Assembly: GCA_024278985.1 (NCBI GenBank)
Contig: JAJRSC010000030.1
Span: forward strand, 1 to 64,000
Length of the DNA: 64,000 nucleotides
Source: an archaeon
Lineage (GTDB): Archaea; AGJL01; Methanococci; Methanococcales; Methanocaldococcaceae
Reading direction: 5' to 3'
Positions 1 to 64,000 of this stretch are shown here, piece by piece. The notes under the pieces are model-generated. The model made no database searches. It was not told the DNA's origin and saw nothing but the letters and a program-made list of their open reading frames with translations. A program made the position numbers and the translations under genes. The stretch's first letter is position 1. Every line of letters begins with the position of its first letter.

Positions 1-253
1 AGCTAAAATCTTTTAAAAATCTCGATAATTCATTACATCCAAATATTTAAAATAATTAAAATACGCGACCCTTAGAAAATTGATAAAAATCCTTAAAATC
101 GAAAAATAACCGATTAAATTCCTCTAAACTAAAAATAAAAAGTTTTTAGCGTGATAAATGTTATCCAAATATAAAAAGGTATAAATATAATATTAAAAAA
201 TAATAAACTTTAAATATATCTCACTGTAATATTTTTATTCTATAGGGATAAAG
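1..253 (+). promoter_or_regulatory. Upstream region and promoter of the eha operon
   Basis: No gene is seen in this very AT-rich stretch. A good archaeal TATA box, TTTAAATA at 209-216 with a purine-rich BRE-like ATAAAC just before it, lies about 40 nt ahead of the ATG at 254, so transcription should start near 238. The decamer ATCCAAATAT occurs twice as a direct repeat (37-46 and 163-172), and a short inverted pair AATCG/CGATT lies near 98-115. These could be regulator sites but are short. The TATA call is inferred from sequence only. Confidence 0.5.
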
Positions 254-889
254 ATGTATGATAAATTGGAGATAATTGAAAGAGCAATATTGTTAAATCC
301 AAGGTATATTCAAGTTTTTAGAGAAAAGTTAAGAATTACCCAGTTAAAATTAGCTAAAGAGAGTGGTATTAGTCAATCTCATTTAAGTATGTTAGAAAAA
401 AACAAAAGAAAACCTACAAAGTTAATTGCAGCAGCAATAACTTACGGTTTATTAAAATGTTATTATGAAAGAGATAAGGATATTTATAAGCTTTTAGATA
501 CCCTATCATTATTAAAATTTGAGGATTCCCTAATTGAATTTATTTATGATATTATTAAGAACAATAATAAAAAATATATAAGGTATCTTGGAGAGAAAAA
601 ATATATTCTATTGACTAAGAAATCATTAATAGATGAATTAACAAATAGAATAAAAGTAATTGAATTAAAAAATATAGAGATTTCAAGAGGAAAAATTATT
701 GGCTATGGTAAATATTTTGATGAGAAAGATGTTAATATTGTTTTAGATTGTTCAGATATTAGAAGATTAGAAAAAAAATTCATGGAAAAATATAATAAAA
801 AAATAATAATTCAAGCATTTCCAAAAGATGAAGTACCTCCTATATACAACTATAATAATAATGATTGTTTAATTATCCATTGTTGGTGA
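254..889 (+). CDS. XRE-family HTH transcriptional regulator, probable eha regulator
   Basis: A 211-residue protein. Residues about 18-60 form a helix-turn-helix of the Cro/XRE type ([20 protein letters not shown]), as in small DNA-binding repressors. The remaining 150 residues are Lys/Ile/Asn-rich and I do not recognise a ligand domain. The ATG follows an AGGGAT ribosome binding site, and the stop lies 6 nt before ehaA, so it is the first gene of the hydrogenase operon and shares its promoter. That position suggests a local, possibly autoregulating, control protein for eha. Its target and effector are unknown. Confidence 0.8.
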
Positions 890-895
890 GCTATA

Positions 896-1138
896 ATGAT
901 GATGTTTGTTATATCCTCTCTTGTTTCTATGATTGTAGCATTTTTTTTAAGATTACCCTTATATCCAAAATCAAAATATTCATTTGAATCAACAGTTATT
1001 TTTCCAACACCTATTTTAGGAGCTGGAATTTATATAATATTTAAATATTTATTTTTTAATGGAATTGAAATTGCTATTTTTTCAGGAATTTTAGGAGGAT
1101 TATTTTCATATTATTCAAATAGAATTTTTGGGGAGTAA
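896..1138 (+). CDS. ehaA: Eha membrane-bound [NiFe] hydrogenase subunit EhaA
   Basis: An 80-residue hydrophobic protein with two to three predicted transmembrane segments. It occupies the first structural position in a cluster that follows the gene order of the methanogen energy-converting hydrogenase A (Eha) operon. Three ATGs in a row (896, 899, 902) follow the GGTGAG site; I take the first. The assignment rests on order and hydrophobic profile, because the small Eha membrane subunits have little sequence signature. It is expected to be an accessory membrane subunit without a redox centre. Confidence 0.8.
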   Translation: MMMFVISSLVSMIVAFFLRLPLYPKSKYSFESTVIFPTPILGAGIYIIFKYLFFNGIEIAIFSGILGGLFSYYSNRIFGE

Positions 1139-1141
1139 AAT

Positions 1142-1618
1142 ATGGAAATATTAAATATTCTTATATGTTGGGTTATTTGTTGGTTAAATTTTGTTATTAT
1201 TGATACATTTTTTGGCTTACCAGAAAAACCAGGGGTTAGAGGGGCTAAAGTTATAGGTGAAAAAATAAAAAAAATTGGTGGAGATTTAAATGGAGGTTAC
1301 TTTATGGGAAATATTGTTTGTTCTCCAGATGCTTCTGCTGGAACTCTATTAGCTTCAATTATGTATTATTTAATGGGAGTTGATGGAGGAATATTAGCAA
1401 GTTTTTTTGTTTGGATAGGGAATAGGTTATGTGCTGACCCAGGATATGCAGGAACTTTAGGAGCATTATCAATAACCTTAATTATTTATCTTTTATCACC
1501 TTTTATATCCCCAAAGTACTTTATTGTTGGGATGGTTTTAGCAATATTTACAATTCAAGGGTTTGAACATAGATATGCCTCTAAACTTTTAGGAGAAATA
1601 TACAGGAGGTTGTTATGA
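1142..1618 (+). CDS. ehaB: Eha hydrogenase subunit EhaB
   Basis: A 158-residue integral membrane protein with about four hydrophobic segments and a polar loop around residues 25-60 containing [20 protein letters not shown] and a Gly-rich [12 protein letters not shown] stretch. It lies 3 nt after ehaA and its stop overlaps the ehaC start by 4 nt, indicating translational coupling. It is identified as EhaB by order and by this conserved loop. Its exact role in the hydrogenase is unknown; it has no cofactor-binding motifs. Confidence 0.82.
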
Positions 1619-1857
1619 TAAATGAAATTCTTGGAGGGATTGCAGTATTAATGATTATAAGAATTTTTTTAGAGAGGAGTAGGGCAAGAAAGTTGGTTTA
1701 TTTATGCTGTTTAAATTTTGCCTTTTCAGCCTTAATTGCTTTATATGTAAAATATCCTGCTGGGGGGATATTAGCAATTGTTTATTTTATCTTTTCAACA
1801 ATAACATCAAATGCTATAGCAAGTAGTTTAGAAAAGATATATGAATTAGAGGGTTAG
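1615..1857 (+). CDS. ehaC: Eha hydrogenase subunit EhaC
   Basis: An 80-residue membrane protein with two to three hydrophobic helices, overlapping ehaB by ATGA. The position and length match EhaC. It ends with a TAG codon (1855-1857), which shows that TAG works as an ordinary stop in this operon. That matters for the neighbouring ehaD, which has TAG as its second codon. Confidence 0.8.
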
Positions 1858-1858
1858 A

Positions 1859-2098
1859 ATGTAGATAATTTTGTTAGTATCTGTCCTCTGTTGTATTCTT
1901 GGAGGAATTGGAGTAATACTTCATACAAATGTTATAAATAAATTAATAATGTTGTCCTTAATGGAAACAGGAATTATTGGATTTATTGCCTATTACTATT
2001 ATTTAGATGTAGCAATTTTAATGGCTATTTGTAGCCCAATATCCAATATTATTATCTTATTAGGATACATAAAATATTTAGAACTAAAAAAAGGTTAG
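1859..2098 (+). CDS. ehaD: Eha hydrogenase subunit EhaD, with TAG at codon 2
   Basis: A small membrane protein, about 79 codons, with three hydrophobic stretches including KLIMLSLMETGIIGFIAYYY, which resembles NuoK/MrpC-like antiporter-type subunits. The expected start is the ATG at 1859, 1 nt after ehaC and preceded by GAGGGT, but the next codon is TAG (1862-1864), followed by ATA ATT TTG in frame. Translation could restart at TTG 1871, losing only four residues, though no ribosome binding site precedes it. I think codon 2 was once GAG (Glu). The rest of the frame is intact. Confidence 0.72.
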
Positions 2099-2101
2099 AT
2101 T

Positions 2102-2341
2102 ATGATTTCTTTATATGTTGGGTTAATTTTATTGTTAATTGGATGTATTGGGGCATTATTTGGTCCTAAGGTAGATAATATAATGATTAGGTTATTGAAT
2201 ATAGAGGTTTCAGCTGTTGGAGTTATGTTAATATTTCTAAGTTTTGATGAAACTTTAGCATTAATGACTTACATAGCAATAAATGCTCCTCTAACATATG
2301 TTCTTGTTAGAACTATTATTAAATTGGAGGGTAAAAAATGA
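2102..2341 (+). CDS. ehaE: Eha hydrogenase subunit EhaE
   Basis: A 79-residue membrane protein with about three transmembrane segments, a polar GPKVDN loop and the segment [20 protein letters not shown]. It starts 3 nt after ehaD and overlaps ehaF by ATGA. With EhaD it looks like the small MrpB/C-like helices of group 4 hydrogenases. Assignment is by order and length. Confidence 0.8.
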
Positions 2342-2775
2342 TTGGAAAAATTTGGAATTACTTATCAAAACCAGAACTTGTTCCAAGATTATTTGCCATA
2401 ACTTTGGCAATTGTTTTTATTTTTGGATTATTTTGGCCTATATATAAAGATAATAATCAACTCTATCCTAAACCAGAGTATCATTCTCAAGCATTAAAAA
2501 CTCCACTGGCTCCTTATGATAGAAGTATTGTAAAAGCTCAATATCCTCAATATCTTCCAGATCTTGGAAAAATAACCTCTTATTTAACTCCAATAGCTAT
2601 ATTTATTAAAGATAGGACTTTATTCTTTGGAACCACTATAGTCTCAACACCTGGAGGAATATTGGATGAAATTCTCTACTATACTAGAGGAATGGATACT
2701 GTGTTAGAGAGTTCTATACTTTTAGTAGCTTTTATAATATTCACATGGTTGTATTGGAATAGGGAGAGGGATTGA
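2338..2775 (+). CDS. ehaF: Eha hydrogenase subunit EhaF
   Basis: A 145-residue protein with a membrane helix near residues 18-36, a polar extracytoplasmic middle section of about 70 residues rich in Pro and Tyr, and a second helix near the C-terminus ending in Arg/Glu/Arg/Asp. This two-helix layout, like the MbxF/MrpE-side subunits, and the position fit EhaF. It overlaps ehaE and is followed directly by ehaG. Confidence 0.8.
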
Positions 2776-2777
2776 GT

Positions 2778-3386
2778 ATGTTCTATGAAACTGTTATTAT
2801 AAGTTTTATTGTTGGAATTTTATCTCTATTTGCTATAGGTGTTCAAAAAAATAATTTACATGCTTTAATATTAACTGATTTGTTGGAATGTTCTTTATTA
2901 TGTATTATTGCAGCTGTAGGGACAGATTTAGCAGAAGCTTTAATATTACCAGGATTAGTTGTAAGTATGGCAGAAATTTTAGCTATTGCTGAGGTTTTGG
3001 TTGTAAGAGAAAAAGTTAGAGGGAAGAAGTTAAATGACTTTAAAATAAACTTTGATTTAGAAATTTTAAGGACCTCTCCACTATTTATATCTATAATATT
3101 AGTTATTTATGGTGCAATATTATCAGGATTTACTGGTGGGGCAGTTATTGCATCTGGTTTATTATATTACTTCTTCTGTAAGAGAGTTTTAGGGGAGAAT
3201 ATTATAAATAGAGTTAAATGGGTTGGTATTTGTGGATTTTCAGGAATTGCTTGGAGTTTATGGATTGTTGGATTTTTAGGTTTCTATTTATTTCCTAAGT
3301 ACTGGTTAGTTTTCCTACTATTTGCAGGCTTAGGGTTAGTAATTAAAGTATGCTCTAAACTTGGATTGTTGGGGATGGCAGAATGA
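2778..3386 (+). CDS. ehaG: Eha hydrogenase subunit EhaG
   Basis: A 202-residue polytopic membrane protein, about six helices, beginning [14 protein letters not shown]. An upstream in-frame TTG (2772) exists but the ATG at 2778 lies at the right distance from GGGAGAGG, so I use it. The motif [20 protein letters not shown] resembles the MnhC/NuoK-like fold. It overlaps ehaH by ATGA. Confidence 0.8.
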
Positions 3387-4027
3387 TAGATGGGGGAATA
3401 TTTGGAATAGTTCCATTTGGAGATATAATATTTAAATACTCAATGTTTTCAACTATAGGGTTTGTTATAGCAATTACCTTTACAATATTAGTTTATTTAA
3501 CAAAGCCAGAAAAACAGTTAGAAGCCCAAAAATTTGGAGAAGATAAATTAATAGATATTCCATTACATGAGTTAAAAAATAGGAGATATATGGCAATAGT
3601 TTGTGGAATAGCAACTGCTGGAGCCATGCTAACACAAGATATTTTTGATTTTGCATTATTCTTAACTTTAGTAGGAATAGCAAATATTGGAATAGTTTCA
3701 GCAGTTAAAAGGGAACATGTTTTAAATGCTTCATTTCAGTATGGATTAACTTCTATTATAGCAACTTTACCATTATTTGGAGCATCAGCATTAATTTTAG
3801 CAAAAACAGGAACTTTATCAATATTGGAGTTACATCATTTAAATAAAAATTTATTATTTGAGAAAATCCTTTATGGCTTAGGAATGGCAGGGGAGACTGG
3901 AGTAGCTCCATATTATGCAGCTAAGGCAGAGATGTTTAGGGCTCCAGGAAGTCCATATATTTTAATGATACATCTTTCTTCATTGTTGTTAATTGTTAGA
4001 ACTGTTGAGATTTTATTAACAATATAA
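3383..4027 (+). CDS. ehaH: Eha hydrogenase subunit EhaH (antiporter-like membrane subunit)
   Basis: A 214-residue polytopic membrane protein with about six helices. Segments such as [26 protein letters not shown] and the polar [26 protein letters not shown] loop are typical of the larger Eha/Ehb membrane subunits thought to take part in ion translocation. It overlaps ehaG and is followed after 14 nt by ehaI. The ion transported (H+ or Na+) cannot be told from the sequence. Confidence 0.8.
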
Positions 4028-4041
4028 AATAGGAGATAATT

Positions 4042-4242
4042 ATGGACATTGAAAAAAAAGTAGGAATAGTTTGTTTAATTATTGGGATGCTATCATTTAT
4101 TCTAATGTTTATAACTAATGGATTAATTAGTTATTTATTTTATATTCTCTTTGTTCCAAATATTTTATATGGAGTAGGAATATTCATAGTCCCTAAAACA
4201 AGAAGGAAAAAATTAGGAAAGATACCATTCAGGGGGTATTAG
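4042..4242 (+). CDS. ehaI: Eha hydrogenase subunit EhaI
   Basis: A 66-residue protein with two transmembrane helices and a basic C-terminal tail (KTRRKKLGKIPFRGY) that should face the cytoplasm by the positive-inside rule. The start is ATG after GGAGATAATT. It is EhaI by position; no catalytic features are visible. Confidence 0.78.
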   Translation: MDIEKKVGIVCLIIGMLSFILMFITNGLISYLFYILFVPNILYGVGIFIVPKTRRKKLGKIPFRGY

Positions 4243-4243
4243 T

Positions 4244-5113
4244 ATGGATTTTAATGAATTTTTTTATCTAATAAATTTAACAGTATATGCATTTCTTATT
4301 GGTTCTTTACTTTTAGGATTACATAGGAAAATAATGGCCAAAATTCAACTTAGACCAGGTCCTCCAATAATTCAGTATTTACTCCATACATTAAAATTTT
4401 ACTTTAAAGAGATAACTTTTCCAATTACAGCTGGGAATCCATTATATATATTTATGCCTATACTTCAGATTATTGTATGGCTTTCAGCTTTAATATTGGC
4501 TGTTAAATTAGAAAGTTCTTTATTAATTATTATTGGGTTATATGTTCTTCAAAAGATTGTTGAACATGGTTGTGGATTATCTTCTGGTTCTCCTTATGGA
4601 AAGTTAGGAGGGGTTAGAAGTGTATTTTCAGCTGCAGCTGAAATACCATTATTTGCAGTAGTTTCTACTGTTTATATAGTAACAAACTCATTAATAATTT
4701 CTGATATTGTTAGTTATCAACAAATTCATGGACCTCTTATTTTGAAATTACCAATATCAGCATTTGCCTTTTTTATTCTCTTAGTTTCAAAAGCTCCAAA
4801 TAGTCCATTTGGAATAGTAAAAGGAAAAGATATAGTTTCTGGATATTTAACAGAGCATTTTGGTTTATTGGCAGGATTAATATATATAGGAGATGCAATT
4901 GCCTATTTTGTATTATTATGGTTATTTATTGCTATATTCTTAGGAATATCCAATATTTTTTTAGCATTGCCATTTATGATATTAATAACTTTTATTATAT
5001 CAATAATTAATGGCCTTACTCCACTATTAGCCCCTCATCATTCTGTTATGCTACAAATAACTATTGCTATAGTTGTCCTCTTAGATTTACTCCATAGGGT
5101 GATATTCTTATGA
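4244..5113 (+). CDS. ehaJ: Eha hydrogenase membrane anchor subunit EhaJ (NuoH/HycD-like)
   Basis: A 289-residue protein with about eight transmembrane helices. The N-terminal loop HRKIMAKIQLRPGPPIIQYL matches the conserved quinone-loop-like signature (R.QxRxGP) of the NuoH/complex I subunit 1 family, which docks the hydrogenase module and starts the ion-translocating path. A second conserved loop, ERGCG-like EHGCGLSSGSPYGKLGG, follows. It is the best-recognised membrane subunit of the operon and overlaps ehaK by ATGA. Confidence 0.9.
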   Translation: MDFNEFFYLINLTVYAFLIGSLLLGLHRKIMAKIQLRPGPPIIQYLLHTLKFYFKEITFPITAGNPLYIFMPILQIIVWLSALILAVKLESSLLIIIGLYVLQKIVEHGCGLSSGSPYGKLGGVRSVFSAAAEIPLFAVVSTVYIVTNSLIISDIVSYQQIHGPLILKLPISAFAFFILLVSKAPNSPFGIVKGKDIVSGYLTEHFGLLAGLIYIGDAIAYFVLLWLFIAIFLGISNIFLALPFMILITFIISIINGLTPLLAPHHSVMLQITIAIVVLLDLLHRVIFL

Positions 5114-5349
5114 ATAAATATATAAATTATATATTAATTGTTTGTTTTGTAGCAATTATCTACACATTATTAATAAATTTTTTACAAAAACCAATAGTAC
5201 TGGCAATATTATCATTTATAATATTAACAATCTTGGCATACTTACTAAACTTTGAACATTTTGCAAAGAAATATAAACAAATAGAAGGAATTTGTGCATT
5301 TTTTGTATTAATTATTTTTGCTTATGCCTTATATTACTTATTTAGGTGA
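5110..5349 (+). CDS. ehaK: Eha hydrogenase subunit EhaK
   Basis: A 79-residue, two- to three-helix membrane protein overlapping ehaJ by 4 nt and ending 4 nt before the ehaL ATG. Assigned by order. Its central [17 protein letters not shown] loop is the only polar part. Confidence 0.78.
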
Positions 5350-5353
5350 AAGA

Positions 5354-5647
5354 ATGGACTTATTTTATTTTAATTTAACAATTATATCATTTATATTTGG
5401 TAATTTTGTTGGATTGGAGTATAGTTATAGATATCCACCATATCATGAGAAAAGAATTGATAAATTTGCTTTAATATCATCAATTTTAGGAGGATTTCTA
5501 TTATTAACTCCTTTATATATTATAGGAGCATTTTTTATTGGTTTTCCTTTAGGAATGAGGTCAGGATATGGTAGAATTGAATTTCTTATTGGACTTTCTA
5601 TTTTTGTTATTTTATACTTAATTAGGTGGTGGTATGTTACCGGATAA
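5354..5647 (+). CDS. ehaL: Eha hydrogenase subunit EhaL
   Basis: A 97-residue membrane protein starting [13 protein letters not shown], with about three helices and a polar loop [14 protein letters not shown]. The frame is open further upstream to 5318, but the ATG at 5354 follows GGTGAAAGA and the upstream part only overlaps ehaK, so 5354 is preferred. The C-terminus overlaps the ehaM start by 14 nt, an unusually long overlap in this operon. Confidence 0.78.
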
Positions 5648-6038
5648 AGAATATCTTAAAAATTCTCTTCAACAGAAAAGAAACATTATCTTAGATAACA
5701 GATATTTAATGGACTATGTATTTATTCCTATATCCAAAAAATTAGAGATTGATGTTAATGAATTAATAGATATATTTCTTAAACATTATGATGAAGCTGA
5801 TTTATATGAACTAACTGCTTATGTAGAACAGGCAAGAATGGCATGTTTAGGAAGAAAGGTAGATATTGATTTAGGTCTTTGTTGGTTAGCAGATTTTTTA
5901 AAATTGATTAGTAGGAAAGAAGCAGACCAAATAAGAAAGGAAGTAGTTGAATTACATTTACTATATAAAAAACCCTATAAAGAGGCCTTAAAAATAGGAA
6001 AAGAAAAATTAAAAAGTTTATTGGTGAATAAAAAATGA
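5634..6038 (+). CDS. ehaM: Eha hydrogenase soluble subunit EhaM
   Basis: A 134-residue, soluble, largely helical protein ([16 protein letters not shown]), the first non-membrane subunit of the operon. It has no transmembrane helices and no Fe-S motif, with one Cys near residue 68 and one near 84. It sits between the membrane block and the catalytic small subunit, as EhaM does. It overlaps ehaN by ATGA. Function unknown beyond being part of Eha. Confidence 0.8.
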
Positions 6039-6469
6039 TTAAAAAATTTGTTAGGAAAAGAAGTATTCATTTATGTGTTGTTAATACTGGGGGTTGTAAT
6101 GGTTGTGATGTTGAAATTGTTTCCTGCTTAGCTCCAAGATATGATATAGAGCAGTATGGAATTTATGTTCATAACAATCCAAGAGAGGCAGATATCTTAG
6201 TTATTTCTGGTCCTACAACACTACCGTGGATAGACAGGGTTAAAGAGCTATATGAAAAAGTTCCAGAGCCAAAAATAGTTGTTGCAGTTGGAGCTTGTGC
6301 ATTAAGTGGAGGGATATTTAAGGAGGGGCATGTTTTGGGAGGTATTGAAAAAATAATTCCTGTAGATGTCAAAATTCCAGGATGTCCTCCAAGACCCTCT
6401 GAGATTATTGAAGGAATTTTAAAATCTGTTCATTTATTAGCAGAAAAAGAGAAAAGGCTGAAAAAATGA
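6035..6469 (+). CDS. ehaN: Eha hydrogenase small subunit EhaN
   Basis: A 144-residue protein of the [NiFe]-hydrogenase small subunit/NuoB family. The proximal [4Fe-4S] ligands are visible as [11 protein letters not shown] (CxxC) near residue 22, a later GACALSGG Cys and [10 protein letters not shown]. It should pass electrons from the EhaO active site to the polyferredoxins. The short length without the medial and distal clusters is normal for group 4 energy-converting hydrogenases. It overlaps both neighbours by 4 nt. Confidence 0.92.
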
Positions 6470-7587
6470 CTACTGTCCCAATAGGACCAATACATCCAAT
6501 ATTTAAAGAACCATTAAGGATAAAATTAGTTTTAGATGGTGAGAGACCAATAGATGCAGAAATAGAAATGGGATATGTTCATAGAGGGATAGAGAAAATT
6601 ATGGAAGGAAAACATGTTCATAAGGGGCTATATTTAGCAGAGAGAGTTTGTGGTATTTGTTCATATGTTCAATCATTTACATTTATTGAATGTGTAGAAA
6701 AAATTTCTAAAATAGAAATTCCTGAAAAAGCAAAATATCTAAGAATATTAACATGTGAGTTGGAGAGAATACATAGTCATCTTTTAATTATTGCAATGTA
6801 TTGCCTTTCAATAGAACATGAAACATTAGGAATGTGGATTTTAAATTCTAGAGAAAGAATAATGGATTTATTGGAAATGATTACAGGAAATAGAATAAAT
6901 ACTGGATATAATATTTTAGGGGGAGTTAGAAAAGATATTGACAAAGAAATGATAACTAAAATTTACAATGTTTTGGATAAATTTGAAGATGAAATAAAAA
7001 CAATAAGAGAAGCATTTGAAACAGCTCCATTAGTAAAATTAAGAAGCAGAGATATTGGAATCTTAAAATATTTTGACATAATGAAAACAAGAGCTGTAGG
7101 ACCTGTAGCAAGAGCTTCAGGATTGGAGAATAGTGATGTAAGATTAAGATACAAATATTATAAAGAATTAAAAACCTATAAACCAGTTAGTAGAAAAGAA
7201 GGAGATAATTTTGCAAGAAATATAGTTAGATTTGATGAGATAGAGATTTGTATAAAAATGATTAGGGAAGTTTTAGAACTCTATCAAGAAGTTGGAGGGC
7301 CAATAAGAGAAAAATGTGAAATTAAAGGAGGAGAAGGAGAAAATAGATTTGAAGCTCATAGGGGAGAACTTACATATAAAATGGAATTAACTAATCATGG
7401 ATTTATTAAGAGAATTATGATTAGAACTCCAACAACTATGAATTTAGCAGCATATAGATATATGCTAAAAACATGTCCAACAGTTGCAGATGCTGTTGCT
7501 ACATATGTATCTATTGACCCCTGTATTTCCTGTACTGAAAAAACTTTGTATATTGTTGAAGATGGAAAAATTAAATATATTTGGTGA
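6466..7587 (+). CDS. ehaO: Eha hydrogenase large subunit EhaO, NiFe catalytic subunit
   Basis: A 373-residue protein of the group 4 [NiFe]-hydrogenase large subunit/NuoD family. Both nickel-ligand motifs are present: [12 protein letters not shown] (RxCGxC) near residue 62 and DPCISCTEK (DPCxxC) near the C-terminus. It catalyses H2 oxidation or evolution on the cytoplasmic side. After DPCxxC only about 17 residues remain; group 4 enzymes often lack the cleaved C-terminal peptide of other hydrogenases. It overlaps ehaN by ATGA. Confidence 0.93.
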
Positions 7588-7592
7588 ATTTT

Positions 7593-8789
7593 ATGGCATC
7601 TCCACTTTGGTATCTTTATATTATTAAAGAAAAGATAAAAAATATTATTGACGCTAAACCTAATAAATCTTCATACATTCCACCAGATAGATATAGAAAA
7701 GTACCTCCAATACTTAAATACCCAAAAAAATGTATATCTTGTGAAGCATGTAAAGAGAGTTGTCCAGCATTTGCTATAGAAATGTACTATAATAATGAAT
7801 ATAAAAAGAACTTACCCAATATAGATGTTGATTCATGTATTTCCTGTGCTAATTGTGTTGAGGCCTGTCCAACAGGAGTTTTAGAGATAGATAAACATAG
7901 ATTAGAAACAGAGGGCTTATTTTTTTATATTCCTAAGTCTCACACTTTAATGATAGATGGAGAGAAATGTGTTCTTTGTGGGCAATGTAAGGAAGTATGC
8001 CCTATAGATATAATAATTGAAAAGCCAGATACATATTTTATTGAAGTTTCTAAATGTATATCATGTAAAGAATGTTATAAAACTTGTCCTGTAGGGGCAA
8101 TAATAATATTAGATGAAAAAACTCATAAAGAAAAAATTAATAGATTTTTTGAATTAAAATTAAAAAAATCCTTTGGAGAATTAGATATCTCAGAAAAAAT
8201 AAACAAGATTCCACATATTTCTAAATATATATGTATAAAATGTGGAAATTGTAAAGAAATATGTCCTGGAGAGATTGATTTAAATAATTACAAAGTTGTT
8301 AATTGTTTATATTGTGGGTATTGTTTAGAAGTTTGTCCCACAGGAGCTATAAGAACAGAGGTTAAAATTGAGGCAAAAAATAAAGAAGAAACCTATTATA
8401 TTAATGAAGACCAATGTATTGGATGTAGAATTTGTTATAAAGTCTGTAAAGTTAATGCAATAGAGATTAGTAAAGAGATTAAAATACCGTATATTATTCC
8501 AGATAAATGTGTAACTTGTGGATTATGTGCTAAAAAATGTCCTGTTGATGCTATAACTAAGGTTAAAAAAGAAGTTGCTGAGAAAACAGTTAAGAAGAGA
8601 ATTATTGAAAATAAAATTATTGAAATTATTGAAAATGACATTAAAGAATACACCAAAAAATATGGGTTAGTTAAGGATTATTTAGAAAATATTTTAAAGA
8701 ATAAGATTTTAGAAGAATTAAAAAAATATGTTATGGAGGAAACTAAAAAAATAATGGGGGAGAATGGGGATAAAAGAAAAAATAACTGA
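7593..8789 (+). CDS. ehaP: Eha polyferredoxin EhaP (eight cluster motifs)
   Basis: A 398-residue polyferredoxin. Eight CxxCxxCxxxC motifs can be read, from CISCEACKESCP near the N-terminus to CVTCGLCAKKCP near residue 310, so it may hold up to eight [4Fe-4S] clusters. The last 85 residues are a charged, helical Lys/Glu/Ile-rich tail with no cysteine. The ATG at 7593 is preferred over the in-frame TTG at 7581, which lies inside ehaO, because GGTG precedes it correctly. It should link EhaN to the electron acceptor. Confidence 0.9.
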   Translation: MASPLWYLYIIKEKIKNIIDAKPNKSSYIPPDRYRKVPPILKYPKKCISCEACKESCPAFAIEMYYNNEYKKNLPNIDVDSCISCANCVEACPTGVLEIDKHRLETEGLFFYIPKSHTLMIDGEKCVLCGQCKEVCPIDIIIEKPDTYFIEVSKCISCKECYKTCPVGAIIILDEKTHKEKINRFFELKLKKSFGELDISEKINKIPHISKYICIKCGNCKEICPGEIDLNNYKVVNCLYCGYCLEVCPTGAIRTEVKIEAKNKEETYYINEDQCIGCRICYKVCKVNAIEISKEIKIPYIIPDKCVTCGLCAKKCPVDAITKVKKEVAEKTVKKRIIENKIIEIIENDIKEYTKKYGLVKDYLENILKNKILEELKKYVMEETKKIMGENGDKRKNN

Positions 8790-9240
8790 AATATTAAATT
8801 TAAAAGATAACATATCATACAAATTTAATATTAAAAAGAATATTGAGTATATTGAAGTTACTGATGATTGTATAGGTTGTGGATTGTGTAAAGAAGTATG
8901 TCCTGTTAATGCAATATTTGGAAATGTTGTTGTTAAAATAGATAAAGAAAAATGTGTTATATGTGGAAAATGTGTAAAAGTTTGTCCAGTTGATGCTATA
9001 GTTTTAATAAGAGTTCATGGAGAAATAACTGACAATTTAAAAATTAAAGTTTTAAAAGATTTTAAAAATATAAATGTTAAAAAAAACTTATGTATTGGCT
9101 GCTTAATATGTCTTAAAAATTGTCCTTTTAAAGCAATATATAAAGAGAATGATGAAAAAATAAATATAAATAAAAATTTATGTACTTTATGTGGATTATG
9201 TAGCAGAATCTGCCCAATAAAAGCAATAATTTTAGAGTAG
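8764..9240 (+). CDS. ehaQ: Eha polyferredoxin EhaQ (four cluster motifs)
   Basis: A 158-residue ferredoxin with four CxxCxxCxxxC motifs in two pairs (CIGCGLCKEVCP, CVICGKCVKVCP, CIGCLICLKNCP, CTLCGLCSRICP). Its start overlaps the ehaP end by 26 nt in another frame. Together EhaP and EhaQ could carry twelve [4Fe-4S] clusters. It is the last eha gene here; rnp3 follows after 7 nt, and no ehaR-ehaT genes are present at this place. Confidence 0.88.
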   Translation: MGIKEKITEILNLKDNISYKFNIKKNIEYIEVTDDCIGCGLCKEVCPVNAIFGNVVVKIDKEKCVICGKCVKVCPVDAIVLIRVHGEITDNLKIKVLKDFKNINVKKNLCIGCLICLKNCPFKAIYKENDEKININKNLCTLCGLCSRICPIKAIILE

Positions 9241-9247
9241 AGAAAAT

Positions 9248-9946
9248 ATGAAAAATTGGATAGATATTAATAGATTAGAGAAGGAAGAAGATATAAAACT
9301 ATTCAAATCATTACATTGGAAAGGATTTGTTTATTGTCAATATGATGAAGAATTTAGCAAAGAAAAATATAGTAACATTAAAAATATTGGAGAAAGTTTA
9401 GGCTTAAAAGTGTATAGTGGAGTGAAGATTAGAGCTGATAACATAAAAAAATTAAGAAAAAAAGTTAAAAAATTTAGGAATAAATGTCATATTATCCTTA
9501 TTGAAGGTGGAGATTTAAAAATAAATAGGGCAAGTGTTGAAATGCATGATGTAGATATTCTTTCAACTCCAGAGTTAAATAGAATTGACAGTGGATTAGA
9601 CCATGTTTTAACAAGATTGGCGAGTGAGCATAGAGTTGCTATAGAACTAAATTTTAATTATCTTTTAAATAAAGATGGCTATGAGAGAGCAAGGCAGTTA
9701 ATATTTTTTAGAAGAAATTTAATGTTGGCTAAAAAATATAAAACTCCTGTTGTTATAGGTAGTTATTCAACAAATAAATACAATATTAAAAGTCCATATG
9801 ATTTAAGAGCTTTTTTAAATACTTTGGTAGAAAAGGAATATGCAAAGGAAATTATGAATACTCTTTATAAAATTTGTGAATATAGGGAATATTTAATGAA
9901 TAAAAATGTTGTTAAGTATGGTGTTGAAATTATTGAATCTAAATAA
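9248..9946 (+). CDS. rnp3: Ribonuclease P protein component 3 (Rpp30 family)
   Basis: A 232-residue protein matching archaeal RNase P subunit Rnp3/Rpp30, a TIM-barrel-like fold. Recognisable segments include the DILSTPELNRIDSGLDHVL motif and AIELNFNYLL, both characteristic of the family. With RNase P RNA and Rnp1, 2 and 4 it trims the 5' leader of tRNA precursors. It is 7 nt after ehaQ and so may be co-transcribed with the hydrogenase operon, though function is unrelated. Confidence 0.88.
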   Translation: MKNWIDINRLEKEEDIKLFKSLHWKGFVYCQYDEEFSKEKYSNIKNIGESLGLKVYSGVKIRADNIKKLRKKVKKFRNKCHIILIEGGDLKINRASVEMHDVDILSTPELNRIDSGLDHVLTRLASEHRVAIELNFNYLLNKDGYERARQLIFFRRNLMLAKKYKTPVVIGSYSTNKYNIKSPYDLRAFLNTLVEKEYAKEIMNTLYKICEYREYLMNKNVVKYGVEIIESK

Positions 9947-9990
9947 ATAGATTAAAAAGGTATTTATATTAATTTTTCAGTTTTAATTTT

Positions 9991-10121
9991 AGGACTTTAA
10001 AAGTCCTTTATAGTTATTGTCCTGAGCTTAACAGCTCGGGACTGGTTTATGACTTAAATGGAGCTTAGTTATCCCTAACCTCCTGGGGATAGCTAAGTGA
10101 TGAAATTTAAGGAAACCAATA
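9991..10121 (+). ncRNA. Structured RNA with kink-turn, leader of rps6e or separate ncRNA
   Basis: Three strong helices lie in the 216-nt gap between rnp3 and rps6e. Hairpin 1 is at 9991-10007 (AGGACTT/AAGTCCT). Hairpin 2 is a 10-bp stem at 10019-10042 with a TAAC loop and one G-U pair. Hairpin 3 is a 13-bp stem (10063-10075 with 10086-10098) joined to a lower stem (10053-10059 with 10105-10111) through a textbook kink-turn: GA at 10061-10062 opposite a GAT bulge and GA at 10099-10103. A basal helix 10043-10048/10113-10118 may close it. Kink-turns bind L7Ae in archaea. The element ends about 40 nt before the rps6e ATG. Confidence 0.55.
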
Positions 10122-10162
10122 GGAGAGACAATATAATAAAAAAAACTATTTTAGGTGAGATT

Positions 10163-10549
10163 ATGCCAACTGCAAAATTTGTAGTAGCAGACCCTAAAAC
10201 AGGAAGATGCTACCAAATAGAAGCAGATAACACTCCATTAGTAGGGAAAAAAATAGGAGATGAATTTGATGGAGGAATTTTAGGATTATCAGGATATAAA
10301 TTAGTTATAACTGGAGGAACAGATGACAGTGGATTTCCAATGAGACCAGATATTCACGGTCCAAGAAAAGTAAGAGTTTTATTAAGTTCTCCACCAGGAT
10401 TCCATCCAAGAAGAAAAGGAGAAAGAAGAAGAAAAACAGTAAGAGGAAATACTATATCCTCTGATATAGTTCAAATAAACTGTAAAGTAGTAAAATATGG
10501 AGAAAAATCTATTCCTGAATTGTTAGGGTTAGAGGAGAAAAAAGAATAA
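10163..10549 (+). CDS. rps6e: 30S ribosomal protein S6e
   Basis: A 128-residue protein beginning [20 protein letters not shown], a clear archaeal S6e, with the conserved [19 protein letters not shown] segment and the basic [17 protein letters not shown] stretch. The frame is open back to 10097 but that part encodes an unrelated sequence across the leader RNA; the ATG at 10163 follows GGTGAGATT. It is a component of the small ribosomal subunit. The structured RNA upstream may regulate it. Confidence 0.95.
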
Positions 10550-10552
10550 GAA

Positions 10553-10996
10553 TTATTCAATATTAATTCCTCTTTTCTTGGAAGTTTCTGCTTTAGGTAA
10601 TGTTATATATAAAACTCCATTTTCATATTTTGCTGTAGCATTTTCTTCTTTAACAACTGCTGGAAGTTTTATATTTCTATATATTTCTTCTTCTTCAGGG
10701 ATTTCAGAGTATATAATTCTTTCACTTTCAGTAACCATTAATGGAGACCTTTTAGCTCTTATTTCAACAGTATCCCCAACTGCATTAACAATGATATCCT
10801 CTTTATTTACTCCTGGAAGCCATGCAATAATTTTTATATGGTCATCTCCTTCAATTATTGATAATGGCATAAATCCTTGCCCTGATATTTGAATTCCAAA
10901 GGAGCTTTGCATACTTAATGTTCCACTCATTGGCATACTAAAGAACTCTTTAAACATTCTATCAAATAATGAGTCAAATGGGTCTCTTCCAAACAT
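10553..10996 (-). CDS. hsp20: Small heat shock protein Hsp20 (Hsp16.5-type)
   Basis: A 147-residue alpha-crystallin-family chaperone. From memory it is very close to M. jannaschii Hsp16.5 (MJ0285), including the N-terminus [20 protein letters not shown], the [11 protein letters not shown] segment and the [11 protein letters not shown] (G.L.I.LPK) end of the crystallin domain. It should form a 24-mer cage that holds unfolding proteins. Its 3' end is 4 nt from rps6e, convergently. A TATA-like CTATTTATAG lies about 60 nt upstream of its start, near 11045-11060. Confidence 0.95.
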
Positions 10997-11102
10997 TCTT
11001 AACCACCTTTAATTTTTTACTAATAAATTATGTGTTAGTAGTTCTATAAATAGTTTTCTATAATATATCATTCCATATATTAAAATAGATTGAGGTAGAA
11101 AT

Positions 11103-12299
11103 ATGATTAAAAAATTATTTATAAATGAAAATATATTTGTTCTTTGGCTAACCACATTTACGACTATGTTAGGAATTGGGTTAATAGCCCCAATAATGTC
11201 AATATATGCAAAAACATTAGGAGCAAGTAATTTAGAAGTAGGGTTAATTTTTGGAAGTTTTGCTTTGGCAAGAACTATAGCACAAATACCTATTGGTTAT
11301 CTTTCGGATATTTATGGAAAAAAGATTTTTATAGTTATAGGAACTTTTTTTTGTTCAGTTTTTACAACATTGTATGCATTTGTTAATTCTATTTTTATGT
11401 TGGTATTGATAAGAATGCTTAATGGTGCTTTTTCATCATTTATTACTCCAGTTGCTGGGGCATATATCTCATTAATTGCACCAAAAAATAAATTAGGAGA
11501 ATATATGGGAATCTTTGGCAGTTCTATATCTTTAGGTTTTGCCTTTGGACCATTAATTGGTGGATTTTTAGCTCAATATATAAATATGAGAGCACCATTT
11601 TATTTTTGTGGAATAATAACATTTATAGCATTTTTGATATGTCTATTTAAATTAAAAAATGTTTATGTTAAAAATGATGAAGTTATATATATAAATAAAT
11701 TAATAATATTTCAAAAAAAGAATATATCAAAAAAGAAATTTAATTTAAAATATCTAAAAGATAAAAATTTTTTAATAGGGTTTATTTTAAATTTATTTTA
11801 TACCTTTAACTTAGCTGGAATTATGAGCTATTTTGCAATTTATGCCTCAAAATACATATCATTATTTTTAGTAGGATTTTTAATATCCTACACAAATTTT
11901 TTATCAGGAATTTTACAAAAAATTTTTGGGAGAATGTATGATAAGGTTGGAAATATATTAATCCTTATAAGTGTTGTTTTAATTTCTTTAGGGATATATA
12001 GTTTATCCTTTAGTAAAACTTTGGCATTGATGTTTTTTTCAATAACTTTAATATCTATTGGTGGAGCAATATTTTCTCCATCTATTAATGCATTAACAAT
12101 GAAAAATATACCTTATGAAAAAAAAGGTATGGCAATGGGATTATTTACAACCAGTTTAAATATTGGCATATTTTTAGGTGCTGTTATATTAGGCTTTGTT
12201 GCTGATAAAATTGGATTGGCAAACATGTATAAAGACACAGCAATCTTTTTTATGATTATTGGGATAACTGGCTATATTTTTATTAAAAAAATAAGGTAG
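11103..12299 (+). CDS. Major facilitator superfamily transporter
   Basis: A 398-residue protein with about twelve transmembrane helices. The loop 2-3 motif GYLSDIYGKKIF (G.L.D..G.+) and its repeat in the second half (FGRMYDKVGN) mark it as MFS, closest in style to drug/H+ antiporters. The substrate cannot be told. The ATG follows GAGGTAGAAAT, and wecB begins 6 nt after the stop, so the two are likely one transcript; whether the transporter is connected with sugar metabolism is unclear. Confidence 0.85.
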   Translation: MIKKLFINENIFVLWLTTFTTMLGIGLIAPIMSIYAKTLGASNLEVGLIFGSFALARTIAQIPIGYLSDIYGKKIFIVIGTFFCSVFTTLYAFVNSIFMLVLIRMLNGAFSSFITPVAGAYISLIAPKNKLGEYMGIFGSSISLGFAFGPLIGGFLAQYINMRAPFYFCGIITFIAFLICLFKLKNVYVKNDEVIYINKLIIFQKKNISKKKFNLKYLKDKNFLIGFILNLFYTFNLAGIMSYFAIYASKYISLFLVGFLISYTNFLSGILQKIFGRMYDKVGNILILISVVLISLGIYSLSFSKTLALMFFSITLISIGGAIFSPSINALTMKNIPYEKKGMAMGLFTTSLNIGIFLGAVILGFVADKIGLANMYKDTAIFFMIIGITGYIFIKKIR

Positions 12300-12305
12300 G
12301 ATAAG

Positions 12306-13397
12306 ATGATAAATATTATTTTAGGAACAAGGCCTGAAATAATTAAACTCTCTCCAATAATAAGGAAATTAGAAGAGAAAAATATAGATTTTAAAATAAT
12401 ACATACAAACCAGCATTATTCTAAAAATATGGATAAAATATTTTTTGAAGAACTTAACTTACCTAATCCTGACTATAATTTAAATATTGGCTCTGGAAAT
12501 CATGGAGAGCAGACTGGGAAAATGTTAATAAATATAGAGAAAGTTCTTTTAAAAGAACATCCTGATATTGTTATGGTTCAGGGGGATACAAATACAGTTT
12601 TAGCAGGAGCTTTAACAGCAAGTAAGTTAAAAATTAAAGTTGCCCATGTTGAAGCAGGATTAAGAAGTTTTGATAAAAGCATGCCAGAGGAGATAAATAG
12701 AACTCTAACAGACCATATAAGTGATTATTTATTTGCACCAACAGAAAATGCAAAAAATAATTTATTAAGAGAAGGAATTAAAGAAAATAAAATTTATGTT
12801 GTTGGGAATACCATAGTAGATGCCACTTTAGAAAATTTAAAAATTGCAGAGAATAATGATAAGGCAATATCGTTTTTTAATAGTATTGCTGATGAAGATT
12901 ATTTTTTACTAACTTTACATAGGGCTGAAAATGTTGATAATAAAGAAAGATTATTTAAAATAATAAAGAATATCTTAGATATAACTAAAATTTATGACTA
13001 TAAAATTATTTTTCCTATACATCCAAGGACTAAAAAAAGACTTTTAGAGTTTAATTTATATGATAGACTTAAAAATAACAAAAAAATAAAAATTATTGAA
13101 CCTGTTGGATATTTAAAATTCTTACTTTTAGAAAAAAATGCTTCATTAATATTAACTGACAGTGGAGGAGTTCAAGAAGAAGCATGTATTTTAAGAGTAC
13201 CATGTATAACATTAAGAGATAATACAGAAAGACCTGAAACTGTTGAAGTTGGAGCAAATATTTTAGTTGGAGATAATAAAGATAAATTAATTAAATCTAT
13301 TGATATAATGCTCTCAAAAAAAAGGTTATGGAATAATCCTTTTGGAGACGGAAAAAGTGGAGAGAAAATTATAAATATAGTATTTGATATTAGATAG
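12306..13397 (+). CDS. wecB: UDP-N-acetylglucosamine 2-epimerase (non-hydrolysing)
   Basis: A 363-residue enzyme converting UDP-GlcNAc to UDP-ManNAc for surface polysaccharide or protein glycan synthesis. Family motifs are clear: GTRPEIIKLSPI at the start, VQGDTNTVLAGALTA, HVEAGLRSFDKSMPEEINR with the Asp/Glu active-site region, LTLHRAENVD and LTDSGGVQEEA near the C-terminus. Full length. It follows the MFS gene closely. Confidence 0.93.
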   Translation: MINIILGTRPEIIKLSPIIRKLEEKNIDFKIIHTNQHYSKNMDKIFFEELNLPNPDYNLNIGSGNHGEQTGKMLINIEKVLLKEHPDIVMVQGDTNTVLAGALTASKLKIKVAHVEAGLRSFDKSMPEEINRTLTDHISDYLFAPTENAKNNLLREGIKENKIYVVGNTIVDATLENLKIAENNDKAISFFNSIADEDYFLLTLHRAENVDNKERLFKIIKNILDITKIYDYKIIFPIHPRTKKRLLEFNLYDRLKNNKKIKIIEPVGYLKFLLLEKNASLILTDSGGVQEEACILRVPCITLRDNTERPETVEVGANILVGDNKDKLIKSIDIMLSKKRLWNNPFGDGKSGEKIINIVFDIR

Positions 13398-13580
13398 AAT
13401 ATAATTATTACAATAAAAGAAAATTGGGTAAAAATAAGTAATAATAGAATATAAATAATTATTCAAATCATAAGTTATATATAGGATTATAATTTATGAT
13501 AAAATTCATTATGAAAATAATATTAAGGGTTATCAATGTTAATAATTATTTATTATTTTCATATTGTGAAGGGGTTATAA
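13398..13580. other. AT-rich intergenic region before the V4R gene
   Basis: About 180 nt with no supported gene. It contains several A/T runs and a TATA-like TTATATATA around 13472-13480, about 100 nt ahead of the V4R start; GAAGGGG at 13567-13573 is the ribosome binding site of that gene. No stable hairpin stands out. Confidence 0.4.
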
Positions 13581-14276
13581 ATGGTCAGTGCAATGAAATT
13601 AATAGAGATGTTAAAGATTATTGATAACAGAGCTAAATATATGGGTATTAAGCTAACAATGATAAAAAATCTTTTAGAAAAATATAAAGATAACAAAGAA
13701 CTTTTAAAAGAGGTTTTAAAATTAACTGAAGGGACTAAACTACATGAATTAATTTTAGAGGCTTATCCACCATTGGAGGAGCTAAAAAAGGAATTAATGG
13801 AGGAAACATACAAAATGCAAATACAAAGTACTACATCTCCTCATGCTCCTACACAAATAGAAGAACAAATTTATGGATTTGTAGGAACACCAACATTAAT
13901 AGGGTTTATAAAGGAATATTTAAGAAAATATTATTTTGGTAGTCAATTAAAAAAAATTTTTTATGATTTAGGAAAACATTATGCAAATGCTGTTAATATT
14001 AGAAATTATGATGAACTAAAAAATTTTATGGAAAAAGAATTTGGACCAACTACTATAGAAATGTCTGAACCATTAGTAATTACTGTTAAAAACAATAAAG
14101 AAGCTTTAAATTATAAAAGTCCTGAACCAGTATGTTATATAACATCTGGGTTTTTAGCAGGTTGTTTGGAAAATATTGCAAATAAGAAATTTATTATTGA
14201 AGTTGATGAAAGTAAATGTATTGCCAAAGGAGACCCTTATTGTGTTTTTATTGTTAAGAAATCAAGAATTATTTAA
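13581..14276 (+). CDS. V4R-domain protein
   Basis: A 231-residue protein. The C-terminal half (about 110-230) fits the V4R (4-vinyl reductase) domain: GSQLKKIFYDLGKHYANAV, then YITSGFLAGCLENI and DESKCIAKGDPYCVFIV with the conserved cysteines that may bind zinc or a small molecule. The N-terminal 80 residues are helical and charged, with no HTH evident. V4R domains are small-ligand sensors in many regulators; ligand and partner are unknown here. Confidence 0.75.
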   Translation: MVSAMKLIEMLKIIDNRAKYMGIKLTMIKNLLEKYKDNKELLKEVLKLTEGTKLHELILEAYPPLEELKKELMEETYKMQIQSTTSPHAPTQIEEQIYGFVGTPTLIGFIKEYLRKYYFGSQLKKIFYDLGKHYANAVNIRNYDELKNFMEKEFGPTTIEMSEPLVITVKNNKEALNYKSPEPVCYITSGFLAGCLENIANKKFIIEVDESKCIAKGDPYCVFIVKKSRII

Positions 14277-14370
14277 TATAACTAACTTTTCTATTTTATA
14301 AACTCATAAATACTATAAATAATATTATTACTCTTGTTTATTTTCTAATGAGTCTATTATAAATCATAAT

Positions 14371-14380
14371 TTTATATATA
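14371..14380 (+). promoter_or_regulatory. TATA box of the KamA-family gene
   Basis: TTTATATATA at 14371-14380 is a strong archaeal TATA box. With the usual spacing, transcription would begin around 14398-14403, downstream of the in-frame GTG at 14394. This favours the TTG at 14403 as start and suggests a leaderless or nearly leaderless mRNA. Confidence 0.45.
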
Positions 14381-14402
14381 AAAATATATTCTGGTGATAT
14401 AT

Positions 14403-16202
14403 TTGGAGGTAAGAGAGATATTTAAAATTATTCCAGAACTTGAACAAATATTTTCACAAAATAAAGACTTAGAGGTTGTAAGAAAAGAACTTTATACAAC
14501 ATTAAAAGAAAAAGAGTATGAGATAAGAAACAATAAAAAGTTTGAGAATGAGATTGATAGATGGTTATCTCTTTATGCTTTAAATGTATTCTTAAATATC
14601 ATATCTAAACAAAATGAAGAATTAGCAGGTTTTAGTACTTTAGAAATATTACTTAAAGCATATCATAATGAAATTTCTGTTTCTGATGCTTTTTTAGAAG
14701 AATTTAAACATCTTTTTTTAGCAATAAATGGAGAAGCTTGCTATTCAATGGGATTCTTAGGTGAAAAATTAAAAAAAAGAGGATTAAAATTTATTGATTT
14801 TACAAAACTTAAAGGTAGAGATGCAGGAAAGGCAAGAAGTGATTTTTTAGATAATGTTTATTATGTAATGAAAGATTATTTAAAAAAATATCCATCTGGT
14901 TTAGATGAAAAAATAATTATGAAAAGAGAAGAAAACAGAAATAAAATTTTAGAATTTTTTGGGGTAAATATAGAAGATTGGTATGATTATAGATGGCAAT
15001 TTAAAAATATAATCTGTGGAATAAAAGGATTAAAAATTTTACAAGAAATGAGAGAAGAGATTGGGTTATATTTATCAGATGAAGAACTTGAAAATATAGA
15101 GTTAGCAGTTAAAAACAAAATACCCTTTGCAATAACTCCATATTATTTGCATTTATTTGATTTTGATGGAAAAGAAGACTTACCAATAAGAAAACAAGTA
15201 ATACCAACCAGACATTATATAATGGAAATGATAAAAAACAAGGATAAAAGAAATATAGTATTCGATTATATGGGTGAGCATGATACTACACCAGAGGAGT
15301 TAATAACAAGAAGATATGTAACCATTGCTATAGTGAAACCTTATGAATCCTGTCCTCAGATTTGTGTCTATTGTCAAAGAAATTGGTTAGTTAAAGATTT
15401 TGATGAGTCAGCATTTGCAGGTTGGGATAAGATAGAGAAGGCATTAAAATGGTTTGAAGAACATGAATCTATGTTAGAGATTTTAATAACTGGTGGAGAC
15501 CCATTTTCACTAAGTGATTCTACAATAAAGAAAATATTAGATAGAATTAGAAATATTGAGCATGTCATTGGGGTAAGATTTGGAACAAGAAGTTTATTAA
15601 CTGTTCCTATGAGAATAACTGACAGCTTAGTAGAGATTTTAAAAGATTTTAAAGAAGATAAGAGTTTAATGATTTCAACACATGCAGAAAGTTGTTATGA
15701 AATTACTCCAGATGTTAAAAGGGCTGTAAAAAAACTTTCAGGAATTCCTATTTATAACCAGCATGTATTTCATAGGTATGTTAGCAGAAGATTTGAAAAT
15801 GTAGCTTTGAGAATAGCTTTAAAAAAGGTTGGTATAATTCCATATTATTCTTTCTATCCTAAAGGTAAATATGAGCATAAAGATTACCTTATCCCAATAG
15901 CAAGAATCTGCCAAGAAGTTAAAGAAGAGGCAAGACTACTTCCAGGAAGTTTTAGAACTGATGAACCAATATTTAATGTGCCAAAACTTGGAAAAGTTCA
16001 TTTAAGAAGTTGGCAAGATAGAGAGTTAATTGCTATAAAAGAAAATGGTAGTAGAATTTATTTAATTCATCCATGGGAAAAAGGAATTTATCCAACTAAA
16101 TCATATATCTATGAAGATGTGCCAATATTAGAATATTTAAAAAATATGAAAGAAATAGGAGAAGATATTAATGAGTATAAAACTATATGGTATTATTATT
16201 AA
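14403..16202 (+). CDS. KamA-family radical SAM protein (lysine 2,3-aminomutase-like)
   Basis: A 599-residue protein. The radical SAM cluster motif CPQICVYC (CxxxCxxC) is near residue 318, inside YESCPQICVYCQRNW, followed by LITGGDPFSLSD typical of lysine 2,3-aminomutases. The 300 residues ahead of it are much longer than in KamA and include a helical region I cannot assign. Start: TTG at 14403, with GGTG at 14393-14396 as ribosome site; GTG at 14394 is the alternative. No beta-lysine acetyltransferase (ablB) is adjacent, so a role in the osmolyte acetyl-beta-lysine is not supported by context. Confidence 0.8.
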   Translation: MEVREIFKIIPELEQIFSQNKDLEVVRKELYTTLKEKEYEIRNNKKFENEIDRWLSLYALNVFLNIISKQNEELAGFSTLEILLKAYHNEISVSDAFLEEFKHLFLAINGEACYSMGFLGEKLKKRGLKFIDFTKLKGRDAGKARSDFLDNVYYVMKDYLKKYPSGLDEKIIMKREENRNKILEFFGVNIEDWYDYRWQFKNIICGIKGLKILQEMREEIGLYLSDEELENIELAVKNKIPFAITPYYLHLFDFDGKEDLPIRKQVIPTRHYIMEMIKNKDKRNIVFDYMGEHDTTPEELITRRYVTIAIVKPYESCPQICVYCQRNWLVKDFDESAFAGWDKIEKALKWFEEHESMLEILITGGDPFSLSDSTIKKILDRIRNIEHVIGVRFGTRSLLTVPMRITDSLVEILKDFKEDKSLMISTHAESCYEITPDVKRAVKKLSGIPIYNQHVFHRYVSRRFENVALRIALKKVGIIPYYSFYPKGKYEHKDYLIPIARICQEVKEEARLLPGSFRTDEPIFNVPKLGKVHLRSWQDRELIAIKENGSRIYLIHPWEKGIYPTKSYIYEDVPILEYLKNMKEIGEDINEYKTIWYYY

Positions 16203-16220
16203 CTTAAAAGAGGGATATTT

Positions 16221-16622
16221 ATGATATCTGGATACTTAGTTAGAGATGTAATGACAAAGGGAGTTATTGAGGTTCCTTTAGAAACAACTATTAAGGAAAT
16301 TATTGAAATAATGGATAAATATAATGTCTCTTCTGTTATAGTTTCTGATGGAGAACAATTTTGGGGTGTTGTAACTGATACAGACATCTTAAAAAATTAT
16401 CATAATTTAGAAAAAACAGCAGAGGAAATAATGACCCCAAAACTTATAACTGTTAATCCAGATACTCCCTTAGAAAAGGCTATTGAGACAATGGTAGAGA
16501 ATAGAATTCATCATATATATGTAAAATCATCATGTGAGGAAAGAGTTATAGGTGTGTTAAGTTCAAGAGATATAATAAAATTATTTTCAAAACTAATAAA
16601 AGAAAGGCATTTGGAGGAGTAA
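16221..16622 (+). CDS. CBS-domain-pair protein
   Basis: A 133-residue protein made almost wholly of two CBS domains (about residues 5-60 and 70-128), each with the ..[17 protein letters not shown].. / ..[17 protein letters not shown].. pattern. CBS pairs bind adenosine nucleotides or SAM and regulate a partner. It starts 18 nt after the KamA-like gene and ends 2 nt before the next gene, so the three may form an operon. No enzymatic domain is fused. Confidence 0.85.
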
Positions 16623-16624
16623 TT

Positions 16625-17200
16625 ATGAAACTTTTTAAATATCCAGGGAAAGAGAATACAGATGAAACTCTTAAAATAGCTGTTGAAAGAGCTAAGAAAG
16701 GTGATATAAAAAGTATTGTTGTAGCATCATCAAGAGGAGAAACAGCAAAAAAATTGCTTGATTTATTAAAAAAAGAAAATTTAAATTTAAATGTAGTGGT
16801 TGTTACTTATCATCAAGGTTTTTATGGGGAAGATATTATTTCTATGCCTAAAGAGGTTGAAGAGGAACTTATAAAAAAAGGTGCTAAAGTATTTAGAGGA
16901 ACACATGCATTAAGTGGTGTAGAAAGAGGAATATCTAATAAGTTAGGTGGCTATGGACCTGTTCAGGTTATAGCAGAAACATTAAGAACTTTTGGTCAGG
17001 GAGTTAAAGTTTGTTATGAGATAACAATTATGGCATGTGATGCTGGTTTAATAAAGGCAAAAGAGGAAGTAATTGCTATAGGTGGGACAAGTAGAGGGGC
17101 AGATACTGCTATGGTTATTAAACCAGCAAATATGAACACATTCTTTAATATAGAGGCAAGAGAAATATTATGTATGCCAAGATATAAAAAGAAACAATAA
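16625..17200 (+). CDS. Pyruvate kinase C-terminal-like (PK-C) domain protein
   Basis: A 191-residue stand-alone protein resembling the PK-C alpha/beta domain: [34 protein letters not shown], then [13 protein letters not shown] and [17 protein letters not shown]. There is no pyruvate kinase catalytic barrel. Such domains are thought to bind phosphorylated effectors. Function unknown. It follows the CBS gene by 2 nt, suggesting a regulatory pair. Confidence 0.78.
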
Positions 17201-17218
17201 AAAAAAGAGGAGATTTAG

Positions 17219-18250
17219 ATGTTATCAAAAATTAAAAATTCATTGAATTCATTAAGAGGAATAACAGAGAAAAAATTAGAAAAGAAAGATGGAACAAAAT
17301 ATATTATGTTTGGAGGTAAGGGGGGAGTTGGAAAAACAACAATGAGTGCAGCAACAGGTGTTTATTTAGCAGATAAAGGATATAAAACAGTTATTGTATC
17401 AACAGACCCTGCACATTCTTTAAGAGACATATTTGAACAAGAATTTGGACATGAACCTACAAAAGTTAAAGGATTTGATAATTTATATGTTGTTGAAATA
17501 GACCCTGAAAAGGCAATGGAAGAATATAAAGAAAAGTTAAAGGCTCAAATTGAAGATAATCCCATGCTTGGTGAATTATTAGAGGAACAACTTGAAATGG
17601 CTGCTCTATCTCCAGGAACTGATGAATCTGCAGCTTTTGATACTTTTTTAAAATATATGGAAAATAATGAGTTTGATGTTGTTATATTTGATACTGCTCC
17701 AACTGGACATACTTTAAGATTTTTAGGAATGCCAGAAATTATGGATAAGTATATGACAAGATTAATTAAAATTAAAAAACAGATGAGTGGCTTTATGAAA
17801 ATGATGAAAAGATTTTTACCATTTGGAGGAAATGATGATGATATTGATTATGATAAGATGCTTAAAGACCTTGAAGAGATGAAACAGAGAATTGTTAAAG
17901 CAAGAAAGATATTACAAGACCCTGAAAGGACAGCATTTAGATTGGTTGTTATTCCTGAGGAGATGAGTATCTTAGAAAGTGAAAGAGCAATGAAAGCTCT
18001 ACAAAAATATGGAATACCAATAGATGCAGTTATTGTAAATCAGTTAATTCCTGAAAATGTTCAATGTGAGTTTTGTAGAGCAAGAAGAAACTTACAATTA
18101 AAGAGATTAGAAGAAATTAAGGAGAAATTTGGAGATAAAGTTATTGCTTATGTTCCTCTTTTAAAAACAGAGGCAAGAGGAGTAGAAACATTAAGAGAGA
18201 TAGCAAATATATTATATGGAGAAAATAAAAATGAAAATCAAAATCTTTAA
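17219..18250 (+). CDS. ArsA/Get3-family ATPase
   Basis: A 343-residue P-loop ATPase. The deviant Walker [16 protein letters not shown] is at about residue 32, Switch [11 protein letters not shown] follows, then [17 protein letters not shown], and a CxxC pair (CEFCRARR) near residue 280 that coordinates zinc at the dimer interface. These match the archaeal Get3 homologue (M. jannaschii MJ1142), which can bind tail-anchored membrane proteins. No ArsB pump is nearby, so membrane protein targeting is more likely than arsenite export. Confidence 0.88.
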
Positions 18251-18298
18251 ATACACATAAAAATAAAAATTTATTATATAATTTGTTATGGTGAAGAT

Positions 18299-18613
18299 AT
18301 GAAAGATAAAGTATTTTATGGAGAAGGAATGAAAGTAGTTAAAGAATTAAAACCAGAGCTTTATGAGATTCTTGCAAAATTAAATGATGAAGTATATTCT
18401 GGGAAAGTTTTAGATTATAAAACCTTAAAATTGGTTGCTATAGCAATAGTTGCATCAAGATGTGATGAAAAAGCAACTGAAAAACAAATGTTAAGTGCTA
18501 TAAAAGAACTTGGAATTACTAAAGATGAAATAATGGATGTATTAGGAATTGTTTTATTAACCTCTGGAATGCCTGCATATGTTAAGGCAATGAAAATATT
18601 AAATAAATTATAA
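18299..18613 (+). CDS. Carboxymuconolactone decarboxylase-like (AhpD-fold) protein
   Basis: A 104-residue all-helical protein with the CMD/AhpD pattern: YSGKVLDYKTLKLVAIAIVASRC and a following LGITKDEIMDVLGIVLLTSGMP. It has a single Cys at the usual active-site region rather than the CxxC of AhpD peroxidase-reducing proteins, so thiol-disulfide chemistry by a pair is unlikely in one subunit. Substrate unknown. The ATG follows GGTGAAGAT. Confidence 0.8.
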   Translation: MKDKVFYGEGMKVVKELKPELYEILAKLNDEVYSGKVLDYKTLKLVAIAIVASRCDEKATEKQMLSAIKELGITKDEIMDVLGIVLLTSGMPAYVKAMKILNKL

Positions 18614-18668
18614 AATCTTTTTTTATTATTTATTTTCATTAATCATATATTTAAATTTGTGGTGGAAG

Positions 18669-19472
18669 ATGTATATATTTAAAATAGCATATGATGGGAG
18701 ATACTCTTTTCAGCAGCAACCACATAAAGAAACTGTTTGTGATAAAATTTTAGAAGTTTTTTCTGATATATTAAAAGAAAGGAAGATTATTTATAGTGGT
18801 GGAAGGACTGATAAAGGAGTATCTGCCTTAGGGAATTTTGTAGTTCTAAATTTAAAAGAGGAGCCTAATATAAGATATCTAAATTATAAATTAAAAGATT
18901 ATGGAATATGGATTTTAGGTTTTAAAGAGATTGAAAACATTCCAGAGGTAAAATATAGACACTACAGGTATATCCTACCAAATATAAATTACAATGTAGA
19001 AAATATTAGATTAGCAGCTAAGAAGTTTATAGGTAAAAAGAGTTTTCATAATTTTTCAAAAAAAGATAGAACTAAAAATAAAAGCCCTATAAGAGAAATA
19101 TACAGTATTGATATTAAAGAAAATAGTTTCTTTTTGACAATTGATATTATTGGAAAAAGTTTTTTATGGCAAATGGTTAGGAAAATTGTAGGTGCTTTAC
19201 ATTTAGTTGGTAAGGAAATTAAAGAAGTTGAATGGATAGATAAATTATTTAAAACTAATTATAAAGAAGGAGCTCCAACTATGCCAGCAGAGGGGTTAAT
19301 ATTGGTTGAAGCAAAAACAGATATTCAATATAATTATGATAAATACATAATTAATAAATTTAAACATCACTGGGAAAAAGAGTTTTACTATAAAGTTATG
19401 AAAGTTGGAATTAGTAAAACAGTTTTAGAGTTGTGCCCCGGGGGAGCAGAGGAAACTCATCGCGCCGGATAG
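18669..19472 (+). CDS. truA: tRNA pseudouridine synthase A
   Basis: A 267-residue enzyme that makes pseudouridine at positions 38-40 of the tRNA anticodon arm. The catalytic Asp lies in SGGRTDKGVSALGNFV; LWQMVRKIVGALHLVG is the other conserved TruA motif. ATG 18669 follows GGTGGAAG; an upstream in-frame TTG (18657) is not needed. The final 13 residues are encoded inside a GC-rich segment that reads on the opposite strand as an H/ACA RNA, so the C-terminal tail is dictated by the RNA sequence. Confidence 0.88.
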   Translation: MYIFKIAYDGRYSFQQQPHKETVCDKILEVFSDILKERKIIYSGGRTDKGVSALGNFVVLNLKEEPNIRYLNYKLKDYGIWILGFKEIENIPEVKYRHYRYILPNINYNVENIRLAAKKFIGKKSFHNFSKKDRTKNKSPIREIYSIDIKENSFFLTIDIIGKSFLWQMVRKIVGALHLVGKEIKEVEWIDKLFKTNYKEGAPTMPAEGLILVEAKTDIQYNYDKYIINKFKHHWEKEFYYKVMKVGISKTVLELCPGGAEETHRAG

Positions 19473-19497
19473 CTCGTTCCCCTCGGTTACCCGGGGC
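19432..19497 (-). ncRNA. Predicted H/ACA guide RNA, antisense to truA 3' end
   Basis: This short GC-rich island in an AT-rich genome folds on the minus strand as a single-hairpin archaeal H/ACA RNA. Basal stem: 8 bp, 19490-19497 with 19435-19442. Pocket arms: TAACC (19489-19485) and TGCTCC (19448-19443). Upper stem: GAGGGGAAC (19484-19476) with GTTTCCTC (19456-19449), one bulge. Then a kink-turn: GA at 19475-19474 opposite GAT-GA at 19461-19457. ACA (19434-19432) directly follows the basal stem, exactly 14 nt from the pocket. The predicted target is GGAGC(A)UNGGUUA. A TATATAAA sequence lies upstream on the minus strand, near 19508-19515. Confidence 0.72.
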
Positions 19498-19554
19498 ATA
19501 GGTTTTATATATTATTTATTTTAAAAAATAATTTAAAAATTTTATGGTGATATC

Positions 19555-20202
19555 TTGCAGAGAGTTAGCCCTACAAGGATGGAACTCCTAAAATTAAAGA
19601 ATAAAATAAAATTAGCTGAAAAAGGACATAAATTATTAAAACAAAAAAGAGATGCTCTTATAATGGAATTCTTTCAAATAATTGACTTAGCAAGTGACTT
19701 AAGAGATAAAGTTGAGAAAAAGTTGGAAGAGGCATATAAAGATTTAATATTAGCAGAATTAACAATGGGTAGCTTAGTAGTTAAGGAGATTTCTTTAGCT
19801 GCTAAAAATGATAATTTAAAAGTGGATATGGATACTAAAAATATTATGGGTGTTACTGTTCCTACTTTTGAAATTTATAATGTTAAAAGAAAATTTGGGG
19901 AAAGGGGATACTCTCCTTATGGAGTTAATGCTAAAGTAGATGAAGCTGCTAAGAAGTTTGAGGAGGCTTTAGAATTAATAACAGAACTTGCTGAAATTGA
20001 AACTTCTATAAAGTTGTTAGCTGAGGAAATTATTAAAACTAAGAGAAGAGTAAATGCCTTAGAGTATGTTATAATCCCAAGATTAAAATCTCTTAAAAAA
20101 TATATATCTATGAGATTAGATGAAATGGAAAGAGAAAACTTCTTCAGATTAAAACTTATAAAATCAAGATTAGAGAAAAAAGAAGCAGGAGAAGAATTTT
20201 AA
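19555..20202 (+). CDS. atpD: A-type ATP synthase subunit D
   Basis: A 215-residue central-stalk subunit of the A1Ao ATP synthase, starting at TTG ([15 protein letters not shown]) after GGTGATATC. The [30 protein letters not shown] start and the long coiled-coil helices at both ends are typical. The other ATP synthase genes are not beside it; a detached atpD is, as I recall, also the arrangement in Methanocaldococcus. DUF22 follows after 12 nt. Confidence 0.92.
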
Positions 20203-20214
20203 AATGTGATTGTT

Positions 20215-20592
20215 ATGTTTAGAGTATTATGTAGATTAAAAGAGATTCATGTTAGAGAAGAAGAATTAAAACATAAAGTAGAGATTTCTGGGGAGGGTTA
20301 TATAGTCCCTATAATTGCTGATGAAGATATTAAAATAAAGAAAAATGAAGTATATCCAGTAAGAATTAAAAAAATTAATATCCCTCCAAAGGCCATGATT
20401 TTAATATGTCCATATGCAAAAAATAGACATGGGCATGTTATTGCCGTTGGAGAAGAAATTCCTTTACCTTTAGATGTAGAAAGATGTTTAGATATTGCTA
20501 CTTTTTTAGCAGTGTTAGATGGAGAAATAAAAAAAGGGGATGTTTTGGCCTCTCTTATAATACTCCCTGCAAAATCAGTTAATAAATTATAA
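20215..20592 (+). CDS. DUF22-family protein
   Basis: A 125-residue protein starting MFRVLCRLKEIHVREEELKH and containing PPKAMILICPYAKNRHGHVIAVGEEIPLP, which I recognise as the archaeal DUF22 family of unknown function. Mostly beta in appearance. The ATG at 20215 is preceded by TGTGATTGTT; the frame is open to 20206. It follows atpD closely and is convergent with the regulator on the other strand (stop codons adjacent). Confidence 0.75.
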   Translation: MFRVLCRLKEIHVREEELKHKVEISGEGYIVPIIADEDIKIKKNEVYPVRIKKINIPPKAMILICPYAKNRHGHVIAVGEEIPLPLDVERCLDIATFLAVLDGEIKKGDVLASLIILPAKSVNKL

Positions 20593-21384
20593 TTATTTAT
20601 TTTGGGTGTCTATAACTGTATACCCTATTCTATATTTTTCAAGATTTTTAATTATCCTCTCTGCCATTTTTCCAGTTACAAATATAACTACATTAGTACC
20701 TCTTTTTATTGCATTGACAACCCCAGTATTTACTCCAAACCTTATTTCAGGAGTATAATTTAATTTTTTAGCAACTACATAACCTACAGTTCCCATAGTG
20801 GCAACTACATAGTTATCAAGATTTTTAAGATTTTCTTTAATAAGGTTATAATCTACCTTTTTAGAACCACCCTCTATTTCAGGAGGTAGTTTAAAAATTA
20901 TAACTCTACATTCAGGAATTTCAATAATTCCAGATAATTGATGAATAGCCACATCTTCCCCTTTTTTTCCACCAACTAAAACCTTTCCTTTTGCAGATGT
21001 AATTTTATTCTTTGTAGCCCAAACATTTCCCCTATACATATATAAATAAACTTCATCTCCTTCATTTAAATCTTCAGAGGCAATAGCAGGCCATACATCT
21101 TTATATCTATAAAGTGAAGCTCTAATATCTTTAATATAATTGTTTAGTTCATCTACCCAAATTTTAAGTTTCTTAACACCCTTCTCAGTAACAAAGTATT
21201 CTCCTCTTCCTTTACTACATAAATATCCTTCTTTTATCAAATTTCTTATATGCTCTGAAACTGCTTGAACAGTTATACCCAAACTATCAGCTATTTCTTT
21301 CTGCTTTATATGAGGTTGATGATTTAAAATTTCTGCTAATACTTGTAATTCTGTTATATTTCTCTTTTTCAATGATATCACCAA
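20593..21384 (-). CDS. Winged-helix transcriptional regulator with C-terminal effector-like domain
   Basis: A 263-residue protein. Residues 10-70 form a MarR/ArsR-like winged helix (LNHQPHIKQKEIADSLGITVQAVSEHIRNLIKEGYL). Residues 80-263 include a beta-rich part (EGDEVYLYMYRGNVWATKNK) and an alpha/beta domain with FGVNTGVVNAIKRGTNVVIFVTG, which looks like a small-molecule-binding fold. The family is widespread in methanogens, but I cannot name the ligand. It is divergent from hflX, 46 nt apart. Confidence 0.8.
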   Translation of the reverse strand: MVISLKKRNITELQVLAEILNHQPHIKQKEIADSLGITVQAVSEHIRNLIKEGYLCSKGRGEYFVTEKGVKKLKIWVDELNNYIKDIRASLYRYKDVWPAIASEDLNEGDEVYLYMYRGNVWATKNKITSAKGKVLVGGKKGEDVAIHQLSGIIEIPECRVIIFKLPPEIEGGSKKVDYNLIKENLKNLDNYVVATMGTVGYVVAKKLNYTPEIRFGVNTGVVNAIKRGTNVVIFVTGKMAERIIKNLEKYRIGYTVIDTQNK

Positions 21385-21439
21385 AATTTTTAAAATATAT
21401 TGAATATTATGTATTATTTAATTATTTAGGGTGATATAT

Positions 21440-22684
21440 ATAAGAGCATTATTAGTTTTAAGAAAAGACTCAAAAAGAGATAAAAAAAGTATTGAAGAAT
21501 TAAAAGAATTAGCTGAAGTATTATATGATGTTGAAGATGTAATAATACAAGTTAGAAAACCAGACCCAAAATATCAGATTGGTGAAGGATTAGCTGAAAG
21601 AATTAGTAAGATTGTTAAAGAGAAAGAAATAGATATTGTCATAGTTGGGAATGAATTATCTCCCTCTCAAAAATACAACTTAGCCAAAAAATTTGGTGTT
21701 GAGGTTATTGATAAAATTGAGTTAGTTTTAAGAATATTTAATAAACATGCTAATACAAATGAAGCAAAACTACAGGTAAGATTGGCAGAATTGCAGTATG
21801 AACTACCAAGAGCTAAGGAAAAAGTTAGATTGGCTAAAATGGGAGAACAACCTGGATTTGGGGGATATGGAGATTATGAAGTTGAAAAATATTATCAAAA
21901 GGTAAAAAGAGAAATCTCTACCATTAAAAGAAAACTTAAAAAACTAAAAGAACATAGAAAAATTTTAAGAAAAAAAAGAGAAAAATATGACTCAGTTGGG
22001 TTAATAGGATATACAAATGCAGGAAAAACATCCCTACTAAATGCATTATGTGGTGAAAGTAAGGAGGCAAAACAACAAGTATTTACAACACTAACAACTA
22101 TAACAAGGAAAATAAGGGGTATTAAAAGAAAGGTTCTATTAACTGATACTGTTGGATTTATGGATGATTTACCTCCATTTATGATAGAAGCGTTTTTATC
22201 AACAATTGAAGAAAGTGCTAATAGTGATTTAATATTATTGGTTGTTGATGCCTCAGAAGATATTGAAGAAATAGAAAGAAAATTAAAAGTTAATCATGAT
22301 ATATTAAGGAAAATAAACTGTAAATCTACAATAATAACAGTATTAAATAAAGTAGATAAAATAACTAATGAGAAAAAAGAAGAAATTTTAAATGAGTTAG
22401 AAAGATATATAATAAATCCTATTTTTGTATCAGCAAAGACTGGAGAAAATATTGAATTATTAAAAGATATGATTTTAGAACACCTGAATTTATCAATAGG
22501 AACAATAGAAACTGATAATCCAAAACTTATATCATACCTATATGAAAATACAGAAATTTTGGAAGATATTGAGGATAATAATAAACATATTATAACATTT
22601 AGGGCTAAAGAGAAAGATGTTAATAGAATTTTAACTATACATAAAAATAAAGAGTTAGATAAAACAAGAATTAAGATAAAATAA
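21440..22684 (+). CDS. hflX: HflX-family GTPase
   Basis: A ribosome-associated GTPase of about 415 residues: N-terminal HflX domain, coiled coil near residues 100-190 including the glycine-rich GFGGYGDYEVE motif, then the G domain with GYTNAGKTSLLNAL (G1), DTVGFMDDLPP (G3) and NKVD (G4). The start is uncertain: GGTG at 21430-21433 looks like the ribosome site with an ATA (21440) where ATG would be expected; GTG at 21431 is the only standard in-frame start. I mark the position after the ribosome site. It is 14 nt ahead of aroC. Confidence 0.85.
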   Translation: MRALLVLRKDSKRDKKSIEELKELAEVLYDVEDVIIQVRKPDPKYQIGEGLAERISKIVKEKEIDIVIVGNELSPSQKYNLAKKFGVEVIDKIELVLRIFNKHANTNEAKLQVRLAELQYELPRAKEKVRLAKMGEQPGFGGYGDYEVEKYYQKVKREISTIKRKLKKLKEHRKILRKKREKYDSVGLIGYTNAGKTSLLNALCGESKEAKQQVFTTLTTITRKIRGIKRKVLLTDTVGFMDDLPPFMIEAFLSTIEESANSDLILLVVDASEDIEEIERKLKVNHDILRKINCKSTIITVLNKVDKITNEKKEEILNELERYIINPIFVSAKTGENIELLKDMILEHLNLSIGTIETDNPKLISYLYENTEILEDIEDNNKHIITFRAKEKDVNRILTIHKNKELDKTRIKIK

Positions 22685-22698
22685 AGGAGAGATATATT

Positions 22699-23823
22699 AT
22701 GAACACTTATGGAGATATGTTTAGAGTAACTGTTTTTGGAGAAAGTCATGGAAAAGCTGTTGGTGCAGTTGTTGATGGATGTCCTGCTAATTTACCATTA
22801 TCTGAAGAAGATATTCAGAAAGAACTTAATAGAAGAAAACCAGGACAATCAATATATACAACTCCAAGAAAGGAGGAGGATAAAGTAGAGATATTGTCAG
22901 GAATATTTGATGGTAAAACTACTGGTGCTCCTATATGTGGAATTGTTTATAATAAAGGACATAGAAGTAAGGACTATGAAAAAATAAAAGATTTGGCAAG
23001 ACCTGGCCATGCAGATTTAACTTATAAATTAAAGTATAAAAACTATGATTATAGAGGTGGAGGTAGGGCAAGTGGAAGAATAACAATAGGTCATGTTATA
23101 GGTGGAGCAATTGCCAAGAAACTTTTAAGTTACACATTTAACATAAAAATTATAGGATATACTATAAAAATTGGTAAAATTGAAGGGGATTTTAGCTATT
23201 ATAAAAATCCAGATATTTTTGAAAATGAAAAAAGTTTAGAAAGTTTAATAGAAAATATTGAAAATAATCCACTAAGATGTCCCTCACTAAATGCCTATGA
23301 AATGGAAGAATATCTTAAAGAAATAATTTCTCAAAAGGATAGTGTTGGGGGAATTGTTGAGATTGTTGCTTTAAATGTTCCTATAGGAGTAGGAAATCCT
23401 ATTTTCAATAAATTAAATGGAGAATTGGCAAGGGGATTAATGAGCATAAATGCAGTTAAAGGTGTTGAGATAGGCGTAGGTTTTAAAGCAGCTGAGTTAT
23501 TAGGTAGTGAAATGAATGATGAAATATATTTTGATGACTCAAAAAATATAAAATTTTATTCAAACAATGCAGGAGGTATATTAGGAGGAATCTCTACTGG
23601 ACAGCCAATAGTTATGAGAATAGCAGTTAAACCAACTCCTTCAATTGGAAAAAAACAAAGGACTATTAATTTAAAAACTTTTGAAAATGTGGAGATTGAA
23701 ATAGAAGGAAGACATGACCCAACAATTGTTCCAAGAATTGTCCCTGTTGCTGAGGCTATGGTGGCTATAACATTAGCTGATTTAATGATAAAATCTGGTT
23801 TTATACATCCCTGTAGATTGTGA
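22699..23823 (+). CDS. aroC: Chorismate synthase
   Basis: A 374-residue enzyme that makes chorismate from EPSP with reduced FMN, last common step of aromatic synthesis. Signatures: FGESHGKAVGAVVDGCPANLPL, RPGHADLTYKLKY, YRGGGRASGRITIGHV and GRHDPTIVPRIVPVAEAM. Full length with ATG after GGAGAGATAT. trpG and trpD in the same window belong to the branch that uses its product. Confidence 0.95.
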   Translation: MNTYGDMFRVTVFGESHGKAVGAVVDGCPANLPLSEEDIQKELNRRKPGQSIYTTPRKEEDKVEILSGIFDGKTTGAPICGIVYNKGHRSKDYEKIKDLARPGHADLTYKLKYKNYDYRGGGRASGRITIGHVIGGAIAKKLLSYTFNIKIIGYTIKIGKIEGDFSYYKNPDIFENEKSLESLIENIENNPLRCPSLNAYEMEEYLKEIISQKDSVGGIVEIVALNVPIGVGNPIFNKLNGELARGLMSINAVKGVEIGVGFKAAELLGSEMNDEIYFDDSKNIKFYSNNAGGILGGISTGQPIVMRIAVKPTPSIGKKQRTINLKTFENVEIEIEGRHDPTIVPRIVPVAEAMVAITLADLMIKSGFIHPCRL

Positions 23824-23828
23824 TATTA

Positions 23829-24578
23829 ATGATACTTTTAATGGGAGGAACTAAGGACAGTAAAATTATAGGAGAAAAACTTAAAGAAAAATTTAAGAAT
23901 TTAGATATTATATATACTTCAACCACCAACTATGGAGCAAAATTATCAAAAAATTTTGCAGATAAGATTATTAGCAAACCTTTAGATAGGAATGAGTTGG
24001 AAGAAGTTATATTAAAAAATAATATAAAAATATTAATTGATGCAACCCATCCATTTGCAATAAATGCAAGTAAGAATGCTATAGAAGTATGTAAAAAATT
24101 AAACATTGAATATGTAAGGTATGAAAGAAAAGAGGAAAAAATAATAAATGATAATATAATTTATGTTGATAGTTTTGATAAAGCTTTTTACATAGCAAAA
24201 AATTACAAAAGAATTTTTTTTATGGCTGGAATTAAAAATTTAAAAAAGGCTGTTGATATTTTAGGAGATAAAGTAGTTGTAAGAGTTCTCCCTATCTCTG
24301 TTAATGAGGCACTAAAATATCTTCCTCAGGAGAATATTGTAGCAATGTATGGAACTTTTTCTAAAGAACTTAATAGGGCATTAATAAAGGATTATAACTG
24401 TGATGTTATAATAACAAAAGAAAGTGGAGATACTGGAGGATTCAAAGAGAAGGTTTTAGGTGCTTTAGAGGCTGGTGCAAAGGTTATAGTTGTTGAAAGG
24501 CCAAAATTAAATTATCCTATAGTATTTAATGACATTGAAGAGCTAATAAAATATGTTGGGAGAAAATTATGCCAATAG
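23829..24578 (+). CDS. cobK: Precorrin-6x reductase (cobalt-precorrin-6A reductase)
   Basis: A 249-residue protein of the CobK/CbiJ family, which reduces cobalt-precorrin-6A in corrinoid synthesis needed for methyltransfer in methanogens. Motifs: [15 protein letters not shown] at the start, [24 protein letters not shown] and [24 protein letters not shown] 23829 is chosen; GTG 23820 overlapping the aroC stop is the alternative. It overlaps endA by 10 nt. Confidence 0.88.
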
Positions 24579-25083
24579 TTGGAATTTTAGATGGAGATAG
24601 AGTTTTAATTTTTGATAAAAATGGGATTAATAAGTTGCATTCAAGAGGTTATGGATGTTTAGAGGATAAGTTTTTAGTATTATCTTTAATTGAGGCATTA
24701 TTTTTGGTAGATTTAGGTTGGTTGGAAGTAAAGTATAAAAATAAAACTCTATCTTTTGAAGAGTTATATAATTACTCCCAAAATTTTGAGAAAAAAATAT
24801 GTTTAAAATTCTTAGTTTATAAGGATTTAAGAAAAAGGGGCTACATTGTAAAAACAGGATTAAAGTATGGAGCTGATTTTAGAGTTTATGATAGAGGAGC
24901 AAACATAGAAAAAGAACATTCAATTTACTTAGTTAAAGTATTTAATGAAGATAGTAGTATATATATTAATGAACTTACTGGATTTGTTAGAGTTGCTCAT
25001 TCAGTTAAAAAAAGTTGTTAATTGCTATTGTAGATAGTGATGGAGATGTTGTTTATTATGATATGAGTTATAAAAGGCCATAA
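24569..25083 (+). pseudogene. endA: tRNA-splicing endonuclease EndA, with one-base frameshift
   Basis: A homologue of the M. jannaschii intron endonuclease (MJ1424). The reading frame runs to TAA at 25019-25021. The conserved C-terminus resumes in the next frame immediately after the A7 run at 25007-25013 and continues for about 22 residues ([19 protein letters not shown]) to TAA 25081-25083. An A8 run would restore one frame. Catalytic Tyr (in [10 protein letters not shown]), His (KEHSIYLVK) and Lys (HSVKK) lie before the break. The enzyme is needed for tRNA and rRNA processing, so a sequencing indel or a programmed shift is more likely than true loss. Confidence 0.8.
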
Positions 25084-25102
25084 TAAAAATAGAGGTGGAA
25101 TA

Positions 25103-26128
25103 TTGATATTAACCCCTGAAAATGAGAAGAATCTTATAGTAGATATATTAAAAAAATTTGATGTTCCTGAAGAAGATGCAAATATAGTTGCCGATGTAAT
25201 TGTTGATGCTGATTTAAAAGGATTTCATTCTCATGGTATTGGTAGATTTCCTCAGTATATTAAGGCGTTAAGATTGGGGAATATTAATCCTAAACCAAAT
25301 ATTAAAGTTATTAAAGATAACTATGCATCTGCAGTTATTGATGGAGATTTAGGTTTTGGTCAAGTTGTGGGAGTTAAAGCTATGGATTTGGCAATTGAAA
25401 AAGCTAAAAAATATGGAATTGCAGGAGTAGCAACTGTAAATTCTAATCATTTTGGTATAGCTGGATACTATGCAGAAAGAGCAATGGATAATGATATGGT
25501 AGGAATAGTTATAACCAACACTGAACCAGCAATGGCACCCTTTGGTGGAAAAAAGAAAATTTTAGGGACTAATCCAATAGCCATTGCCTTTAAAGGAAAT
25601 AGGTATAAATTTTCTTTAGATATGGCAACTTCTTCAATTGCCAGGGGAAAGATATTAGAGGCTGCAAGAAAAAAAATACCTATTCCTGAAGGTTGTGCAG
25701 TAGATAAAGATGGAAATCCTACAACAGACCCAATAAAAGCATTAGAAGGTTGCATACTTCCATTTGGAGGCCCTAAAGGATATGCTTTAGCTTTGGCAAT
25801 TGAAATGCTCTCTGCAATTGGTGGGGCTGAAGTAGGGAGTAAAGTTAAAGGAACAGCAACAGCTGAAGATAGATGTACAAAAGGAGATTTATTTATAGTT
25901 ATAAATCCAGAGTTTTATATGGGTAAGGAAGAATTTAAAAAGAAAGTTGATGAATTAATGGAAGAGGTAAAGTCAGCTGGAGAAAATGTTTTAATTCCTG
26001 GAGAAATTGAAGAAAAAAATAAAGAAAAAAATAAATCTGGGATATTAATTGATATAGAACTATATAACAATTTAAAAGAAATATGTGATAGTTTAGGATT
26101 GAATATAGATAATTATATTAAAAAGTGA
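25103..26128 (+). CDS. comC: L-sulfolactate dehydrogenase / malate dehydrogenase family
   Basis: A 341-residue NAD(P)H-dependent dehydrogenase of the LDH2/MDHG2 family. It is closest to M. jannaschii ComC (MJ1425), which acts in coenzyme M synthesis and also on 2-hydroxyacids. Motifs: GFHSHGIGRFPQYI, SNHFGIAGYYAE with the catalytic His, GTNPIAIAF and LPFGGPKGYALALAIEML. It starts with TTG after GAGGTGG. It directly follows endA, as I recall in M. jannaschii. Confidence 0.9.
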   Translation: MILTPENEKNLIVDILKKFDVPEEDANIVADVIVDADLKGFHSHGIGRFPQYIKALRLGNINPKPNIKVIKDNYASAVIDGDLGFGQVVGVKAMDLAIEKAKKYGIAGVATVNSNHFGIAGYYAERAMDNDMVGIVITNTEPAMAPFGGKKKILGTNPIAIAFKGNRYKFSLDMATSSIARGKILEAARKKIPIPEGCAVDKDGNPTTDPIKALEGCILPFGGPKGYALALAIEMLSAIGGAEVGSKVKGTATAEDRCTKGDLFIVINPEFYMGKEEFKKKVDELMEEVKSAGENVLIPGEIEEKNKEKNKSGILIDIELYNNLKEICDSLGLNIDNYIKK

Positions 26129-26134
26129 ATATTT

Positions 26135-26914
26135 ATGCTAAATAAAAGAGGAGGATATGTTTTTACATTAGAGGCATTGATTGTTTCTTTACTATTTTTA
26201 ACAGCTTTTTATATTGTATATGATTCAAGTAATTACAACTTTGTGACATCTATGGAAATGAAAAAAGATACTGAAAAGTATCATAAAGCTCTTTTAATAA
26301 TAGATTATTTTATAAAAAAATATCAATTTCCAGGAAGTTATAATGAGGATTATATGCAAAATTTTGCCAACTATATAAAGTTAAAAAGTTTTGATCCAAT
26401 AAACAACTTTTCCAATGAAACTGTTTATTTTATTGTTCAAAATAGTAGTTATGACTACTACTATCCCAACAATATAACTAATTTAAAAACTCTTTATATA
26501 AAAAATATTGTCATTTATTCAAACACTTATAATAATATCTCACATCCAAATATAAATTATGAAAATAGAATATCATTTAAAGAAACACTATATATTCCAA
26601 AAATAACTGGAATAACATATGGTAATAGTGTTACTCTATATGGTGAAGAAGGAGCTAAAATATTTTTTAAATTTAATGGAACTATAAAATCAATAAATAT
26701 AAGTGCTCCTGCAGTATTGTCAATTAATGGATATCTCTACAAAGTTACAAATGACACAAATATAACTCCTCTTATATATACAAATGACATAAATGAGATT
26801 GATATTTTAAACTGTTCAAATGTAATAAAGATAACTCTAACAACTGAAAATAATTCTAAATTTTATTATGTAACATTTGTTCCAAGGACAATTATATTTT
26901 ATGTGAGATTATGA
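26135..26914 (+). CDS. Pilin-like secreted or membrane-anchored protein
   Basis: A 259-residue protein with a prepilin-like N-terminus: positive MLNKRGG, then YVFTLEALIVSLLFLTAFYI, a hydrophobic helix with a Glu near +5/+6, as needed for type IV pilin assembly. The remaining 230 residues are Asn/Tyr/Ser-rich and beta-like, with many N-x-S/T sites, fitting a surface-exposed glycosylated domain. It overlaps the next gene by 4 nt. Likely a minor pilin or pseudopilin; no assembly ATPase is nearby, so the machine it joins is unknown. Confidence 0.6.
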   Translation: MLNKRGGYVFTLEALIVSLLFLTAFYIVYDSSNYNFVTSMEMKKDTEKYHKALLIIDYFIKKYQFPGSYNEDYMQNFANYIKLKSFDPINNFSNETVYFIVQNSSYDYYYPNNITNLKTLYIKNIVIYSNTYNNISHPNINYENRISFKETLYIPKITGITYGNSVTLYGEEGAKIFFKFNGTIKSINISAPAVLSINGYLYKVTNDTNITPLIYTNDINEIDILNCSNVIKITLTTENNSKFYYVTFVPRTIIFYVRL

Positions 26915-27420
26915 TTAACACTATTGATTTATTTTTAGGAATAACTATTTTATTAGTTGGGTTTAGTTATTGGACAATTACATTGGTAGAGCATAATCAA
27001 AATTATTATTCTGTTGTTAAAGAAGATTATAAATTAACCAAAGCAATAAACACTATGAAATATTTAGCTGAAAATGGAATATTAGACAATACAGTACTTT
27101 TATACTATTTAAATAAAGATATGGCTAAAAATTATTTAGAAAAAAATATAAATTTGTCCAATTATATGGTTGTTATTGATGGAAATGTTTTAATTAACCA
27201 TTCATATAATGGAGGAAATACTTATGTTATTGCTATAGTAACATTAAATAAAACTGAAGGATGGTATGTTATTTATGGAAATGATAATTTAAAGATATCA
27301 GAAGATAGATACCTAAGTTTTGAAGAGGCATATAATTCATACAAAACTTATAAAACAGATATGCCTGTTTATTTAGTTAGAAATATTTCATCTTCAAGAG
27401 TAGAGTTATATGTTGGGTAA
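26911..27420 (+). CDS. Second pilin-like membrane-anchored protein
   Basis: A 169-residue protein starting MINTIDLFLGITILLVGFSYW, an N-terminal membrane helix without the charged leader of its neighbour, followed by an extracytoplasmic domain of about 145 residues with several N-x-S/T sites and VVIDGNVLINHSYNGG. It overlaps the upstream pilin-like gene by ATGA and is 6 nt ahead of trpG. Translational coupling suggests the two proteins form a pair. I do not recognise a family. Confidence 0.55.
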   Translation: MINTIDLFLGITILLVGFSYWTITLVEHNQNYYSVVKEDYKLTKAINTMKYLAENGILDNTVLLYYLNKDMAKNYLEKNINLSNYMVVIDGNVLINHSYNGGNTYVIAIVTLNKTEGWYVIYGNDNLKISEDRYLSFEEAYNSYKTYKTDMPVYLVRNISSSRVELYVG

Positions 27421-27426
27421 TGAAGT

Positions 27427-28008
27427 ATGAAAGTGCTTATTATTGATAATATTGATTCTTTTGTTTGGAATTTAGTTCAGTATGTTGGAACTTTGGGGCA
27501 TAAGGTTAAGATAGTTGATAATAAAATAACATTAAATGAGATTAAAAAGATAAATCCTGATAAGATTATAATAAGTCCTGGACCAAAAACACCAAAAGAT
27601 GCAGGAAATTGTATAAAGATTATTCAGGAAATTGAAATTCCTATATTAGGAGTTTGCTTAGGGCATCAGTGTATTGTTGAAGCCTTTGATGGAGAAGTTG
27701 GAAGAGCTAAAAGAGTAGTTCATGGAAAAGCATCATTAATAGAGCATGATAATGAGGGAATCTATAAAAATATTCCAAATCCATTTTATGGTGCAAGGTA
27801 TCACTCTTTAGTAGCCAAAAAAATAAGTAAAGAACTTAAAATAACTGCAAAGAGTTTAGATGATAATTATATTATGGGAGTTAGACATAAAAAATTACCA
27901 ATTGAAGGAGTTCAGTTTCATCCTGAGAGTATTATAACAGAATCAGAAAAATTAAAATTTCCAGATTTAGGATTAAAAATTATTGATAATTTTTTAAAAA
28001 ATTATTAG
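27427..28008 (+). CDS. trpG: Anthranilate synthase component II (glutamine amidotransferase)
   Basis: A 193-residue class I glutamine amidotransferase. The catalytic triad is seen as Cys in GVCLGHQ and His-Glu in QFHPES; the N-terminal LIIDNIDSFVWNLVQYVG is typical of TrpG/PabA. It supplies ammonia to TrpE, or possibly to PabB. trpE is not in the window and trpD is 17 kb away, so the trp genes are scattered. Its end overlaps the convergent bpsA by 4 nt. Confidence 0.88.
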   Translation: MKVLIIDNIDSFVWNLVQYVGTLGHKVKIVDNKITLNEIKKINPDKIIISPGPKTPKDAGNCIKIIQEIEIPILGVCLGHQCIVEAFDGEVGRAKRVVHGKASLIEHDNEGIYKNIPNPFYGARYHSLVAKKISKELKITAKSLDDNYIMGVRHKKLPIEGVQFHPESIITESEKLKFPDLGLKIIDNFLKNY

Positions 28009-29060
28009 GTTGTTGAACTTTCTGAGTCATTATATAATTCATCTCCAATATTTACCTCTTCCTCAAATCCTTTACTATTTTTAAGTGTTTCTATTCTAAA
28101 CATATAAGATTTATACCAAATTTCTTCAGGTTTTTTCTTTATAGGTGCTAATCTCCAAGCTCTTGTTTCTTCTTCATATCCCCAGTTTATATAGTGATTA
28201 AAGTTTCTAATAATATCTGTTATAACTACATTAAAATCATTTAATAATATTTTTTGTATTTCTCTCCACTTGTCAAGAGAACTCTCTCTTCTTGTTATTC
28301 TAAAGTATCCTGCTTTTCTTTCCCCTTTTAGAGAGGATATACCTCTACCTATAAATGTTTTTATGGCATATACAGTTTCTGGTGGGTCAGTTATGAATGT
28401 ATCAAATGCCTTACTATATTTGTTAGGAAGTGGTTTTCTTAAATCTAATGTAATTATTTCTATATTCTTATAGTTTAATCTTTCAGCAGTTTCTTTAATA
28501 AAGTTCATGAGTTCCTCATCAATATCTACAGCAACTATTCTTTTTGGGAGGTTTGTTAGCATTAAGGCAATACTTGTTAAGTCATCATCTCCTAAAACTA
28601 AAACATCCTTGTTAAATAAATCTCCTCTTGAATGCATTAATGCAACTCTTGCCAAGGTACATTCAGGAGTAACAAAACCCTGGTCAAATTCATGCTTTGG
28701 TAAAGGCCTATTTTTTGTTATTTCTTTAAATTCTTTTAAAATGTTTTCAAATGGTTTTATACTAACTCCTCTACCTTCACAACATTCACAAATAAAATCT
28801 TCTCTTTTTCCAATATTATACTTTTTAACAAAATCTAAACCTTTATTGGTTAAAGTAATGCCATTATCATTGATATTAACTAATCCCTCTTCTTCTAAAA
28901 CTCTTATGATTTCTGCAACCAATGGCAATGGTTCCTCACTGTAATCAACTATTTTCCAAAAATCTGATGTTGTTAAGATAGATGATAATACATTTTCTAT
29001 ACTTCTTTCATATACGGGAATATCTATTCTGTTTAAAACTTTTTCTAAGATTATTTCCAT
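28005..29060 (-). CDS. bpsA: Branched-chain polyamine synthase (N4-bis(aminopropyl)spermidine synthase)
   Basis: A 351-residue protein of the DUF43/BpsA family. An N-terminal winged-helix-like region (1-80) and a CECCEGRG zinc-like motif near 90 precede a Rossmann aminopropyltransferase domain with VLGDDDLTSIAL, VAVDIDEEL and the catalytic FITDPPETVYAIKTFIGRG. It transfers aminopropyl groups to make branched polyamines that stabilise nucleic acids in hyperthermophiles. It is 0 nt from the QueD-like gene upstream and shares its operon. Confidence 0.88.
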   Translation of the reverse strand: MEIILEKVLNRIDIPVYERSIENVLSSILTTSDFWKIVDYSEEPLPLVAEIIRVLEEEGLVNINDNGITLTNKGLDFVKKYNIGKREDFICECCEGRGVSIKPFENILKEFKEITKNRPLPKHEFDQGFVTPECTLARVALMHSRGDLFNKDVLVLGDDDLTSIALMLTNLPKRIVAVDIDEELMNFIKETAERLNYKNIEIITLDLRKPLPNKYSKAFDTFITDPPETVYAIKTFIGRGISSLKGERKAGYFRITRRESSLDKWREIQKILLNDFNVVITDIIRNFNHYINWGYEEETRAWRLAPIKKKPEEIWYKSYMFRIETLKNSKGFEEEVNIGDELYNDSESSTT

Positions 29061-29537
29061 TTATCTCACCCTTGTTTTATATACTGCTTTTTGTCCTAAT
29101 CCTTCATATAGGATAACCTCTATTTCTTCAATATTATCATATATTTTTAGTTTTTCTTTTAATTCATTGGCAATATAAATAGCTAAATCTTCAGCAGATG
29201 TTGAGGGGATTGGAAGTAAGATAACATCCTCAACAGGAATTAAATATTCCTTTTCTTTATATTTAAAAAATATAGATTTGTCTCTTATCTCATAGTATAT
29301 ATCATTTTTTAATTTTGGGAGGATTAGTTTATGGTCCAGTTTTTTACATATTTCTTTAGCGATTTTTTTTATTATTTTAAAATCACATAGAAAGTCATTT
29401 TTTTTATAACCATATAATTTAACATCTAAATAATAAGTATGTCCATGAATACATCCACAAGTTTCATGGCCAAAAACAATATGAGATGAAGAAAATTTAA
29501 TATTTGAATAAAGACCATTAATTTCAATTATTATCAT
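29061..29537 (-). CDS. 6-pyruvoyl-tetrahydropterin synthase/QueD-family protein
   Basis: A 158-residue T-fold protein. The zinc-binding histidines are seen as SSHIVFGHETCGCIHGHTYY, with the family's HGH; the late Glu is in YEGLGQKAVY. This family makes 6-carboxy-tetrahydropterin (QueD) or pterin precursors; in methanogens it could serve archaeosine or methanopterin. Exact substrate is not decided. It overlaps hacB by 4 nt; the same neighbours are found in M. jannaschii (MJ1271-MJ1272) as I remember. Confidence 0.8.
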   Translation of the reverse strand: MIIIEINGLYSNIKFSSSHIVFGHETCGCIHGHTYYLDVKLYGYKKNDFLCDFKIIKKIAKEICKKLDHKLILPKLKNDIYYEIRDKSIFFKYKEKEYLIPVEDVILLPIPSTSAEDLAIYIANELKEKLKIYDNIEEIEVILYEGLGQKAVYKTRVR

Positions 29538-30022
29538 TTTTTTACCCCTTTATATGTCCTAAAATAATTTATTAATCCTCCAGCATCTAAAATTTTTCTT
29601 TCAATTCCTTTAGGAACTGTACATTTTATAGTTTTATTATCTATTTTAATAACTTCTTTCTCAAGATCTATCTCTACAATATCCCCATCTTTAATTTCAT
29701 CTGTATCTGCTATTATAGGATAGAGAGCATTATTTATAGCATTTCTATAAAAAATTCTTGCAAAACTTTTGGCTACAACTACAGGAATTCCAAGATATTT
29801 TATAGCTAATACTGCCTGTTCTCTACTACTCCCACAACCAAAATTTTCCCCTGCTACTAAAATATCTCCTTTTTTTACTCTCTTAGAAAATTCAGTGTCT
29901 ATTCCATACATACAATATTTTGCTAACTCATAGGGATTTGTTGTCCTTAAATAAGGTCCTGGAATTATGGCATCAGTATCAATATCATCTCCAAATTTAT
30001 GGACTTTACCTTTAAAAATAAT
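29534..30022 (-). CDS. hacB: Homoaconitase small subunit, with ATT in place of the start codon
   Basis: About 162 codons. Conserved family sequence begins at 30022: ATT ATT TTT AAA GGT, reading [19 protein letters not shown], where the homologue MJ1271 starts M-I-I-K-G. A ribosome-site-like GGTGAT sits just ahead. In frame there is no ATG, GTG or TTG before 29911, and starting there would remove 37 conserved residues including [18 protein letters not shown]. The swivel-domain motif [10 protein letters not shown] is intact. It works with HacA in 2-oxosuberate synthesis for coenzyme B and/or leucine-type chain elongation. Confidence 0.82.
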
Positions 30023-30080
30023 ATTATCACCTATTTAAATACTAAAAGATGTTAATAATTAAATAAAAAAGTAAAAAAAT

Positions 30081-30467
30081 TTATTCTTTGATTAAAACAG
30101 CATTAACTGTTCCATCTTGTCCAGGTCTTGAAGTGACTTTAGCTAAACCTAATTCTGTCTCAATAATTGCCCCTTTAGTAATAATATTTCTTCTAATATA
30201 GTGTATATTTGCACTGTTTTCTTTGACTGTTAATATTTTAACCTTTTTACATGTGTTTGTTTCTGGGTCTAAAACATTAGCAAAATCTGTTCTTACAACT
30301 TTAACTTTTAAGTTACCTCCTCTTGTTCTAACTTTTTTTAATTTAAAGTTATCAGAAACATGTGTTTCTATTGGTTCTCTACCCATTTCATATTTTCTTT
30401 TTTTTCTTGCCTTTTTATACAATCCTCCTGTTGGTTTTCTTCTACTTCTACCTTGCCATACAGACAT
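30081..30467 (-). CDS. rps8e: 30S ribosomal protein S8e
   Basis: A 128-residue protein starting [20 protein letters not shown], the invariant S8e N-terminus, with [18 protein letters not shown] and a C-terminal [10 protein letters not shown]. It is a small-subunit ribosomal protein. A run of T-rich and A-rich sequence separates it from hacB (58 nt). The start follows GAGGTGTTAAAAC. Confidence 0.95.
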
Positions 30468-30591
30468 GTTTTAACACCTCTAAGATTTTATATATAAAAG
30501 TAAAATTTTAATATTTATAACAGCTTATAAAAACTTAACTATTATTTATATTGAATATATAAATTAATATTATTATAATTATATTTGTTAA

Positions 30592-31098
30592 TTATTGTTT
30601 CTCTTCATTATCTTTCATTTTAAAATCTTCGTTTATTATTATAACAACATCAGCAATTTTTTTTAAAGCTGTTGAAAATCCTGGTTCTGCTCCAATAATA
30701 ATAATTTTTTTTCCTTTTTCCTTTGCTTTTCTTATTGCAGGAAGAAAATCTGCATCTCTTGTAACATAAACAATAGTATCAATATTAGGGTTAAAAACTA
30801 ATTCTGTAGCATCTACTGCCATCTCTACATCAACATCTCCTGCTGAAATTCTTGGTTCAAATCCTTGATTTATAACTGCCTCTATTAATTTGTCTGATGC
30901 ATATTGATTTAAATATACTCTTCCTATAACTATATCCCCATATTCTTTAAGAACTTCCCTAATTTTATCTAAATTAATATTAAATTCCTTTCTTAACATA
31001 TTAGGACCATCAATTAAAAGTGCTATTTTATGATGTCCTCTTTTTCTTTTAGCTTTTTCATATATTTTAGTTGTTAAACTTTCCAATTTTTTCCACAT
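30592..31098 (-). CDS. NYN/PIN-like nuclease-domain protein
   Basis: A 168-residue protein of the LabA/DUF88 NYN family. The metal-binding acidic residues are seen in [24 protein letters not shown] and [24 protein letters not shown] domains are related to PIN nucleases and act on RNA. Full length with no extra domain. It stands alone, 125 nt downstream of rps8e on the same strand's upstream side. Substrate unknown. Confidence 0.85.
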
Positions 31099-31256
31099 CT
31101 TTTCACCAAAATTAAATATAAAGCTTTCTATAAAGATAAATATTTTTAATATTCAATATTTTAAGTATTCAAACAGCTCCTTATGTTACATCTTACAAAA
31201 TTAAAAATAGATATATCAACAAAGAAATAATAAATAATTATTATAGGTGATATTTA

Positions 31257-31547
31257 ATGAAATGTCCTTATTGTGGAGGAGATTGCATAAATAAAATGAT
31301 AGTAGAAATATATTTACAATCAGTTAAAAAGTATCTTAAGTATTCAAAAAATGAAAGTGTTGGGACTAATAACCCCACTGCTGGAGAAGTTGGAGAATGT
31401 AAAGAAACAGGAGGTAGAATATATTTATGTCCCTACTGTCAAAAACCTTTTAAAGCACCTTTCCTTAAAGATGGTAAGGGAAGTTTTAAATGTCCAAATT
31501 GTGGAAAAAAACTTTCTGTACCAGTAACAAATAAATTATTCTGTTAA
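31257..31547 (+). CDS. Small zinc-ribbon protein
   Basis: A 96-residue protein with three CxxC-type zinc motifs: CPYCGGDC at the N-terminus, CPYCQKPF near residue 58 and CPNCGKK near 79. The middle is polar (ESVGTNNPTAGEVGE). It is probably a nucleic-acid- or protein-binding zinc ribbon. The ATG follows GGTGATATTTA. It converges with dph2, overlapping it by 4 nt. Confidence 0.75.
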   Translation: MKCPYCGGDCINKMIVEIYLQSVKKYLKYSKNESVGTNNPTAGEVGECKETGGRIYLCPYCQKPFKAPFLKDGKGSFKCPNCGKKLSVPVTNKLFC

Positions 31548-32479
31548 AAATCTTCTTCTTGAATTTCATCTAATTTATAATCAAAATTATTATTTAAGAA
31601 CATTTTAAATTCTTCAACTGTATATATTGGTTTATTATATCTTATATAATCATCCAATACTATCCTTGGACAGGCAACAATAATATAACAATCAACATTA
31701 TAGTAAAGATATTCTGGAGATATATCATTCATTTCAATTAATATATAATTAATGTTGCTATCTCTAAGTAAGTTTTTTATTTCATTAAATTTTTTAATTC
31801 TTCTTTGTCCTGGTTTTGTTGATATAACTATTCCAACCTTTTTAGGAGGATTTAAAAATAACTTACTAACTATTGAAATTCTTTTTTTTATAAATTTTTT
31901 ACTTTCTTCAGTCTCTATTTTATCAAATTTATAACTAATTGGGTTATATATAAAAATATCTTTTTTATACTTATATGATAAAAGTAGTGGATGAAACCTT
32001 CCAGTCCCAACAAATAGAATATTTTTTCTATTTTCTAAGTTTGCTCTACATCCTAAGACAATCTTAGGATTAAATTCTTTTAAGATTTTTTTATACTGAA
32101 CTGTTGTTGCTATTTCAACATTATCATTAACTTTAATAAATTCATAAATATCTTTTTTTATCCTTTGTTCTTCCTCTCTACTAAATATTTGATATGCAGG
32201 AATAAAAAGTACATTATTATATTCTATATATGGAAGTGGTTCATGTCCATAATGGACTAATAAATCATATTCAATATTTGGAATATCACATGCTCCAAAG
32301 CATGAATTTCCATAAATAAAAATATCTATATCTAACAATTCTCCAATTTCTTCAGCTTCTTTTTCAACATCTAACTTTAAACCTTCAGGAGCCTGAAAAA
32401 TAATTTTTGGATTTTTTTTAGTTTTTAGGATGGTTTTAATTTTATTGATAACTTTCTCTCTCTCTAAATCAAATTTCAT
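31544..32479 (-). CDS. dph2: Diphthamide synthase Dph2 (3-amino-3-carboxypropyl transferase)
   Basis: A 311-residue [4Fe-4S] enzyme that cleaves SAM to an aminocarboxypropyl radical and modifies a histidine of elongation factor 2. The three cluster cysteines are visible: [12 protein letters not shown] near residue 60, LGCRANL near 165 and [11 protein letters not shown] near 270. It begins inside the end of the phosphoesterase gene (11-nt overlap), so the pair is probably co-transcribed. Confidence 0.9.
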
Positions 32480-33170
32480 AAATATTCGACCTTATGAATT
32501 CCCTTAAGTCTCTTAATGTTCCAAAATTTAGTAAACCATATTCAGATATGGCTATAACTTCACTATTTAAAAATTCATTTTTTATTATTGGAGATGTTGG
32601 AGAGTTGTTAATTAAATCATTCCCAGGAGAAAGTGGGTTAAAGGCAGGTAAGACAATATAATTTTTATTGATTAAATAAATGGGTAATTTTATTATTGCT
32701 CCTACATCATCTCTAAGTTTTATAGAAGGATGTTCATGAGATATTATAAAATTCTCTCCTTTTATATGTTTATGTCCATGAGCTATAATATAGTTATTCA
32801 ATTTATAGTAATCTAAAATTTCGATATCTTTAGGGAATAGAGAGTCATGATTTCCTTTAATTAAAATTAATTCTACATACTCATTAATCTCACTTATAAA
32901 CTCTTTTAGTAGTTTTATCTCATTTGGATATGGTTTAAAGTTATGTTTTATATCTCCATTAATAATCAATTTTTTTATATTGTACTTATTAATTAAATTA
33001 ATAATATCCCTAACTACTTTATTTTTATGTATAATTGGAAAATTAGCCCCACCTTCTCCAAAATGAATATCAAACCCTATATGTATATCTCCAATAATTC
33101 CAATATCTTTATAAATAACAACTTTATCAGGAGTTAATGTAAATTTATTTATTTTTATTATCTATTCCAT
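32469..33170 (-). pseudogene. Metallophosphoesterase, interrupted by TAG at codon 3
   Basis: A calcineurin-like phosphoesterase of about 233 codons. Conserved coding reads from ATG 33170: Met-Glu-TAG-Ile-Ile-Lys-Ile. After the TAG (33164-33162) the frame is open to the end and includes the metal-site motifs GDIHIG, NGDIKH, KGNHDS and HGHKH in the right order. The first standard start after the TAG is TTG 32969, which would discard GDIHIG, an essential metal ligand motif. So either TAG was GAG, or translation begins at an ATA. The family is of the archaeal TIGR00024 type, exact substrate unknown. Confidence 0.75.
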
Positions 33171-33337
33171 AATTATCTATTTTGAAATTTTTAAATTAAA
33201 TATTTATTGAATTATATAATTTCTAAAATTTTAACCTTAATATAACAATAGTTTTTTATTTACATTTTGAGCATATCATAATTTATTATTAATATAATTA
33301 TCTTAAACTATAAAAGAATAATTTAGGAGGAGATTAA

Positions 33338-34546
33338 ATGATTAAACAGAAATGTATTGAATGTGGTAAAGAGTATAATGTTGATGAAATTGTCTATAAC
33401 TGTGAATGTGGAGGATTGTTAGAAATTGTTTATGATTTAGAAAATTTAGAAGTTAGTAGAGAAACATTTAAAAACAGAGAGTTTGGTGTTTGGAGATATA
33501 AAGAATTTTTACCTGTTAAAGATGAAAATAAAATAATATCCTTAAAGGAAGGAAATACACCACTTTATAGATGTAAAAATTTAGAGGAAATTTTTGGTGT
33601 TAAGGAGCTTTATGTAAAGCATGAAGGGGCTAATCCAACAGGTAGTTTTAAAGATAGAGGAATGACTGTAGGGGTTAGTTTAGCAAATACTTTAAATATA
33701 AAGTCAGTTGGCTGTGCATCAACAGGAAATACTTCAGCATCCTTAGCAGCCTACTCTGCAAAGGCAGGGATGAACTGTATAGTTCTACTACCAGAGGGTA
33801 AGGTTGCTTTGGGAAAATTAGCTCAGGCAATGTTTTATGGTGCTAAGGTTTTGGAGGTTATGGGTAATTTTGATTATGCCTTAGAAATGGTTAGAGAATT
33901 GGCAAATAAAAAGTATGTTTATCTTTTAAATTCTGTTAATCCATTTAGATTAGAAGGACAAAAAACTATTGGTTTTGAGATAGCAGAACAACTAAATTGG
34001 GATGTACCTGATAGGGTTATTGTTCCAGTTGGAAATGCTGGGAATATATCAGCAATATGGAAAGGATTTAAAGAATTTTATAAAACTGGATTAATTGATT
34101 CTCTCCCAAAAATGACAGGGATACAGGCAGAAGGAGCTAATCCAATAGTAAGAGCATTTAAAAAAGGTAAGGAGGATATTGAACCATATCCAAATCCTGA
34201 GACAGTTGCTACTGCAATTAGAATAGGTAATCCAGTAAATGCAAAAAAAGCACTTAGAGCAATTTATGAATCTAAGGGATATGCTGAAGATGTAAGTGAT
34301 GAAGAAATTTTAAATGCTCAAAAATTATTAGCAAGGAAAGAGGGAATATTTGTAGAACCAGCTTCTGCTTCATCAATTGCTGGATTAAAAAAACTCTTAG
34401 AAGAGGGAATAATTGATAAAGATGAAAAAATAGTTTGTATAACAACTGGACATGGATTAAAAGACCCTGATGCTGCTATAAGAGCATGTGAAAAACCAAT
34501 AAAAGTTAAAAATATTGATGATATATTAAAAATAATCTCCAATTAA
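33338..34546 (+). CDS. thrC: Threonine synthase
   Basis: A 402-residue PLP enzyme converting O-phosphohomoserine to threonine. An N-terminal zinc-ribbon (CIECGKEY...CECGG) precedes the PLP-lysine motif ANPTGSFKDRGM near residue 105, then GCASTGNTSASLAAYSA and GNAGNISAIWKGFKE, and the C-terminal ITTGHGLKDP. Full length. The ATG follows an excellent AGGAGGAGA site. Confidence 0.94.
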   Translation: MIKQKCIECGKEYNVDEIVYNCECGGLLEIVYDLENLEVSRETFKNREFGVWRYKEFLPVKDENKIISLKEGNTPLYRCKNLEEIFGVKELYVKHEGANPTGSFKDRGMTVGVSLANTLNIKSVGCASTGNTSASLAAYSAKAGMNCIVLLPEGKVALGKLAQAMFYGAKVLEVMGNFDYALEMVRELANKKYVYLLNSVNPFRLEGQKTIGFEIAEQLNWDVPDRVIVPVGNAGNISAIWKGFKEFYKTGLIDSLPKMTGIQAEGANPIVRAFKKGKEDIEPYPNPETVATAIRIGNPVNAKKALRAIYESKGYAEDVSDEEILNAQKLLARKEGIFVEPASASSIAGLKKLLEEGIIDKDEKIVCITTGHGLKDPDAAIRACEKPIKVKNIDDILKIISN

Positions 34547-34640
34547 TTAAAATATTTATTCATTTATTTTAATATAAATATGTATGAATAACTTATATAC
34601 TTCGACACTCATAAAATTATAATTGTGTTTTTTGAGGATG

Positions 34641-34658
34641 AGCATACGAATGCTTTTT
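34641..34658 (+). terminator. Hairpin followed by T-run downstream of thrC
   Basis: AGCAT (34641-34645) and ATGCT (34650-34654) form a 5-bp stem with an ACGA loop, followed by TTTT. It is 94 nt past the thrC stop and 39 nt before the next ATG, so it could end thrC transcription or act as an operator for the ATPase gene. The stem is short, hence the low confidence. Confidence 0.3.
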
Positions 34659-34696
34659 ATGATTAATATTAAAATCGTTTTTTATGGTGAATTTTT

Positions 34697-35707
34697 ATGA
34701 GATTTTATAATCGTGAAAGAGAGTTAAATTACCTAAAAACTTACTGTCAGTTAGAACCTAATTCTATTTTATTTGTTTATGGACCAAAATCTTCTGGGAA
34801 ATCAACAGTAATGAGAAGAGTTATTAAGGAGTTAGATGGTAGTAATGTAGTGTTTTTCTATTATAACCTAAGAAAGTATGCTACATATAGCAAGGAGGAG
34901 TTTTTAAGGATATTTTTTGAAAAGTCTGATAAAAAGTATCTATTAAATAAATTAGAACTTAACTTGGGAGTTTGTAAGTTTGGGATTGAAGAAAATTTTG
35001 ATTTTAATAGCTTATATTTAAATGATGTTTTTGCTAAAATAAATGAAAGTATAAATGCAGTTGTTGAAGAGGGAAAAAAACCAGTTTTAATAATAGATGA
35101 ACTGCAAAAGTTAAAGAATATTTACTTTAACAGTGGCAAGTCATTGTTAAATGAGTTATTTAATTTATTTGTATCTCTAACAAAAATGGAACACCTTTGT
35201 CATGTTATTTGTTTAACTTCTGACACTCTATTTATTGAGGAAATTCATAGAAATTCTACTTTAGAAAATGCTTCTAAGTATTATTTAATTGATTGGTTAC
35301 GGAAAGAGAGTATTAAAAGAATTTTAAAAGAAGAGGGTTTTAATGAAAAAGAAATAGATTATTGCTTAAACTATCTATCACTACCTTATGAAATAGTTGA
35401 TTTGATTGAAAATAAAAAACTTGGCTTGTCTGTTGAAGAGACTATAAGGCAGTGGATTAATATTGAGGCAGATAAGTTAAAGTACATAATTGATACTTCC
35501 AATTTAAATGAAGATGAAATTTATAACATCCTTTCTAAATTAAAGGACAATATAAAGGTTGACTATAAAAAAGAAGTTAAAAAAGAAGAGATGAAATATA
35601 TAAAATTTCTAATTGAGAGAGAGGTTTTATTCTATGATGTCGTAAATGGAATTATAAAACCTACATCACTAAAAAAGTGGTATGCTATAAAGGAAATTTT
35701 AGAGTAA
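34697..35707 (+). CDS. Archaeal P-loop ATPase with C-terminal winged helix
   Basis: A 336-residue protein of the archaeal ATPase family that is expanded in Methanocaldococcus. Walker A is YGPKSSGKSTVMRR near residue 28; Walker B is PVLIIDELQKLK near 133; a sensor-like VICLTSD follows. The C-terminal 80 residues look like a degenerate winged helix (YIKFLIEREVLFYDVVNG). Functions proposed for the family, such as DNA-associated or mobile-element roles, are not settled. Intergenic spaces of 150 and 290 nt surround it, so it stands alone and may be a mobile or lineage-specific insert. Confidence 0.8.
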   Translation: MRFYNRERELNYLKTYCQLEPNSILFVYGPKSSGKSTVMRRVIKELDGSNVVFFYYNLRKYATYSKEEFLRIFFEKSDKKYLLNKLELNLGVCKFGIEENFDFNSLYLNDVFAKINESINAVVEEGKKPVLIIDELQKLKNIYFNSGKSLLNELFNLFVSLTKMEHLCHVICLTSDTLFIEEIHRNSTLENASKYYLIDWLRKESIKRILKEEGFNEKEIDYCLNYLSLPYEIVDLIENKKLGLSVEETIRQWINIEADKLKYIIDTSNLNEDEIYNILSKLKDNIKVDYKKEVKKEEMKYIKFLIEREVLFYDVVNGIIKPTSLKKWYAIKEILE

Positions 35708-35998
35708 ATTATTTTACTTTTCTAATTTATTTTCTAATAGATAACTTATTTAGATTTTGAAATTAATAGTTATAAGGTTGGCTGTGGGATTTATAATATT
35801 TTGAGAATTGAAATCATATATTTAGAACCATAATAAACTTAAAGCAACATAAAATAAAGATAAAAACAAAAAAGCAAATTAAATTTTTTAATATTGATTA
35901 TTAAAATTATTAATCAGATAATATAACCATAAATTTTTAATAGTTTGCTACAAAATTATTTTTAGTTCTTAAGTTTTGTTTTATAAAAAGTGAGTAAA
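35708..35998. other. Intergenic region with no supported gene
   Basis: About 290 nt between the ATPase and UPF0058 genes. It contains the sequence AAGGTTGGCTGTGGGA near 35774-35789, GC-richer than its surroundings, and a short inverted repeat TGATTA/TAATCA near 35895-35916. No open frame of interest and no strong RNA fold is seen. Confidence 0.4.
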
Positions 35999-36301
35999 AT
36001 GCATAAAGAGCAATTAATGAGATTACATCAGTTTTTTGTTTATGTTATTAAGGAACTGATAGATGATGATTTTAAAAATTCTGAGGAATGTAAAAGATTG
36101 TTATATCTTTATGAAAAGTTGGATGTTAAGCCTCATCATATACATAGATTAAAATGTGAGCAAAAAACTGCTATCTTTATACTATCCACATGTCTGGCTA
36201 AGTTTTTATATAAAAAGATGGATATCCCTAAAAATTTACCTGAAAAATTTGAAGAAAATGCTTTAAAACATTTAAGAGCCTGCAGAAAAGATATTGAGTG
36301 A
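35999..36301 (+). CDS. UPF0058-family protein
   Basis: A 100-residue helical protein beginning [20 protein letters not shown], with [22 protein letters not shown]; this matches the archaeal UPF0058 family of unknown function. The ATG at 35999 lies after GTGAG; the upstream GTG at 35990 is part of that site. It ends 4 nt before guaAB and may be co-transcribed with it. Confidence 0.78.
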
Positions 36302-36305
36302 AAAA

Positions 36306-37229
36306 ATGAATCCTAAGGAATTTATTGAGGAAAAGGTTGAAGAACTAAAAAAAGAAATTGGAAATAGAAAGGCAATAATTGCCCTTAGTGGAGGAGTAGA
36401 TAGTTCTGTTGCAGCAATATTAACAAGTTTAGCAATTGGAGATAATTTAACTGCTGTCTTTGTTGATACTGGCTTAATGAGAAAAGGAGAAAGAGAAGAA
36501 GTTGAAAAAGCATTTAAAGATAGGTTAAATTTAATTGTTGTAGATGCTAAAGATAGATTCTTAAATGCATTAAAAGGAGTAAAAGACCCAGAAGAAAAAA
36601 GAAAAATTATAGGAAAATTATTTATTGATGTATTTGAAGAAGTTGCCAAAAAAATAGGGGCTGAGGTTTTAGTTCAGGGAACTATTGCTCCAGATTGGAT
36701 AGAAACAGAGGGTAAAATTAAGAGCCATCATAATATTGCTCTGCCATCAGGGATGGTTTTGGAAGTTGTTGAGCCATTAAGAGAACTTTATAAGGATGAG
36801 GTTAGATTAGTTGCTAAAGAGTTAAATTTACCAGATAGCATTGTTTATAGACAACCATTTCCAGGGCCTGGTTTGGCAGTAAGAGTTTTAGGAGAAGTTA
36901 CAGAAGAAAAATTAAATATTTGTAGAGAAGCAAATGCTATAGTTGAGGAAGAGGTTAAAAAATCAGGATTAGATAAAGAATTATGGCAATACTTTGCAGC
37001 AGTTTTAGATTGTAAAGCAACAGGAGTTAAGGGAGATGAAAGAGAATATAACTGGATAGTTGCTATAAGAATGGTTAAATCACTTGATGCCATGACTGCA
37101 GATGTTCCAGAGATTCCTTTTGAACTTTTAAAAAGAATTAGTAAAAGAATAACATCAGAAGTTCCTAATGTTGCAAGAGTAGTATTTGATATAACTGATA
37201 AACCTCCAGCAACTATTGAGTTTGAATAG
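36306..37229 (+). CDS. guaAB: GMP synthase subunit B (ATP-pyrophosphatase)
   Basis: A 307-residue protein, the synthetase half of archaeal two-subunit GMP synthase. [14 protein letters not shown] is the PP-loop; [27 protein letters not shown] and [16 protein letters not shown] are conserved. The amidotransferase subunit (GuaAA) is not in the window. ATG 36306 is used; an in-frame TTG 36294 lies in the previous gene. The 3' end overlaps convergent rnp4 by 17 nt. Confidence 0.93.
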
Positions 37230-37575
37230 TATTTTTTTCTTTTCTTTTCTCTTTTTTTTCTCTAATATATGGAAATCTATATACTTTACCACATTCTAAG
37301 CAAGTATATACAACATGAGGGTATCTTTTACTTTTTACTCTAACCCTTAAATTTTTTCCAGGAATCCAAAAAGTTAAACATTTTTTACAAAATCTTCTCT
37401 TCCATTTTTTTGGCATTTTTAACCTAACTTTCATTGCAATTCTTCTTGCTAAATATACATATCTTTTAACTCTCTCCCAATTTCCTTTTTCTGCTTCTTC
37501 TTTAGCTAAATTCATTAATCTATCAATTCTCTCAAGTGCGATTTTTTTTATTTTTTTTTCAAGCTTGTTTTTCAT
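37213..37575 (-). CDS. rnp4: Ribonuclease P protein component 4 (Rpr2/Rpp21 family)
   Basis: A protein of about 120 residues: basic helical N-terminus, then a zinc ribbon with [11 protein letters not shown] and [14 protein letters not shown] (two CxxC pairs), and a Lys/Glu-rich tail. It works with Rnp1 in archaeal RNase P. Two ATGs are possible (37584 and 37575); I use the second, [11 protein letters not shown]. With rnp3 this makes two RNase P subunits in the window, in separate loci. Confidence 0.88.
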
Positions 37576-37672
37576 AATAATCATTGTTATTTACAACTAT
37601 AAACACTAAACATTTATAATAGTTTATATTATTTTATAATGTAAAACATTATTAATGTTAGAGGAGATAACA

Positions 37673-38599
37673 ATGATAAAGGACCAAGACAATAACGAAA
37701 ATGAATTTAATAATGTTGTTGATGAAATACTTAATATTTTTTATAATATTAATAAAATAGTTGATTTATATAAATTAACATATGAATATATAAGAAACTC
37801 AAAATATTGTGAATTACATACCATTAACATAGAAGTTATTAAAAGATTAGATACTAAAAAAATACCTGATCTACTAAAATATATAATTATTAATTATTAT
37901 TTATATTTTGTATCTCTATTTATGAATTTAGGACTTCTTGATAAGTGTTTAGAGATACTTACTTACTTATATAATAAATTTCCAGAGGACATTACAGTTT
38001 TATATGTTTCAGGTTATTTATTAAAAAAATTAGGTCAGTATGAAAGGGTAATAGAAATATTTAATAAGATAATAGAAAAGTTTCCTAAATCATATTTGGC
38101 TAAATTTGAATTAGCTGAAATATACTATAACATTGGTAATTATGATAATGCATATAAATTATTCAAGGAATGTATTGAATTCAATGATAATGATATTGAG
38201 AGTCTAAAATATTGTGGGAGTATATGTTTCAGAAAAGGAAAGTATAGAGATGCTTTAGAATACTTTAAAAGAGCTTATGAAATAAATAGTAAGGACTCAA
38301 CAGTCTTATATTATTTAGTAGATATATTAATGATTTTAGGGAAAATTAAAGAGGCTAAAAGATATATAAAGGAAATTTTAAAACTTTCTTCAGAAGACCC
38401 TAAATTATATGTTATCTCTGGAACTATATACAACAAATTAGGAGAATATAAAAAAGCTATAATATGTTTTGATAAAGCTATTGAACTATTTCCTTTCTTA
38501 AGTGAAGCATGGTATGGTAAAGGTATAGCATTGGAAAAACTTGGTAGAGTTGAGGAAGCTATTGAATGCTTTAATAGAGCTACATCTCTACTTGAGTAA
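37673..38599 (+). CDS. TPR-repeat protein
   Basis: A 308-residue protein. From about residue 85 it consists of tandem tetratricopeptide repeats with the W/L-G-Y-A-P spacing, for example [39 protein letters not shown] and [19 protein letters not shown]. Six to seven repeats are visible. The first 80 residues are helical and Asn-rich. It is a protein-interaction scaffold with unknown partners. ATG 37673 has GAGGAGATAAC before it. It overlaps argG by 12 nt, tail to tail. Confidence 0.85.
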
Positions 38600-39769
38600 T
38601 TTAGTTCTATAATATAACATATCCTGTAAGCCATGATACTTAACCATTCCTGCGAGTTCTTTTTGGTCAATATCTTTCTCATCAAAAGAAACCATTTCTT
38701 TGTTATATAATGAATATTTACTATCTCTTGCTACTACTCTAACACTTCCACCAAATAACTTAACTTTTACAGTACCACAAACTCTTTCCTGTGTTTTATC
38801 AATAAATGCATCTAAATCTTCTTTTAAAGCACTAAACCATAGTCCTTTATAGATAAGTTCCCCATATAGAGAATCAACAATTTCCTTAAATCTTAACTCA
38901 TCTCTTGTTAAAACTAACTGCTCTAAAGCTTTATGAGCTGTTATTAATAATACAGCTCCAGGGCATTCATAGTTTTCTCTTGATTTTAATCCAATAATTC
39001 TATCTTCTATTATATCAATTCTTCCAACTCCATGTTTTCCAGCAATTTCATTTGCTTTTTTTATTAATTCAACGGGATTTAATTCTTCTCCATTAATTGC
39101 AACAGGAACACCATTATCAAAGGTTATTTCTACTATTTCCTCCTCTTTATCTTCAGCTGGGTTTTTTGTCCAGCTATATATTTCTTCTGGAGGTATAAAA
39201 TCAGGATTTTCTAATTCATCTCCTTCTATACTTCTACCCCATAAGTTTTCATCAATACTATATTTTTTACTCTCTGTTGGTATTGGAATACCTTTTTTCT
39301 TTGCATATTCTATTTCTTCCTTTCTTGTTAAGTTTAAATCTCTTATTGGTGCAATTATCTTTATATCAGGTGCTTTTATTCTTATGGTTGTTTCAAATCT
39401 AAATTGGTCGTTACCTTTTCCAGTACAACCATGTGCAATTGCTTCAGCATTTTCTTTTTTGGCAATTTCAACAACTTTATCTGCTATTAATGGCCTTGCC
39501 AAAGCTGTTGATAGAGGATATCCTTCATACATAGCATTTGCTTTTATAGCCCTAAATATATAATCTTTAACAAATTCTTCCTTGGCATCTATGGTATAAT
39601 GCTTTAAAACTCCTAAGTTTTTTGCCTTTTCCTCAACTTCTTTGAGTTCTTCTTTTGATAATCCAACATCTACACATACAGAGATAACTTTATAGCCCAT
39701 ATCTTCTAACAACTTTAAACAGCAACTTGTATCCAATCCTCCAGAATATGCTAAAACTGCCTTTTTCAT
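38588..39769 (-). CDS. argG: Argininosuccinate synthase
   Basis: A 393-residue enzyme joining citrulline and aspartate in arginine synthesis. PP-loop [15 protein letters not shown] is at the start; [14 protein letters not shown] and [21 protein letters not shown] are typical. The ATG at 39769 follows GGAGGGAGTGAT, which lies in the end of the DHPS-like gene. It is last in a four-gene minus-strand operon. Confidence 0.94.
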
Positions 39770-39770
39770 A

Positions 39771-41339
39771 TCACTCCCTCCAAAAATCATTATAAAATAA
39801 TTCAAAATCTTGATTATACTTCTTACCTATTTTTAAAGCTATCTCTGCCTTAGCTAACTCTCTTCCAAAATATGCAGCATGTCCTAAACTGTTAATTAAA
39901 TTTAATCTTATTGCTGTATCATATATCTCTTTTGCAGTTTTTCCTTTAATAATTAACTTTGGTTCTCTTCTTTTAAAATATATTGCAACTATTTCCTTAT
40001 TTTCTCTATCAATTTCTATTTTAAAGCTTCCAGAATCTAACAAAGTTTTTTTATTCTCTTCAGCTTTGATAATTGGAATATTTATATATTTCTTATAAGT
40101 TGTTTCTTCATCAAATTTTTTATCCTTGTAGTTTATCAAATTATAACCCAAATCTTTAGGTAAGGATTTTCTTTTTTTAGCCAAAAACATCATTTTACTT
40201 GCTATTTTTAACTCTTTTATGGAAAATTTACATTTTGAACTTGCTTCAGGTGTAAAAAGAATATTGGCATTAACTTCCATAGCAATAGCTGTTAATAGTG
40301 CATTTACTCCATTACTATCAGCATCAAACAACTCACTAACATTTCCTACACCAAAAAATGTTGGAATATTTGTTTCCTCTTTAAATATCTTATATGCCAT
40401 TACACTATCTATAAATTTAAACTCATTATTTATGGGCTCTAAAATAAGGTCACCAACAACTTTTTCAACACCATTATCTATAAGATAGTTACACAACCTT
40501 TTTAATGATGCTACTCTATCCTCAATGGTTGAGGGAACATAATTATTTTTATAGTTTGTTGGTAAGGCTACAACAGCAGTATCAGAATCTTTTAAAAGAG
40601 TTAATAACTCCTCTACATTCCCAAAATCCACACTTAAAATTAAATCAGCCAATCCTATACCTTCCTTTAACTCTTTAGGGTTTAATGTGTCTATACTTAT
40701 TGGTAAATCAGTTATGTCCTTAGCAAATTTTATAAGTTCTTTTATTTTATCACTATTATCTTCTCCTGATATCATTCCTAAGTCAATCATATCTGCTCCA
40801 CTTTCCTCATAATAGATAATTCTTTTTTCTAATTCTTTTTTAGTAAGATAAGGAACTCCTGCAATCTCTCCCAAAATTCTCATAGGAAAGTTATCTCCTA
40901 TTTTAATTTTACCTATTTTAAATTTTTCTTTACCTAACTCAGATTTTTTTATTTCCTCTTCATTTCTTTTTTTAATTAAATCAAATAAAATAACATCTGC
41001 TGGCAGTATGGTAGATAACTGAACATTTTTAATATTCTCCAATAAAACAGGTAAATCAGAGACATCTTTAGTTGATTTATAGCATTTTATATTTGCTCTC
41101 TCTTCAACAACCTTTAAGTCTCCTCTGACTAATCCAGTCACTAATATAAAGTCATATATATTATGTAACTTATTGTTTAATTTTTCTTCCAATTTTTTAA
41201 TTTCCTTAATAATTAAATTTGGTGTTAAAAAAGCAGCTATCAATATATTTGCAACATGAACATCAACAAAATTAAAATTTTTAACAGCATCCTTAACTTT
41301 TTTCTCTGCTAACTTGCCAGTTATTATTAAAATTTTCAT
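39771..41339 (-). CDS. Dihydropteroate synthase-related protein
   Basis: A 522-residue protein. Residues about 145-400 form a DHPS-like TIM barrel: [49 protein letters not shown]. An N-terminal 140-residue domain ([19 protein letters not shown]) and a C-terminal 100-residue domain are not in bacterial DHPS. Homologues are typical of methanogens and may act in methanopterin metabolism, but activity is not established from sequence. It lies 1 nt before argG. Confidence 0.82.
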
Positions 41340-41346
41340 AGTAATC

Positions 41347-43374
41347 CTATTTAAATATATGGATAAATTTATTATAGTTCTCTTTAGAGATATTTTTAAG
41401 AATATTCTTTATTAATTCTCTTTCATCATTTGAAAAATATTCATATTTAAGAGCTAAAATATATATAAAATCCTCTAATAGGTTAGGGTATTTTTTACTT
41501 AAATAATTAAATATTTCTAAAACTGACTTTTTATTTTCTGAATTTAAAAATTTCTCAAATTTATATATTGTTTCTGGTTCATTATTAATTATTTTCTCAA
41601 TAATTTTTAATATTATGTCTTTATCCCCATATTTTAATTCAATAATTAGAGTTGGTAAAAAAATAGATGATGGGCACAATTCCAATAATTTTAATGCCTT
41701 TCTTCTTAACATTTTTGAATTTGTTGATATTATATCAACAATCTTAGGCATTATTAATTTAATATCTTCATCACTTAACAAACCTAATTTATAAAACTCT
41801 AATATACAATCAATTAAAGCTAAATATGAATGATAACCAATAGCTAAATTTAAAATTTCTCCAATTTTATCAACTCTTTTTAATTGGGTATAAATTCTTA
41901 TCTTATTTGCATTTAAAATATCTGAATCTTCAATTTTAATAATATCCAATATTTTTATAATCTCTTCAATATCTTCCTCATCTAAATTTTTAATAATCTT
42001 TGATATATAATAAATTAGCTCCCAATTTGTTTTTAGAGAAGAGATAAATTTTTTCTTGTCAATTAAATTAATGTTTTTTTCTCCAATATATGACATTGTT
42101 ATATATAGCTCATAACCTAATTTCTGAGATATATTTAAAGATTCATAATGAATATTATCATCTAAACATATGTTTGCAATAATTTCCTCAATAATTCTCA
42201 TTGCTATTTTACATTTTCTTATCTCCTCTTCCATCATTAATAAATGTTTAAAGCCACCCATAAATTTTTCTTCTTCTAATTTGTTCATTAAGTTTAGTAG
42301 TTTTTTATGTTCATCTAATAAAATATCAATTATATCCTTGCTTGCTACTTCTTTTAATATTCTTAGAGATGATATTTTTAAACTTAAATTCTGTCCTTTT
42401 AAATATTTCAATACTTTATTTTTGATATAATCTTTTAGGTCTCTATCTTTAGACATTTTTTTTAGTTCTCTTATAGCTGAGGTTTTTGCCTTACCATATC
42501 CAAAAATTAAAAATTTAAATAGTAAATCAGCTTTCTTTTCACTGTTATCCATCAAACTAACTAACTTTACCCCTACAAATTGCTTATTTTCTGTTTGATT
42601 ATATAAGAAGTTCTTTAAAAATTCTTTATTATAAAATTCTTCTGGAAATTTAATATTTTCCCTAATAACAATATTTAATGCCTTTTTTTCATTAAACTCA
42701 AAAAGATTTTTAAGTTCTTCTATATCTATACTAACATTAACATCTAAAATATTAAACAATTTTTTAATATTTTTATATATTTTGATATTTTCCTCTCCTA
42801 AAAGAATAGGGTGTAAATTTTTTTTAATAATGTTTTTATCTAAATAATCAATATATCTAATCAATAGTTCAATAGCAATATCTCTATCCATCACATCATT
42901 GCTATATAACTTCTCTAATAATTTGAATGTTGTCAATTTTTTATAATTTATACAAATATTTTTAAATGAAGTATCAAAATCTCCAAATAGTGACTCAAAT
43001 GCTCTATAATATATATTATCTTTTTTTAAATTTTTTAAATAAATAGGAAGTGCCTCATTATAATATCTTTGAAAACATTTAATAATTGCATCATCCTCAC
43101 ATTCAGAGTTTGTTAAAATTTTTAAAATAGATATAGATTCTTTTTTTATTATTTTTCTATGATTAAGTCCCTTTACAATATATTTAATATATCTTTCTTG
43201 AATATCTTTATTTAATCTTTTTAAAAGAATTAAAGCCCTTCTATAATCTTCCTCATTTTTTGAGGTTAAATATTTTTTTAAGTATTCAACATATTTAGGA
43301 TTTTTATTTATTATTCTTGCCAATTTTAGATATTTTCCAGAGTATAGTAGAGATTGAAATTCATATTCATCCAT
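41347..43374 (-). CDS. Large helical-repeat (HEAT-like) protein
   Basis: A 675-residue protein made of successive alpha-helical hairpins, for example IRELKKMSKDRDLKDYIKNK and ISSLRILKEVASKDIIDILL, and MLRRKALKLLELCPSSIFLP, which look like HEAT or armadillo repeats. No catalytic motif. Very rich in Lys, Ile, Leu and Asn. The start MDEYEFQSLLYSGKYLK lies 1 nt after the HD gene's stop, so the earlier in-frame ATG at 43419 is not preferred. Probably a scaffold partner of the HD protein. Confidence 0.7.
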   Translation of the reverse strand: MDEYEFQSLLYSGKYLKLARIINKNPKYVEYLKKYLTSKNEEDYRRALILLKRLNKDIQERYIKYIVKGLNHRKIIKKESISILKILTNSECEDDAIIKCFQRYYNEALPIYLKNLKKDNIYYRAFESLFGDFDTSFKNICINYKKLTTFKLLEKLYSNDVMDRDIAIELLIRYIDYLDKNIIKKNLHPILLGEENIKIYKNIKKLFNILDVNVSIDIEELKNLFEFNEKKALNIVIRENIKFPEEFYNKEFLKNFLYNQTENKQFVGVKLVSLMDNSEKKADLLFKFLIFGYGKAKTSAIRELKKMSKDRDLKDYIKNKVLKYLKGQNLSLKISSLRILKEVASKDIIDILLDEHKKLLNLMNKLEEEKFMGGFKHLLMMEEEIRKCKIAMRIIEEIIANICLDDNIHYESLNISQKLGYELYITMSYIGEKNINLIDKKKFISSLKTNWELIYYISKIIKNLDEEDIEEIIKILDIIKIEDSDILNANKIRIYTQLKRVDKIGEILNLAIGYHSYLALIDCILEFYKLGLLSDEDIKLIMPKIVDIISTNSKMLRRKALKLLELCPSSIFLPTLIIELKYGDKDIILKIIEKIINNEPETIYKFEKFLNSENKKSVLEIFNYLSKKYPNLLEDFIYILALKYEYFSNDERELIKNILKNISKENYNKFIHIFK

Positions 43375-43375
43375 A

Positions 43376-44707
43376 CTATCCCAAAGAATATATATATTTA
43401 TTTTTATAAAATTTCTCATTAATTAATCCACAAAAAACTAACTTATAAAGTTCATTATAAAACTCTTTTGTTGTAATTCCACAATCTTTAGCAATTTCTA
43501 AAAATCTACCTTTTCCTTCAATTTCCTTAAATTCTTTTAATATTCTATATAATTCACTATTAATATTACTCTCAATTTCATCAAATATTAATTTTTTTAT
43601 TTTTTCTTTTTCTATCTCTCTAATATTCTCCTTTGGTACATAAATAGAAACTTTCCATAACTTTTTTTCTGCTAAGTTCAAACTCTCTGAAAGTGGAGAA
43701 ATTGAATCAATCTTTTCAACTTTGTTATTTAATAACACAAATACATTATGCTCTTCTATTTTTGGAATTGGAAAAATATCTATAAATATATCAAATCCAT
43801 AAATCTCTTTAAGTTTATTTTCAATCTGTAACACATGATTATCATCTAAGTTTATAAAAAGCCATCTTTCTTTTGGAGACAAATCATAGTATTGAAAGAA
43901 GAATTTTCTTTTATATAAAATTCTTTTATCTAAAAGTTTCATTATATAGTTTTCTCTATTTCTTAAAAAAGAAATTAAATCTACATCATCCATTTTTGAT
44001 AACTCCCCTATCTTTAAATTTTTGTTTAAAATTTCATAACTTACGGCTCTTTTAAGCATGGTATTGGCAATTCTAACAGTTTTATGCATATACACTGCTG
44101 AATACATCTGATGCCTTGCAACTAATAGAGATTCAATTGCTTGAATCCCTTTATTTAATATTCCTATTCTTTTCTTACCTCCAAACTCAATAATTGTTAA
44201 ACTTCTTAAAATCCTTGGAATATCTATTAACCCATATGCTGTTCCTGTGTGATAAGAATCCCTTAGAAGATAATCCATTCTATCAGCATCTACATCACCA
44301 GAGATAATATTACTTTCTAAAACTTTCCCAGAGATAACTCTAACTATTTCCTTTGATGAGAAATTTGGAATATTTAATTTTTTTATTATTTTTTTACCTA
44401 TTTTTTCATGGTTATAGTTAAAAATCTCTAAGGTATGAGAAAAAGGAGGATGACCTATATCATGCAAAAGTCCAGCAATCTTACATAAATCTTTATCAAG
44501 TTCTAATTTTTCAGCCATTTTTTCAGATAAAAACATGGTTCCTAAAGAATGCTCAAATCTTGTATGGTTAGCAGAAGGATAAATAAGATTAGCTAATCCC
44601 AACTGTTTAACATTTCTTAATCTTTGGAATTCTTCAGTATCTATAATTTCTAAAATATTCTCATCAAAATAAATATCCTTATGTATTGAGTCTCTTATTA
44701 CTTTCAT
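43376..44707 (-). CDS. HD-domain phosphohydrolase (SAMHD1/dNTPase-like)
   Basis: A 443-residue HD-superfamily enzyme. Metal site: HTRFEHSLGT, then AGLLHDIGHPPFSH (the HD pair) near residue 75 and SGDVDADRMDYLLRDSYHTG near 140. This pattern is that of dNTP triphosphohydrolases related to SAMHD1. It may control dNTP levels. First gene of the operon with the HEAT-like, DHPS-like and argG genes. Confidence 0.87.
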   Translation of the reverse strand: MKVIRDSIHKDIYFDENILEIIDTEEFQRLRNVKQLGLANLIYPSANHTRFEHSLGTMFLSEKMAEKLELDKDLCKIAGLLHDIGHPPFSHTLEIFNYNHEKIGKKIIKKLNIPNFSSKEIVRVISGKVLESNIISGDVDADRMDYLLRDSYHTGTAYGLIDIPRILRSLTIIEFGGKKRIGILNKGIQAIESLLVARHQMYSAVYMHKTVRIANTMLKRAVSYEILNKNLKIGELSKMDDVDLISFLRNRENYIMKLLDKRILYKRKFFFQYYDLSPKERWLFINLDDNHVLQIENKLKEIYGFDIFIDIFPIPKIEEHNVFVLLNNKVEKIDSISPLSESLNLAEKKLWKVSIYVPKENIREIEKEKIKKLIFDEIESNINSELYRILKEFKEIEGKGRFLEIAKDCGITTKEFYNELYKLVFCGLINEKFYKNKYIYSLG

Positions 44708-44767
44708 TATATCAAATTATTTATAGTAAAACCAAAAAATAAAAGCTTTATGATTAAAAAAGATTAA

Positions 44768-44986
44768 TTAAATTATCTTTAAGTTTATCTCTCTAATACA
44801 TTTCATTATTTTATTAAGTTTTTCTTCTAATGTTTTAGCTCTTTCATAATCATTTAAATCTGCCACACTACTTAATTCTTTAATATTTTTTACATTATAT
44901 TTTTTAAATATTTCATTTAATTCTTTTTCAATTTCTTCTCTTTCTTCCTCAAGTACTTTCTTTAATATTCTTGGAGTAACTGCCAT
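44768..44986 (-). CDS. Small coiled-coil protein, unknown function
   Basis: A 72-residue protein, [20 protein letters not shown], predicted almost entirely helical with heptad-like Leu/Ile/Glu spacing. Its start lies inside the end of trpD with a 38-nt overlap. The ribosome site would lie in the trpD coding sequence. Composition fits the genome's coding style, and the unusual overlap is the main doubt. Confidence 0.55.
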
Positions 44987-45977
44987 AAAAATCCCTTAAT
45001 TTTTCTAATTGTTTATATGCCTTTCCACTATCAATTGATTTATTTGCAAGTTTAATACCCTCATCTACATCCTTAGCAACTCCACAAATATATAATGCAA
45101 AACCTGCATTTAAAACAACAATATCTCTTTTAGCTCCTTCCTCTCCTTTAAGAATATTTAATATAATTTTAGCATTTTCTTTTGCATCTCCTCCTCTAAT
45201 GTCTTCTATATTAACCCTTTCAAATCCAAAATCCTCCGGCTCAATATAATAACTTATAATTTCTCCATCTTCTTTTAATTCTGATATCTTTGTTTTTCCT
45301 GTTGTTGTTATCTCATCCAATCCTGAGCCATGAACTACCAATGCCCTATTTAAATTAAGATTTTTTAATACATTTGCTAATTTTTCAGTCAATTCTTCAT
45401 TATAAACTCCTAAAAGTTGATAATTAGCATTTGCTGGATTTGTTAAGGGACCAAGAATATTAAAAACAGTTCTTATTCCTAACTCTTTCCTTATAGGAGC
45501 TACATTTTTCATGGCTTTATGATAGATAGGAGCAAATAAAAAACCAATGTTTATTTCTTCAATACTTTTTTTAACAACTTCTGGAGGAACATCTAAGTTA
45601 ATTCCTAAAGCTTCTAATACATCAGCACTTCCACTTTTGCTACTTACTGCTCTATTTCCATGCTTAGCCACTGGAACATATGGAGAAACTACAAAAGCTA
45701 CTGCTGTACTAATATTAAAAGTTCCTAATTTATCTCCTCCAGTTCCACAGGTGTCTAAAAGTTTTTCAACATTTGGATATATTTTTAGAGATTTCTCTCT
45801 CATAACCTCAGCAAAAGCTGTTATTTCTTCAACACTTTCCCCTTTCATTCTTAAGGCTGTTAAAATAGCTGAAACCTTAATTGGAGAAATTTTACCATCC
45901 ATTATATTATACATTAACTCTTTTGCTTCACTTTTATTTAAATTGTTAAAATTTATTAGTTTTTCTATTATATCCAT
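44949..45977 (-). CDS. trpD: Anthranilate phosphoribosyltransferase
   Basis: A 342-residue enzyme making phosphoribosyl-anthranilate in tryptophan synthesis. The PRPP-binding [19 protein letters not shown] is near residue 77, with [42 protein letters not shown] and [11 protein letters not shown]. The ATG at 45977 follows GAGGATAACC. It stands apart from trpG in the window. Confidence 0.94.
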
Positions 45978-46143
45978 GGTTATCCTCTTTAATTACTTTA
46001 ATGCTGATTAGTGTAAATTTTATATTATAGAACCAAAAAAATAAAATAGTTTTTGAGTTAAATATTTAGATAATAATAACCACACTTAAAAAAATTACTA
46101 CTTGTTAATAGTTTAAATACTTTATGTATAGCCCATGGAACTG

Positions 46144-46278
46144 TCAAGTTAACAATTTTAACCAGGTTGTAGAACATTATGAAGAGCTAATTACAGATTC
46201 TTAGAAATTCTAAATCTAATCCTTGCAAAGCCCACAGATACATCTCTTAATCGATATATTAATAAAAATTTAACTTGA
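46144..46278. other. Structured intergenic element between the double-cubane protein and trpD
   Basis: The 328-nt gap holds a segment of slightly higher GC bounded by an inverted repeat TCAAGTTAA (46144-46152) / TTAACTTGA (46270-46278). Inside are a GTTAA/TTAAC hairpin and a near-perfect hairpin around TTAGAA-A-TTCTAA (46200-46212), and AGCCCA occurs twice (46130-46135, 46229-46234). It could be an RNA leader of trpD, which lies downstream on the minus strand, or a remnant of something mobile. A 25-codon plus-strand frame starting ATGTATAGC near 46123 is too short to support. Confidence 0.35.
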
Positions 46279-46305
46279 TTATCTCGGATTGCGATATAAT
46301 TAAAT

Positions 46306-47427
46306 TTAAATCATCTCAATAAATGCCTCTAATCTTGTTTTTAACTGTTCTCTATCACTTTCAGAGTAATCAGTTTCAATTCTTATAATTGGAATTCCTT
46401 CCTCTTTTAATGCTTCCTCTACTTTAGTACCTTCAATATTAAATGTATGACAGCATTGTAATGTGTAATAAACCACTCCATCAACATCTAACTCTTTAAC
46501 TAATCTCTTTATATTCTCTATTCTTTCATCATTCTTAAATCTACATGCACATGGAATTTTAAAGTATCTTTTTGCTATATCCTCTATACTATAACCTTCA
46601 ACAAAGTTTTCAAAGAATCTTGTTCCTGTACAGCTCTCTTCTCCAACAACAACTCCTCCAACTTCTTCAACGAGTTCAACAATCTTAGTATTTCCAGCAA
46701 CCATAGGACAACCAGTTATTAAAATTCTCTTTCCTTCAAATCCTTCTCCTTTCTTAACTCTCTCTTCCAACTCTTTAATTAAATCCTCTAAAACTTCTAT
46801 TGTGTCATCAATATCCAATAAATAAGCAAATTGGAATAATTTTAAAACATCTAATCCTTTAATTGGGACTGGTTTATTTTTTCTTAATTCATAAAGCTTA
46901 TAAAATAACTCTCTAAGTTTATTTACTTTATCTACAGCATCTTTTAATTTTTCTTCAGTTATTTTATTTCCTGTTTCTTTTTCAACTAATTCCTTTAACT
47001 TTTCAACTTCTTTAATCCAAATTTTTAAAGAATCTTCATCTTTCATATGTGGTAAATGCATAATATGCATTGGTACTAATCTTTCCATCAATTCAAACAT
47101 CTTTTTCTTTCCTTCACATGTTGTTTCTCCAATAACTATATCTGATGCCTCAAAATAAGGGCAAGATTTTGCCTTCTTAAACCCATAGGATGATTTTATT
47201 AAAGGACATAGATTTCTTGGTAAATCCTCTTCTGCTATTGGAATTGTATCATTTTTTCCACCACACAAACCAACTGGAATTGCATTTGCTGCTAAAATAA
47301 TCTCTATTGGAACATAAGCACAGAACATTCCAAAAACTTTTCTTCCTTCTTCTTTTTGTTTGTAGAGTTGTTCTTTTCTATTGGCAAATTTTTGCATCAA
47401 TTTTTCTATTGCCTTTAATTGCATCAT
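46306..47427 (-). CDS. Double-cubane cluster protein (2-hydroxyacyl-CoA dehydratase D-like)
   Basis: A 373-residue protein of the HgdB/BcrB family. Cysteines that could hold an Fe-S double cubane are seen in [65 protein letters not shown] and [15 protein letters not shown]. It lacks the CoA-dehydratase partner subunit, so it is probably one of the orphan double-cubane proteins rather than a dehydratase. Its activator ATPase gene is immediately upstream. Reaction unknown. Confidence 0.8.
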
Positions 47428-47590
47428 ATCACCATTCTATTTAGTTATTAGATTTTTTAATATATATTGTATATTCTTTAAAATAACATTAAAAACAGTA
47501 TTATTAATTTTTTAAAAATTTTACCTTCAATTTTTATAATATCCTCTGTTAAAAACTAAATTTTAATACTTAAAAATAAATAAAAATAAA
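47428..47590. other. AT-rich intergenic spacer
   Basis: 163 nt with no gene between the double-cubane protein and its activator. GGTGATATGATG at the left edge contains the ribosome binding site of the downstream gene. A TATA-like TATATATTGTATATTC near 47460-47475 may give the double-cubane gene its own promoter. Confidence 0.35.
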
Positions 47591-48322
47591 TTACACTAAT
47601 ATAGCTCCAACACAGCAAACAATTTGCGGTTCTTCTGGTATTAAGAGTTTTTTATTTAATTTTTTTTCAAACATTTCTACTAAAACTTTATTTTTAGCAA
47701 CTCCTCCACTAAATACTATATTTTGTAGTTTAAGCTTATTTACCATAGGGATAATTCTATTTATTATACTATCATAAACTCCCATTAAAATATCTTCTTT
47801 TGGAATCTTTTTAGACAATAGGCTTATTATTTCACTTTCAGCAAAAACAGCACACATTGATGATATTTTGGCAATATTATCTGATTTATATTTGTTTATC
47901 TCATTTTTATTAATTTTTAAAATATCCAAAGCTTTTTCTAAGAATTTTCCAGTTCCTGCAGCACATTTATCTGATAGAATAAAATCAACAACTTTTCCAT
48001 CTTTATTTATCTTTAAAACCTTTGTATCCTGTCCTCCAATATCTACAACTCCATCTGCATCATTAAAAAAATATCTTGCCCCTTTTCCTAAGGCAATAAC
48101 TTCTGGGACTACTTTATCAGCAAAACTAATTTTATGTCTCCCGTATCCAGTTGCTATAATTTTATCTATTGGATATTTTTGCTCAATCTCTTTAACCATT
48201 TTTAATAAAATATCTTCTTCAATAACAACTCCAATATCTTTAACTTTATACCAAACTATTCTGTCATCTTCCATTAAAACCATTTTTGTTGTTGTAGAGC
48301 CAACATCTATTCCTAAAATCAT
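47591..48322 (-). CDS. Activator ATPase of HgdC/BadF type
   Basis: A 243-residue ASKHA-fold ATPase. Phosphate 1 motif DVGSTTTKMVLM is at the N-terminus; DIGGQDTKVLK, the Cys of KCAAGTGKFLEKAL and the Cys of SSMCAVFAESEII hold the shared [4Fe-4S] cluster of the homodimer; VFSGGVAKN and CCVGAILV end it. Such proteins drive low-potential electrons into double-cubane proteins by ATP hydrolysis. The ATG at 48322 (MILGIDVG) is preferred over 48331. Partner is the gene at 46306. Confidence 0.87.
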   Translation of the reverse strand: MILGIDVGSTTTKMVLMEDDRIVWYKVKDIGVVIEEDILLKMVKEIEQKYPIDKIIATGYGRHKISFADKVVPEVIALGKGARYFFNDADGVVDIGGQDTKVLKINKDGKVVDFILSDKCAAGTGKFLEKALDILKINKNEINKYKSDNIAKISSMCAVFAESEIISLLSKKIPKEDILMGVYDSIINRIIPMVNKLKLQNIVFSGGVAKNKVLVEMFEKKLNKKLLIPEEPQIVCCVGAILV

Positions 48323-48491
48323 AATTACCATCTTCTTTAAAGTTTTTATAAATGCTTTGCAATCTATTTATCATCAAAAAATAGTAATATTCGGATTTTA
48401 AAATTAATGGGGATATTATTTTATTGTATCGAATATTTAAGCTACAAAAAGGGGAATATCGTTTATAAGACAATTAAAAAGTACATTTAAT
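48323..48491. promoter_or_regulatory. Intergenic region with inverted AATATTCG/CGAATATT repeat
   Basis: 168 nt upstream of the activator ATPase. AATATTCG (48386-48393) and CGAATATT (48430-48437) form an inverted pair of 8-nt arms with a 36-nt spacer, and a related GGAATATCG follows near 48453. CG dinucleotides are rare here, so this may be a regulator site controlling the activator and double-cubane genes. No gene is supported. Confidence 0.35.
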
Positions 48492-48938
48492 TTAAAATTC
48501 TTTTTTCTTAGAGATTACTTTAACACTTTCAACTGGAAGAGTTATAGGAATTGGAACAGCTGCATTTTCTAATTCAACAGTAACCTCTTCCTTATTTTTA
48601 TCAACTCTTATAATTTTTGCTCTTTCTCCTTTAAATGGTCCAGCAATAATTTCCACAATATAGCCCTTTTCTAAGTCATCTATTATTTTTCTTGGTGATA
48701 AAATTTGTTCTAATTCATCAATTGATATAACTCCTGGAAGGACTTTTCTTATTCTTGGAATACCTTTAATTAATTCCTTTACATCACTTTCTGATTCAGC
48801 TTCAATAATTAAATATCCTTTAAGTGTTTCAGTTGCTAAAATAGAATAAATATTTAAATCTTCTTTTTCAGCTTTATTTGCCAATATTTGGGCTAAATTT
48901 TTTTCCTGTCCTGACATTGTTTTAACTGCATATATCAT
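48492..48938 (-). CDS. spt5: Transcription elongation factor Spt5
   Basis: A 148-residue NusG/Spt5 protein: N-terminal NGN domain (MIYAVKTMSGQEKNLAQIL) and C-terminal KOW domain (PFKGERAKIIRVDKNKEEV). It binds RNA polymerase with Spt4 and promotes processive elongation. It is the last gene of the ftsZ-secE-spt5 operon, 3 nt after secE. Confidence 0.93.
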   Translation of the reverse strand: MIYAVKTMSGQEKNLAQILANKAEKEDLNIYSILATETLKGYLIIEAESESDVKELIKGIPRIRKVLPGVISIDELEQILSPRKIIDDLEKGYIVEIIAGPFKGERAKIIRVDKNKEEVTVELENAAVPIPITLPVESVKVISKKKEF

Positions 48939-48941
48939 AGT

Positions 48942-49142
48942 TTATCCCTTTAAAATATTCTTAATATATGTTGCTGGAACATGGATTATATAGCCAATAA
49001 CTCCCAATATTGTTATTCCTAAGGCAGTTACTTTGGCAACTGCAAGATATTCATCTAAAGTAGGTTTTTTTAAAACTAACCAAACTCTTTTACATTCTTC
49101 AATAAATTCTTTAAATTCCTCTATTTTTTTGTTTATGTCCAT
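48942..49142 (-). CDS. secE: Protein translocase subunit SecE (Sec61 gamma)
   Basis: A 66-residue protein with a charged amphipathic N-terminus containing ECKRVWLVLKKPTLDEYLAVAK, the typical SecE/Sec61-gamma segment, and one transmembrane helix (TALGITILGVIGYIIHV). It is the small clamp subunit of the SecYEG channel. It lies between ftsZ and spt5, the order usual in Methanococcales. Confidence 0.9.
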   Translation of the reverse strand: MDINKKIEEFKEFIEECKRVWLVLKKPTLDEYLAVAKVTALGITILGVIGYIIHVPATYIKNILKG

Positions 49143-49146
49143 GTTA

Positions 49147-50241
49147 TCACAATTTTGGTATTCCTATATCTTTAATTATTCTTTTTCTTTGTAATCCAGT
49201 CTCTTTTATTTCAACTCTTGATTGAACTCCTGTAACAACTAATAAAACTCTTACAGTGTCCTCTAAACTGTCATCTGTTGTAGCTCCCCAAATAATTGTT
49301 GCCTCAGGGTCTAATCTTGAGGAAACAGTTTCAACTACTTCTCTGGATTCTTCTAATGTTAAATTCTCTGGTCCCATAACATGAATTAATGCTCCTTTTG
49401 CCCCATCAATATCAACATCTAATAAAGGAGATTTTAATGCCTGATTTATTGCTTCTTTAGCTCTTTTCTCTCCTTCTCCTTCTCCAATACCAATCATTGC
49501 CAAGCCTCCATTAGACATAACTGCCTTAACATCTGCAAAATCAACATTAATAAGCCCTGTTTTGGTGATAAGTTCAACTAATCCTTTAACAGAGTTTATA
49601 AGTACTTCATCAGCTACTTTAAAAGCAGTTTTTAATGGCATTTTAGGAACTATTTCAAATAATTTCTCATTAGGAATTACAACTAAAGTGTCTGTATGTT
49701 CTTGTAATTTTTTTAAACCTTCAATTGCATTTTTCATTCTAACTTTACCTTCCATTTCAAAGGGTAAGGTAACAACTGCAACAGTTAATGCTCCTATTTT
49801 TTTAGCAATTTCAGCAACAACTGGAGCAGAACCTGTTCCAGTCCCTCCTCCTAAACCACAGGTAATAAAGACCATATCAGAATCTTGTATGGCTGCTTTT
49901 ATCTCCTCAGCACTTTCTTTTGCAGCTTCTTCTCCAATTTTAGGATTACCTCCAGCTCCTAAACCTCTTGTTAATTTCTTACCTATTAATATCTTTTTAT
50001 CTGCTTTAGTTCTTAAAAGTTGTTGAGCATCAGTATTTATTGCTATAGTTGTAGCTCCTTCAATACCTTCTGTTTTTAACCTTGTTATTGTATTGTTTCC
50101 AGCTCCTCCACATCCAACTACGGAAATTCTTGCTTTTGTTTGCTCTAAATACTCCAATAACTCTTTATCCTCTGGAGATAATTCAAAATTATCAATATTA
50201 TCAATATTTTCCTCTTCTAAAATTTTTTCCAAGAATTTCAT
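49147..50241 (-). CDS. ftsZ: Cell division protein FtsZ
   Basis: A 364-residue tubulin-like GTPase that forms the division ring. VVGCGGAGNNTITRLK starts the nucleotide site; GLGGGTGTGSAPVVAEIAK is the tubulin signature; NVDFADVKAVMSNGG is the T7 loop completing GTP hydrolysis between subunits. The start follows GTAGGTGGATATTAA. Confidence 0.95.
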   Translation of the reverse strand: MKFLEKILEEENIDNIDNFELSPEDKELLEYLEQTKARISVVGCGGAGNNTITRLKTEGIEGATTIAINTDAQQLLRTKADKKILIGKKLTRGLGAGGNPKIGEEAAKESAEEIKAAIQDSDMVFITCGLGGGTGTGSAPVVAEIAKKIGALTVAVVTLPFEMEGKVRMKNAIEGLKKLQEHTDTLVVIPNEKLFEIVPKMPLKTAFKVADEVLINSVKGLVELITKTGLINVDFADVKAVMSNGGLAMIGIGEGEGEKRAKEAINQALKSPLLDVDIDGAKGALIHVMGPENLTLEESREVVETVSSRLDPEATIIWGATTDDSLEDTVRVLLVVTGVQSRVEIKETGLQRKRIIKDIGIPKL

Positions 50242-50296
50242 TTAATATCCACCTACATTATAATAAATTTTATTTAACTTGGTTTTTAATATTACA

Positions 50297-50312
50297 TATG
50301 TTATATATAAAA
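50297..50312. promoter_or_regulatory. Bidirectional TATA region between ftsZ and ubiX-srp54
   Basis: The 113-nt gap between the divergent ftsZ and ubiX starts contains one conspicuous TATA-like core, TTATATATAA (50301-50310), which is palindromic. It lies 45 nt from the ubiX ATG and 60 nt from the ftsZ ATG, so one core could give both transcripts short leaders. This is inferred from spacing only. Confidence 0.45.
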
Positions 50313-50354
50313 ATGTTATTGATATCAAAAAATTAAAAATGGGATTGGAATAGC

Positions 50355-50921
50355 ATGAAAAAAAAGGTTGTTGTGTGTATAACAGGAGCCTCTGGAGTGA
50401 TTTATGCTAAAAGATTGTTAGAAGTCCTAAAAAATAATGTTAATGTTAGCTTGATAATATCCAATTCAGCTAAAAAAATTATTACAGAAGAGTTAAATAT
50501 TGATTGGAGAGAACTTAAAAAATTAGCAGATAACTACTATGAAAATAATGATTTTTTTTCTCCATTGGCATCAGGTTCAAATAAGTTTTATGCTGTTGTT
50601 GTTATACCTTGCTCTATGAAAACACTTTCTGCTATAGCAAATGGATACTCATCAAATTTAATAGTAAGAGTTTGTGATATTGCTCTAAAAGAAAGAAGAA
50701 AACTAATTTTATTGCCAAGAGAAATGCCTTTAAATAGCATACATTTAGAAAATATGTTAAAATTATCTAATTTAGGGGCAATAATAATGCCACCATGTCC
50801 TGCTTTTTACTATAAACCAAAAAATTTGGATGATATTATTAATTTTATTGTAGGCAGAATTTTGGATATTTTAGAAATTGAAAATAATTTATTTAAAAGA
50901 TGGAATAAAGAAGAGGGATAA
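50355..50921 (+). CDS. ubiX: Flavin prenyltransferase UbiX
   Basis: A 188-residue flavoprotein that makes prenylated FMN, the cofactor of UbiD decarboxylases. [19 protein letters not shown] binds [24 protein letters not shown] and [17 protein letters not shown] are characteristic. It starts after GGATTGGAATAGC and ends 1 nt before srp54. No ubiD is in the window. Confidence 0.92.
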
Positions 50922-50922
50922 T

Positions 50923-52266
50923 ATGCTTGATAAATTAGGAGAAAATCTTAATAAAGCCATAAATAGAATTAAAAATGCTGTATTTGTAGATAAAAAACTA
51001 ATTAAAGAAGTTGTTAGAGATATTCAGAGGGCTTTACTTCAGGCAGATGTAAATGTAAAACTTGTTTTAAAAATTAGTAAAGAAATTGAAAGGAGAGCAT
51101 TGGAGGAAGAAGTTCCTAAAGGATTATCAAAAAAAGAACATATAATAAAAATTGTTTATGAGGAATTGGTTAAACTGTTAGGTGAAGAAGCAAAAAAATT
51201 AGAAATTGACCCTAAAAAAAGAAATGTTTTTATGTTGGTTGGAATTCAAGGAAGTGGTAAAACTACAACTGCTGCAAAGTTGGCAAGATATATAAAAAAG
51301 CAAGGTTTAAGACCTGCTTTAATAGCTGCAGATACTTATAGACCAGCGGCATATGAACAACTAAAACAATTGGCAGAGAAGATACAAGTACCCATTTATG
51401 GGGATAGAACAAAAACTCCTGAGGAGATTGTTAAAGAAGGATTAAAAAAGTTTGAAAATGTAGATGTTGTTATTATTGATACAGCTGGAAGACATAAAGA
51501 AGAAAAAGGCTTATTGGAAGAGATGAAGAGAATTAAAGAGATAGCTAACCCTGATGAGATTATACTTGTTATTGATGGAACTATTGGACAACAGGCAAAA
51601 ACTCAGGCAAAAGCTTTTAAAGAGGCTGTTGGAGAAATAGGTAGTATAATAGTTACTAAACTTGATGGTTCTGCTAAGGGAGGAGGAGCTTTAAGTGCAG
51701 TTGCAGAAACAGGGGCTCCTATAAAGTTTATTGGTATTGGGGAAAAAATAGATGACTTAGAGCCATTTGACCCTAAAAAGTTTATTTCAAGAATCTTAGG
51801 ATTGGGGGATATTGATACATTACTAAAAAAAGCAGAGGAAATAGTAGATGAGAAGACAGAGGAAAGTATTGAGGCAATAATGAAAGGTAAATATACTTTA
51901 AATGAATTACTTGCCCAATTGGAAGCTATTGAAAATATGGGGTCAATGAAAAAAATATTGAGTATGATTCCTGGACTGAGTGGAATGCCTAAAGAACTGT
52001 CTAATTTAACAGAATCAAAGATAAAGAGATATAAAGTTATTATAAACTCTATGACTTTAGAGGAAAGAGAAAACCCAAAAATAATAAAAGCATCAAGAAT
52101 TAGAAGAATAGCAAGAGGGTCTGGAAGTAAAGAAGAAGAAGTTAAAGAAGTTTTAAGATATTATGAAACAACAAGAAGAGCCATAGACCAACTAAGAAAG
52201 GGTAAGATGTTAAGAATTGGAGGACCATTAGGACAGATATTAAGACAGTTAATGTTTAAAGAGTAA
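50923..52266 (+). CDS. srp54: Signal recognition particle protein SRP54
   Basis: A 447-residue GTPase. N domain ([20 protein letters not shown]), G domain with [32 protein letters not shown] and [14 protein letters not shown], then the Met-rich M domain from about residue 300 that binds 7S RNA and signal peptides. ATG 50923 is preceded by AGAGGGATAAT. Its 3' end overlaps convergent pgi by 18 nt. Confidence 0.95.
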
Positions 52267-53373
52267 CTCCCAGCATATTCTTTTTTCTAATTCTACAGCA
52301 GGCTGATTAAAGGCATTAATATTAAAGAGTTCTCCCATAAATCCAATTTGATACATGTAAAAGTAGAGTAAGGAACCAAGTTCTTTTTCATTTATCTCAT
52401 CCAAAACTATTTTTACATTAGGAACATTTTTTAATGTTAAAGATTTCTCTGTTGCCAACTGTTCAGTTAAAATAACTTCTGAAAGTTTAAACTTCTTATT
52501 ATTAAATTCTATCTCAAAATCATCTCTATATTTTTTAACTGTTAAAAAAGTTATTACTTTATCTTTTTTTCCATCTAAATATAGCTGTAAAAGGGAATGC
52601 TGGTCTTTTGCACCTATAGAAAACATTGGAGTAATTCCTTCTCCACATTTTCCTAAACTTTCTCCCACCAATTGCTTATACCATTCTCCAAAATAAGATA
52701 ATGCTTCATAATAACTAAATAATACTGATATTGTTTTATTGTCTTTATAGTGAAGATAATGAATAACACCATTTATAACTGCTGGATTATCTTTTTTTCT
52801 ACAAATTTTATCCATTTCTCTTGCTCCTTTTAATATTTTATTAATATCAACACCCAAAGCAGATAGAGGGGCTAATCCAACATTTGTTAAAACTGAAAAT
52901 CTTCCAGGGACATTTTTAGGAATATTTAAGATAGGATAATTATTTTTTATAGCAATTTCTTTTAATTTTCCTCCATTAGTAATAAATATAAAATTTTTAG
53001 AGTTTGTCTTTTCCTTTAAAAGGTTATAGTTTATGATGGTCTCTAAGGTATTTCCTGATTTACTAACAATAAAAATTAAAGTATCTTTATCAATATTTTC
53101 AATTATTTTCCTGCACTTTTCTGGGTCTATGTTATCTAAAAAATAGCCATTTTTTAAATTTAAAGAGTAGTATAATGTTTCAGTTCCTAATATAGAGCCA
53201 CCCATTCCAACAACAATAACCTTATCAGCAGAAAAATCATATTTATAATCTTTATAAATTGCCTCCCTAAATCCAACAATCCCCTTACTTAACTTCTCCT
53301 CAAAATTTTTAAAATATGGAGAATAGTTAAAATTATCGATATTGACCATAGAGTTATCATAATTATACTCCAT
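52249..53373 (-). CDS. pgi: Glucose-6-phosphate isomerase
   Basis: A 374-residue PGI of the classic (SIS-fold) type, interconverting glucose-6-P and fructose-6-[31 protein letters not shown] and [14 protein letters not shown] are family motifs; the C-terminal QPAVELEK follows. It is shorter than bacterial enzymes, as in other Methanococcales. ATG follows GTGGGGAGAATAAT. Confidence 0.9.
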
Positions 53374-53529
53374 ATTATTCTCCCCACGATATAATAGTAA
53401 GATTATTTTTCTATATATTCTTTATTTAAATATTATAAACTTATTTTCTATATTAAATAAGAAAACTTTTATAACATAATTCTTAGTTTAAGTTTATTTT
53501 AGACATTAATAATAGTTGGAGGGATAATA

Positions 53530-54864
53530 ATGAAAGTGCTATTAATTGGAGGAGGAGGAAGAGAAAGTGCTATAGCACATGCATTAAAAAAAGATGATAA
53601 TGTAGAGTTATATACATTACTGAAAAATAAAAATCCTGGAATAACAAGATTATCAGAAGAGATATGTTTAGCAAGTGAAACAGATTTAAACAGTGTTGAA
53701 AATTTTGCCAAAAAAATAAAACCTGATTTAGCAGTTATAGGACCTGAGGCCCCATTATAGAAAGGAGTAGTTGATTTATTGGAAGGGTTAGGAATACCAA
53801 CTGTTGGACCAAATAAAGAAGCTGCAAAAATTGAAACTAATAAGGCATTTATGAGAAATTTATTTGCAAAATACAATATAAAGGGTTCTTTAACATATAA
53901 ATTTTTTGATGAATATTCTGAGGAATTGGAAAGTTTTATAGATGAACTTACTGAAAAAGGTATAAAAGTTGTAGTTAAACCAGTTGGATTAACCGGAGGT
54001 AAGGGAGTTAAAGTAGTTGGAGAACAATTAAAAGATAATGAAGAAGCAAAAAAATATGCTAAGGAAATATTTGAGAGTGGATTGGGAGGAGGTAGAGTTT
54101 TAATTGAGGAAAAACTTGAAGGAGTTGAATTTACTTTACATGGATTTGTTGATAAAGAGCATATAAAATTTACTCCATTTGTCCAAGACCATCCTCATGC
54201 ATATGAAGGGGATAAAGGGCCAATAACTGGAGGAATGGGTTCATACTCCTGTCCAACTCATGACTTACCATTTTTAACTGAGGAAGATATTAGAGTTTCT
54301 AAGGAAATAATGGAAGAGACAGTTAAGGCATTAAAAAAAGAAGTTGGAGGTTATAAAGGAATATTGTATGGTCAGTTTATGCTAACAAAAGAGGGGCCTA
54401 AAATTATTGAATATAATGCAAGATTTGGAGACCCTGAGTCAATGAATATATTGGCTATACTAAGAAGTAGTTTCTTAGATATATGTAAGGGAATAGTTGA
54501 AGGTAATTTAAATAATGTTAATGTAGAATTTGACAAAAAAGCAACTGTCTGTAAGTATGTTGTTCCTATGGGATACCCTGAAAATCCTGTTAGAGGAAAA
54601 GAAATATATGTAGATGAAGAAAAAATTAAAAATGTTGGGGCAATATTACACTATGCAGCTGTAAATGAAGAAGATGGAAAATTAATTATGACAGGTTCAA
54701 GGGCAGTAGCTGTTGTTGGTGTTGCTGATAATATAGAAGATGCTGAAAAAATAGCAGAAGAAGCAACTAAATTTATAAATGGACAAGTATATCATAGAAG
54801 TGATATTGGTAAAAAGGAATTAATAAAGAAAAGAATTGAAATAATGAAAAAATTAAGGGGATAA
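53530..54864 (+). pseudogene. purD: Phosphoribosylamine-glycine ligase PurD, interrupted by in-frame TAG
   Basis: The two parts are one gene of 445 codons in a single frame: 53530-53757 encodes the N domain ([17 protein letters not shown] to AVIGPEAPL), then TAG at 53758-53760 (codon 77), then Lys-Gly-Val-Val-Asp and the ATP-grasp domain with [34 protein letters not shown] and [13 protein letters not shown]. The usual residue in that loop is Glu (APLEKGVVD), so GAG to TAG is the simplest reading. Purine synthesis is expected to be essential here. A TTG restart at 53779 would lack the N domain. Confidence 0.85.
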
Positions 54865-54867
54865 ATC

Positions 54868-56073
54868 TTGATTTATGCAGTTATAACTCCTTTTGGAATT
54901 TTTGGAAGTGAAACGGAATATATTGATAACTTTGAAGATTTTAAATATAGAAAATTAATAAAAGAAGAAGATATTCCAGAGTTTTTATATAGAGTTAGAA
55001 CTCAGCCACATAAAATAATTGAAGAAATAAAAGATTGGGGAGATGTAAGATTAGAAATATTTAGTTCAGAGCCATTTTATAATGGAAAATATATAAGAGA
55101 AAATTTATTCAGAATTGGGAAGGAGTTAGGATATTTTAAAGATTATAATGATTTTATAAATAAAATGCATTATTGGAACTCAGAATTAACAAAAAGATTA
55201 ATGAAAAGTTATTCTGAACAAAAAGATAAAATAATTATTCAAGTTGCTGAAGCAATTTCTGATTTAGATAAGGTTTTAAATCTTCTCTCAGAAAGATTGA
55301 GAGAATGGTATTCTCTACATTTCCCTGAATTAGATTCCGCAGTAAGTAAGCATGAAACTTATGTTAATTTAGTATCTGAATTAAAAGAAAGAAAAAGTTT
55401 TACTAAAGAGGAGTTAAAAACTAAAGTTCCAAAAAAATTGGCAGAAAAATTGGAAAGTTTAGCCAAAAGTTCAATGGGAGGAGAGTTTGAGAGTTATGAT
55501 ATTGAAGCAGTTTCTAAGTTTGCAAAGGAAATAAAACATCTTTATGAAATTAGAAAGGATTTATATGATTATTTAGATAAACTTATGGAAGAAGAAGCTC
55601 CTAATCTTAAAAAGATTGCTGGAACAAGTTTAGGAGCTAAACTAATAGGATTAGCAGGAGGATTGGAAAAATTATCTAAAATGCCTGCCTCAACCATACA
55701 AGTTTTAGGTGCTGAAAAGGCATTGTTTGCCCATCTTAGAAAAGGTTCTCCTCCTCCAAAACATGGAATTATTTATAATCATCCATTAATATTAAACTCT
55801 CCTAAGTGGCAAAGAGGAAAGATAGCAAGAGCATTGGCATGTAAATTGGCTATTGCAGCAAGAGGTGATTTTAATAAGGATTATATTGCTGATGAACTAT
55901 ATGAGAAATTATTAAAAAGAGTTGAAGAAATTAAAAGAAAATATCCAAACCCTCCAAAAAAGAAGAAAAAAGAGAAAAAAGAAAAAAGGAGTAAAAAAGA
56001 TAAAAAGAAGAAATTTAAAAAGAGTAAAAAAGATAAAAAAAGAAAAGTTATTGGAAAAACTGGGAAAAAATGA
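54868..56073 (+). CDS. nop5: C/D box sRNP core protein Nop5 (Nop56/58)
   Basis: A 401-residue protein starting at TTG ([18 protein letters not shown]). It has an N-terminal fibrillarin-binding domain, a coiled coil near 120-250, and the Nop domain with [45 protein letters not shown], followed by a strongly basic Lys tail of about 45 residues. With fibrillarin and L7Ae it makes 2'-O-methylation sRNPs. The fibrillarin gene, often adjacent in archaea, is not here. Confidence 0.93.
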
Positions 56074-57176
56074 CTTATAAAGAAATTTTTAAAGAGTTGG
56101 AAGAGTATAGAAAGATGGACTTAAAATATGAAGATGGAAAAATATTTTCTTCTATGTGCACTAAACCACTTCCAATAACAAAAAAGATTGTTGAGTTGTT
56201 CTTAGAAACAAACTTAGGAGACCCAGGATTGTTTAGAGGGACTGCAATATTAGAAAAAAAAGCAATTTAACTTTTAGGAAAGTTCTTAAATAATCCTAAA
56301 TCTTTTGGGAATGTTGTCAGTGGAGGAACTGAAGCAAATTTAATGGCTTTAAAGGTTATAAAAAAAATGAAAGGTAGGAATATTATATTACCAAAAACTG
56401 CCCATTTTTCTTTTGAAAAAGGTAAAGAAATGATGGACTTAAATTTAATTTATGCCCCAATAAAAAAAGATTATACTGTAGATGAGAAATTTATTAAGGA
56501 CTTTGTAGAAGATAATAAGGTAGATGCTATTATAGGAATAGCTGGAACTACAGAATTTGGGACTATTGATAATATAAAATATCTCTCAAAAATATCAAAG
56601 GATAACAATATCTATCTTCATGTAGATGCTGCTTTTGGAGGTTTTGTTATACCCTTCTTAGATAAAAATATAAAGTTTGACTTTTCTTTAAATATTGATT
56701 CTATAACAATAGATGGCCATAAAATGGGATTATGTCCTATACCTTGTGGAGGAATATTATTTAAATCTGAAGATTATAAAAAATTTTTAGAGGTTGAAGC
56801 ATTTTATTTAACAGAGGATAAACAAACTACTATATTAGGAACAAGAGTAGGATATGGTGCTGTTTCTTTATATGTTATATTAAAATACTTTTTAAATGAA
56901 GTGGAAAAAAATGTTAAAAAATGTGTAAATAATACCTTTTATTTATATAAAAAATTAAAAGAGAATAGTTATAAACCTTTAATTAAACCAGTTATGAATA
57001 TAATAAATATTGAAGATGAAAACTATAAAGAAACATGTTTAAAACTAAGAGAAAAAGGTTATTATGTATCAATATGTAAAAATGCCAATGCCTTAAGATT
57101 AGTTATTATGCCCCATATAGAGAGAGAACATATTGATAATTTTATAGATATTTTAAATAGTATAAAGAAAAGTTAG
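56070..57176 (+). pseudogene. mfnA: L-tyrosine/L-aspartate decarboxylase MfnA, interrupted by in-frame TAA
   Basis: 368 codons in one frame, split by TAA at 56268-56270 (codon 67). The first part ([20 protein letters not shown]...LGDPGLF) and the second (VVSGGTEANLMALKVIKKMK, HVDAAFGGFVIPF, DGHKMGLCPIPCGG with the PLP Lys) match MJ0050. In M. jannaschii an Ala is at the stop position, in my memory; Glu (GAA) would give TAA by one change. MfnA makes tyramine for methanofuran. It overlaps nop5 by ATGA, so the transcript is intact. Confidence 0.83.
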
Positions 57177-57187
57177 AGGGGTAAAAT

Positions 57188-57481
57188 ATGTTAGGAATCA
57201 GAAGAATAGTTTTAGATATATTAAAACCTCATGAGCCAAAAATAACAGATATGGCTCTGAGATTGACAGCACTGAGTAATGTAGATGGGGTTAATATAAC
57301 TGTTTATGAAATAGATAAAGAGACAGAAAATGTTAAGGTTACTATCGAAGGGAAAAATTTGGATTTTTATGAGATTCAACAAATAGTTGAAGAACTTGGA
57401 GGAACAATACATAGTATTGATGAAGTTGTTGCTGGAAAAAAAATAATTGAAGAAGTAAAAACCCCTCAAGATAGACATTAG
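57188..57481 (+). CDS. DUF211-family protein
   Basis: A 97-residue ferredoxin-fold-like protein: MLGIRRIVLDILKPHEPKI, then DGVNITVYEIDKETENVKVTIEG and EELGGTIHSIDEVVAGK. This matches the archaeal DUF211 family, related to small-ligand-binding ACT-like proteins; function unknown. It is 11 nt after mfnA in the same direction. Confidence 0.85.
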   Translation: MLGIRRIVLDILKPHEPKITDMALRLTALSNVDGVNITVYEIDKETENVKVTIEGKNLDFYEIQQIVEELGGTIHSIDEVVAGKKIIEEVKTPQDRH

Positions 57482-57596
57482 AAAAGCAATATTTTTTATC
57501 TTTTTTTAAAGTTAAAAGTTTAAAAAACTAAGAAAATAATAAAACTACCTATATTAAAGTAAAAAAATATTTAAAGTGTTAGATTACTTCTTTACT

Positions 57597-60296
<2,700 letters not shown>

Positions 60297-60451
60297 CTAA
60301 AATAAACTTTTTAATTAAATTATGATTTTGGAGTTCTATATAAATTTTTTGATTATGTGATAATTTTATGAACATCCACTCAAATAATTAAAATATGCTA
60401 TACATATTATTTTTTTAAATTTCATAACATATAATATTATCTACAATATTA

Positions 60452-61738
60452 TTAAATAATTTCATTTAGTTTTTCTAATACTCTTAAAATATCTTCTTCT
60501 TTTACTCCAATAGCAGCATTAACAACAAGATAATCATAAGGATATTCTCCTAAATAACATGTTCCAAACTTATCTTTTCTATTTACACCTCTTGGACCTG
60601 TTATTCTTAAATTGTATAATTTTCCTGCTACATCAATAGGATTTTTTACAGTTATAGCAGAGGAAATTGGATTTTCAACATTTAAAACTTTTTCTCCTTT
60701 TTTCTTTGCTATCTCATTTAAACCATCATCTAAAATCTTTTTACATTTTTTTTGTGTTTTCATTAGGTTAATATAATTTTTAAATCCAAGATATAAAAGA
60801 GATATAAGTATATTTGCTATTGGATTAGCAGAAGCTCTTCCTGGATATGATAGAGATATCTCTTTTAAGAATTCCTCATTTTTTGTATATATAATTCCTC
60901 CACCTATTGGAGTAAAAAGATTTTTATCTGATGAGCTAATAATTGCATCAACTCTATATTTTAGAGATTTTTTTAGTTTTTCAATATAGTAAAAGTTTTG
61001 CAGAGCATAGGCAGCATTAATAATATGTGGAATATCTTTTTCCTCACATATTTTAGATATCTCAACAATATTATCTGATTCTCTTGGAGGGAAGAATGTT
61101 AAAGTAGATAAAACAACTGGATTTTTTTCTTTATCTATAGCTTTTTCAATATCTTCAACTGGAACATAAACTTTATCTCCATCTAATACTGTCTCCACCA
61201 ATCTCATCCTTAAACCTATAAAAGATGTAGCCTTTATAGGACTTTTATGAGCAGCATAAGGATAAATAACAGAATCCACTTTATACCTCTTTCTTGCAGC
61301 AGATAAAGCTAAACCAATACTCATACCAGTAGCAATAGGTGTTGCTATAGCTTTAACTTTTAATCCAAGTTTTTTTAAAAAACTTTCTAAAATTTGGTTT
61401 GTTAATTTATACATTATACTGGCTCCTGGTGCCTTTGGTTGAGGGTCTATTAAGTTACCACTCCTACCAACTCCATGGCAAAAATTAAAAACACTCTCTT
61501 TTTGTATTCTTGTTAAAACTCTTGCCTCTCTTTCTCCAATTTGAATAACATTAGGGTCTTTATCAGTATCCATAAATGATAATATTCTTAATAAAAATTG
61601 AATATGTTCCTCACTTATTCCCTCTTCAGGGATAGTTCTCTGCTCTAATATGTTATTTATTATTTTTATATTCTCATTTAAAGATATTTTTCCTCTTTTT
61701 TCCATATTTTTAGGTAGAAAATTGTTTATATTTATCAT
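60452..61738 (-). CDS. spcS: O-phosphoseryl-tRNA(Sec) selenium transferase (SepSecS)
   Basis: A 428-residue PLP enzyme that turns phosphoseryl-tRNA(Sec) into selenocysteinyl-tRNA, using selenophosphate. The PLP Lys is in SSSDKNLFTPIGG; GVGRSGNLIDPQPKAPGAS and ATGMSIGLALSAAR are characteristic. Its neighbour on the other strand is a selenoprotein gene. TTATATATT around 61788-61796 is a likely TATA box. Closest homologue remembered: M. jannaschii MJ0610. Confidence 0.93.
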   Translation of the reverse strand: MININNFLPKNMEKRGKISLNENIKIINNILEQRTIPEEGISEEHIQFLLRILSFMDTDKDPNVIQIGEREARVLTRIQKESVFNFCHGVGRSGNLIDPQPKAPGASIMYKLTNQILESFLKKLGLKVKAIATPIATGMSIGLALSAARKRYKVDSVIYPYAAHKSPIKATSFIGLRMRLVETVLDGDKVYVPVEDIEKAIDKEKNPVVLSTLTFFPPRESDNIVEISKICEEKDIPHIINAAYALQNFYYIEKLKKSLKYRVDAIISSSDKNLFTPIGGGIIYTKNEEFLKEISLSYPGRASANPIANILISLLYLGFKNYINLMKTQKKCKKILDDGLNEIAKKKGEKVLNVENPISSAITVKNPIDVAGKLYNLRITGPRGVNRKDKFGTCYLGEYPYDYLVVNAAIGVKEEDILRVLEKLNEII

Positions 61739-61840
61739 TAATAACCTCCCTCAAAGTTAAATATTGATTTTTTAATTTTATCCACATCTTATATATTAAA
61801 ATATCAGATAGTTGTTAATAGAAATGACACATACATAAAC

Positions 61841-61848
61841 TTTATATA
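61841..61848 (+). promoter_or_regulatory. TATA box of the HesB-like selenoprotein gene
   Basis: TTTATATA (61841-61848) preceded by AAAC gives a strong BRE/TATA unit. With usual spacing, transcription would start near 61870, about 17 nt before the ATG at 61887, where GGTG serves as ribosome site. Confidence 0.5.
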
Positions 61849-61886
61849 TAACAAACCTATATTATTTTTCATTAGTAGGTGAAAAA

Positions 61887-62174
61887 ATGAGAAATGTAAA
61901 GATATCTGATGAAGCAAAAAAATATATTTTAGATAAAATAAGCAAGGTAAAAAAAGACACTTTAATAATAACATTTGAAGGTTTCGGTTGAGCTGGACCA
62001 AGGTTTGGGATTGTTTTATCAGACCCAACTGATAAGGATAAACTAATCTATGATAAAGAATTTAAATTATACCTTGACCCTATTGCTTCTCAATGGTTAA
62101 AAGATGTAGAAATAACCTTAAAAAGGAGCTTATTTGGAAGATATTTAAAAATAAAAGGTTCAAGTGAGTGCTAA
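61887..62174 (+). CDS. HesB-like selenoprotein (UGA selenocysteine at residue 35)
   Basis: A 95-residue IscA/HesB-family protein: MRNVKISDEAKKYILDKISK, then TFEGFG-U-AGPRFG, where the in-frame TGA at 61989-61991 replaces the Cys that IscA-type scaffolds use. The frame is open past the TGA for 61 residues (VLSDPTDKDKLIYDKEFK, IASQWLKDVEITLKRSLFG) and stops with TAA 62172-62174. A SECIS directly follows. HesB-like selenoproteins are known from Methanocaldococcus-type archaea. The Sec may take part in Fe-S or redox chemistry. Ordinary gene callers will miss it. Confidence 0.9.
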
Positions 62175-62204
62175 CCAGGAACCCAATATTTGGGACTGGT
62201 TAGC
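62170..62204 (+). promoter_or_regulatory. Archaeal SECIS element
   Basis: Stem GCTAACCAG (62170-62178) with CTGGTTAGC (62196-62204) is 9 bp; the internal loop GAA (62179-62181) opposite A (62195) is the archaeal SECIS signature; CCCAA (62182-62186) with TTGGG (62190-62194) closes a 3-nt TAT loop. The stem begins inside the last Cys codon and contains the stop codon TAA of the selenoprotein, and its end overlaps the truB stop on the other strand. A run of T follows (62206-62211), likely the transcript end. Confidence 0.92.
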
Positions 62205-63171
62205 GTTTTTTCTTCCACATTTTTGGATATAAATTTCTTTCCATTATAACTCTTTCAACATCTACTGCTATACCTTTATCATTTTCCAAAATTTCTTTTG
62301 TACTCATTAATGCCTTACCAATTGCAACAGCCTCTCCTTTTAAGGTTTCTACAACAACCAAATCATTTTTATTTATATCATTACTTAGCTTAGATATTCC
62401 CTTAACATAAACATCAGCTCCATGACAAATAGCATTAACTGCAGAATCTTTAACTACTATTTTTTTTAAATGTCTTAATCCATATTCTAAAGGCTTTATA
62501 ACTCTTCTAAGTTCCTCCTCATCATTATCTTCTTTCCAAAATATATATGCATCTAATAAATCCTGTAAATAAACAGCATCTTTTTCTGTAAAACATCCAC
62601 TTTTAATTCTTCTTAATTCTTGCATATGGGCGGATGTTCCTAAAGCCTCTCCTATATCTTCACATAATTTTCTTATATATGTCCCTGACTGACATCTAAC
62701 TTTAAATAAAACATCTTTTCCATCTTTTTCTAATAATTCAATATTGTGTATTTTTCTTATTCTCAATCTTTTTTTAACAGCAGATTTTAAAGGAGGTCTT
62801 TGATAAATTTTTCCTGTAAATTCCTTAAAGATTTTTTTTATATTCTCTTCATCAGTATCTCTATGTAAATGCATTAAACAAATATATTCCTTTGGAGGAA
62901 TATGCCAGGTTTGTATTGTTTTAGTAGCATTTTCTAAGGCAATTGGTAAAACTCCAGTAACTTTTGGGTCAAGTGTTCCACCATGTCCAGCTTTTTCTAA
63001 ATTTAATATTTTTTTTACCCAAGAACTAACTTCATGAGATGTTGGACCTCTTGGTTTATCTATAACTACTACACCATATTTAATATATTTATCAATTGGT
63101 CTCTCTTCTGGTTTGTATCCATAATTAGGATTAGTTTCAGCTTCTTCTTTTGTTATTAACAAAAATTTCAC
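62200..63171 (-). CDS. cbf5: tRNA/rRNA pseudouridine synthase Cbf5 (TruB family)
   Basis: A 323-residue enzyme, the catalytic core of archaeal H/ACA ribonucleoproteins. IDKPRGPTSHEVSSWVKKIL and AGHGGTLDPKVTGVLPIAL (catalytic Asp) form the TruB domain; the last 90 residues are the PUA domain (KKIVVKDSAVNAICHGADVYVKG) that recognises the ACA box. It begins with GTG (GTGA overlap with the small membrane gene upstream). It should act with the H/ACA RNA predicted at 19432-19497. Confidence 0.93.
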   Translation of the reverse strand: MKFLLITKEEAETNPNYGYKPEERPIDKYIKYGVVVIDKPRGPTSHEVSSWVKKILNLEKAGHGGTLDPKVTGVLPIALENATKTIQTWHIPPKEYICLMHLHRDTDEENIKKIFKEFTGKIYQRPPLKSAVKKRLRIRKIHNIELLEKDGKDVLFKVRCQSGTYIRKLCEDIGEALGTSAHMQELRRIKSGCFTEKDAVYLQDLLDAYIFWKEDNDEEELRRVIKPLEYGLRHLKKIVVKDSAVNAICHGADVYVKGISKLSNDINKNDLVVVETLKGEAVAIGKALMSTKEILENDKGIAVDVERVIMERNLYPKMWKKKR

Positions 63172-63347
63172 CTTCCTTTACTTCCTTTATTGGCTACTTT
63201 TAATACTCTATAAAATCCACTCACTACACCAATTAAAAAAAATACTACTATCCAAATATTATTATTGGTATATTGAGCTATAATATACCCAACAATTAAA
63301 CCAATAACAATACTACCAAACATTTCAAATGCTACATCTTTTAACAT
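63168..63347 (-). CDS. Small two-helix membrane protein (AtpZ/AtpI-like)
   Basis: A 59-residue protein: MLKDVAFEMFGSIVIGLIVG, a first transmembrane helix, a short polar loop QYTNNN, a second helix ending FYRVLKVANKGSKGR. The glycine-zipper-like GLIVGYIIA and GVVSGFYRVLK resemble the AtpZ/AtpI family, but this is only a resemblance. It overlaps cbf5 by 4 nt, so it is probably its first operon partner. Missed easily because of its size. Confidence 0.65.
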   Translation of the reverse strand: MLKDVAFEMFGSIVIGLIVGYIIAQYTNNNIWIVVFFLIGVVSGFYRVLKVANKGSKGR

Positions 63348-63359
63348 ACAAGTGAAATT

Positions 63360-64000
63360 ATGATTGAGGAGATTATTAAATATTGCTCTAACCCATATTT
63401 AAATAAAGAGTTTGCCTTAGCATATAAAAAAAAGTTATTTTATTCTGTAAAGCAGTTGGATGGTAATGTTAAGGTTGTTTTACCATTTATATTTAAAAAT
63501 AAAAACTTTACAAAATTAGAAAACTATAAAGAAGGAATTGAAGGAGCTACTCAGAGAGTTATAGAACTTATAAAAGAGGAAATTATTAAAAAGAAAAGAT
63601 TTTTACCTTTGGCAGGGTATTTTGGAAAAAGATATCAGGCATTGTATGAACCTTTAACAGTTGTAAATTGTGATTTAAATATTGGTTATGATTTATGGAG
63701 AGCTGATAAATATAACTACATAGAAAAAGATAGAATATATTTAATATTAAGAATGATTTATCCAATAAAAGACCCAAAGGAAATATCTAAACTAATAGAT
63801 AATCTAAGTTATGAACTTGCTGATTTTATAGATAAGATAGATATAAATATATTAATTAATGAAGCAAAGAATATTATTAATCAAAAATATTTAAGAGAGA
63901 ACTTAAAGAATTTTGGATTAGTATGTTTTATAGGTAATAACTCAAGGCCTGCAAGGAAATACACAGAGGTAAGAAGACACTACAGGATTGCAGGACCTAA
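63360..64000 (+). CDS. Partial gene: protein of unknown family, possibly a predicted ABC-class ATPase
   Basis: An open frame from ATG 63360 (MIEEIIKYCSNPYLNKEFAL) that runs off the end of the window, at least 213 residues. It contains FLPLAGYFGKRYQAL, NCDLNIGYDLWRADK and, near the cut, GLVCFIGNNSRPARKYTEVR and RHYRIAGPK. The last part reminds me of the segment before the P-loop in archaeal predicted ABC-class ATPases, but the nucleotide-binding motifs would lie outside this window. The start is divergent from the small membrane gene, 12 nt apart. Confidence 0.6.
   Translation, partial: MIEEIIKYCSNPYLNKEFALAYKKKLFYSVKQLDGNVKVVLPFIFKNKNFTKLENYKEGIEGATQRVIELIKEEIIKKKRFLPLAGYFGKRYQALYEPLTVVNCDLNIGYDLWRADKYNYIEKDRIYLILRMIYPIKDPKEISKLIDNLSYELADFIDKIDINILINEAKNIINQKYLRENLKNFGLVCFIGNNSRPARKYTEVRRHYRIAGP

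Follow-up and report, generated by a model that had tools for sequence, protein, structure and literature searches.

A Pab160-family H/ACA guide RNA gene antisense to the end of truA in a Methanocaldococcus genome

Positions 19432–19497 of the minus strand of the window (the whole 64-kb stretch of archaeal DNA analysed) hold a 66-nt gene, ACA box included, which is a previously unannotated member of the Pab160/Pf9 family of H/ACA guide RNAs, a family that has already been described. We regard it as almost certain that the single-hairpin H/ACA sRNA known as Pab160/Pf9 has its Methanocaldococcus ortholog here, that this RNA acts from the minus strand as the guide for U898 of 16S rRNA, and that its overlap with the tRNA pseudouridine synthase gene truA is secondary. 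The RNA would be transcribed from the minus strand and would assemble with L7Ae, at its K-turn, and with Cbf5, Nop10 and Gar1. Its two arms would pair around GGAGCC-U-G-CGGUU in 16S rRNA, where Cbf5 would isomerise U898 to pseudouridine. What was computed is the family of the RNA, its structure and strand, its complementarity to the target, the gene order and the presence of cbf5 and nop10; transcription, RNP assembly and modification, as well as the deletion and translated extension proposed below for truA, are what we infer. The analysis places a guide RNA that lacked annotation in a known family and predicts one pseudouridine (U898) in Methanocaldococcus 16S rRNA.

A cmscan search of the 64-kb window against Rfam 15 returned RF02796 (Pab160 H/ACA RNA) as the sole match at curated thresholds, with the same coordinates and strand, a score of 52.0 bits (gathering cut-off 47.4; E = 5.3e-6) and an alignment spanning model positions 1–68 of 68. 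As this match lies above the curated cut-off, the RNA belongs to a described family and is not a novel guide. The site was also the only match on either strand of the 64 kb to a descriptor of the anatomy, which had no match in 20 shuffles and demanded an 8-bp lower stem, a 5' arm of 5–8 nt, a 7-bp upper stem, a GA/GA K-turn with a 3-nt bulge, and 14–15 nt to ANA. A sequence-only reading of this DNA had proposed a new H/ACA guide here and suggested an Rfam/Infernal search. Its coordinates, strand and anatomy prove correct by both the Rfam match and the descriptor, but the RNA is not new, and the M. jannaschii control genome also has a Pab160 RNA. Pf9 is the P. furiosus ortholog of P. abyssi Pab160 (PMC4652768). 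Weak matches to snR99 and HgcG, far under their gathering scores, reflect the common H/ACA shape and were rejected.

The anatomy of the RNA is supported by the descriptor and by an alignment, A1, of 24 sequences comprising the window copy, 11 same-genus copies and 12 from Thermococcaceae. On the minus strand the order is GCCCCGGG UAACCG A GGGGAAC GA GC UAUCCGGC GC GAU GA GUUUCCU C UGCUCC CCCGGGGC ACA. The lower stem of 8 bp pairs GCCCCGGG (19490–19497) with CCCGGGGC (19435–19442), both strands being supported in A1 and by the descriptor. The two guide arms, placed by the target scan and the descriptor, are UAACCG on the 5' side (19484–19489), of which AACCG pairs with CGGUU of 16S rRNA, and UGCUCC on the 3' side (19443–19448), of which GCUCC pairs with GGAGC. 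The upper stem joins GGGGAAC (19476–19482) to GUUUCCU (19450–19456, from A1 and the descriptor); covariation is seen in five of its seven pairs, which are accompanied by two GA layers and one A-C layer, the mismatched tenth layer formed by A19483 opposite C19449, in line with the roughly ten layers expected of an archaeal H/ACA sRNA. The K-turn and apical loop (19457–19475, from invariant columns in A1 and the descriptor) comprise GA at 19474–19475, a GC/GC closure of 19472–19473 with 19462–19463, the loop UAUCCGGC, the 3-nt bulge GAU (19459–19461) and GA at 19457–19458; this GA/GA K-turn is a candidate L7Ae site. The ACA box (19432–19434) is invariant in the 24 aligned sequences and lies exactly 14 nt (UGCUCC plus CCCGGGGC) from the upper stem, the archaeal H/ACA rule being a distance of 14–15 nt from upper stem to ACA (ANA) (PMC4652768). 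Lower stem, pocket arms, upper stem, K-turn, ACA and 14-nt rule had all been read from the letters, and all were found. At 68% GC against 27% for the window, the gene is also the GC-richest 66-nt stretch there. Compared with Pab160/Pf9 of Pyrococcus and Thermococcus, structure, length, K-turn, ACA, the AACCG and GCUCC arms and the predicted 16S target are alike, whereas the Thermococcales RNAs have a 9-bp lower stem with a 5-nt 3' arm rather than 8 bp with 6 nt, and a 5' arm of AAACCG rather than UAACCG. A pocket-adjacent G-U wobble of the upper stem (A1 columns 17 and 55) is invariant in all 23 distinct Methanocaldococcus and Thermococcaceae sequences.

Under the H/ACA structure 97.0% of cells in A1 are paired, double-sided changes occupy 21 cells against a shuffle mean of 4.9, and covariation stands at 0.216 compared with 0.097 for shuffled alignments and at most 0.096 for slid structures. 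The GAGC and GC...UGA columns of the K-turn are invariant in the 24 sequences. Read on the minus strand, the paired cells include 36 G-U and 0 A-C. Since those 36 cells would become C-A mismatches on the plus strand, the functional strand is, on this comparative evidence, the minus strand; compensatory changes in relatives had been named beforehand as what might betray a plus-strand fold, and they favour the minus strand. The folding energy of the single sequence is weak evidence on either strand (z = -2.1 for the minus strand and -1.75 for the plus strand). It is extremely unlikely that the plus strand is the functional one, with the GC-rich hairpin and the T-rich DNA after it serving to end the truA transcript. 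Such a role would fit the folding of the plus strand as well (-31.9 kcal/mol), its one terminator-like site (19481–19496) and the TTTTT that directly follows the RNA gene on that strand in some relatives. However, the T-run is missing in several relatives, only the minus strand has the G-U pairs and the K-turn, and the invariance of arms, K-turn and ACA exceeds what a terminator needs. As a primary function a plus-strand element is rejected on the G-U/A-C asymmetry, although the hairpin may also help to end the truA transcript as a side effect beside the guide RNA.

The RNA most likely directs pseudouridine formation at U898 of 16S rRNA, to judge from its complementarity. The genome's own 16S (locus L013) has the target segment GGUGGAGCCUGCGGUUUAAUU with the core site GGAGCCUGCGGUUU, in which the arms flank GGAGCC-U-G-CGGUU and the target uridine is U898. 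When all uridines of this 16S and of two complete congeneric 23S rRNAs were scanned with the arms UAACCG and UGCUCC, U898 had a stacking score of -19.9 and the next best site -16.5; the U898 score was reached by 6 of 300 shuffled rRNA sets with the window arms and, when the arms of relatives were used, by 1 of 300. The n-1 base of the target (C) is mispaired with a guide U, and the window 5' arm is one pair short of those of relatives, with 5+5 pairs instead of 6+5. We take U898 to be E. coli position 950, from aligning GGAGCAUGUGGUUU, the E. coli sequence, with GGAGCCUGCGGUUU. A 16S target near E. coli 950 had already been suggested by the sequence-only reading, and it exists in the genome's own 16S as GGAGCCUGCGGUUU, with U898 as the best-scoring site. 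Pab160, which together with its target was reportedly first described by Muller et al. in 2008, is presumably the guide for P. abyssi S922, given the pairing computed here. S922 was among the P. abyssi positions tested as H/ACA targets (PMC4652768), and the offset given by m1Psi938 = G966 (PMC7005279) places it at E. coli 950, so that U898, E. coli 950 and P. abyssi S922 would be one site.

The 52-bit RF02796 score is among the lowest in the genus, one arm pair is lost and the truA stop codon falls inside the RNA gene. It could be argued that the gene is a decaying, non-functional copy, a pseudogene betrayed by its changed 5' arm and by truA reading through into it. We consider this very improbable, as the changed upper stem retains all seven pairs, neither the K-turn nor ACA is damaged, no uridine outranks U898 as a target, and this is the only copy in its own assembly, though that assembly, a draft of 30 contigs that is 86% complete, may lack a second one. 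Cbf5, the catalytic subunit that would use the guide, is encoded at 62212–63159 on the minus strand of the same 64-kb window, approximately 43 kb from the RNA gene, and Nop10 is encoded in the genome. The AT-rich stretch upstream of the RNA gene yielded no convincing promoter; sigma-70 promoter matches were dismissed as irrelevant in archaea.

With the Rfam model, Pab160 RNA was found in 12 of the 14 genus genomes (11 of 13 besides the window genome), and Thermococcaceae hold 13 loci. At E values up to 10 the model found none in G008 (L075) and G013 (L074), which form one Methanocaldococcus subclade, nor in any of the 22 Methanococcaceae genomes searched. An arm-pattern search for diverged copies in G008, G013 and the Methanococcaceae gave only its two positive controls as plausible hairpins. 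The order-level search covered 36 genomes, and a phylum-level search gave the same 36. Pab160 is apparently absent from these 22 Methanococcaceae genomes and from this Methanocaldococcus subclade, even though its 16S target is strongly conserved across archaea.

The gene facing the RNA is truA (18669–19472, plus strand), encoding tRNA pseudouridine(38-40) synthase (TIGR00071, 189.7 bits against a cut-off of 142.85) with the RTDKGVSA motif present. Its stop codon, TAG at 19470–19472, lies inside the RNA gene, and its last 41 nt (19432–19472) overlap. Beyond the 5' end of the RNA gene lies the divergent atpD, for V/A-type ATP synthase subunit D (19555–20202, plus strand; TIGR00309, PF01813), where other Methanocaldococcus genomes checked have a MarC operon or an AAA ATPase gene. 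The convergent arrangement with truA recurs in 10 of the 14 genus genomes. The nine others with this adjacency carry the same RNA just past the truA stop, with 1, 1, 2, 6, 6, 6, 17, 20 and 23 nt between stop and ACA end; the window genome alone has a truA that extends 41 nt into the RNA. Comparison with G002 (AAAACAGTTTTAGATTATACGCCATAACTGTGCCCC against AAAACAGTTTTAGAGTTGTGCCCC) fits an in-frame loss of approximately 12 nt that removed the stop. Starting from the tail-to-tail genes of the genus, loss of these nucleotides in the window lineage would have taken the old truA stop with it, so that the frame would extend to the next in-frame stop, the TAG within the complement of the RNA gene. The overlap thus seems to have arisen by chance through a small deletion, and the added C-terminal residues would be whatever the complement of an RNA under constraint encodes, here a predicted ...LELCPGGAEETHRAG. 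The earlier suggestion that the overlap dictates the TruA C-terminus agrees with the position of the truA stop inside the RNA gene. This lineage-private overlap is a small but clear case of a structured RNA on the opposite strand dictating a coding end, and one in which gene callers would give the extended TruA and miss the RNA gene. Approximately 25% of C/D box sRNA genes overlap ORF 3' ends and carry the neighbour's stop codon (PMC7994747). In those archaeal cases the stop belongs to an upstream gene, apparently on the same strand, whereas the window RNA is of the H/ACA type and antisense to truA.

A pseudouridine guide over a pseudouridine synthase gene had been called striking, with the question of whether relatives keep the position. 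That truA and the RNA are convergent neighbours in 10 of 14 genomes gives this some substance. On the other side, two relatives carry the RNA at another locus, two more gave no match, the flanks retrieved around the Thermococcales Pab160 copies showed no truA, and the overlap is private to the window genome. From gene order, the truA adjacency is a conserved yet dispensable neighbourhood in the genus, and the overlap belongs to one lineage. A functional link between the RNA and TruA is unlikely, given that the RNA is at another locus in two relatives, missing in two and without truA beside it in Thermococcales. One form of such a link would make the convergent layout itself regulatory, either with the RNA acting as antisense to the 3' end of truA mRNA or with collision or processing at the shared end coupling TruA, a guide-independent enzyme, to the H/ACA pathway. 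The recurrent adjacency speaks for it, as do the 41 nt over which the RNA in the window is perfectly complementary to the coding strand of truA. We nevertheless hold it to be very unlikely, because in the nine genomes that share the adjacency a gap of 1–23 nt separates the RNA from the truA coding region, and because an RNA folded this tightly and enclosed in its RNP is unlikely to pair with truA mRNA. That the antisense overlap became functional in the window lineage alone, the RNA or its transcription tuning TruA through the 41 shared complementary nt, is highly unlikely; if true, it would link guide-dependent rRNA with guide-independent tRNA pseudouridylation. The two relatives with the RNA at another locus, G003 and G012, are the closest to the window genome in the TruA tree (support 100/98), and in them it lies beside ftsZ/cbiJ and cobN. 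In the same tree, from which most of the C-terminal extension was removed beforehand, the window TruA has the longest branch of the genus, with 0.48 changes per column against 0.24–0.25 in these two sisters.
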